Source of the DNA: Candidatus Kapaibacterium sp.
GTDB lineage: Bacteria; Bacteroidota; Ignavibacteria; Kapaibacteriales; Kapaibacteriaceae
Direction of reading: 5' to 3'
DNA length: 38,070 nucleotides
NCBI GenBank assembly: GCA_030833725.1
Contig: JAURGP010000019.1
Span: 1-38,070 of the forward strand
The notes under the pieces were generated by a model, which searched no databases, was not told where the DNA came from, and saw nothing but the letters and a program-made list of their open reading frames with translations. The translations under genes and the position numbers were made by a program. Position 1 is the first letter of the stretch. Every line of letters begins with the position of its first letter. Below, piece after piece: positions 1 through 38,070 of the stretch.

Positions 1-1
1 C

Positions 2-349
2 ACGATGTCAGTGAGCAATGCCGGCGGCGTCACCTTCTATCGCAACGACGCGAAGCTCCCCATATTCGGCAGGTCAGGTCAAACTGTACGGGAAGTGGTG
101 ATCACGCGCACGGATACACGTAGTTCGAATCAACCTGTCAACGAGCAACCGGCGCAGATCCAGCAACCCGTCCAACAGCCGGTCTCGCAGCCACGTCCGC
201 AATCGCAACCCGAACCCAGGCCACAACCGAAGCCGCGCCCGAAGCCTCAAGCCAAGCCACGTCAACAGAACAAGAAACCACCGGTTCCCATCATTGCTCC
301 GGCGCCGATTCAACGTCCGGACCTACGTCCATCCCAAGACAATAACTAG
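2..349 (+). CDS. C-terminal part of a protein with a Pro/Gln/Arg/Lys-rich tail (5' end outside the window)
   Basis: The frame is open to the left edge, and the first ATG, at 5, lies only one codon in, so this is probably the end of a longer gene. About 40 ordinary residues are followed by a low-complexity stretch (roughly residues 45-95) built from PQ, QP, KP and RP steps. It ends in a short Pro-rich tail and a TAG at 347-349. Such tails are disordered and positively charged, and often span the periplasm or bind RNA or cell wall, but nothing here identifies a family. It converges on kdsD with a 20-nt gap that holds no clear terminator. Function unknown; the reading frame is probably real, the start is not determined. 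Confidence 0.55.
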   Translation, partial: TMSVSNAGGVTFYRNDAKLPIFGRSGQTVREVVITRTDTRSSNQPVNEQPAQIQQPVQQPVSQPRPQSQPEPRPQPKPRPKPQAKPRQQNKKPPVPIIAPAPIQRPDLRPSQDNN

Positions 350-369
350 CGATATCTCACTACGGCTCA

Positions 370-1341
370 CTACTGCTGCAGTTGAAGGCTCGCGATGTCA
401 TGCAGGCGCACAACGCCCACGCATGTGGCTCCTTCGACAACAGGAACTGCGGAGATTTGCCGAGAGCCCCCTTCCATCACCTGCAGAACAGCGTGCAGCG
501 TATCGCTGGGTGACACCGTCACAGGATGGACCGTCATGACTTCTGTCACAAGGGTTGTGCGCAAATCGTCGTGCTCAAGAACAAATCGCCGTACGTCACC
601 ATCCGTGACCACACCACGCAACTGTTGTTGGTCATCGCAGACGCACACAATACCTAGTGGCTTCACTGTGAGTTGCACCAGAACGTCGTGGAGTGTCGCC
701 TCTGGGTGAACCGAAGGCAGATCTGTACCCGTATGCATCACTTGACTCGCCGTTCGCAGGAGCAAAGAACCGATAGCGCCGTCCGGATGAGACTGCATCA
801 GGCGCTGGGATGCACCTCCGTGGAGCTCAATGGCACAAATGCTGAGCACGTCGGCCATCACCAGGGCAGATGTTGTTGAAGCCGTTGGAAGAACGTTGTC
901 GCTATCTAGTTCCATCGTGATGTGGGCCGTGAGAGCCATGTCGGCCCGGACAGCCAACGTACTCTGTGCTCTGGACGTGATCGCGATCACGCGCACACCA
1001 TGGTGCTGGGCAAGGGCCACCAACTTCAAGATCTCTGGCGTTTCACCACTCTTGGAGAATACCACCAAAACGTTACCAGGCTCTACCATGCCAATGTCGC
1101 CATGAAGGGCTTCTACTGGATGCAGAAACTGAGCCGGCATGCGCACACTCAGGAGCGTTGCTGCCATCTTCCGCGCAATGAAGCCTGACTTCCCCAGCCC
1201 GGTGGTAATCGTACGACTCGCTACTGCAATCAATGCAGCAGCTTGGTCAAAGGTACTATCTAGTGCCGCTGAAGACAGCGAAAGTGCCTCAATCTGTCGA
1301 TCGTAGGCTTGTTGGGCACGGGTGCGTAGTTCAGAGCTCAT
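370..1341 (-). CDS. kdsD: D-arabinose-5-phosphate isomerase, KpsF/GutQ family
   Basis: Interconverts ribulose 5-phosphate and arabinose 5-phosphate, the first step towards KDO for lipopolysaccharide, in the cytoplasm. The 323 residues match the family length. An N-terminal SIS (sugar isomerase) domain, about residues 30-170, carries the typical GLGKSGFIARK segment, then a HPVEALHGDIGM segment, and FSKSGETPE. Two CBS domains follow (about 205-323). The ATG at 1341 gives a full SIS domain. There is no Shine-Dalgarno sequence; instead a GAACTTTG box lies 4 nt upstream of the ATG with a TTG 20 nt further up, suggesting a leaderless transcript of its own. It lies downstream of the large T9SS protein gene but a terminator hairpin separates them. 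Whether it acts in KDO synthesis or as a GutQ-like paralogue cannot be told from sequence alone, though no sorbitol genes are nearby. Confidence 0.93.
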   Translation of the reverse strand: MSSELRTRAQQAYDRQIEALSLSSAALDSTFDQAAALIAVASRTITTGLGKSGFIARKMAATLLSVRMPAQFLHPVEALHGDIGMVEPGNVLVVFSKSGETPEILKLVALAQHHGVRVIAITSRAQSTLAVRADMALTAHITMELDSDNVLPTASTTSALVMADVLSICAIELHGGASQRLMQSHPDGAIGSLLLRTASQVMHTGTDLPSVHPEATLHDVLVQLTVKPLGIVCVCDDQQQLRGVVTDGDVRRFVLEHDDLRTTLVTEVMTVHPVTVSPSDTLHAVLQVMEGGSRQISAVPVVEGATCVGVVRLHDIASLQLQQ

Positions 1342-1345
1342 CAGA

Positions 1346-1376
1346 CAAAGTTCACCATGGTCGAGTACAGATGCAA
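1346..1376 (-). promoter_or_regulatory. Predicted kdsD promoter, Bacteroidota -33/-7 type
   Basis: On the minus strand TTG (1376-1374), 20 nt, then GAACTTTG (1353-1346), one base off the TAnnTTTG consensus. Only TCTG separates the box from the kdsD ATG at 1341, so the transcript would start at or next to the A of the start codon. It begins right after the hairpin at 1379-1408. Confidence 0.5.
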
Positions 1377-1378
1377 CA

Positions 1379-1408
1379 AGCCCCCTGCACCGTGAAGCAC
1401 AGGGGGCT
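1379..1408 (-). terminator. Hairpin terminator after the large T9SS protein gene
   Basis: A perfect 9-bp stem, AGCCCCCTG / CAGGGGGCT, with a 12-nt loop. It lies 33 nt beyond the stop of the minus-strand gene 1441-6075. On the minus strand it is followed by TTGTTGC, only moderately T-rich, so termination may be partial. Confidence 0.6.
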
Positions 1409-1440
1409 GTTGATGTCGGCAGACTGATGTCGGCGGTAGA

Positions 1441-4400
1441 TTACCGCACGATCGTCATGTTCTTCGAGACCACTACATCACCAGCGGTGAGCTTGTAGAT
1501 GTAGGTACCCGATGCTACTTCATAACCTGCAGCATCGCGACCGTTCCACTCGATAGCGTAGTCGCCATTCTGACCTGGTACGTAGTTGTCGTACAGCGTG
1601 TTTACCAGGTTACCCATCACGTCGTAGACCTCAAGCTTCACATCCGAGGCGAATGGCACACGGAAGGTGAAGGTGGTCTTCTCCGATGCAGGGTTCGGAT
1701 AGTTGTCGCGCAGTGCGATGGCGTTGTTGTCGCTGAATTCAACGTTGACAACGTTCGAGAAGCTCTCAGCACCGTCGAAGTCAACCTGACGCAGACGATA
1801 CTGATACGTGGTGCCGGAAGCTACGTCGTTGTCGAAGAACTTGTAGTTCTGCGTCTCCGTCGTATTACCTACACCAGCAACGAAGCCAATGTTCGCCCAA
1901 GGAGCATTCTCAACCGATCCCGAGTTATCAACGCAGTTCAGGCCGGTCTTGCCAGAGACAAGGTCCGTTGTTTCCTTCAGAGCGCGACGCTCGATGTTGA
2001 ATCCTTGGTTATTCTTCTCCGAAGCTGTCTCCCAGAAGAGATCCACACCTGCCGTACGAGCCTTGGCATCGAAGTAGGTGAGTTCGACTGGAACCACGCA
2101 ATCAACGTAGACTGGTGGGTTGGCAAACGAACGCTCGCCGAAGAATGGACGGAGCAGCGGAATCCACGTACCACGGGTGAACGTCGAGTAACCAAGGCTG
2201 GTACCCCACGAGCTCAGGTGAGCGTAACCTGGATTACCTACTGTTGGCATGAACGGTACCCAGTCGCCCGAGAAACGTGTGAGTTCGTAGGCAAAGCGGT
2301 TATCGTTCAACAGTGCACCAGAGCGAACACGAACACGGAAGTTCTTGTCGACCATCAGGGTACGGTTACCGATACCTGGAACCGGGATGTCGTTCGTCAG
2401 CGTGGTGACCATCGCCATCCGCGTTGCCGAAGCGCCCAGTTCGTAACCCTCCGTACCAAGCTGTGCAACCGATGCCCAGTACTCACCTGGAGCAAGAACA
2501 ACAGGCTGCTCGAGCAGATACGTCACGTACTTACCGAACTGTGGCTCCGAGGAGTTGTCCAGCTCGTCCTCACCACGACGCTTGATGATCGTGGAGTTTG
2601 CAACGCGCTGTGTACCTGGCAGACCACCAGCATCTGGATACAACGAGAACGAGATGTTCAGGATGTCCTGGTTCAGTTCGCCCCAGAATGCCTGGTATCC
2701 GGCTACCGTGTCCTGTGTGTAGAGCGTAAAGCGCATCGAGATTTGGCCCGAAGCGTTACCGGCGTCGGCTCCATAGTTCGCTGCTGCTGGCATGGTGGCT
2801 GTTGGCGATGCACCACCGTAGGAGAAACCGCCATGGTTCAGACCCTTACCCGAGATACCGGAGAAGGCCAGTTTCGGAACATCGTTCACTGGACGGTTTG
2901 GCTGCAGTTCGTATGCGAATGCATCACCGTAGGCGATCTCGAAGTTCGTAAATGTGGAGTCGTTCAGCGTGTCCAGGTCATTGCCTGGGAAGAAGATACG
3001 ACCCGTGACCTTGTAGCGACCTGGCGTCGTCTGACGGAAGTTCGCGTCAGGGAATGGCAGGATCACCTCACGGTTACCAGCCAGATATGGAACGGTAATC
3101 GTACGGCAGTAGATCTGACGCGATTCATCACCTGCTGGCTTGATCTGCAGACGAACCGAGAACGATGGTGCTGGGATGTCGGTGTTGTTCGACAGCTTCA
3201 CACGGATCGGAACGCGGGTTACCTGCGATGCTGGCGCCAGCGTGTATGGCCAAATCAGGTTGATGTTCGAGAACTCAACGTCCGTGACTTCCTCTGGGAA
3301 GAGGATCTTCACGTTGTCAATGAAGAAGTTGTCTTCATCGTCGGCTGGCTGTGGTGGGTTCGAGTTACGAACACACTGAGCACTCAAACGGAAACGGAAG
3401 CTACGCGCACCTTCAGCTGGCCAGTTCGAGATCGTGTCCGGCATAGGAATCGTGATCTTGTAGAACTCGAAATCCTTACCATCGTCGAAGTTGTCCTCGC
3501 GGTAGCCACCAGTTGGTGGAGCAAACGACGTGATCAGCTGTTGGTTACGGTCGGTAAGTGAGAAACCGCGCGCCGAACCAGCACCACCCCAGATCTGATA
3601 TGGCTGAACGTAGGAATTACCCAAGTTCTGGTAGTCGAGCTTCCAGTCCTTCAGGTTGATGATGTTATTGATTCCATCATTGCTTGGCTGAGCATACTCA
3701 ACAAACAGGCGGTCAGGCATCAGGATTGCGCCACCGCGGTTCACGGCAATCTCTGGACCGAGCAGTCGGTTATCCGAGTAGCCACGGTCGATGTTCGCCA
3801 GAACGCCGGATCGTTGGTAGGAGATCGACATTACCGGACGCTTCTTGCCCAACAAATTGATTGGGAACGAACGAAGTTGGTCGCCACCGTACTGACCTGG
3901 GTTTGGAATCTCCAAACCAGCCAGGTCGACGCGGTTCATCCGGATCACCGGCGAAGCAATCGTGAAGATTGGCGAGTTAGCAGCCGAAACCGCTCCACGT
4001 GGTGGTGGAGGGTTGTGCGTGTTTTGATCACCGTCAACAACGTCGGACTCAATGTTTACCCACTTCAGCACCGATGGCATCGAAGCGCCACCAACCACGT
4101 GGTATTCATTCACATCGTCGTTGAAGCTCGTGAGGCGACGCATGGCAAACAAGCGCACACCCGTCGTGTCGTCGAATGGCCATTCGTCTCCGAGGAGAAC
4201 GTTGTTCGAGTCGCGTGGTTCAGCCACAACGCTGGTGAACAGACGGCCAATCTGGTCGTCGATGAATGGGTTTGGCTCGAATGGAGGGAACGTTACGCGA
4301 ACAAACTCGTATGGCTTTACAAAGTGACGGTTCGTGTACGTCTGGGCCACACCGTTGATGTCCGTGAGAACCACGCCCGACAGCAGGGTGTCGGACAGAG

Positions 4401-6075
4401 CGCTGTTATTGACGGACTTCGACGTGTTGTACACGATCTTGTTCGTAGCCTCGTTTTGGATGCGGAACCGCACCTTGAAGTTCAGACCCTGCTGCGTGTA
4501 GTTCACGCCCTGTGGGCCTTGAATGTCGTTAGTGAGGTTCTGCACGATAGCTACCGGCTGGATAGAACCCAGGCGCGTTTCACCGGCGAGGATCTCGTAG
4601 TTATTCGCACGATCTGAGGGAACCACCACCGAGAAGTCCAGCGGAAGGTTGTCGTTCAGTGGGTGCGTGCGGTAGAACACGTTGATTACACGCAACATGT
4701 TCTTCCACTGCTTGAACTTGATTGCAAGGAAGTCCTTTGGCGTCGTCAGGTCGTCGTTCTTCTTAGACGTTGCACGCAGGCTACCACCGTTATCCATGTT
4801 GTACAGATACTCGGTGTACTGCGTGTACTTCGGTGCACTGTAGTCCAACGTTGTCCGTGCCGGCATGGTGGCTGGGAAGCCAGCCCAATTCAGGCGACGG
4901 GATGGACCGGTAACGCCTACCGTCGAGTTACACCGCATCCATACCGTGGCAGCGTGTGGCTGCTGGGCGCTGCGTGGGGCAATACCGGAGAATCGCTCAT
5001 ACTGCACAACAACAGAGCTGTCGAAGCGATTCAACGAGATCTGCATGCTGAAGCGGTAGTGCTCCTGCGTGGTGCCCGGGCGGTTGTTTGCGGCGAAGGT
5101 CACGTTGTGCGTAACCCCACCAACGCGCGCCGTTTTACCACGGATTGGCGTCAAGTTGACGTAGTAGATAATGAGCTTGTCGTTTGCTGGCGAACGCTTG
5201 TAGTACACACGAGCGAAGTCGTCGGCCTGAGCATCTTCGGAGTTGTATACCGAGACTTGCATGTCGTCCCAAGCAGCTGCAATCAGAGCTGGCTGAACCG
5301 ATGACGGCCATACGCCCTGCAGGGCACCCTGGTCGAGCGTGCGGTTGTCGCGCGTGCGAATACCGGCCGTGCCATTGCTTGGATTGTTACCGCAGGCAAT
5401 GAACTGATACCCGTAGTTATCAGCCGTGTTGTCCGTCATTCCGTTCCCGGAACGCGAGCGGTAGTCGTCCGATGCCGGATCGTAGGCTGTGAACACACCT
5501 GGTTCAACTTCTACCAACGACTTCTGGATCGGAAAGCCGAATTCGTCGTACTCGTAGAAGTATCGACGGTTCGACAGCGCAATCAGACCGTTTGTCGACA
5601 CGTAAAAAGAGTCGTACCGAATACCGTTGAAGTAGAACGGGAAGCCGATGGAGATCGGACCCGCGAAGGCATCGTCGGTGGAGTCCTGGCTGTTACCAGG
5701 GTTCCGGAAGTAAGCATGGCCACCGAAGTTGTTCTGCGTCGGATCAGTCCAGTAGCTCGCTGGGAACTGATTGGCACCCGATACAATCCTGCGCCACGTA
5801 GCCGGCTCGGTAAGGGTGTCAACGAACTGCGACGGATCGGGCCGCCAGAAGTTGGCAGCGTCGTCGTCGGAGTCAACAAAGTAGTAGCCAGTGGAGATGG
5901 CTGGTGCCGTACGTGCGTTCACGCCGCCCAGGACGAAAGGAAGAGGATAGGACGCGGGATTCTTGAGTCCGCTCTTCCGCTGAACTTCCTCTCCATCCTT
6001 ACCACCTGCAGCCATTGCTATGCCCGAACCGAGCAAGCTGCAGATGAGGGCAAGAAGTAGGAATCTTCTGCTCAT
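1441..6075 (-). CDS. Large secreted or surface protein with a C-terminal type IX secretion sorting domain
   Basis: 1,544 residues. The ATG at 6075 is preferred over an upstream one at 6213: it begins a clear signal peptide (MSRRF, then a Leu-rich core ending GSGIAMA) and has AGAGG 5 nt upstream. An early segment (about residues 140-200, with IGFPFYFNG and FYVSTNGLIAL) resembles the nidogen-like or Ig-like folds common in exported Bacteroidota proteins. The long middle is beta-rich and unassigned. A fibronectin-III-like domain beginning PVELTYFDA precedes the sorting domain at 1458-1544 (NYPNPASEKT start, YDVMGNLV, WNGRDAAG, ASGTYIYKL), a type A C-terminal domain recognised by the Por machinery. 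It is therefore probably exported across the outer membrane and anchored or released there. I see no catalytic motif. Transcribed alone, ending in the hairpin at 1379-1408. Confidence 0.9.
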   Translation of the reverse strand: MSRRFLLLALICSLLGSGIAMAAGGKDGEEVQRKSGLKNPASYPLPFVLGGVNARTAPAISTGYYFVDSDDDAANFWRPDPSQFVDTLTEPATWRRIVSGANQFPASYWTDPTQNNFGGHAYFRNPGNSQDSTDDAFAGPISIGFPFYFNGIRYDSFYVSTNGLIALSNRRYFYEYDEFGFPIQKSLVEVEPGVFTAYDPASDDYRSRSGNGMTDNTADNYGYQFIACGNNPSNGTAGIRTRDNRTLDQGALQGVWPSSVQPALIAAAWDDMQVSVYNSEDAQADDFARVYYKRSPANDKLIIYYVNLTPIRGKTARVGGVTHNVTFAANNRPGTTQEHYRFSMQISLNRFDSSVVVQYERFSGIAPRSAQQPHAATVWMRCNSTVGVTGPSRRLNWAGFPATMPARTTLDYSAPKYTQYTEYLYNMDNGGSLRATSKKNDDLTTPKDFLAIKFKQWKNMLRVINVFYRTHPLNDNLPLDFSVVVPSDRANNYEILAGETRLGSIQPVAIVQNLTNDIQGPQGVNYTQQGLNFKVRFRIQNEATNKIVYNTSKSVNNSALSDTLLSGVVLTDINGVAQTYTNRHFVKPYEFVRVTFPPFEPNPFIDDQIGRLFTSVVAEPRDSNNVLLGDEWPFDDTTGVRLFAMRRLTSFNDDVNEYHVVGGASMPSVLKWVNIESDVVDGDQNTHNPPPPRGAVSAANSPIFTIASPVIRMNRVDLAGLEIPNPGQYGGDQLRSFPINLLGKKRPVMSISYQRSGVLANIDRGYSDNRLLGPEIAVNRGGAILMPDRLFVEYAQPSNDGINNIINLKDWKLDYQNLGNSYVQPYQIWGGAGSARGFSLTDRNQQLITSFAPPTGGYREDNFDDGKDFEFYKITIPMPDTISNWPAEGARSFRFRLSAQCVRNSNPPQPADDEDNFFIDNVKILFPEEVTDVEFSNINLIWPYTLAPASQVTRVPIRVKLSNNTDIPAPSFSVRLQIKPAGDESRQIYCRTITVPYLAGNREVILPFPDANFRQTTPGRYKVTGRIFFPGNDLDTLNDSTFTNFEIAYGDAFAYELQPNRPVNDVPKLAFSGISGKGLNHGGFSYGGASPTATMPAAANYGADAGNASGQISMRFTLYTQDTVAGYQAFWGELNQDILNISFSLYPDAGGLPGTQRVANSTIIKRRGEDELDNSSEPQFGKYVTYLLEQPVVLAPGEYWASVAQLGTEGYELGASATRMAMVTTLTNDIPVPGIGNRTLMVDKNFRVRVRSGALLNDNRFAYELTRFSGDWVPFMPTVGNPGYAHLSSWGTSLGYSTFTRGTWIPLLRPFFGERSFANPPVYVDCVVPVELTYFDAKARTAGVDLFWETASEKNNQGFNIERRALKETTDLVSGKTGLNCVDNSGSVENAPWANIGFVAGVGNTTETQNYKFFDNDVASGTTYQYRLRQVDFDGAESFSNVVNVEFSDNNAIALRDNYPNPASEKTTFTFRVPFASDVKLEVYDVMGNLVNTLYDNYVPGQNGDYAIEWNGRDAAGYEVASGTYIYKLTAGDVVVSKNMTIVR

Positions 6076-6143
6076 GTATACCTCTGAATGATTCAGTGAA
6101 TAAACCGTGTGATCAAGATTTCGAATCGTCCTAACGTACGCCG

Positions 6144-6174
6144 AACCACCCTTGGGGCCAAAGTCAAGGGGGTT
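6144..6174. repeat. Imperfect inverted repeat in the purN/T9SS-gene spacer
   Basis: AACC-A-CCCTTG and CAAGGGGGTT can form a 10-bp stem with one bulged A around a 10-nt loop. It lies 92 nt beyond the purN stop and 69 nt before the T9SS protein start, both on the minus strand. No T-run follows, so it is a poor intrinsic terminator; a 5'-UTR hairpin or protein-binding site is equally possible. The rest of the 6076-6266 spacer shows no convincing promoter. Confidence 0.3.
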
Positions 6175-6266
6175 ATGGAGGCGTAAAATGACCAATTCAT
6201 GCCACATAGTCAAGTGGAAACTTCTGCACAGTCCGTAATTCTGTTGATAATTCGCGAACCGTTCGC

Positions 6267-6863
6267 CTACGGTAGGTCGCCACGCGATAATGCTTCGGCT
6301 AGCTCAGACACCGTTCGGGCTACGAAGGGGGCTTCGATCTCCTTTGCCCGTTGCTGGAGCACTTCGGGAGTATCCCCCGATCGTAGCGGAACCGTCTGGA
6401 CTGCAATGACAGCCCCGTCATCATAGTGCTCGGTGACCCAGTGGATGGTGATTGCCGTCTCCGTTCGACCAGATTCCAACACTGCTCGGTGAACGTGCAG
6501 CCCATACATCCCCTTCCCCCCGAACTCCGGCAGCGGACCTGGATGAGTGTTGATCACCCGTCCGTCTATAGCCAAGATCACTGTAGCTGGCAACAAACGC
6601 GTAAACCCGGCCAGAACGAGTAGATCGATCTTCCTGGCGCGAAGGAGGTGAATCAGCTGTGACGAGAATTCTTCGGACGCACCAGCATTGTATGTCACCA
6701 CCGAACAGTCGATCCCAAACTCACGTCCGATGCCTGGGAAGCCCGACGTTTCGGTCGTTGTCACCAGGAGCTCTACGCGGAAGTCCCTCGTGCTCTGGGC
6801 GTGCATCACCACCGCGCGAGCAATCGTTCCCTGTCCGGAACCTAGAAGTGCAACACGAATCAT
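6267..6863 (-). CDS. purN: Phosphoribosylglycinamide formyltransferase
   Basis: Transfers a formyl group from 10-formyl-tetrahydrofolate to GAR, the third step of purine synthesis. At 198 residues it is close to the E. coli enzyme (212). The N-terminal nucleotide-binding loop is LLGSGQGT. The catalytic triad is visible as N105 and H107 in VINTHPGPLPEFGGKGMYG and D148 in HYDDGAVI. The glycine-rich loop usually reads SGxGSNxxA; here it is SGQGTIARA, a mild deviation. The ATG at 6863 starts exactly at the first beta strand. No upstream Shine-Dalgarno is strong; a GATCTTTG box lies 4 nt before the ATG (6868-6875), as at kdsD and thyX. It is divergent from the TonB-dependent receptor and isolated from other pur genes. 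Confidence 0.92.
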   Translation of the reverse strand: MIRVALLGSGQGTIARAVVMHAQSTRDFRVELLVTTTETSGFPGIGREFGIDCSVVTYNAGASEEFSSQLIHLLRARKIDLLVLAGFTRLLPATVILAIDGRVINTHPGPLPEFGGKGMYGLHVHRAVLESGRTETAITIHWVTEHYDDGAVIAVQTVPLRSGDTPEVLQQRAKEIEAPFVARTVSELAEALSRGDLP

Positions 6864-6867
6864 CCTG

Positions 6868-6875
6868 CAAAGATC
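6868..6875 (-). promoter_or_regulatory. Candidate -7 box for purN
   Basis: GATCTTTG on the minus strand, one base off TAnnTTTG, with CAGG between it and the ATG. No TTG is found at the expected 19-21 nt upstream, so this rests on the -7 box and the repeated 4-nt spacing only. Confidence 0.3.
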
Positions 6876-6905
6876 GCTCGGAGTGTGATGATACCAGGAA
6901 CAACT

Positions 6906-6944
6906 GTGGAACTCTGGCGTGGAACTCTGGCGTGGAACTCTGGC
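6906..6944. repeat. Three perfect tandem copies of a 13-bp unit
   Basis: GTGGAACTCTGGC occurs three times with no spacer (6906-6918, 6919-6931, 6932-6944). It lies between the divergent purN and TonB-dependent receptor genes, 58 nt before the receptor ATG. No canonical -33/-7 pair is visible for the receptor. The array could be a set of regulator sites, or a slippage-prone spacer that alters expression. Confidence 0.9.
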
Positions 6945-7002
6945 AGCAAGAACTGAGTTTTAGGCAGGTCAGAACATCATCATTCGTCTACAAGGGTCCA
7001 TC

Positions 7003-9330
7003 ATGTACACGACTGCACGCGTGTCCGTCCTACTTGCACTCATTTCGTTGTTCACCATCGTATCTGCTTCCGCACAGCAGACAGGCACCATAACGGGAAC
7101 GGTGATTGATGCCGTGACGCAAAGCCCCGTCATCGGTGCTACCGTCGTGGTGGTTGGCACGAAAAAAGGTGCCATCACCACCACCTTAGGTCGGTTCACG
7201 ATCTCCGAGGTAGAGTCTGGCATTCGCGTCCTGCGTGTGACCGCCATCGGCTTCGAACCATCGGAGGTGAACGACGTTGTGGTCAGCCCGGGCAAACCTG
7301 CTACCGTTACCGTGCGACTAACGCAAACCGCCCTAGACCTGGAAGGTGCCGTTGTCATGGCAGACGCCTTTCGCACAGACGTACAGACCGTAACGTCGAC
7401 GAATCTCCTTAGCTCAGAAGAGGTGCGACGTGCTCCCGGAGTGCAGGAGGATGTCGTGCGCGCCATTGCCTTGCTCCCGGGCGTAGCCGTTACAGCAGCC
7501 GGACGCAACGATCTGGCCGTGCGTGGTGGAGCCCCCTTCGAGAATCTCTTCCTCGTCGACAACATCGAGGTTCCCAACATCAATCACTTTGGCAGTCAGG
7601 GTTCAACGGGCGGGCCGCTGTCGCTAATCAACGTGGACCTCGTGGAGGATGTGTCACTTTCGACGGGTGGTTTCGGTCCGAAGTTCGGCGATAAGCTGTC
7701 GTCGGTGACCACGCTGAACCTGCGCCGAGGCAACCAGGAGCGCGTCTCCGGCGAATTGAATCTGAGTACCACGGGCTTTAGTGCCATTGCCGAGGGACCT
7801 CTCGGGGAACGTGGTTCGTTCTTCGTTGCGGCTCGTCGCAGCTACCTGGATCTGATCTTCGGATTGGCGGGCTTCGGCTTCATTCCGGAGTATTGGGACT
7901 TCTCAGCAAAGGTGGCCTACGACCTCGACGATCGAAACGCACTATCCTTCGTTGCCATTGGTGCACTCGACAAGGTGCGGTTCAACAACGACGAGGAGAA
8001 TCTGTTCGACAATAGTCGTGTGACAGCTCCCTCGCAGAACCAGTACTTTTCGGGACTCACATGGCGCCGCCTCTTTGACCAGGGCTTTATGAACGTCACG
8101 CTCGGACGCACCTTCTCGGTGTTCAACACCATCCAGCAAGACACTACTGGCACGCCGATTTTCCAGGCGAACTCTGGTGAAGGCGAGAACTCGCTTCGTG
8201 TGGACGCCGTGTGGCTACCACAATCGGACATCGAGCTCTCCGCTGGTGCCATTGGCAAGTATGCCAGCACGCTCGACTTCGACGTAACGCTACCTGGGTA
8301 CGCCCGCTTGGACGCCCAGGGCCGTCCAGCCCCGTTGCGTGTGGACACCTCGTTTACGGCACTGAAGTACGGCATCTATGCTCAAGCAGCGTGGCAGGTT
8401 TCTCCCCTCTTCCGCGTGAGCGTTGGCGGCCGCATCGACGGCTTTACGTTCCTCGAAGAGAACCTCGTGGCCTCGCCGCGCTTGTCGCTGACCTACACCA
8501 TGACGGACGACATGACGCTATCGGTGAGTGGTGGTAGGTACTACCAGGCACCGCAGTACATCTGGTTGATCGGCGATCCCCAAAATGCATCAACCTTGAA
8601 GCCGCTGCGAGCAGACCAGGCCGTGCTGAGCTGGCAGTGGGTGCCTCGCACGGATTTGAAAGTCCAAGTGGAAACCTACTACAAGGCGTATGGAGAGTAT
8701 CCCGTGCGGCTTTTCCGCCCGCAAGCAGTGCTGGCACCTGCGGGATTCGACGACATCACACGCGATATTCCCTTTGGCTTAGAGCCCCTTGCAAACACTG
8801 GAACGGGCACGGCCTACGGTGTGGAACTCTTCATCCAGAAGAAGTTGAGTACAGATATTCCTCTCTACGGCCTGGTGTCGATCAGCCTGAATCGAACGGA
8901 GTTCATCGCCAGCGACTCGGTGCGTCGCGTGGGCGCCTTCGACACTCCTCTGATCGCGACGATTGCACTTGGTTGGCGCCCGGATGACGTCTGGGAAGTC
9001 AGCGGCAAGGTACGGGCCTCGGATGGTTTGCCCACGACGCCCTTCATTACCACGGCAGAGCGCGCCACTGAAACAGGCTTCCCCATTGGCAGCCTAGACT
9101 TCGATCGGTACAACCAAGGTGAGCGTCTCCCATTCTTCTACGCCCTGGACCTGCGCGTAGATAAGCGCTGGTTCTTCAGCGGATGGCAGCTCATCACCTA
9201 CATCGACGTGCAAAACGTGACGGGCCGACAGAACGTCTCCGGCATCCAGTTCGACCCTCGCATCGGAGAAGCTGTGCAGAATACCAGTCTTGGCGTCTTG
9301 CCGTCGATCGGGATCAACGTAGAGTTCTAA
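7003..9330 (+). CDS. TonB-dependent outer-membrane receptor with a carboxypeptidase-regulatory-like N-terminal domain
   Basis: 775 residues. A signal peptide (MYTTARVSVLLALISLF to ASAQQ) is followed by a CarboxypepD_reg-like domain at about 28-115 (GTITGTVIDAVTQSPVIGATV, GRFTISEVESG). The plug domain follows at about 125-235 (APGVQEDVVRAIALLPGV, NDLAVRGGAPFENLFLVDNIEVPN). The rest is a beta-barrel ending in an aromatic residue (INVEF), as expected for BAM-assembled barrels. These proteins import large or scarce ligands using TonB energy. There is no SusD partner and no TonB/ExbBD nearby, so the substrate cannot be inferred. The ATG at 7003 has AAGGG upstream. It converges on metH with 17 nt between stops and no obvious terminator. 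The promoter region holds the 13-bp triplet. Confidence 0.92.
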   Translation: MYTTARVSVLLALISLFTIVSASAQQTGTITGTVIDAVTQSPVIGATVVVVGTKKGAITTTLGRFTISEVESGIRVLRVTAIGFEPSEVNDVVVSPGKPATVTVRLTQTALDLEGAVVMADAFRTDVQTVTSTNLLSSEEVRRAPGVQEDVVRAIALLPGVAVTAAGRNDLAVRGGAPFENLFLVDNIEVPNINHFGSQGSTGGPLSLINVDLVEDVSLSTGGFGPKFGDKLSSVTTLNLRRGNQERVSGELNLSTTGFSAIAEGPLGERGSFFVAARRSYLDLIFGLAGFGFIPEYWDFSAKVAYDLDDRNALSFVAIGALDKVRFNNDEENLFDNSRVTAPSQNQYFSGLTWRRLFDQGFMNVTLGRTFSVFNTIQQDTTGTPIFQANSGEGENSLRVDAVWLPQSDIELSAGAIGKYASTLDFDVTLPGYARLDAQGRPAPLRVDTSFTALKYGIYAQAAWQVSPLFRVSVGGRIDGFTFLEENLVASPRLSLTYTMTDDMTLSVSGGRYYQAPQYIWLIGDPQNASTLKPLRADQAVLSWQWVPRTDLKVQVETYYKAYGEYPVRLFRPQAVLAPAGFDDITRDIPFGLEPLANTGTGTAYGVELFIQKKLSTDIPLYGLVSISLNRTEFIASDSVRRVGAFDTPLIATIALGWRPDDVWEVSGKVRASDGLPTTPFITTAERATETGFPIGSLDFDRYNQGERLPFFYALDLRVDKRWFFSGWQLITYIDVQNVTGRQNVSGIQFDPRIGEAVQNTSLGVLPSIGINVEF

Positions 9331-9347
9331 GCGTTCTTCGCGTTGTA

Positions 9348-12300
9348 TTAGACCGTCAGCACCGGTGCAAGCCACCGCTCGGCTTCAGCAACTGTGATCC
9401 CCTTGCGTTGCGCATAGTCTACGAGCTGATCACGGCCGATACGCGTAATGGCAAAGTAGCGTGCCTCTGGATGTCCCAGATACCAGCCGCTTACACTGGC
9501 AGCGGGAAGCATAGCGTAGGATTCCGTCAGCGACACACCACACGACGCCGGTGCGTCCAGCAACCGAAACAGTGTGTCCTTCTCCGTGTGATCCGGACAG
9601 GCCGGATAGCCAGGAGCCGGTCGAATTCCGGCGTAGGCCTCATCGATGAGTTCGTCGTTCGAGAGATGCTCATTGGCGCTGTAACCCCAGATCTGCGTAC
9701 GCACCTCTCTGTGGAGCCACTCTGCGGCGGCCTCTGCAAGCCGATCAGCAACAGCTTTGACGAGGATGGCCGAGTAATCATCATGCGCCTCTTCGAACGC
9801 TCGTACGTAGTTGTCCACGCCGCCCGTCACACCAACGATAAACGCACCGATGTGATCCCTACTCGTATCGGACGAGGCCACAAAGTCCGCAAGACAGTAG
9901 TACGGCTGCCCTGGTGCCTTTGAACCCTGTTGACGCAGAAAGTGTAAGCGCTCGCCTGAGCCCAGCACCACATCGTCACCATCACGGTGGGCCTGGAACA
10001 TGCGGCACACTCCCTGTACGCGGATGCTGGCATCGGCCTGCATACGATCGAGAAGCTCTTGGGCATCGCCATACAATGACGTTGCCTCTTGCCCGACAAC
10101 TGGATCAGTGAGAATCTCGGGATAGCGCCCACGCAACTCCCACGAGAGGAAGAAGGGTGTCCAGTCGATGAAGGGCCGCAGGGCAGCTACAGGGATGTGA
10201 TCGAACGTGTGGCGCTCCAGCGACGCTGGGGCCGGTGGTATCATGGTTGCATCCAGCGTAGGGGCGAGCGCACGGGCCTCGGCCAATGGCACAACGTTTT
10301 TCTGAGATTGTCGCTGTTCATAGGCCGTACGTGTAGCAGCATGTTCGTCCTTGACGCGCGCCGTTGCCGTTGCCCGGCGATCTGCTTCGATGAGTTCCCC
10401 CACAACGGGAACAGCTCGCGATGCGTCCAGCACGTGGATCACAGCATGATCGTAGACAGGGTCGATCTTCACGGCTGTGTGCGTCCTGGACGTAGTAGCA
10501 CCGCCGATCAACAGTGGAGTAGACATTCCACGCCGCTGCATCTGGCGCGCAACATGGACCATCTCATCCAGCGAAGGCGTGATGAGGCCGGACAAGCCAA
10601 TCACATCGGCACCCTCATCTATGGCTGCTTGCAGGATCGTATCCGCCGGAACCATCACGCCGAGATCAATAACGCGATAGTTGTTACACCCAAGCACCAC
10701 TCCAACAATGTTTTTGCCGATGTCGTGTACATCACCCTTTACTGTGGCTAGAATCACCGTACCAGCATGGGAAGGAACATCACCTTCGGCCTGCTGCTCC
10801 ATGAAGGGCGTGAGATAGGCCACGGCACGCTTCATGACCCGTGCACTCTTGACCACCTGTGGAAGGAACATCTTCCCTTCTCCAAACAGATCACCAACCA
10901 CGTTCATGCCATCCATAAGCGGACCCTCGATCACGGCGAGAGCCGACCCCAACGTGGCAAGAGCCTCAGCGGCGTCATCGTCAATGTAGTCGGTGAGCCC
11001 CTTGACCAGCGCATGTTCAAGGCGTTGCGCGATCGGGAGTGTACGCCACGTCACATCCGCGACCGTCTCCAGTGAACCTCCCTTGACGGTCTCTGCCAAC
11101 GCGATCAAACGCTCAGTAGCGTCGGGTCGTCGGCACAGCAACACGTCCTCGACGTGCACGAGTAGATCCTCTGGGATCTCCTTGTACACGTCAATCTGCC
11201 CGGCGTTCACGATGCCCATGTCCAGGCCAGCCTGAATCGCATGGTAGAGGAAGGCTGTGTGCATAGCCCGACGCACGGGCTCGTTGCCGCGAAACGAGAA
11301 CGAGATGTTGCTCACCCCACCGCTTACCGCCGCATGGGGCAGGGTCTGCTTAATCCACCGGATTGTTTCGAGAAAGTCCAGCGCATAGCGGTTGTGTTCC
11401 TCAATGCCGGTCGCCACGGTCAGGATGTTCGGATCCAGAATGATGTCTGTGGCAGGAAAACCAATGGCATTCACCAGCAGATGGTAGGCACGCTCAAGAA
11501 TCTGCTTGCGACGCTCAACTGTATCGGCCTGCCCCACTTCGTCGAAGGCCATCACGACAACGGCCGCGCCGTAATCCCGGCAGAGCTGCGCACGTTTCAG
11601 GAACTCATCCTCGCCATCCTTGAGCGACACTGAGTTCACGATGCCCTTCCCCTGCACGCACTGCAGGCCGGCTTCGAGGACGGTCCACTTCGACGAATCG
11701 ATCATGATGGGTACCCGGGCAATGTCGGGCTCGGCGGCCAGCAAGTTCAGGAACCTCTGCATTGCCTGTTCGGAGTCCAGCAGACCTTCGTCCATGTTGA
11801 CGTCGATGATCTGCGCCCCATTCTCCACCTGTTGACGAGCAATGTCGACGGCCTCTTCGTAGGCGCCGGCTGCAATCAGCTTGGCAAACTTTCGCGAGCC
11901 CGTCACATTCGTGCGCTCACCGATGTTGACGAAGTTGGTGTGCTCGGTGATCTCCAATCGCTCCAGCCCTGCAAGTCGAAGGTAGGGGGCTCGAGATACC
12001 GGTACGCGGGGTTGTTTGTTGCGAACGGCCTCGGCCATGGCCTGGATGTGCTCTGGCGTTGTACCACAGCATCCGCCCAGGATATTGAGGAAGCCCTCCT
12101 GAGCAAAGGCTGCCGCTTGCTCGGCCATCCAAGCCGGCGACTCGTCATATCCACCCATGGCGTTTGGCAAGCCAGCATTTGGATACAGCGAGACGAATGT
12201 TGGCGATAGTGTACTGAGCTCCTCGATATAGGGGCGCATCATTGCCGATCCGAGCGCACAGTTCAACCCCACCGAGAGGAGATTGCGGGTGTGTAGAATC

Positions 12301-12992
12301 GATTCGAGGAAGGCTCCGGCTGTTTGGCCTGAGAGTGTCCGGCCGGATTGGTCTACAATCGTACCACTCAGCATCACCGGCACGGTACAACCAGTGCGAT
12401 CGCAGATTTCTGCGTAGGCCTTGATCGCTGCCTTAGCATTGAGCGTGTCGAAGATCGTTTCGATCAGCAGGAGATCAATGCCTCCGTCGATGAGTGCCTC
12501 GATCTGTTCCCGATAGGCCTCCTTCAGTGCCGTAAAGGTGACGGACCGATAGCCGGGATCATTCACATCCGGCGAGAGAGATAGCGTAACGTTCGTTGGT
12601 CCCACGGCACCGGCAACGAACATCTCACGGTCTGGCTGCGATGCTCGCACACGATCGGCCGCCTCTCGCGCCAGTCGCACGGCTTCAAGATTCAACTCAC
12701 GCACGAGGGACTCGCACTGATAGTCGGCCTGTGCAATGCGTGTGCTCGAGAAGGTATTCGTTTCAACGATGTCCGAGCCGGCACGAAAGTAGGCCTCGTG
12801 AATCGACCGGATCACATCGGGCTGTGTAAGGACAAGCAAGTCGTTATTGCCCTGCAACGGCACTGGATGATCGCGAAAGCGCTCACCGCGGAAGTCTTCT
12901 TCCGTTAGGCGATGGCGCTGAATCATGGTACCCATGGCACCGTCAAGCAGCAGAATCCGTTCAGCCAGGGCCGTGCGTACAGCGTGCGACAT
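9348..12992 (-). CDS. metH: Cobalamin-dependent methionine synthase
   Basis: Methylates homocysteine from 5-methyl-tetrahydrofolate through methylcobalamin. At 1,214 residues it is close to E. coli MetH (1,227). The homocysteine domain ([12 protein letters not shown]) carries the zinc cysteines C245, C308 and C309. The pterin domain shows [14 protein letters not shown] and IDVNMDEG. The cap and B12 domains carry [11 protein letters not shown] with the cobalt ligand H756. A full reactivation (SAM-binding) domain follows, with [12 protein letters not shown] and [14 protein letters not shown]-type segments. The ATG at 12992 is chosen because AAGGA lies just upstream and homology starts there; an in-frame 36-residue extension looks non-coding. 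It lies 35 nt after trmO, so probably in one operon. No cobalamin or SAM riboswitch is visible. Confidence 0.96.
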
Positions 12993-13027
12993 TGTTCCTT
13001 GAACTACAGGTGGTGGACTGCGCAAAA

Positions 13028-13705
13028 CTACCGATCCGTCAGGCACGTGATGGCATGCACGTCTACGGAGGTGGACTCGATTGTGTAGGTTGCCCGCCAC
13101 TGTCGAATCGCGATCTCGTACACGGTATCGGAGATCTGCCGGATTCTCCGATAGGGATGGGGCCAGGGGTCGTGTTCAAGTACACGTATGATGTGCTGAA
13201 CGATGTCCTGTGGCACGTGATCGCTACTCCCTGTTGGTATTGCCACGGTGTAGGAGGTTGTCGGGAGATCATCCAGCCATCCAGCTCGACTCTCCGGAAA
13301 GGCATCGGCATACGCCACGTAGGGCTTCAGATCCAGTACCGGCGTTTGATCCAGTAGATCAATCGAAGCCACCTCCACGAACCGACCGTGCACACGCTGC
13401 ACGGTGCAGGCCGTTAATGAGATCGGATTGGGTCGGTGTGGCGAGCGGGTGGCAAACACTCCGCGTTTTTGTCGGCCGCGAGGCACTAGCACGCGAGGTT
13501 TCCACGTTGTGGCTCGGTGGAACCAGCCAAGGACCCAGATGCGGTCGAAGCCCTCGATGTCAGCCAAGGCCTGTTCATAGTTCCGTCCAGCGAACAACTC
13601 AATGGTAGCGAGGGCATGACGGTCGTCAGCGTCAGGTTGTCGCGGAGCATCATACTTGGCCTGATACGGTGAATGCACCACGCCAATGGGTTCAATGCTC
13701 AGCAT
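13028..13705 (-). CDS. trmO: tRNA (adenine(37)-N6)-methyltransferase, TrmO/TsaA family
   Basis: Family members use SAM to methylate N6 of t6A37 in tRNA-Thr(GGU). At 225 residues it is near E. coli TrmO (235). The N-terminal beta-barrel domain begins [11 protein letters not shown] and contains the family signature [12 protein letters not shown] and GVFATR, which form the SAM site. [19 protein letters not shown] is also typical. The C-terminal part (about 150-225) is the smaller, more variable domain. The start codon overlaps the stop of the upstream outer-membrane-type gene by one base (TAATG), indicating coupling. metH follows after 35 nt: one enzyme spends SAM and the other renews methionine, a loose link that may be no more than operon convenience. 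Confidence 0.9.
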
Positions 13706-14475
13706 TACCAGGCCGTTCCGATCTGCAGAGACAGCTTCACACCACCAAAGTTGGTGATCGGCAACCCTTGAATACTCTCTAGCCCCGGTTCGCCGTAGGG
13801 AATGGTGTAGTAACGGATCATCACGCCCAATACCGATCCATCGGCAGGATTACCAATGTTGGCTCCAACGGCTACCATCGCCCCCATGCGCCAGTGCGTG
13901 ACAGCATAGCCGAAGGATTCAAAGTACTCGTAGTACCGTAAGCCCACCGCCGGATCCTGCCGGAGATACGGCGTTTGCAGAATCAGTGTGGGCGCAACAC
14001 CAGCCGCCACAAAGGGCTGGAAGGACTCCTGCAACGTACCGCTGAACAACCGGTACTGCGCGCCCACAACCACAGGGAGCATGAACAGGCGATTCACCTT
14101 GTTCGCTACCACCGGAATGGGACCGAGCCAGGCATTCTCGAATTCATCGGAGTTCCTTCTAGGCGAGAAGGCGAGGTTGGCCAAGAGCGTCAGGTCACCA
14201 ACCAATCGGCGTTGATACGAGACCCCAAAGCCCCATCCCGAACCAGAGAACAGGATATCGAGGGCCAGAATGTTGCGCTTCTGTATCTCGCCCTCTTCAA
14301 CAAGGAGTGGCCTCGCTGGTTGAAAGATCACCATCGTGTCGGCTTCTGGTGGCTCCTGACCCGTAACCTGGGCATCAGCGCTCACCGGCAGGATCAGCAA
14401 CACTGCTGTGACCGCCAGTGAAGACAGGTACCTACCGAGGAATCGAAGTGGAAGTGAGTGGAGCACGGTTTTCAT
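13705..14475 (-). CDS. Predicted outer-membrane beta-barrel-type protein, function unknown
   Basis: 256 residues starting with a signal peptide (hydrophobic core LAVTAVLLILPV, cleavage near SADAQ). After a short linker, alternating hydrophobic/polar strands are rich in aromatic residues and Gly (GWGFGVSYQRRL, LANLAFSP, FGYAVTHWRMGAMVAVGANIG, GVMIRYYTIPYG). It ends LQIGTAW, an aromatic C-terminus as expected for a small barrel. It resembles the outer-membrane beta-barrel proteins of Bacteroidota in general, but I recognise no specific family. It is the first gene of a unit with trmO and metH and has a perfect TAACTTTG box 23 nt before its ATG. A link to methionine or B12 supply is possible only by context. 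Confidence 0.72.
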   Translation of the reverse strand: MKTVLHSLPLRFLGRYLSSLAVTAVLLILPVSADAQVTGQEPPEADTMVIFQPARPLLVEEGEIQKRNILALDILFSGSGWGFGVSYQRRLVGDLTLLANLAFSPRRNSDEFENAWLGPIPVVANKVNRLFMLPVVVGAQYRLFSGTLQESFQPFVAAGVAPTLILQTPYLRQDPAVGLRYYEYFESFGYAVTHWRMGAMVAVGANIGNPADGSVLGVMIRYYTIPYGEPGLESIQGLPITNFGGVKLSLQIGTAW

Positions 14476-14498
14476 GGATTGATGAAGACGCGGAACGA

Positions 14499-14506
14499 CA
14501 AAGTTA
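14499..14506 (-). promoter_or_regulatory. Predicted -7 box of the outer-membrane protein-trmO-metH unit
   Basis: TAACTTTG on the minus strand matches TAnnTTTG exactly and lies 23 nt before the ATG at 14475. No TTG is seen 19-21 nt further upstream, so the -33 part is weak. Confidence 0.45.
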
Positions 14507-14527
14507 CGTGAGATGGGTGTGGATAAC

Positions 14528-14557
14528 TTGTTCTCGTGTCATCAATGCGTAAATTCG
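14528..14557 (+). promoter_or_regulatory. Predicted promoter of the nif3-like gene
   Basis: TTG (14528-14530), 19 nt, TAAATTCG (14550-14557), one base off TAnnTTTG. The ATG at 14565 follows after 7 nt, so the mRNA would have almost no leader. It faces the divergent promoter at 14499-14506. Confidence 0.45.
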
Positions 14558-14564
14558 GGTCTCT

Positions 14565-15380
14565 ATGGAGCTTACCGAGTTTCTTGGCCTCGTACAACTA
14601 ATGTTTCCGCCATCCGTGGCGATGCAGGGCGACCCCATCGGCCTGCATGTGGATTCGGTACGCAGCACTGCCAACAGGGTGCTGGTCGCCATGGAACTCA
14701 CGGACGACGTCCTCGATGAAGCTGTTCAGGATGCCAGCGACACGATTGTAGTGTTTCATCCGCTAGTGTACCGTCCCCTTTCCATGATTCATCGTGGTGA
14801 TCGCACGGGACGGCTGGTAGCGAACCTGATCCGGCATGACATCGCACTCGTGGTGGTGCACACCTCCTTCGACTCCTATCCCCACGGAACGAATGCTCTC
14901 CTGGCCCAACGTCTCGGGCTACATCACCACCGGCCGCTGGTTCCGGACCAGCGTGATGGGTTTGGTATGGGGCTTCTGGTACAGCTGCCATCGCCTATTC
15001 CATTTGCCGAGCTGATCGAACGTGTGCATTCCACCTGTGGCTCGCCTGTTCGCTATTGTCCTGCACCAACGGATCAGGTGGAACGCATCGCGATCGTGGG
15101 CGGAAGCGGGATGTCGTTCTATCCAGCTGCGATAGATGCTCAGGCGGATGTTCTCATCACTGCCGACATCCGCTACCATGACTTTCATGCTGCCACGGGC
15201 CGTATCGGGTTGATCGATCCTGGGCACTATGAGATGGAGCAGTTTGTCGCTGAGGGCATTGTCGCGGCTCTGCGCCCGCATGTTCCCGCATCAGTAACAC
15301 TTTCTTGCAGCACGGTTGTCACCAACCCGGTGCACTACAATGTGCGCCCCCTTCCCACCGATTCTTATTCACATCACTAG
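14565..15380 (+). CDS. Nif3-like dinuclear metal centre protein (DUF34/YbgI family)
   Basis: 271 residues, the size of short Nif3 proteins such as YbgI (247). The family forms hexameric toroids with a dinuclear metal site; the best-supported biochemical role is GTP cyclohydrolase-like or metal-handling, not settled. Visible ligand segments are VVFHPLVYRP (H65), VHTSFDSYPHGTN (H99, D103), TADIRYHDFH, and DPGHYEMEQF near the C-terminus (His and Glu). In many members the first motif reads HHP; here it is F64-H65-P, so one usual ligand is replaced. The same F-H-P form may occur in other Bacteroidota, so this may be lineage-typical. The ATG at 14565 is fixed by the family N-terminus. It is 9 nt upstream of the zinc-ribbon gene, the usual pairing in related phyla. 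Confidence 0.87.
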   Translation: MELTEFLGLVQLMFPPSVAMQGDPIGLHVDSVRSTANRVLVAMELTDDVLDEAVQDASDTIVVFHPLVYRPLSMIHRGDRTGRLVANLIRHDIALVVVHTSFDSYPHGTNALLAQRLGLHHHRPLVPDQRDGFGMGLLVQLPSPIPFAELIERVHSTCGSPVRYCPAPTDQVERIAIVGGSGMSFYPAAIDAQADVLITADIRYHDFHAATGRIGLIDPGHYEMEQFVAEGIVAALRPHVPASVTLSCSTVVTNPVHYNVRPLPTDSYSHH

Positions 15381-15389
15381 GATCCGTTT

Positions 15390-16136
15390 ATGACCGAACA
15401 GATTATGCTTCTTGCCAAGCTTGCTGCCGTGGATCGACGACTCGACGAACTCCATGACGAACTTGGCGATCTGCCTCGTGAGGTGAAAAAGCTTGAGGCG
15501 AACGTGCGTGACAAAGCCATGGCCGTGGAAGCCACGGAGGCGAAGTTGTCCGAGATTCGCCACCTGCGTGGGAATGCCGGCGTGTCGAAGGCAGAGATCG
15601 GCGATAAAGAAGCCAAGCTCACGGAACAACAGTTCCAGGTGAAGAACAATCGTGAGTTCGATGCGATCACAAAGGAACTCGAACACCTCAAAGACGAGCG
15701 CGCTTCCCTCGAAGAGCGGCTGCGCACATCGTCCGTGACCGAGGAAAACCTGAGTGCCACGCTGGAGGCTCAGCAAACAGAGCTTGCCGAGGCTCGCGAA
15801 GTGCTCACAGCCAAGGAAGCCGAGCTATCGGAACTCACTGGTGAGCACAACGTAGAGTTGAAGAAATTCATCGAAGCACGGTTGCGCATCATCGCCGAAC
15901 TCAACGACGCTCTCGAAGCTGAGTACGAACGTATTCGCACGTTTCATCGTGAGGCGGCAGTGGCTATTCGTCGGGGCTCGTGCAGTGGTTGCTATTCGGC
16001 GATTCCGTCACAGCGGATCGTGGAGATGAATCACAGCGGCGACAAGCTTCATACTTGCGAGAATTGCGGTCGGGTGCTGATCTCCGAAAAACTGGCAGAT
16101 AGTGTCGAAGAACTTGTCGAAGATGATCAACTGTAG
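15390..16136 (+). CDS. Coiled-coil protein with a C-terminal C4 zinc ribbon (CT398-like)
   Basis: 248 residues. About 1-180 is a long heptad-rich coiled coil dominated by Glu, Lys, Leu and Ala (LDELHDELGDLPREVKKLEA, then several LxxL/E repeats). A zinc ribbon follows at about 195-230 with CSGC and CENC pairs. This architecture matches the zf-RING_7 / Chlamydia CT398 family, proposed to act as an adaptor, with links to secretion or transcription in Chlamydia; the general role is unsettled. The ATG at 15390 follows the Nif3 stop by 9 nt, so the two are probably co-transcribed. RNase P RNA begins 34 nt after the stop. Confidence 0.85.
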   Translation: MTEQIMLLAKLAAVDRRLDELHDELGDLPREVKKLEANVRDKAMAVEATEAKLSEIRHLRGNAGVSKAEIGDKEAKLTEQQFQVKNNREFDAITKELEHLKDERASLEERLRTSSVTEENLSATLEAQQTELAEAREVLTAKEAELSELTGEHNVELKKFIEARLRIIAELNDALEAEYERIRTFHREAAVAIRRGSCSGCYSAIPSQRIVEMNHSGDKLHTCENCGRVLISEKLADSVEELVEDDQL

Positions 16137-16170
16137 TTTCTGAATCGTAGACGACCATGTTCTATAGCGT

Positions 16171-16562
16171 GGGGGATGCCGGGCAGTCGCGTCAGCCATG
16201 AGCTGATGAGGAAAGTCCGAACTCCACAGGACAGTACGCTTCCTAACGGGAAGGCGATGACGCCGGCAACGGTGAAGTCGACGGAAAGTGCAACAGAAAG
16301 ATACCGCCGTGCTTGCGCGGTAAGGGTGAAATGGTGGGGTAAGAGCCCACCAGCAACTGGGCGACCAGTTGGCTCGGCAAACCCCGTGCGGAGCAAGATC
16401 AAGTAAGGGGTAGGAGCATTCGTGCTGACAGTGGTCCGCTGTCCTCGCAAGAGCCTGCCTCGGGTAGATCGCTTGAGGCTACTGGCAACAGTGGTCCCAG
16501 ATAAATGACTGCCTCCTTCGTTTCGGCGAAGAAGACAGAATTCGGCTTACAGGCATCTTCCC
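16171..16562 (+). ncRNA. rnpB: RNase P RNA, bacterial class A
   Basis: The catalytic RNA that trims 5' leaders of pre-tRNAs. Conserved core segments are all present and in order: GAGGAAAGTCCGAACTCC (5' side of P4) near 16208, ACAGAAAGATACCGCC, AGGGTGAAATGGTGGGGTAA with AGAGCCCACC, GATAAATGACTGCC, and ACAGAATTCGGCTTACAG (3' side of P4) near 16535. The ends are set by the P1 helix, GGGGGATGCC (16171-16180) pairing with GGCATCTTCC (16552-16561) with two G-U pairs. The length of about 392 nt is normal. TATAG at 16163-16167 could be the promoter -7 region. Ends are exact to a few bases. Confidence 0.95.
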
Positions 16563-16602
16563 TGCTATAGACCGGTTTGAACACCACATGAAAGGAAGCT
16601 CG

Positions 16603-17103
16603 ATGAAACGACTTCTTGTCACCACCCTAATCCTGTGCGGATTGATGGTTGTTGTGCCGCACGAGGCAACAGCACAAACCCGCCTCGTCGTTCTCCCGTT
16701 TCGGAATACGGATGGGTTGATCGACTACAACCTCTGGCAGTACGAGCTGGCCGATTCGCTGCGGACGATGCTCGTAGAGATGGATCCCAACGAGCAGTAC
16801 TACCATATCGTCGATCCTGACTCCGTGGAGATGGCAATTGCCGAGTTCAACCTCGACCCTACGAATGCCCAGTACGAGAGTGATGTGTGGCGTGCCGTTG
16901 AGTTGGTCCAAGCTGGCAAGGTCATTCAGGGCAATTTCTTCCTCCAGGGCGAGCGTGTCCTGATCAATGCCTACATCTACACGGTCGAGTATAAAATGGC
17001 CGATCAGCAACATCTTGCAAAGGATATCGTCCGGTCGCCCACAACGTACTTGTCGGCCGTCAAGTTGATTGCCAAGAAACTCTTTCCCGGACTACAACAG
17101 TAA
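16603..17103 (+). CDS. Small exported protein, function unknown
   Basis: 166 residues from the ATG at 16603, chosen over the in-frame ATG at 16588 because AAAGGAAG lies 5-7 nt before it and the signal peptide then starts MKRLLVTTLIL. A cysteine sits in the hydrophobic core (LILCG), but the residue before it is Leu, so a lipoprotein site is unlikely; cleavage near ATAQ is better. The mature part begins RLVVLPFRNTDG and has a helix DSLRTMLVEM and a VIQGNFFLQGERVLINAYIY segment. This order resembles the N-terminal alpha/beta domain seen in TolB-, FlgO- and CsgG-related periplasmic proteins, but I would not name a family. It lies between rnpB and lipA, 18 nt upstream of the latter. Confidence 0.78.
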   Translation: MKRLLVTTLILCGLMVVVPHEATAQTRLVVLPFRNTDGLIDYNLWQYELADSLRTMLVEMDPNEQYYHIVDPDSVEMAIAEFNLDPTNAQYESDVWRAVELVQAGKVIQGNFFLQGERVLINAYIYTVEYKMADQQHLAKDIVRSPTTYLSAVKLIAKKLFPGLQQ

Positions 17104-17121
17104 CGACTACAACAGCAACGT

Positions 17122-18003
17122 ATGAAGACCGAGCATTCACAGCCCGACACGGCATCTGCTCTCCCCAATGGACGTCGTCCAGAGTGGCTCAAGGTACGAG
17201 CTCCGGGGGGTGAAGAGTTTGCGCGCCTAAAAACCATGATGCGTTCCAAGGCCTTGCACACGGTGTGCGAAGAGGCACGCTGTCCGAATATCTCGGAGTG
17301 TTGGGACGCGGGCACGGCAACGTTCATGATCCATGGTGATACGTGTACACGATCCTGCGGGTTCTGCGCCGTGAAGACTGGCCGACCGCTCCCGGTGGAT
17401 CTCGACGAACCACGTCGCGTGGCCGAGGCCGTAAAGGCTATGAATCTCACGCATGCCGTGATCACATCGGTCAACAGAGACGAACTTGCCGATGGTGGGT
17501 CGATGATCTGGGCAGAGACAATCCGCGCCGTGCGCGAGGCTTCGCCCTCGACCTCCATCGAAGTACTGATTCCTGACTTCAAGGGTAACGCCGCAAACCT
17601 TCAACGCGTGATCGATGCACAACCAGACATCCTGAACCACAACACGGAAACAGTACCGCGCCTGTACCGACGTGTCCGGCCCCAGGGACGATATCAATGG
17701 ACGCTCGACGTTCTGCAGGAAAGCAAACGCCAAGGAATGCGCACGAAGACTGGCGTGATGCTTGGACTTGGAGAACAGCCGGATGAGGTGTTCAGTGTCA
17801 TGCAGGACCTACGCGCCGTTGGTGTAGACATTCTCACGTTAGGCCAGTACCTGCAGCCAACGAAGAATCATCTACCGGTGGATCGCTTCGTGCATCCCGA
17901 TGAGTTTAAGCGCTACGAAGTTGAGGGATTGGCCATGGGCTTCAGTGTTGTCGAGTCTGGGCCGCTGGTGCGCAGTTCCTACCACGCCGAACGTCACGTG
18001 TAA
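17122..18003 (+). CDS. lipA: Lipoyl synthase
   Basis: Radical-SAM enzyme inserting two sulphurs into octanoyl-protein to make the lipoyl cofactor. At 293 residues it has normal length. The auxiliary cluster cysteines form CX4CX5C (C49, C54, C60), and the radical-SAM cluster CX3CX2C (C75, C79, C82 in CTRSCGFC). The C-terminal RSSYHA (R284-Y287) supplies the serine ligand of the auxiliary cluster. IEVLIPDFKG and HNTETVPRLYRRVRP are also typical. The ATG at 17122 leaves about 20 extra N-terminal residues before conserved sequence. Its stop overlaps the next start by one base (TAATG). No lipB is present in the window. The auxiliary cluster is consumed in each turnover and must be rebuilt. Confidence 0.97.
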   Translation: MKTEHSQPDTASALPNGRRPEWLKVRAPGGEEFARLKTMMRSKALHTVCEEARCPNISECWDAGTATFMIHGDTCTRSCGFCAVKTGRPLPVDLDEPRRVAEAVKAMNLTHAVITSVNRDELADGGSMIWAETIRAVREASPSTSIEVLIPDFKGNAANLQRVIDAQPDILNHNTETVPRLYRRVRPQGRYQWTLDVLQESKRQGMRTKTGVMLGLGEQPDEVFSVMQDLRAVGVDILTLGQYLQPTKNHLPVDRFVHPDEFKRYEVEGLAMGFSVVESGPLVRSSYHAERHV

Positions 18004-18785
18004 TGCCGTCTGGGATGCTACGATGCACGCTGCTCGGTACGGGAACCTCCACTGGTGTACCCAGTGTAGCCTGCGAGTGTGATACGTGCATGAGCACCGA
18101 TCCGCGCGATCGTCGACTCCGCACATCACTCCTCGTGCAGTCGGCTACCACCACCATTGTGGTTGATACATCAACGGACTTTCGGCAGCAGATGCTGCAT
18201 CATCGGGTGCTCGATATTGATGCCGTCGTGTATACTCACCATCACTTCGATCACATCGGTGGCTTCGACGATATCCGTCCCTACAACTTCCGCTCCGGCA
18301 AGCCCCTTGCCATCTATGCTCTGGGTGAAACCATCAACGTCCTGCGCTCGACATTCCCCTATGCCTTTGGGCTCACCACACCCAATGGAACAAGCGTTCC
18401 GAGCATTGATTACCACGAGATCGACGACCAAGCATTCCGCATTGGCGACGTTGACATCTTGCCGATTGCGATGCAGCACGGTTCGATGCTGCGGGTAAAC
18501 GGCTATCGCTTTGGATCCATTGCCTACTGCACCGACACGAATCACATCCCGGATCGCTCGCTGGAGCGCCTGCAGGGCTTGGATACGCTGATCCTGGATG
18601 GGTTGCGCTGGGAGGCCCACCCTACCCACTTCACCGTGGAACAGGCACTGGCCATGGTTGAGGTACTCCAGCCACGACAGACCTATCTGACGCACATCGC
18701 CCATCAGCTCCGCCATGCTGATACCGAGGCGATGTTGCCCCCGCACGTGCGCTTAGCCTACGACAATCTCGTCATCGAGGTTTAA
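18003..18785 (+). CDS. PhnP-like metallo-beta-lactamase-fold hydrolase
   Basis: 260 residues. The metal motif HxHxDH is H79-H81-D83-H84 in THHHFDHIGGFDD. A CxCxxC motif (C24, C26, C29) at the N-terminus matches the extra zinc site of PhnP, the phosphoribosyl 1,2-cyclic phosphate phosphodiesterase. Later segments include YCTDTNHIP, LILDGLR and LTHIAHQ, as in that branch. PhnP serves phosphonate breakdown, but no phn genes are present, so the substrate is open; cyclic phosphate hydrolysis is the best guess. An ATG at 18015 is an alternative start that brings conserved sequence (RCTLLGTGTSTGVP) closer; the ATG at 18003 overlaps the lipA stop. It converges on scpB and the two stops share TTAA at 18782-18785. 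Confidence 0.85.
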   Translation: MPSGMLRCTLLGTGTSTGVPSVACECDTCMSTDPRDRRLRTSLLVQSATTTIVVDTSTDFRQQMLHHRVLDIDAVVYTHHHFDHIGGFDDIRPYNFRSGKPLAIYALGETINVLRSTFPYAFGLTTPNGTSVPSIDYHEIDDQAFRIGDVDILPIAMQHGSMLRVNGYRFGSIAYCTDTNHIPDRSLERLQGLDTLILDGLRWEAHPTHFTVEQALAMVEVLQPRQTYLTHIAHQLRHADTEAMLPPHVRLAYDNLVIEV

Positions 18786-19690
18786 GGTTGCGGTTCGTCG
18801 GATTGCGGTTCGTCGGACTGCGGCTCGTCGGACTGTGGCTCGAAGTATGCACCCGACGTCGCTTCCGTCGTTTCAGGATTCTCTGGTTCTTCTGGCCGAT
18901 CAGCATCCAGCAGAAGGGCCAGCTGTCTGCGCAGCGTGCGGTGATCTGTGGTGATCGAAATCGTCTCGTCGAGCTCCACCAGTGTGGTGGTGGTCTTCAA
19001 CAGATCGTCGATCTCACGCAGCTTCGGCAGATCCGATAGACTGCCTAAGCCGAACAACCGAAGGAACTCTTCCGTGGTACCGTACAGCAGGGGCTTCCCA
19101 AGCTGCTCCGACCGGCCAACCATGGCCACCAGCCCCTTTTCAGCCAACGAGTTCACAACCTCTCCGGCATTCACGCCACGTATGGCATCCACCTCGCCCT
19201 TGGTGATGGGCTGCCGGTAGGCAATGATGGCCAGCGTTTCCAAGGCAGCCTGGGTCAGGCGCTTCCGATTGCGTGCCTTCAGCAGCCGCTGCACCAGTGA
19301 ACCGTGTTGTGGTGTGGTCGCAAACTGATAGCCACCGGCAATCTTGACGATCCGGAAGGGGCGGTCGGTCCGCTCCAGATCCGTGTTGATGTCATCGACC
19401 AGCTCGTCGAAGTACCCTTTCGGAATCTCGAAGACGGGTAGCGGAGCCGCTGTATCAGCCTCTGCCGGCTCTCCATCCAGAGGCAGAGGTTGCTGGCCCG
19501 GATGCTCATTGGTGGGGTCCTCTAAGACGAGGATGCGATGCATCACCCGTGTGGTAAGGGGCTCTTCACTGGCAAAGATGAGCGATTCCAGTGCCCGGCA
19601 CTGATCGTACCGCTCCAGCGTGAAGAAGTAGGGTATGTTCAACCGCTCGGAATCGAGTGGCTGTTCGATCGGTGTGGTGTCGTCGGTCAT
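18782..19690 (-). CDS. scpB: Segregation and condensation protein B
   Basis: Partner of ScpA and SMC in chromosome condensation and segregation. 302 residues, longer than the usual 180-220. The winged-helix core shows LESLIFASEEPLT at about 34-46, then ETLAIIAYRQPITKGEVDAIRGV and LLYGTTEEFLRLFGLGSLSDLP, the family signature. A charged insert (about 58-88, rich in E, D and P) lies between the first helices, and an acidic tail ends in QSDEP repeats. The ATG overlaps the scpA stop (ATGA). The tail repeats make the extreme C-terminus likely to vary between strains. Confidence 0.92.
   Translation of the reverse strand: MTDDTTPIEQPLDSERLNIPYFFTLERYDQCRALESLIFASEEPLTTRVMHRILVLEDPTNEHPGQQPLPLDGEPAEADTAAPLPVFEIPKGYFDELVDDINTDLERTDRPFRIVKIAGGYQFATTPQHGSLVQRLLKARNRKRLTQAALETLAIIAYRQPITKGEVDAIRGVNAGEVVNSLAEKGLVAMVGRSEQLGKPLLYGTTEEFLRLFGLGSLSDLPKLREIDDLLKTTTTLVELDETISITTDHRTLRRQLALLLDADRPEEPENPETTEATSGAYFEPQSDEPQSDEPQSDEPQP
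18786..18842. repeat. 15-bp tandem repeats encoding QSDEP in the scpB tail
   Basis: Three near-identical 15-bp units (18792-18806, 18807-18821, 18822-18836) with partial copies on both sides. Units differ by one or two silent changes. They encode an acidic, probably disordered tail at the very end of scpB. Confidence 0.85.
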
Positions 19691-20436
19691 GAATGTTCTT
19701 CCGTTTCTTGCAGTGCAGCTCGGGATGCAACAACGATATCGTCGAAGGACTCATCCTGCTGAATCCGAATGAAGGCGTTCTTGGCAAGCTCGAGCAGCGC
19801 CAAAAACGTCACAACGATGTGCATACGTGTACGTCCGGTGATCAGCTCAAAGAACCGAACACTCGGACGCTGGCGCAGTGTGTGGAGAATCTCCTCCGAC
19901 TTCTCCTCCACGGTGATCGGGAACCGCGCTACAACGTGTGGCTCGGGCTCATCCGGCGCACGCTCGATGGCACGCTTCAGAGCCTTCAACAGATCGAATA
20001 GCGTGGCATTGCGATAAGTACCATCGTCCGGAGCGTGTACCTGCTCAGCATCAAACACGGCGCGATACAGCACGTACCGCTGTTCATCGGCCTGAGTTGC
20101 TAAGTACTCGGATGCTTCCTTGAATCGTTTGTACTCCAGCAGGCGACGCACGAGTTCGGCACGTGGATCCTGTTCATCTACAGCGGTACCATCGGCGGTC
20201 ACTGACTCGTTTCGGGGCAGAAGCATGTGGGCCTTGATCTGCACCAGCATCGAGGCCATCACCACGAACTCCCCTGCCTGTTCCAGGTCCAGCAACTCCA
20301 TCAACTTGACGTAGTCGAGGAACTCCTCGGTAATCCGTGCAATGGGGATGTCGTAGATATCCAGCTCATCTCGTCGAATGAAGAAGAGCAGGAGATCCAG
20401 AGGACCCTCAAAATTGCTGAGTCGTACGCTATACAC
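19687..20436 (-). CDS. scpA: Segregation and condensation protein A (kleisin)
   Basis: Kleisin that bridges SMC heads and binds ScpB. 249 residues from a GTG at 20436, chosen because AGAGG lies 6 nt upstream and the protein then begins just before the signature VRLSNFEGPLDLLLFFI; a TTG at 20481 would only add 15 unusual residues. DELDIYDIPIARITEEFLDYV is typical of the N-terminal SMC-neck binding domain. The C-terminal winged helix is at about 185-240 (SVRFFELITGRTRMHIVVTFLALLEL). The start overlaps the end of alr by 8 nt, and the stop overlaps scpB (ATGA), so the three are translationally linked. Confidence 0.93.
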   Translation of the reverse strand: MYSVRLSNFEGPLDLLLFFIRRDELDIYDIPIARITEEFLDYVKLMELLDLEQAGEFVVMASMLVQIKAHMLLPRNESVTADGTAVDEQDPRAELVRRLLEYKRFKEASEYLATQADEQRYVLYRAVFDAEQVHAPDDGTYRNATLFDLLKALKRAIERAPDEPEPHVVARFPITVEEKSEEILHTLRQRPSVRFFELITGRTRMHIVVTFLALLELAKNAFIRIQQDESFDDIVVASRAALQETEEHS

Positions 20437-21586
20437 TCGACACCTCTCCCAGTTGGGCCACCGTGGATAAACGCCCCACAAAGGCTCGAGGAACCCTCTC
20501 GGATATCGCCGTCAGCACCTCGTAGGGGATGCTGTCGATGACCGCCGCAAGCTCCATGGCATCGATGCGTTGCACCACGCCGTCAGCCCCCTGCTGTTCA
20601 CCAAGTAGGACGGCAACATCTCCGATGGCTACATCGGCATTGCCAACGTCCACCATGCAGGCATCCATGCAGATGGTGCCAACAATGGGATACTTCGTTC
20701 CATGGATGAGGCACCATGTTTTTCCAGTGAACCCACGAAAATAACCATCGCCGTAGCCGATTGGCAGTGTGGCAATGGTGGTTTCGTGGGGAGCAACGTA
20801 CCTGCGACCGTAACTCACTCCCTCTCCGGCACGGATTCTTCGTAATCCGGTGATGGTGGTCTGGAGGGACATCACAGGCAAGAGCTCCTGCTCAGGTACT
20901 TCCAGCAAACCGTACCCATACAGCGACAGACCAGGACGTACCATCGTGCAGTGCGATGCCAGCCGATGCCAGATCGAGGCCGTATTGGCTGCGTGAACGT
21001 AGGTGAACACGAAGCCATGGTCGCGCGCAGCATCCACCACCGACAGAAACGATTGCAGCTGATGATCGAGAAACGGCGACTCGACCTGATCTGCTGTGGC
21101 GAAGTGCGTACAGATCCCACACACGTCCAACGAGGCAAGAGTACTTATAGCCTCCAGTGTCGGAACAACATGCTCGGGAGCCACGCCATCGCGGTGCATG
21201 CCCGTATCCACGTACAGATGCACGGGAATCGTGACACCTGCAGCCTGTCCTGCACGGGAGAGTACCGCAGCCTCCTCCACACTACAGACCACCACGTGCA
21301 GTGCATGCTGGACAATACTGGGGGCATCCTCTGGTGTGGTGGGCGTGATGACGAGAATCGGAGCGGAAACGCCCCCCTCTCTCAGAGCCTCTGCCTCGTG
21401 CACAAAGGCAACGCCCAACATTTCCACGCCAAGATGCTGCAGTACACGCGACGTCCCAACCAGCCCATGGCCGTAGGCATTGGCCTTCACCATAGCCAGG
21501 ATCTTGGTCTGGGGGGCTCTGCGACGCACAACCTCTAGATTGGAGGCGAGTCGATCAAGGTTGATGACGGCTACCGTGGTTCGCAT
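20429..21586 (-). CDS. alr: Alanine racemase
   Basis: PLP enzyme making D-alanine for peptidoglycan. 385 residues from the ATG at 21586. The PLP lysine is K34 in MVKANAYGHG, and the second catalytic base is Y259 in GEGVSYGRRY. YVDTGMHRDG, RPGLSLYGYG, LPIGYGDGYFRG and GTICMDACMVDVG are all family motifs. The usual motif is DTGMxRxG, matched here. The start overlaps the asparaginase stop (TGATG), and the end overlaps scpA. The order asparaginase-alr-scpA-scpB joins amino-acid, wall and chromosome functions in one message; alr next to scpAB is plausible as a growth-related cluster. Confidence 0.95.
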   Translation of the reverse strand: MRTTVAVINLDRLASNLEVVRRRAPQTKILAMVKANAYGHGLVGTSRVLQHLGVEMLGVAFVHEAEALREGGVSAPILVITPTTPEDAPSIVQHALHVVVCSVEEAAVLSRAGQAAGVTIPVHLYVDTGMHRDGVAPEHVVPTLEAISTLASLDVCGICTHFATADQVESPFLDHQLQSFLSVVDAARDHGFVFTYVHAANTASIWHRLASHCTMVRPGLSLYGYGLLEVPEQELLPVMSLQTTITGLRRIRAGEGVSYGRRYVAPHETTIATLPIGYGDGYFRGFTGKTWCLIHGTKYPIVGTICMDACMVDVGNADVAIGDVAVLLGEQQGADGVVQRIDAMELAAVIDSIPYEVLTAISERVPRAFVGRLSTVAQLGEVSSV

Positions 21587-22599
21587 CAGAGGTGCCCTTC
21601 TTCGTGCTCGACCCACTCAAACGACGCTCGGATGTCGTCCAGCGAGGAGTGTGCGGCCAGAAGACACAGCAGCTTAATGCGAGCTTTGGGGCCGTTGAGA
21701 TAGTCCGCAAAAATCACACCGGCCTCGTAGAGCACCTTCCCAGCACCTTCGTAGGCGTAGACGTGCTCGACCCGCCCTACTGGGCACCGCGACACCAACA
21801 CTACAGGCAGCCGGTGATCCATCACTCTGCAGAGAGCGGAAAAGACGGCCGGCGTAACATTCCCCACACCGAAGGCCTCTACAACCACTCCCTGCGCACC
21901 AAGGTCCACGGCGGCATCGATGAGGGTGCCATCCATACCGGCATACAACTTGAAGAGCGGAACGAAGGGCGGCAAGGGGCCGATGGCAATGGTTTCCCGT
22001 CGCAGTGGTTGCCGATGCATCAGAACCGTGCGATTCGTGATCCTGCCAACCGGACCGAAATTGGGAGAGGCAAAGGTGGCAACGTCGGCGGTGTCTACCT
22101 TTGTCGCCTCTGAGGCTGCGAGGATCTCGCCCCCCAGACATACGAGAACGCCATGATCCTTGGCCGAAGAATGTGCTGCGACGGCCACAGCGTCACGCAG
22201 GTTACGCGGACCATCCCAGTCGGGCTCGCTAGAATTACGCATCGAGCCAACAACGACCACTGGCATCGAACCGCCCACCGTCAGGTCGAGGAAGTAGGCT
22301 GTTTCCTCCAACGTATCGGTACCATGGGTCACAACAGCACCATCGAAACCCTGCTCTCGGTACGACCGAATCAGCACCGCCAGCTCGGCCATGCGCTCCG
22401 GAGTGATATGAGGGCCAGGATAGGCTCCGTACTCATGCACAGTAACATCGGCTACGTGCTGGATATCCGGCACCAGTTGCAAGATTTCCCCACCCGTCAG
22501 GCTTGGTACCACACCACCAAACGCGGCGTCGAGCGTAGAGGCGATGGTACCACCCGTGAAGATGATCACGATGCGTGGACGGTGTATTCGAGTGTTCAT
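21586..22599 (-). CDS. Asparaginase (type I/II L-asparaginase fold)
   Basis: Hydrolyses L-asparagine to aspartate and ammonia. 337 residues. The nucleophile Thr is T15 in FTGGTIAST; the second catalytic set is T94-D95 in THGTDTLEETAYFLD, with the lysine in SEATKVDTADV. GSMRNSSEPDWDGPRNLRDAV is also typical. No signal peptide is evident, so it is probably cytoplasmic. The ATG at 22599 brings the TGGTIA motif to the expected position; an ATG at 22635 would add 12 residues, and longer in-frame extensions look non-coding. A TATTTTCG box at 22608-22615 supports 22599 weakly. It is the first gene of the minus-strand alr-scpA-scpB unit and divergent from hisC. Glutaminase side activity is possible. 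Confidence 0.9.
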   Translation of the reverse strand: MNTRIHRPRIVIIFTGGTIASTLDAAFGGVVPSLTGGEILQLVPDIQHVADVTVHEYGAYPGPHITPERMAELAVLIRSYREQGFDGAVVTHGTDTLEETAYFLDLTVGGSMPVVVVGSMRNSSEPDWDGPRNLRDAVAVAAHSSAKDHGVLVCLGGEILAASEATKVDTADVATFASPNFGPVGRITNRTVLMHRQPLRRETIAIGPLPPFVPLFKLYAGMDGTLIDAAVDLGAQGVVVEAFGVGNVTPAVFSALCRVMDHRLPVVLVSRCPVGRVEHVYAYEGAGKVLYEAGVIFADYLNGPKARIKLLCLLAAHSSLDDIRASFEWVEHEEGHL

Positions 22600-22733
22600 G
22601 TGTCGTGCGAAAATAGGGGGCCGTATCTGCGTCATGGTAGACGATTTATCAACAGGTGGCCGAGTAGGTGCGGATGCAACGTTGACGTAGCGTTCAAACT
22701 CGGTACGCCCCCTACGTGATCGGTAGGGATTCG

Positions 22734-22741
22734 TAACTTTG
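22734..22741 (+). promoter_or_regulatory. Predicted -7 box of the hisC-hpd-gdhA unit
   Basis: TAACTTTG, a perfect TAnnTTTG match, 6 nt before the ATG at 22748. This predicts a leaderless or nearly leaderless mRNA. No TTG is present at the ideal upstream distance. Confidence 0.45.
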
Positions 22742-22747
22742 CTTCCT

Positions 22748-23863
22748 ATGATCCGTGGTCTTGAACACCTTCGCAACGTGGCAGCGTACACACCCGGTGC
22801 ATCCGTCGAGCAGATCTCGCGCGAGTACGGGCTGACGCATGTCGAAAAACTAGCATCCAATGAAAACCCCTTGGGCAGTGCACCAAGCGCCCGGGCGGCT
22901 GTCCTCGGCGCGATGCAGACTGTGCAGGTATATGGCGATGGTGGTGCCGCTCTTCGCACACGCCTTGCCCAGCACCACGATGTGTCGGAGCAGAGTATCG
23001 TTGTTGGCAACGGTAGCGATGCCCTGATTCACCAAGTGATGCGCACGTTTGTGCAGCCATCGGATCATGTTGTGAGTTCACATGGTGCATTTGTGAGTTT
23101 CTCCATTGCAGCACGAACCGTTGGCGCGGAACCACACCTCGTTCCCTTGACCGCCGACTATCGGTTTGATGTTCAGGCGTTGGCAGCTGCCTGCGGGCCA
23201 GAGACCAAGGTCCTTTACATTGCCAACCCCAACAACCCTACAGGAACCTTCATCCCACGTGACGAACTCACCTGGTTACTCGATCAGGTAGCAAGCACAA
23301 CGCTTGTGATCCTTGATGAAGCGTATGTCCAGTATGCAGCGGCGCTCGCTCCGGAATCGTATCCGGACGGATTGACCATGCTTCGACCGAACGTGATGGT
23401 ACTCCGCACGTTTTCGAAAGCCTACGGACTGGCGGCCTATCGCATCGGCTATGCTGTTGGCAGCCCCGAGGTCATGGCATGGATGCAGAAAACGAAACTC
23501 CCCTTCGATCCAAACGCACTGGGCTGTGCCGCGGCAATAGCTGCCCTTGATGATCATGCGTTCGTCGAGGACACGGTCCAGCTCAATGCCCGAGGACTGC
23601 AGCTGCTTCATGGCACACTAGCCGAACACGGCTACGTGACGTCAACCAGCATTGCCAACTTCGTGATGGTGGATTGTGGCAGCACAGAGGCGGCTACAGA
23701 CTTCCACCGCTCTCTCCTGGAACGGGGCTTCATCACGCGTCCGTTGGCGGGCTTTGGACTCCCCACCTGTGTGCGCATCAGTACGGGAACCGACGATCAG
23801 AATCATCGACTTGCCCACACCTTGGGTGAGCTATCTCAACAGATCGCTTCGAGAATTGTATGA
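22748..23863 (+). CDS. hisC: HisC-family PLP aminotransferase, probably an aromatic or histidinol-phosphate aminotransferase
   Basis: 371 residues from the ATG at 22748; a TTG three codons earlier lies inside the promoter box and is rejected. Fold type I class II motifs: SNENPLG near the N-terminus, [10 protein letters not shown] at about 158-167, DEAYVQYA at 190-197, and the PLP lysine K224 in [16 protein letters not shown]. This is the HisC subfamily, which includes histidinol-phosphate and aromatic (tyrosine/phenylalanine) aminotransferases. Its stop overlaps the start of the dioxygenase gene (ATGA). That coupling favours tyrosine to 4-hydroxyphenylpyruvate as its main job; no other his gene is nearby. 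The gene symbol denotes the family, not a proven role. Confidence 0.85.
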
Positions 23864-24969
23864 TAACACCCACAACAGATACAGACTTCCTGCCCATTAA
23901 CGGCACCGACTATATCGAGTTCTACGTAGGCAATGCAAAGCAGGCAGCGTACTACTACCGGTCGGCGTTTGGCTATCAACTCCTCGCCTATGCGGGGCCG
24001 GAAACAGGCGTACGCGACCGTGCATCGTACGTGCTGCAGCAAGGAAAGATCCGACTCGTCCTCACCACACCCATGCATCCGGACGGCCCGATCACCGAGC
24101 ACATCGCCAGGCATGGCGATGGCGTCAAGGTGCTGGCCCTCTGGGTTGACGATGCAACCAAGGCATGGCAGGAAACCACCGCACGCGGAGCTCGCAGTGC
24201 CCAGGAACCAACGGTGCTCACCGATCAGCACGGCAAGGCCGTCGTGGCATCGATTCATACCTATGGCGATACCATCCACACGTTTGTGGAACGTCGAGAC
24301 TATGCCGGTACCTTCTTGCCTGGGTACGAACCTGCATCCGATTCGCTGGAGACCACTCCGGTAGGGCTCCTCTACGTGGATCACTGTGTGGGCAACGTTG
24401 AGTTGGGCAAGATGAACGAGTGGGTGAAGTTCTACGAGGATGTCATGGGCTTCAAGCTGCTGCTTACCTTCGACGACGCCGACATCTCCACGGAGTACTC
24501 CGCCCTGATGAGCAAGGTGATGTCCAACGGCAATGGATACATCAAGTTTCCTATCAACGAACCAGCGCCGGGCCTGAAGAAAAGCCAGATCGAGGAGTAT
24601 CTCGACTTCTACCATGGGCCAGGTGTTCAACATATCGCTGTGGCTACCCACGACATCATCCATACCGTTGGGGAACTGCGCCAACGTGGGGTGCAATTCC
24701 TAGACATTCCTGAAACCTACTACGATGACCTTCTTGACCGCGTTGGTCCAATTGATGAGGACCTGGCCGACCTGAAGCGCCTCAACATCCTCGTAGACCG
24801 CGATGACGAAGGCTACCTCCTCCAGATCTTCACAAAACCCGTCGAGGACCGGCCAACGTTGTTCTACGAGATCATTCAGCGGAAGGGGGCTCGCTCCTTC
24901 GGCAAAGGAAACTTCCGTGCACTGTTCGTTTCGATTGAACGTGAACAGGAACGACGCGGCAACCTCTAA
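23860..24969 (+). CDS. hppD: 4-hydroxyphenylpyruvate dioxygenase
   Basis: Non-haem Fe(II) enzyme converting 4-hydroxyphenylpyruvate to homogentisate, in tyrosine breakdown. 369 residues, normal length. Two vicinal-oxygen-chelate halves are visible. The iron ligands are H175 (YVDHCVGNV), H258 (GVQHIAVAT) and E337 (FYEIIQRKG), and the C-terminal gate [14 protein letters not shown] is intact. The ATG at 23860 overlaps the aminotransferase stop by 4 nt (ATGA), so both steps from tyrosine are made from one message. Homogentisate dioxygenase, needed for full breakdown, is not in the window. gdhA follows after 55 nt. Confidence 0.96.
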
Positions 24970-25024
24970 GCATCTTCTCTCGAATTCTTTCAACACATTC
25001 CATCATTAACGTTCGGACGGGCAC

Positions 25025-26509
25025 ATGGCCTCACGATCGACCGCCAAGAGCGGATCCGGAAAGAAGACGTCTTCCTCAACGGCAGCGTCGGCTATCCCTC
25101 ATGGCTCCCAACCATTCCTGCAGTCGGTGAACCACTACTTCGACAAGGCTGCACAACACCTCCCCCACTCGAAGGGTCTGATTGAACAGATCCGCGTGTG
25201 CAACTCCGTCTACCAGATGCAGTTTCCGGTGCGCATCAACGGAGAGATTCAAGTGATCCAGGCGTACCGTGCCGAACACAGTCACCATAAGCTGCCGTGT
25301 AAAGGTGGCATCCGGTATGCTGATTCGGTGGACCAACAGGAAGTGGAAGCCCTAGCAGCACTGATGACGTACAAGTGTGCGGTCGTAGATGTGCCGTTTG
25401 GTGGCGGCAAGGGTGGAATCAAGATCAATCCCAAGAACTACACCGTTGATGAACTCGAGCGCATTACGCGTCGCTACACCGTCGAGCTGATCAAGAAGAA
25501 CTTCATCGGCCCGGAAGTAGACGTACCGGCGCCGGACTACGGCACTGGTCCTCGCGAAATGGCCTGGATTGCTGATACGTACCAGACGTTCGAGAAGGAC
25601 AACATCAATGCATTAGCGTGTACCACCGGCAAGCCTGTAGGCCAAGGTGGCGTACGTGGTCGGACAGCAGCCACGGGCCGCGGTCTGTTCTTTTCGGTTC
25701 GCGAGGCCGTCAATGACAGCGCTCTGATGAAGAAGTTGGGTATGACAACGGGCTTTGCTGACAAGCGCGTAGTTGTACAGGGATTTGGCAACGTGGGATA
25801 CCACGCGGCCAAGTTTCTTCAGGAAGGTGGAGCTACGGTGATCGGTATCATCGAGTACGATGGAGCCGTTGTAAACCCAAAAGGTATTGATGTGGAGGCC
25901 TTGGTTGCCCATCGCAATGCAACAGGTTCGATCACGAAGTTCCCCGGCGGCAAAACCATCAAGGACGCAGCATCCGTCCTCGAGCTGGATTGCGAGATTC
26001 TGGTTCCCGCTGCACTTGAATCGCAGATCTACAAGGAGAATGCACCTCGCATTAAAGCGAAGTTGATCGCCGAAGGTGCAAATGGACCAATCACCTCACA
26101 TGCCGAAGAGATCCTGCTCAAGAAGGGCGTCTTCGTGATGCCGGACATGTACGTCAACGCCGGTGGTGTTGTGGTATCGTACTTCGAGTGGTTGAAGAAC
26201 ATCTCTCACGTCCGCTTCGGTCGCATGGATAAGCGCTTTGAGGAGGGATCCAACACCCGCATGATCGATACCATCGAGAAGATGACAGGGAAGTCGCTCA
26301 CGATGAGCGAGCGCTCGATCATCGCACGTGGTGCTGATGAAGAGGACATTGTGAACTCCGGACTAGAAGACACGATGATCGGTGCCTACCACGCCATCAT
26401 GGATACGCTCCGCTCCAGCAAGAAGATCAACGACATGCGTACGGCAGCCTTTGTGAACTCCGTGAACAAGATCGCCGAGTCGTACCTACAGCTGGGCATC
26501 TTCCCGTAA
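25025..26509 (+). CDS. gdhA: Glu/Leu/Phe/Val dehydrogenase, probably glutamate dehydrogenase
   Basis: Oxidative deamination of glutamate to 2-oxoglutarate or the reverse. 494 residues, about 40-50 more than bacterial short forms because of a Ser/Lys/Ala-rich N-terminal stretch (residues 1-25). The substrate domain shows KLPCKGGIRYA (K93), then K117, and the catalytic K129 in PFGGGKGGIK. VPAPDYGTG follows, and the dinucleotide fold VVQGFGNVGYHAAKFL begins near 245. The low-complexity head could be mis-called, but no better start is visible. It stands 55 nt after hppD and probably shares its message, accepting amino groups from the transaminase. It ends before a strong bidirectional terminator. 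Confidence 0.93.
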   Translation: MASRSTAKSGSGKKTSSSTAASAIPHGSQPFLQSVNHYFDKAAQHLPHSKGLIEQIRVCNSVYQMQFPVRINGEIQVIQAYRAEHSHHKLPCKGGIRYADSVDQQEVEALAALMTYKCAVVDVPFGGGKGGIKINPKNYTVDELERITRRYTVELIKKNFIGPEVDVPAPDYGTGPREMAWIADTYQTFEKDNINALACTTGKPVGQGGVRGRTAATGRGLFFSVREAVNDSALMKKLGMTTGFADKRVVVQGFGNVGYHAAKFLQEGGATVIGIIEYDGAVVNPKGIDVEALVAHRNATGSITKFPGGKTIKDAASVLELDCEILVPAALESQIYKENAPRIKAKLIAEGANGPITSHAEEILLKKGVFVMPDMYVNAGGVVVSYFEWLKNISHVRFGRMDKRFEEGSNTRMIDTIEKMTGKSLTMSERSIIARGADEEDIVNSGLEDTMIGAYHAIMDTLRSSKKINDMRTAAFVNSVNKIAESYLQLGIFP

Positions 26510-26538
26510 CCGCACTTCTATAGATCATCACCCAACGA

Positions 26539-26572
26539 AAAAGGGCATCTCACGAACGTGAGATGCCCTTTT
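26539..26572. terminator. Strong bidirectional terminator
   Basis: AAAAGGGCATCTCACG and its exact complement CGTGAGATGCCCTTTT flank a tiny centre, giving a long perfect stem with A-run before and T-run after on both strands. It sits between the convergent ends of gdhA (26509) and the Ig-repeat gene (26595), serving both. Confidence 0.92.
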
Positions 26573-26594
26573 CTTCGTTGACGCTCGATCGTAC

Positions 26595-29042
26595 TTATTC
26601 TACGATGACCTTGACGACCTGTGTAGACAGCCCTTGTTCAATCACGAGAACGTATACGCCAGCAGCGAGACGCGCGCCGGATAGATCGCGACCGTCCCAG
26701 CGAGCCTCGCCCGTTCCGTTGAGCGAGACAAGGCGATTGCCTACCACGGAGTGCACGTGCACGGTAAGGGGCTGCAGGCTAGCAGTGCGAATGATCAGTT
26801 CATCCCGCATCGGATTTGGCGACACCTGCAATCCGTCGATGACCGTCACATCCTCTTCAACCGATGACAACACGCCGTCGCGCTTCAGCGCCACGCGTAT
26901 GTCACCTGCTGTGGTCTGCATCACCACCGTGGCCTCACCATCGCTATCCTGCACGGAGGTGATACATACACGGACGTTCTGCCCCGAGGTTCCCTCGATT
27001 GGCAGCGTAACGTCGTCGGCCAGCGTGTAGGAGGCCGCTGCAGGGCCCTCAAACGTCACCGCCGTAATCTGGTAACTTGGACATGGCACAGCTGCCATGG
27101 TCACACACTTCGTCGGTCCGAGCTGCACAGGGAAGGATACGGTATCAGCCAGCGACCTTGCTACTTCCTGGCCGTTGGCACCAACCGTCATCGAGAGATT
27201 GCCAGCTGCCTCGGTGAATTCGATGGTGACCGACTGTGGGCCAGCACCAGATGCTCGGAAGGTGATCTCCGCTCCCGTGGACGCTCCGGGCTCAATTGTG
27301 AGCGGGAAGGTAACGCCAGAAATCACTGCAGCACCAGCGGGGGTTATGGTTGCTCCGGTCACGGTAATGGCCGTGCCACCCGTGTTCTGCAGCAGCCCTG
27401 CCACCGTGGTATCTACAACATCGCACATTGGAATGTTGCCGAGATCAATCGCTTCAACGGCTAGGGCAAACACACCAGGACCAGCAACATCCGACACCGT
27501 GACTTCTACTTCGTTGCTCGGCACCGTGGCGCACTCATTGATCACGTTCACGTAGTACGTACCCGCGTCATCCTTAGACGCGGCGGCCTTGGCGTAGATG
27601 GCCTTGGTAGCTCCAGCGATGGCCGTTCCATTGCGATACCACTGATACGTCAAACCAACACCTGCAGCCGTAACACTCAGGACCAAGTCCTGACCAACAG
27701 TCAGGTTCGCACGGCGTGGTTGCAGGTTGATGGTGGGCCCTGTAATCACTTCGATCGTCACACCATCGGAGAGTGCCGCAGGTGGACAAGCCCCTTGCAC
27801 TCGACAGCGATACGTACCCTTCTGCTGGATACTGATGCCTGTGAGCGTCAGTGTAGGTTCGTTGGCTCCATCAATGTCCACACCGTTGCGCGTCCACTGA
27901 TAGAACAGGTCTGATCCAGTTGCCGTCACGGACAGTGTTACCGTCTGATCCTGACACACCGTATCCCCCACCGGTTGGCTTGTGATCTCAGGCGGCGTGT
28001 TCACAGTGAGCGTCACTTCATTCGACGATACAGTTTGGTTGCACGACGTAGCCTCGCACACATACGTGCCGGCGTCGTCAGCCGATGCACCAACAATTCG
28101 CAGCACACCAGTGGTAGCTCCAGCAATGGTCTGGCCGTTCTTCTTCCAGGCATAGATCACATCACTACCGTTGGCACCAGCCACGATCTGTGCTGTTGCA
28201 CCAACGCACACTTCCGTGTTTTCGGGCTGCGTGACGAATGATGGTCCAGCCAGAATGGTGAACGTGTTCGTCGTGGCAAGAACGTCACCATTCGAAACGT
28301 CGACAAGGCGCATCCGGTAGGTACTTGCTGGGGCAAGACTCGTAGGAATCGTATACACGAATTGCCCAGCATCCCCCGCCACTGATGAGACCGCCGTGGT
28401 GACGGTGGTGAAGTTGTCGGACGAGACCTCGACGCGCATGTTCGAGATGCCTGTTTGCGTCCAGGTAAGCGTTACCGATGCACCTTGACAGTACGTGCCA
28501 CCCGTTGGTGCCGTGATCGTAGCTCCGTTCACTGAAATGCTAACGGTCTTGGTATTCCAGATGTCACCACCGTTGGTTCCATCGCCGTTTACGGCATTGC
28601 CGGCAATCGCCACGGTGTAGACCCCGTGGGTGTTTGGTGCCGTCCACGTAAAGGCAAAATCAGCGCCATCATTGGCATCGAACATCTTCGTCTGGGTGTG
28701 CGCCAACTGGGTCCCCGTAGTGGAGATTCCGTTACCTGCCTGGAAGGTACCCGATACGGCATTCGCTGGCGACAGAATCGCTAGGTTAAACCCGGCACCC
28801 AGCACCGACGCCGTAGAGTTGGCAACACGCACGGTGAAGTTTCCTGTCGTTCCAGCCTTGAGTGATCCGGGGCCGGTCAGAGTAAGCTCCGTACTGGACG
28901 TAGCCGTACCACCATGACAACCAATTCCACCACAGCCATTTTGGTACTGACCGGTTATACCGTTGGACCGGGCCAACACTGTACCAGTAGCACCTGCAAC
29001 TAGGGCAACCACCACGGTTGCTACGAGGGAACGAAAGATCAT
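26595..29042 (-). CDS. Exported Ig-repeat protein with a choice-of-anchor/Reelin-like N-terminal domain and T9SS sorting domain
   Basis: 815 residues. AAGGAG 5 nt before the ATG supports the start. Signal peptide MIFRSLVATVVVALVAGATG; then C37-GGIG-C42-H43, a CX4CH motif. Residues 45-165 (LTLTGPGSLKAGTTGNFTV, TWTAPNTHGVYTVAIAGNAVNGDG) look like the Reeler-like choice-of-anchor V domain. Several Ig-like domains follow (about 175-520), with repeated C-DDAGTYVCEA, Q-KGTYRCRV and DDAGTYYVNV ends and pairs of cysteines. Next is an ASPM/HYDIN-like segment (LGNIPMCDVVDTTVAGLLQNTGG). The sorting domain is 736-815 (SPNPMRDELIIR, WDGRDLSGARLAAGVYVLVI). It is probably a surface adhesin-like protein, perhaps redox-active if the CX4CH binds haem. 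Transcribed alone. Confidence 0.88.
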   Translation of the reverse strand: MIFRSLVATVVVALVAGATGTVLARSNGITGQYQNGCGGIGCHGGTATSSTELTLTGPGSLKAGTTGNFTVRVANSTASVLGAGFNLAILSPANAVSGTFQAGNGISTTGTQLAHTQTKMFDANDGADFAFTWTAPNTHGVYTVAIAGNAVNGDGTNGGDIWNTKTVSISVNGATITAPTGGTYCQGASVTLTWTQTGISNMRVEVSSDNFTTVTTAVSSVAGDAGQFVYTIPTSLAPASTYRMRLVDVSNGDVLATTNTFTILAGPSFVTQPENTEVCVGATAQIVAGANGSDVIYAWKKNGQTIAGATTGVLRIVGASADDAGTYVCEATSCNQTVSSNEVTLTVNTPPEITSQPVGDTVCQDQTVTLSVTATGSDLFYQWTRNGVDIDGANEPTLTLTGISIQQKGTYRCRVQGACPPAALSDGVTIEVITGPTINLQPRRANLTVGQDLVLSVTAAGVGLTYQWYRNGTAIAGATKAIYAKAAASKDDAGTYYVNVINECATVPSNEVEVTVSDVAGPGVFALAVEAIDLGNIPMCDVVDTTVAGLLQNTGGTAITVTGATITPAGAAVISGVTFPLTIEPGASTGAEITFRASGAGPQSVTIEFTEAAGNLSMTVGANGQEVARSLADTVSFPVQLGPTKCVTMAAVPCPSYQITAVTFEGPAAASYTLADDVTLPIEGTSGQNVRVCITSVQDSDGEATVVMQTTAGDIRVALKRDGVLSSVEEDVTVIDGLQVSPNPMRDELIIRTASLQPLTVHVHSVVGNRLVSLNGTGEARWDGRDLSGARLAAGVYVLVIEQGLSTQVVKVIVE

Positions 29043-29102
29043 AGGGACTCCTTACTGAATAAAATGCAGCTGCAACAGGATAAACTAACCATTACACTGC
29101 GG

Positions 29103-29133
29103 CAAAGTTTCATCATGTTGGCGTACCGTCCAA
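29103..29133 (-). promoter_or_regulatory. Predicted promoter of the Ig-repeat gene
   Basis: On the minus strand TTG (29133-29131), 20 nt, AAACTTTG (29110-29103), one base off TAnnTTTG. It starts directly after the T-run of the YceI-gene terminator and leaves a leader of about 55 nt before the ATG at 29042. Confidence 0.5.
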
Positions 29134-29134
29134 C

Positions 29135-29166
29135 AAAAAAGGCCAGCAAGAGCTAGCTCGCTGGCC
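29135..29166 (-). terminator. Intrinsic terminator after the YceI-like gene
   Basis: A GGCCAGC / GCTGGCC stem encloses GAGCTAGCTC (itself a palindrome), and TTTTTT follows on the minus strand at 29140-29135. The hairpin lies 23 nt after the stop at 29190. On the plus strand no T-run follows, so it works in one direction. Confidence 0.88.
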
Positions 29167-29189
29167 TCAAAAAAAGACTGGATCGCTTC

Positions 29190-29840
29190 CTACTGGACGT
29201 TTGCGAAGAAGTTGGTCTTCACGTCGATCGTCTTACCAACCTTGGTGCCAATCACATCGCCCTTGCCCTGTACGCCGAAGTCTGCCAGGGCCACGGTGAA
29301 GTTCGCTGTGATCAAGGCCAGGTTACCTGGTGCACGCTTAGCCGATTCTGCCGAAGCAGGTACCCACGTGATCACCACGTCGGCGGTAAGGGGCTTGGTG
29401 ACGCCGTGCATGGTAAAGGTACCAACGGCCTTGGCTGTAGCCACGTAGCGACCGTCCTGCATCGTGGCCTTGACGTTTGTGAGGCTCTTAAAGATGGCAC
29501 TGATGGTAGGATACTTCTCGGCATCCAGCCACGTGCTGCTGTACATGTGCTCGTCGCGCTTGGCAATGGCCGTCTTCATGGACGTCACCTGAACAGTGAA
29601 CTCGCCCTTCGTCATTTCCAAGTTTGTCGGGTCGAGCTGAAAGCGGCCCGTAACCTCATCGGCTGTACCATGGATTTCCTCGACGGGCATGACGCTGTGG
29701 AACGTAATGCCATTCTTACCCACGGCGTTATTGAGAGAATACGTTTCAGACTTCCCCTTAACGCTTGAGAAACCGGTTCCGGCAAATGCAGCTGTTGCGG
29801 CAATCAGTGCCACTAGAAGGACATTCAACATGCGACGCAT
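29190..29840 (-). CDS. YceI-like periplasmic protein
   Basis: 216 residues. Signal peptide MRRMLNVLLVALIAATAAFA, then the YceI lipocalin-like beta barrel: residues 80-100 read EFTVQVTSMKTAIAKRDEHM, with STWLDAEKYPTISAIFKS and FTMHGVTKPLTADVV following. Members bind polyisoprenoid or amphipathic ligands; their physiological role is often unclear, with links to stress and membrane state. GAGG lies 7 nt before the ATG. It is 26 nt after the cysteine desulfurase stop, so probably the last gene of that unit, ending at the terminator 29135-29166. Confidence 0.9.
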   Translation of the reverse strand: MRRMLNVLLVALIAATAAFAGTGFSSVKGKSETYSLNNAVGKNGITFHSVMPVEEIHGTADEVTGRFQLDPTNLEMTKGEFTVQVTSMKTAIAKRDEHMYSSTWLDAEKYPTISAIFKSLTNVKATMQDGRYVATAKAVGTFTMHGVTKPLTADVVITWVPASAESAKRAPGNLALITANFTVALADFGVQGKGDVIGTKVGKTIDVKTNFFANVQ

Positions 29841-29866
29841 ACTTCAACCTCGAAAAGTGTGTGGAA

Positions 29867-31009
29867 TCAATTGTGTGTTGTCACACGCAATCTACGAATC
29901 ACATCGGTAATGATTGCAATGGCCTGATCGATCTCCTGCTCGGTCGTGCCCTTACCCACGGAGCAGCGGATGGCAGCCTTCGCTTCCGCCTTGTCGCGAC
30001 CCAGCGCCAGCAGAACATGGGATGCCTGCAAACTTCCCGAGACGCAGGCACTACCGTTGGACACGGCAACACCACGCATATCGAGCATTTGGAGAATTGC
30101 CTCGCCATCCAGATCAGCAGCATCTTCGAAGGACACGTTCAAGATGTGCGGAGCGCGACCCTCAACGGGCGTATTGACGTGGATCAACGGGACATGCGCA
30201 CGTAGGCCAGCTTCAAGCCGGTCGATTAACTGCTGCATGGACCGCACATTCTGCACCATTTCCTGCACTGCATATCTCGCTGCATGCTGGAGTCCAACAA
30301 TCAACGCTACGGGCTCGGTTCCCGCCCTGCGGTTACGCTCCTGTCCACCACCCTGCTGATGGGCTTTGAAGTCGATGCCCTTGCGAATGAACAATGCTCC
30401 CACGCCCTTCGGACCATTGATTTTGTGTCCTGAAATCGTGGCAAAATCAACGCCGAGATTGCTGAGATGTACGGGGACCTTCCCGAACGACTGGACGGCA
30501 TCGGTATGCAGTAGTGCATCCGGTATGCTGGCACGGATGTCGGCAAGGGGCTGAACGGTGCCAGTTTCGTTGTTGATGTGCATCACGCACACCAGCTGCC
30601 GAGCGCGATTGTAGGTGGCAAGGTCTTCGAGCACCACACGACCGTCCGTGCCAACTCTGATTTCCGACACGTCGATGCCAAGACGCTGCATTGCCTGAGC
30701 CGGATGGATCACCGCATGGTGTTCAATCGCCGAATACGCGATATGATCTACCAATCCGGACTCCATGGCACAGCTATGGATGACGGCGTTGTTTGACTCG
30801 GTACCGCCACTGGTGAAGATCACTTCGGCTGGATGTGCTCCTATCAACTGTGCCACTTCAGCACGCGCATCCTCGATTGCTAAGCGAGCCGCGCGTCCGG
30901 ATTGGTAGATACTCGAGGCGTTTCCGAAGTTGTCGCGAAGCCACGGCAGCATGGCCTCTAGGACACGTTCGTCCAGCGGAGTTGTAGCGCTATGGTCGAG
31001 GTAGATCAT
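29867..31009 (-). CDS. Cysteine desulfurase, NifS/IscS family
   Basis: PLP enzyme releasing sulphur from cysteine as a persulphide for iron-sulphur clusters, thiamine or tRNA thiolation. 380 residues. PLP lysine K196 in SGHKINGPKGVG; catalytic cysteine C322 in NGSACVSGS, in the group I loop form. YLDHSATTP, TSGGTESNN and HINNETG are standard motifs. No iscU, sufBCD or tRNA thiolase is present here, so which acceptor it serves is open. The ATG overlaps the stop of the Na/phosphate cotransporter gene (ATGA). Symbols iscS or nifS would over-claim its role. Another desulfurase elsewhere in the genome is possible. Confidence 0.92.
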   Translation of the reverse strand: MIYLDHSATTPLDERVLEAMLPWLRDNFGNASSIYQSGRAARLAIEDARAEVAQLIGAHPAEVIFTSGGTESNNAVIHSCAMESGLVDHIAYSAIEHHAVIHPAQAMQRLGIDVSEIRVGTDGRVVLEDLATYNRARQLVCVMHINNETGTVQPLADIRASIPDALLHTDAVQSFGKVPVHLSNLGVDFATISGHKINGPKGVGALFIRKGIDFKAHQQGGGQERNRRAGTEPVALIVGLQHAARYAVQEMVQNVRSMQQLIDRLEAGLRAHVPLIHVNTPVEGRAPHILNVSFEDAADLDGEAILQMLDMRGVAVSNGSACVSGSLQASHVLLALGRDKAEAKAAIRCSVGKGTTEQEIDQAIAIITDVIRRLRVTTHN

Positions 31010-31971
31010 CGTACCACCACAGGTGCATCATCTGGAATCCAGCGTTCAAGGACACGCCTAAATGGCGTAAACAGCAGTAGGACGATCACCACCGTCACCA
31101 CGTTGAAGATCAGATGGCCATGGGCCAGCTGCATGGCGTCCGAACCTGGTAGCAGGTGCAACAGTTCCGCAAACCAACGCACGACGGGCAGAAAGATCAG
31201 CACGCCCACCACGTTAAAGCCGATATGAGCCCATGCTGTGCGTTTGGCGGCCTTCGACATGCCACGTGAAGCAATCCACGTGGTAGCACACGTACCGGCA
31301 TTCGATCCCATGACAATTCCCAACCCTGCTTCGAAGGATAGAACGTGACTCTGCACCAGTACGACGGCTAAGCCGGTCGAAACGGAACTTGATTGAATGA
31401 TTGCCGTCAGCACCATGCCGACCAACACAAACGAGTACGGATCATCCAGCCGTCGCAGGACCGACATCGCCGCATCCAGATGAGCCAGTGGCTCCAGCGC
31501 GGCAGCGACAACGTTTAGCCCAAAGAAGACGAAGCCAAACGTGAAGATCACCCGTCCCGCATGCTTGGCTTTTCCGGGAAGTAGCGAGACAAGAAAGCCG
31601 AGAGCCAGCATGTACGTACCCCAGTCAATGGCTCGCAGGGCAACGAGTTGACTCGTAATCGTTGTGCCAATATTGGCACCAAGGATCACCGGGATCGACT
31701 TGACAAACGTGAGAACGCCGGACTCTACCAGACTGAGAACCACGACCGACACCGACGTGCTCGACTGGACGATCGCCGTAGACACCGCGCCCGTGAGGAC
31801 ACCTCGTAACCGCGATGCCGTCAGCTGAGCAAACACGCGCTGCGTCCGTTCACCGGAAACGCGGGTGACTTCGCGCGTGAATTGCTCCAAGCCGTAGAGG
31901 AACAATCCAACGCCCGCGATCACCGCTCCAATGATGCGGAGCAGCTCAACGTAGGTGCCATACTCACTCAT
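31006..31971 (-). CDS. Na+/phosphate cotransporter family (NptA/PhoU-less form)
   Basis: Inner-membrane carrier of the NptA/SLC34-like family, which takes up phosphate with sodium. 321 residues, only the membrane part; many relatives of about 550 residues add a PhoU domain, absent here. The two inverted halves are seen as repeats: QSSTS at 69-73 and QSSSV at 193-197, each followed by a loop, GANIGTT (98-104) and GSNAGTC (222-228). About eight hydrophobic helices are visible, the first at 12-28. The ATG overlaps the stop of the 85-residue gene, and its own stop overlaps the desulfurase (ATGA twice). Transport of another anion is possible. Confidence 0.9.
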   Translation of the reverse strand: MSEYGTYVELLRIIGAVIAGVGLFLYGLEQFTREVTRVSGERTQRVFAQLTASRLRGVLTGAVSTAIVQSSTSVSVVVLSLVESGVLTFVKSIPVILGANIGTTITSQLVALRAIDWGTYMLALGFLVSLLPGKAKHAGRVIFTFGFVFFGLNVVAAALEPLAHLDAAMSVLRRLDDPYSFVLVGMVLTAIIQSSSVSTGLAVVLVQSHVLSFEAGLGIVMGSNAGTCATTWIASRGMSKAAKRTAWAHIGFNVVGVLIFLPVVRWFAELLHLLPGSDAMQLAHGHLIFNVVTVVIVLLLFTPFRRVLERWIPDDAPVVVR

Positions 31972-32225
31972 GTAGCACGCCCGAGCCCCTTGTACAGGTC
32001 GAACTTTGCTGAGTAGAGCACGATGTTGAGGTCGGCATCTCGCAGCGTTCCACCGGAAGGCGAGTAAAAGAATTCTGCTCGTCGACTCGTTGCTTCCTTT
32101 GCCAGTTGACCGTGGTCATCTACGTAGAACGACAGCCGTCGATAACCCAGTATCTCGTCGGCCTGAGCCGCCTGCTCCAGCAGATGCTCCGGACTATACA
32201 CGTAGAGGTCGGTTGACGCGTCCAT
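31968..32225 (-). CDS. 85-residue protein of unknown function
   Basis: Starts at ATG 32225 with AAGGG upstream; a longer in-frame form from 32372 would run through the secA promoter and is rejected. The product is soluble and acidic to neutral with no signal peptide or helix pairs: DLYVYSPEHLLEQAAQADE, then RRLSFYVDDHGQLAKEA and RRAEFFYSPSGGTLRDADLNIVLYSAKFDLYKGLG. The last part repeats a Y-S pattern and looks like a beta strand-turn fold. I recognise no family. It is coupled by ATGA overlap to the Na/phosphate carrier and is first gene of the four-gene unit, so a regulatory or accessory role for the carrier is possible, by context only. Confidence 0.75.
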   Translation of the reverse strand: MDASTDLYVYSPEHLLEQAAQADEILGYRRLSFYVDDHGQLAKEATSRRAEFFYSPSGGTLRDADLNIVLYSAKFDLYKGLGRAT

Positions 32226-32264
32226 AGGCCCTTTGTTAGGAGGTTTTTTCTGTGAGGATGCCCT

Positions 32265-32282
32265 CAAATTACGGTAATTTTG
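32265..32282. promoter_or_regulatory. Palindromic overlapping divergent -7 boxes
   Basis: CAAATTACGGTAATTTTG is nearly palindromic. Read on plus it gives TAATTTTG (32275-32282), an exact TAnnTTTG match 37 nt before the secA ATG. Read on minus it gives GTAATTTG (32272-32265), a weaker match 39 nt before the 85-residue gene. Clear TTG elements are missing on both sides. Confidence 0.4.
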
Positions 32283-32319
32283 CCCCCTTGATTGTTTTCC
32301 ACGTGAACACCGAACCTGC

Positions 32320-35300
32320 ATGCTAAAAGCTCTCAGCAAGATCTTCGGATCGAAGTCGGACAAGGATGTCAAGCTGATTCAGCCCCTTGTTGCCGAGATC
32401 AACAACCACCTACCCCAATTGTCGTCGCTCTCTAACGATGGCTTGCGCGCCAAAACCGATGAGTTCCGGACGCGCATCAATGACGTCGTTCTGGAGCTCC
32501 GGCAGGAAGTGGAGCGCATTCAGGAACAGCTCAAAACCGATACCGAGATTGCACACGAGGATCGCTCTCACCTCTACGCTCGTCTTGAAGAGCTTGATCG
32601 GGAACAGTATGAAGAGATTCAGGCAACACTCGACGACATTCTGCCGGAAGCCTTCGCTGTTGTCAAGGAGACCTGCCGACGCCTCGTTGGGCATACCTAC
32701 GACGTTGTTGGCCATCCTACCACGTGGGACATGGTGCCGTATGACGTTCAGTTGATTGGTGGCATCGTCCTGCACCAAGGCAAGATTGCAGAGATGGCCA
32801 CGGGTGAAGGAAAGACGCTGGTAGCCACGCTACCCCTCTACCTGAATGCGCTTGCCGGACGTGGCGTCCACCTCGTCACGGTGAACGACTACCTGGCTCG
32901 CCGGGACCGCGAGTGGATGAAACCCATTTTCGACATGCTGGGAATCAGCACGGGCTGTATCCAGTCGAACATGCAACCACAGCAGCGCAAGGTGGAGTAT
33001 GCAGCCGACATCACCTATGGCACCAACAACGAGTTCGGCTTCGACTACCTCCGCGACAACATGGTCAACGACGCCAACGACATGGTGCAGCGACCACACT
33101 GGTTTGCCGTGGTCGACGAAGTTGACTCGGTACTGATCGACGAAGCCCGTACGCCGCTGATCATCTCCGGACCCGTAGCCAGTGGCAACACCGAGCGGGC
33201 CTTCGTGGAGATGAATCCCCGCGTCAAACGCTTGGTAGACACCCAGTCGAAGTTCATCAACACGATCGTAGCCGACGCTGAGCGTCTGCTCCAGGCCGAT
33301 GGGAAGGAGCAGCGCGAGCAAGCTGGCGTGAACCTCCTCCGAGCGCACCGCGGCATGCCAAAGCATAGCCGCCTGATGAAGTTGCTCCAAGATCCAAGTG
33401 CCAACAAACTGATGCGCGAGACGGAGTTGGAGTACCTCAAGGAGCAGGGTCGGCGCATGGCGATCATCGACGAGGAGTTGTACTTCAACATCGACGAACG
33501 CAATCACCAGATTGACATCTCTGAAAAAGGTCGCGAACTCCTTGCCTCGCAGCAAGAAGATCCCAACATGTTCATCATCCCCGACATTGCCACGGAAATG
33601 AGTGCGCTGGAGGGCGATGCTACGATTAGCGACGAGGAAAAGACGCTCCGTAAGGATGCCCTCATGCTGGAGTTCTCGGATCGCAGCGATCGCATCCATA
33701 CGATCAATCAATTGCTCCGAGCGTACACCTTGTACACCATCGACGACGAATACGTTGTCCAGGATGGCAAGATCAAGATTGTTGACGAGCACACGGGCCG
33801 CATCCTGGAAGGTAGGCGATACTCCGACGGCCTACACCAGGCCATCGAGGCCAAGGAAGGTGTCCGCGTAGAACAGGATACCCAGACGTTTGCCACCGTC
33901 ACCCTGCAGAACTACTTCCGCCTGTACCACAAACTTGCCGGCATGACGGGTACGGCAGAAACCGAAGCTGCAGAGTTCTGGGAAATCTACAAGCTGGATG
34001 TGGTGGTGATTCCCACCAACCGCGGCATTGTGCGTGACGACCGCGACGATCTCATCTATCGCACCAAACGCGAGAAGTACAACGCCGTCATCGAGGCCAT
34101 TCAGGAGCACATCACTGCTGGCCGCGCCGTACTTGTAGGAACAACCAGTGTGGAGGTCTCCGAGCTGCTGAGCAAGATGCTCAAGCGCACTGGACTGAAG
34201 CACAACGTGCTGAATGCTAAACAGCATCAGCGTGAAGCAGAGATTGTGTCGAATGCCGGTCTGGTAGGTGCGGTGACAATTGCCACGAACATGGCCGGTC
34301 GCGGTACGGACATTAAGCTCGCCCCTGAAGTGAAGCAGAATGGTGGACTGGTCATCATTGGTACCGAGCGCCATGACTCCCGCCGTATCGACCGCCAGCT
34401 TCGCGGCCGTGCTGGCCGCCAGGGCGATCCCGGCATCTCGCAGTTCTTCCTTTCGCTGGAGGACGACCTGATGCGCCTCTTCCAGGGAGAGCGCATTGCC
34501 AACATCATGCAGCGACTCAAGGTACCCGAGGGTGAGCCGATTCAGGCCGGGATGGTGACCAAGAGCGTCGAGAATGCTCAGAAGAAGGTCGAAGGCAACA
34601 ACTTCTCCATCCGGAAGCGTTTGCTCGAGTACGACAACGTGATGAATCAGCAGCGAGAAGTCGTCTACGATCGTCGCCGGCACGCGCTGTATGGCGAACG
34701 CCTGCGCCCGGAGATTCTCGAGTTTGTCAAGGGGCTTGCGGCACGGTGGTACGCTGAGTTTCACGATGCCGGTGACGCCCTTGGCTTCAAGAACCAGGTA
34801 CGCTCCACCCTTCTGTGTGAGCCGGCCTTCGCCGAGGCGGACTTCGCCTCGATGACGGAAGAACAGATTGTGGAACAGGTGTACGAAGCCGCCACAGAGT
34901 TCTATGAGCGCAAGGAAGAAACCTTCGGTACCGACTTCATGATGGCCTTGGAACGCTATGCGTGGCTAACGTCCGTGGATGAGCAGTGGCGCGAGCACCT
35001 TCGCAGCATGGACGACATGAAGGAAGGCATCTACATGCGAGCCTACGGCCAGAAGGATCCCCTCTTGGAGTACAAACGCGAAGCCTACAACATGTTCCAG
35101 GAATTGATTGAGGAAATCAACCAGGCCATCGTGCACACGGCGTTTAAGTACTTCCCACAGGCCCAACCATCGTCACAGGCTACACGTCCAACGCAACGCC
35201 CAGCAGAGCGCCCAGCAGAACGTCCAACTGCCGACACCTCACAGGCAGCTGTTGCAGCTGCTGTACCCGCCATGCGTTCGAACGTGACCACCACCGGTCG

Positions 35301-35445
35301 CCTGCAGTTCAGCAATGCCACACCGTCCACAACGGTGACGGCAGCCCGCAGTTCGGAGTCAGACATCAGTCGGAACGACCCCTGCCCCTGTGGATCTGGC
35401 AAGAAATACAAGAAGTGCCATGGTGCGCCTGGGGGCGCTGCATAG
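32320..35445 (+). CDS. secA: Preprotein translocase ATPase SecA
   Basis: Drives unfolded proteins through SecYEG, upstream of T9SS export. 1,041 residues, long because of a charged helical insertion at about 45-120 typical of Bacteroidota SecA. Walker A is GEGKT at 162-166; Walker B lies in VVDEVDSVLIDEA near 265; the second helicase half has TNMAGRGTDIKL and the RIDRQLRGRAGRQGDPG arginine fingers. The C-terminus has a linker with PAERP repeats and a SEC-C zinc motif (CPCGSGKKYKKCHG, about 1022-1035) for SecB or ribosome binding. The ATG at 32320 gives the standard N-terminus. The gene is single, divergent from the Na/phosphate unit. Confidence 0.98.
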   Translation: MLKALSKIFGSKSDKDVKLIQPLVAEINNHLPQLSSLSNDGLRAKTDEFRTRINDVVLELRQEVERIQEQLKTDTEIAHEDRSHLYARLEELDREQYEEIQATLDDILPEAFAVVKETCRRLVGHTYDVVGHPTTWDMVPYDVQLIGGIVLHQGKIAEMATGEGKTLVATLPLYLNALAGRGVHLVTVNDYLARRDREWMKPIFDMLGISTGCIQSNMQPQQRKVEYAADITYGTNNEFGFDYLRDNMVNDANDMVQRPHWFAVVDEVDSVLIDEARTPLIISGPVASGNTERAFVEMNPRVKRLVDTQSKFINTIVADAERLLQADGKEQREQAGVNLLRAHRGMPKHSRLMKLLQDPSANKLMRETELEYLKEQGRRMAIIDEELYFNIDERNHQIDISEKGRELLASQQEDPNMFIIPDIATEMSALEGDATISDEEKTLRKDALMLEFSDRSDRIHTINQLLRAYTLYTIDDEYVVQDGKIKIVDEHTGRILEGRRYSDGLHQAIEAKEGVRVEQDTQTFATVTLQNYFRLYHKLAGMTGTAETEAAEFWEIYKLDVVVIPTNRGIVRDDRDDLIYRTKREKYNAVIEAIQEHITAGRAVLVGTTSVEVSELLSKMLKRTGLKHNVLNAKQHQREAEIVSNAGLVGAVTIATNMAGRGTDIKLAPEVKQNGGLVIIGTERHDSRRIDRQLRGRAGRQGDPGISQFFLSLEDDLMRLFQGERIANIMQRLKVPEGEPIQAGMVTKSVENAQKKVEGNNFSIRKRLLEYDNVMNQQREVVYDRRRHALYGERLRPEILEFVKGLAARWYAEFHDAGDALGFKNQVRSTLLCEPAFAEADFASMTEEQIVEQVYEAATEFYERKEETFGTDFMMALERYAWLTSVDEQWREHLRSMDDMKEGIYMRAYGQKDPLLEYKREAYNMFQELIEEINQAIVHTAFKYFPQAQPSSQATRPTQRPAERPAERPTADTSQAAVAAAVPAMRSNVTTTGRLQFSNATPSTTVTAARSSESDISRNDPCPCGSGKKYKKCHGAPGGAA

Positions 35446-35451
35446 GAAGTA

Positions 35452-35471
35452 GCACCAACGTACACGGGTGC
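35452..35471. terminator. Weak hairpin between convergent secA and peroxidase genes
   Basis: GCACC and GGTGC can pair (5 bp) around a 10-nt loop, followed on the plus strand by GTTCTT. It lies 6 nt after the secA stop. Short stem and poor T-run, so a weak candidate only. Confidence 0.3.
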
Positions 35472-35475
35472 GTTC

Positions 35476-36501
35476 TTACGGCTTGGAAAGACGAGGGTTC
35501 GACAGCACGGTGCTGTCCGTCAGCGTGTGCAGGAAGGCAACCAAGGCCTGTTGCTCGTGTGCTGAGAGGTGCAGGGTTTTTACTCGTGCGTCCTTGCTGT
35601 GGAAGGTGGTACCGCCGTCCACGTAGTGCTTCACGACGGCTTCGAGCGTATTGAGGACACCCTTCTCGCTGTCACCGCTAGCCATGTAGGGGGCTGTCAG
35701 CGCAATGTTGCGCAACGTGGGTGTCTTGAACTTGCCCTCGTCGTAGGGGTTGCGCGTGACGTCGTAGCGCCCGCGATCAAAGTAGTGATGGAACAGACCG
35801 ATGTTGTGAAAAGCATCATCGGTGAGGTCGGGGCCACCATGGCAGGATGAACACATCGTCCGGCTACTGAAGTACAGCGTCATTCCCTCGCGCTCCTGCT
35901 CGGACAATAGCCACGTCTCGCCTCGTCGGAAGCGGTCGTACCGACTACCCGTCGATACGATCGTGCGCTCGAACGTAGCGATTGCCTGTGCTACGCGCTG
36001 GATTGATGGGATCGTGTCACCAAAGGCCTGCACCCAGCGATCACGGTAGTCGGCCCGAAGCAGATTCAGAACCGCCGTGGTGTCTACATCCATTTCGATC
36101 GGACTGCGCAGGACGGCCGAAGCTTGGTCTTCGAGGGTCGAAACGCGACCGTCCCAGAACAGCGCGCGACGGTATCCCACATTCACAAGCGTAGGACTGT
36201 TACGCTGCCCCTGCTCTCCGCGCACACCAACACTGATCTGATGCGGTGCGTCACTGAAGGCCCGATCCTGCACATGACAGCTAGCACATGATGTACTGCC
36301 GTCAGCCGACAGACGCTGGTCGTAGAACAGATGCCGTCCCAGCTCTGCCTTTGCGTCGGAGTACGGATTGTCGGAAGGAAAGACCATCGCCGGAAGGACG
36401 TCCGGAATGATGGAATCTTCGCGAGCGGGCTCGGGATTGGTAACGCAGGACGTAGCACTCCAGAGCAGTAGGACCAGCCCCCTGGTGGTCCAACGGGTCA
36501 T
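35476..36501 (-). CDS. Di-haem cytochrome c peroxidase (CcpA/MauG family), probable lipoprotein
   Basis: 341 residues. Two haem motifs CXXCH: C72-C75-H76 (CASCH) and C217-C220-H221 (CSSCH), the spacing of bacterial di-haem peroxidases, which reduce hydrogen peroxide in the periplasm with electrons from cytochrome c. ELGRHLFYDQRLS, NSPTLVNVGY, LFWDGRVSTLEDQA and FKTPTLRNIALTAPYMASG are strong family matches. The signal has a possible lipobox, SATS-C19, so it may be anchored to a membrane. MauG-type modification of another protein is an alternative. The ATG overlaps the thyX stop (ATGA). Confidence 0.93.
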   Translation of the reverse strand: MTRWTTRGLVLLLWSATSCVTNPEPAREDSIIPDVLPAMVFPSDNPYSDAKAELGRHLFYDQRLSADGSTSCASCHVQDRAFSDAPHQISVGVRGEQGQRNSPTLVNVGYRRALFWDGRVSTLEDQASAVLRSPIEMDVDTTAVLNLLRADYRDRWVQAFGDTIPSIQRVAQAIATFERTIVSTGSRYDRFRRGETWLLSEQEREGMTLYFSSRTMCSSCHGGPDLTDDAFHNIGLFHHYFDRGRYDVTRNPYDEGKFKTPTLRNIALTAPYMASGDSEKGVLNTLEAVVKHYVDGGTTFHSKDARVKTLHLSAHEQQALVAFLHTLTDSTVLSNPRLSKP

Positions 36502-37340
36502 GACCTGAGAGCTTCGAGTTTAGCGATAAACTCCCGTGCCTCGCGCCCCTTCAACCCAAAGACTGCAAGCTCCTCCTCGGAGGGTGCAGATCCAATGATC
36601 GACGCCAGTGCTCGAAGTTCAGGACCAGAGAACCGCTCAGCGTTGACGAGGTAATCTTCAAAGGCCTCGTAGGCCATCGGTACAGCAGCTTTGACAATGG
36701 CTGCAAGCGCCTCGCCATACACGCGAATCTCGTACTGCGCATGACTATCAATGCGCAAACGCAGGAAATGAAACAGGTTGTGCAGATCGATCTTCCAGTA
36801 CCACTCTGTGTAGTTGGAGACGGGAAGATTGATGCGTGCGATTTCCCGCGCAAGGTTCGTTCCCAGCAGGTCCTGGTACTCGTCGTAAAGCGCCTGCTGT
36901 GTGTGCAGCATCGTTGCACGGATGCGCTCGGCAGTGGGCGTGTCGAAGGCTTCGTCCGCCCGCCCCTGCTTGTTCGAATCGCTCTGGGCGCGCACTTGAT
37001 CTGGTGCAGGCAGGTAGAACTCATCCTTCATCTCAGAGTACCGACCAGAGTACTCATTCACGTTCGCCGTGCGATGGCGGATCCACTGCCGCGCAACGAA
37101 GATTGGCAGTTTCACATGGAACTTGAACTCCACCATTTCGAACGGTGTGGTGTGGAGGTGGCGCATCAAGTAACGAATCAGTCCGCGGTCTTCGTGGACC
37201 TTCTTCGTCCCCGAACCATAGGACACGCGTGCAGCTTGCACGATGGCGGCATCGTCGCCCATCACGTCGATCAGGCGAACGAAACCTTTGTCCAAACAGG
37301 GAAACTCCTTCCCAACGAGCGCTTGTACCTCTTCTGTCAT
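36498..37340 (-). CDS. thyX: FAD-dependent thymidylate synthase
   Basis: Makes dTMP from dUMP using methylene-tetrahydrofolate, NADPH and FAD. 280 residues from the ATG at 37340, where family homology begins; an ATG at 37439 would overlap the upstream gene by 73 nt and cover the promoter box. The ThyX motif RHRX7S is R88-H-R90 to S98 (RHRTANVNEYS). GRYSEMKDEFYLP and LPVSNYTEWYWKIDLHNLFHFL are typical, the latter supplying FAD and dUMP contacts. No thyA is in the window. The box TATCTTTG lies 4 nt before the ATG, predicting a leaderless mRNA. The stop overlaps the peroxidase start. Confidence 0.95.
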   Translation of the reverse strand: MTEEVQALVGKEFPCLDKGFVRLIDVMGDDAAIVQAARVSYGSGTKKVHEDRGLIRYLMRHLHTTPFEMVEFKFHVKLPIFVARQWIRHRTANVNEYSGRYSEMKDEFYLPAPDQVRAQSDSNKQGRADEAFDTPTAERIRATMLHTQQALYDEYQDLLGTNLAREIARINLPVSNYTEWYWKIDLHNLFHFLRLRIDSHAQYEIRVYGEALAAIVKAAVPMAYEAFEDYLVNAERFSGPELRALASIIGSAPSEEELAVFGLKGREAREFIAKLEALRS

Positions 37341-37344
37341 GCCA

Positions 37345-37352
37345 CAAAGATA
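37345..37352 (-). promoter_or_regulatory. Predicted -7 box of thyX
   Basis: TATCTTTG on the minus strand matches TAnnTTTG exactly; TGGC then the ATG at 37340. A TTG at 37370-37368 is only 15 nt further upstream, closer than the usual 19-21. Confidence 0.45.
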
Positions 37353-37366
37353 GGAGGCCTCTGCTA

Positions 37367-38044
37367 TCAACCTGACTGCGTTGGCAGAAACGGTATGAGC
37401 GTCTGAGCGAAGCTTCGGGTGTTCCGGGTTTGAATCCACACGGTACCAGGTCCGCTGAAGAGCATCACAATTCCTTCACCGGAGGCCACGGTCGAGAACA
37501 GCCCTCGGGCAGCCTGCTTCAAGCTGTAGTGCATGCCATCGGTGAAGGCCACCATGTGACCAGAATCCACAATGTAGGGCTCACCCGGACCCAGCGTTTT
37601 GCTGTACACGGCACCGAAGGAGGTCAAGAAGAGCGGACCTGTTCCCGAGATCTTGCTCAAGAACAGTCCCTCACCAGCCACAAATGCACGCATCGATCCT
37701 TGGGCACTCAACGTGAGTGACGGATCCCCAGCAAGGTAGGCGCCAGACTGCGTAAGGATCGATTCTCCGGACAGGTGCATTTCAAGGATATCGCCGGGCG
37801 TATCGGGGGCAAGGATCAGTTCCCCGGGGCCGTGGATCGCCTCATAGATCGAGGCAAAGATGGATTCTCCGCCCACGGCTGCCTTCAACGTGCCGAGCAG
37901 CCCCTTACCCGACGTCTGCGTGCGAAGCTCTATGCTGGCCGACATCGACAACATTGCACCGGGCTGGGCACGGAACTGTTCCCCCTTTTCTAGGGCAACC
38001 CGCAGTGAGCTATACACCGGTCGATGATCAATTTCATAGCGCAT
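37367..38044 (-). CDS. AIM24-family protein (TIGR00266)
   Basis: 225 residues, the normal length. Family signatures: the N-terminal VALEKGEQFRAQPGAMLSMS, a glycine-rich middle (GLLGTLKAAVGGESIF), then GELILAPDTPGDI and FVAGEGLFLSKISGTGPLFL. The repeated beta strands form the pseudo-symmetric trimer barrel known from solved members. The role is unknown; a yeast homologue affects mitochondrial inner-membrane organisation, so a membrane-linked job is possible. GGAG lies 6 nt before the ATG at 38044. The whole gene is in the window but its upstream region is not. thyX follows after 26 nt with its own -7 box. Confidence 0.92.
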   Translation of the reverse strand: MRYEIDHRPVYSSLRVALEKGEQFRAQPGAMLSMSASIELRTQTSGKGLLGTLKAAVGGESIFASIYEAIHGPGELILAPDTPGDILEMHLSGESILTQSGAYLAGDPSLTLSAQGSMRAFVAGEGLFLSKISGTGPLFLTSFGAVYSKTLGPGEPYIVDSGHMVAFTDGMHYSLKQAARGLFSTVASGEGIVMLFSGPGTVWIQTRNTRSFAQTLIPFLPTQSG

Positions 38045-38070
38045 AACCAGCTCCGATCCAGTGTGATGTT

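Follow-up and report, generated by a model that had tools for sequence, protein, structure and literature searches.

Bacteroidota are the textbook phylum without Shine–Dalgarno (SD) sites. The Bacteroidota sigma-ABfr promoter carries a TAnnTTTG box, and in Flavobacterium johnsoniae the G of this box lies at -5, transcription starts 4 or 5 nt past the box and a -33 element is weak and much less evident (PMC6847099). Leaderless mRNAs were rare in dRNA-seq studies of Bacteroides and Flavobacterium, with 5' UTRs shorter than 10 nt making up ~3.7% in Bacteroides thetaiotaomicron and leaderless transcripts 5.5% in Flavobacterium psychrophilum. A 2017 survey found base biases that suggest leaderless starts and/or the use of ribosomal protein S1 in Bacteroidetes and Chlorobi (PMC5397173), and another survey, which tabulates anti-SD types by class, lists Ignavibacteria at 32 (PMC10783764). 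The leaderless mRNAs of Actinobacteria and Deinococcus-Thermus have a -10-like element whose short distance to the start codon is fixed, lack an SD site and occur alongside SD-led genes; the survey describing them detects only Pribnow-like signals and reported leaderless genes in 1 of 37 Bacteroidetes/Chlorobi genomes (PMC3160421).

Here we describe a Kapaibacteria genome in which the Bacteroidota box recurs directly before start codons. The -7 box and leaderless genes are both already known; a literature search on Kapaibacteria, covering leaderless genes and transcription starts with most subscription journals outside its range, returned nothing relevant. The arrangement shares with the sigma-ABfr promoter its box and its sigma architecture (regions 1.2-4 without 1.1), but differs in favouring G before TA, in showing no visible -33 element and in placing a far larger share of boxes at the start codon. 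It resembles the actinobacterial and Deinococcus-Thermus type in its short fixed spacing, its lack of SD sites and its coexistence with SD-led genes, but uses the Bacteroidota box instead of the Pribnow box. The leaderless minority of B. thetaiotaomicron and F. psychrophilum belongs to the same promoter class and starts at the ATG, whereas here the predicted leaderless class reaches ~23-42% of recognisable boxed promoters (two genomes) and SD is retained.

Boxes beside start codons

The window, meaning the whole stretch of DNA analysed, is a complete contig of 38,070 bases from a 1.98-Mb genome (98% complete, ~56% G+C). The closest matches to its thyX come from genomes labelled Candidatus Kapaibacterium or Ignavibacteria, which places it in the Kapaibacteria, inside the broader Bacteroidota group. 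Gene-level analyses used 835 kb of stretches from this genome (G000; ~42% of it, 602 genes), and comparison genomes were sampled at 400-800 kb each; genes were called with a simple in-house finder that misses small genes. The first-pass annotation had proposed six leaderless genes in the window, each with a TAnnTTTG-like box 4-8 nt before its start codon, and had set them against SD-led genes. All six boxes were found in the sequence at those spacings, as were leadered and SD-led examples:

6868-6875, minus strand: purN box GATCTTTG, 4 nt before ATG (6861-6863); P=0.94 in the start model; 7.6 bits
37345-37352, minus strand: thyX box TATCTTTG, 4 nt before ATG (37338-37340); P=1.0; 12.0 bits
22734-22741, plus strand: hisC box TAACTTTG, 6 nt before ATG 22748; P=0.99; 11.9 bits
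14550-14557, plus strand: nif3 box TAAATTCG, 7 nt before ATG 14565; P=0.89; 9.7 bits
1346-1353, minus strand: kdsD (SIS-CBS protein) box GAACTTTG, 4 nt before ATG (1339-1341); P=0.62
22608-22615, minus strand: asparaginase box TATTTTCG, 8 nt before ATG 22599 and 38 nt before GTG 22569; 10.9 bits
32275-32282, plus strand: secA box TAATTTTG, a leadered example, 37 nt before ATG 32320; 12.2 bits
14499-14506, minus strand: box TAACTTTG of the 14475-13705 gene, a leadered example, 23 nt before ATG; 11.9 bits
20443-20449, minus strand: scpA SD site GGAGAGG, GTG start 20436, without a box; P SD=0.85
29048-29053, minus strand: SD site AAGGAG of an Ig-domain protein gene, ATG 29042, without a box; P SD=0.85

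The leaderless assignment was firm for thyX, hisC and nif3 and probable for purN, whose strand order is GATCTTTG-CAGG-ATG and whose predicted transcription start is the ATG itself or a position at most 1 nt from it. It was weak for kdsD, where the box scored <6 bits in the matrix scan and a chance match is still possible for this gene alone. The asparaginase gene was dropped as a leaderless candidate in this genome: the 8-nt gap to its ATG falls in a zone without genome-wide excess and relatives favour the GTG start, so GTG 22569 is probably the true start and the gene leadered.

The window also holds two tandem repeats: the 13-mer GTGGAACTCTGGC in three perfect copies (6906-6944), in the region that separates purN from a divergently oriented TonB-dependent receptor gene, and an imperfect 15-base repeat (18789-18842; 3.6 copies) at the 3' end of scpB.

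Across the whole genome, the pattern TANNTTTGN{3,6}ATG had 102 matches, compared with 28 for the reversed-pattern control, and the TAnnTTTG box had 18 matches at 13-16 nt and 17 at 19-22 nt before ATG. The genome-wide count suggested by the first-pass annotation thus came out in its favour, with a sharp excess over controls at 3-7 nt and none at 8-20 nt; the contrary outcome, no excess at this spacing, was looked for and not seen. Around gene starts in the 835-kb sample, boxes 3-7 nt before ATGs numbered 24 in frame and 0 out of frame, the in-frame boxes being distributed as 3, 10, 6, 4 and 1 over gaps of 3, 4, 5, 6 and 7 nt. The peak was also present among genes with a single possible start. 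Unsupervised motif search over the 602 genes, run by EM from random upstream seeds with an order-2 background (under a single-base background the leading motif was coding-periodic noise), returned GTAtcTTT at a distance of 5 nt from the start, which is equivalent to TAnnTTTG at 4 nt, together with aGGAGga. Since random seeds converged on both, the genome has both signals.

Two spacing classes and their translation signals

The choice of starts relied only on coding potential and the start codon, without any upstream signal, and upstream regions were then scanned with a box matrix (cut-off for spacing counts, ≥9 bits). In the G000 sample, 30 matches fell within 3-7 nt of the start, where dinucleotide shuffles predict 0.9, and 68 lay 21-60 nt before it (7.3 expected), while the 8-20 nt zone between them showed no excess (2 seen, 2.7 expected). 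Because the matrix had been learned from the same genes, the scan was repeated on a relative outside the training set (G101), giving 40, 3 and 58 matches in the three zones. The plain consensus TAnnTTTG, which is independent of the window's genome, gave 17, 3 and 43 near, middle and far boxes in the G000 sample and 14, 2 and 16 in G101 (400 kb). Near and far boxes have almost identical base profiles. About two-thirds to three-quarters of boxed promoters in the window's genome are leadered, as at secA (37 nt), and ~38-80 of the 602 sampled genes are predicted to be leaderless, depending on the threshold.

The strict near-box fraction was highest in divergently placed genes (20/158); where the upstream gene was co-directional, it was 7/191 at distances <20 nt and 2/116 at ≥60 nt. 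Near boxes also preceded 10 of 94 genes with co-directional gaps of 20-60 nt, and since some near boxes sit between co-directional genes, these may be secondary promoters. The first three bases following far boxes in the G000 sample were non-random: a pyrimidine, a purine and then G (52%). This may reflect a discriminator or a start-site preference.

SD usage separated the two classes. Matches of ≥4 nt preceded 5-8% of near-box genes and 36-38% of far-box genes, with 18-19% in shuffled sequence, and the SD core stood at 22% against 8% in shuffled sequence. The contrast drawn by the first-pass annotation therefore holds across the sampled genes (5% versus 36%) as well as for scpA and the gene at 29042, both called SD-led at 0.85. 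ATG was the start codon in 37/38 near-box, 75/80 far-box and 402/484 other genes, without a clear contrast between near and far. A 16S rRNA gene was looked for in the window's own assembly and not found, so a same-genus relative (G059) was used for the anti-SD; its 16S ends in CACCTCCTTTC, an intact anti-SD. Given that SD is also used, the genome is mixed.

The genome encodes a 287-aa sigma factor with Pfam regions 1.2, 2, 3 and 4 and without region 1.1; no other sigma factor detected in the genome has a region 3 domain. Homologues with 59-95% identity were present in 41/41 phylum genomes examined, the window's genome included. The box consensus here is GTAtcTTTG, with G directly before TA in ~60-74% of boxes. 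No signal for a TTTG element near -33 appeared upstream of aligned boxes in the G000 sample; as this element is weak in F. johnsoniae too, we did not take it as a defining feature.

Conservation in the family and distribution across the phylum

Conservation differed among the six genes. For thyX, the exact box stood 3-7 nt before the start in 13 of 80 relatives (0.26 expected from shuffles), all 13 falling within the 16 best matches, and several relatives have no in-frame start upstream, which makes the box there non-coding. For hisC, an exact box at 3-7 nt was present in 17/19 family relatives (~0 expected), and nif3 retained a looser TAnnTTnG at 3-7 nt in 17/22 (0.3 expected). Orthologues carrying conserved boxes were mostly 50-80% identical, and all three proteins align from residue 1 with the ATG retained in relatives. 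For kdsD, an exact box occurred in 2 relatives, and the closest relative (G152) has exact TATCTTTG 5 nt before the ATG. No relative had an exact box at purN; GATCTTTG was kept only in G152, 6 nt before an in-frame ATG, and we rejected it as a conserved element beyond that genome.

Two facing boxes in the divergent region between hisC and the asparaginase gene (window 22570-22748) were kept in nearly all family relatives. The box facing the asparaginase gene was found in all 18 relatives, at 22-33 nt from the likely start in most of them and at 4 nt in three, so that the gene appears to have switched between leaderless and leadered spacings over evolution. More generally, orthologues in G000 and G101 agreed only modestly in their predicted leaderless state, which was common to both in 5 cases and unshared in 9 and 14 (odds ratio 5, p=0.016).

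We compared box frequencies at 3-6 nt and 13-16 nt in 85 tabulated genomes out of 148 searched. The ratio was 2.3-5.7 in all nine genomes of the window's family and had a median of 1.24 outside it, with a few other lineages >1.5. Smaller 3-6 nt excesses occurred elsewhere in the phylum (G072, 128 versus 54; G115, 162 versus 85; G041, 334 versus 213), for which reason we do not claim that the pattern is exclusive to the family; lineages rich in leaderless genes may have more than one origin. Measured with the plain box, near boxes accounted for 23% of excess boxed promoters in G000, 42% in G101 and 5% in G025 (400 kb), shares that are rough given near-box counts of 17, 14 and 4, respectively. 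G025 is a 34% G+C phylum member whose boxes peak at 17-25 nt, and its 5% agrees with the published ~3.7% and 5.5%. Unlike G025, the G033 sample showed no TAnnTTTG excess at leadered distances, which makes it uninformative as a control; its main promoter may be different or the sample atypical.

A probable single promoter at two distances

Near and far boxes are, very probably, both sigma promoters, the near ones giving leaderless mRNAs and the far ones leaders capable of holding an SD site. The boxes would be -7 elements of the housekeeping sigma factor of the Bacteroidota type. With a transcription start 4-5 nt after the box, as in Flavobacterium, the near class would be leaderless and the far class would have leaders of ~17 nt or more; a 4-nt gap would put +1 on the A of the ATG. 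RNA polymerase directed by a box ending 3-7 nt before the ATG would thus start at that A or at most ~3 nt upstream, and the ribosome would recognise the 5'-terminal AUG with initiator tRNA and without an SD site. From a box at least 21 nt upstream, the same promoter would yield a leader long enough for an SD site, and leaders of ~4-16 nt, corresponding to the empty 8-20 nt box zone, would be avoided. The box with its sharp spacing, the empty zone, the missing SD sites and the conservation are direct observations; where precisely transcription begins and how the ribosome binds are inferred, with the start distance carried over from another taxonomic class. The first-pass prediction that transcripts start at or near the ATG gains support, because the excess is sharp at 3-7 nt, the published start distance fits and a matching sigma factor is present.

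The near box could instead be a translation signal, acting in ribosome binding without SD or in a Kozak-like way, within a longer leader whose transcription starts elsewhere. Bacteroidota do have AT-rich non-SD start regions with Kozak-like bases (PMC6847099, PMC9581028), and the near box does adjoin the start, but the same box with its extended G recurs at 21-60 nt and not at 8-20 nt, as expected of a promoter but not of a ribosome signal. It also matches the published sigma-A -7 element and is commonest in divergent genes and scarce where a co-directional gene lies <20 nt or ≥60 nt upstream, and we consider a translation signal highly unlikely.

There is a still slimmer chance that the near ATGs are false starts, with true translation starts further downstream behind normal leaders. 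Start codons did come from a simple coding model, and the asparaginase gene is one such case; against this, the peak persists among single-start genes and under a signal-free choice of starts, out-of-frame ATGs show no peak, and thyX, hisC and nif3 keep their ATG and align with relatives from residue 1. Chance and base composition, given that TTTG and ATG are both common near starts, would be a third reading, favoured by single boxes such as those of kdsD and purN, which are weak and poorly conserved. For the box class as a whole, a chance origin is contradicted by an excess ~31-fold above dinucleotide shuffles and 5.7-fold above the same box at another spacing, and by conservation among orthologues mostly 50-80% identical; we give such an origin next to no weight.

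Taking near and far boxes as one sigma promoter at two distances, we think it likely that Kapaibacteria operate a dual start system, in which a single sigma-A promoter sits on the start codon (leaderless, about a quarter to 40% of boxed promoters) or at a distance that leaves room for an SD leader, leaders of ~4-16 nt are excluded and genes change from one state to the other in the course of evolution, the asparaginase gene being an example. Earlier leaderless surveys, tuned to Pribnow-like boxes, would overlook the TAnnTTTG type. Because the box would mark the starts of transcription and translation together, it could correct gene starts and, for genomes recovered solely through metagenomics, predict transcription units. 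A related lineage with both leaderless and SD starts would offer an intermediate stage in which to study the loss of SD.
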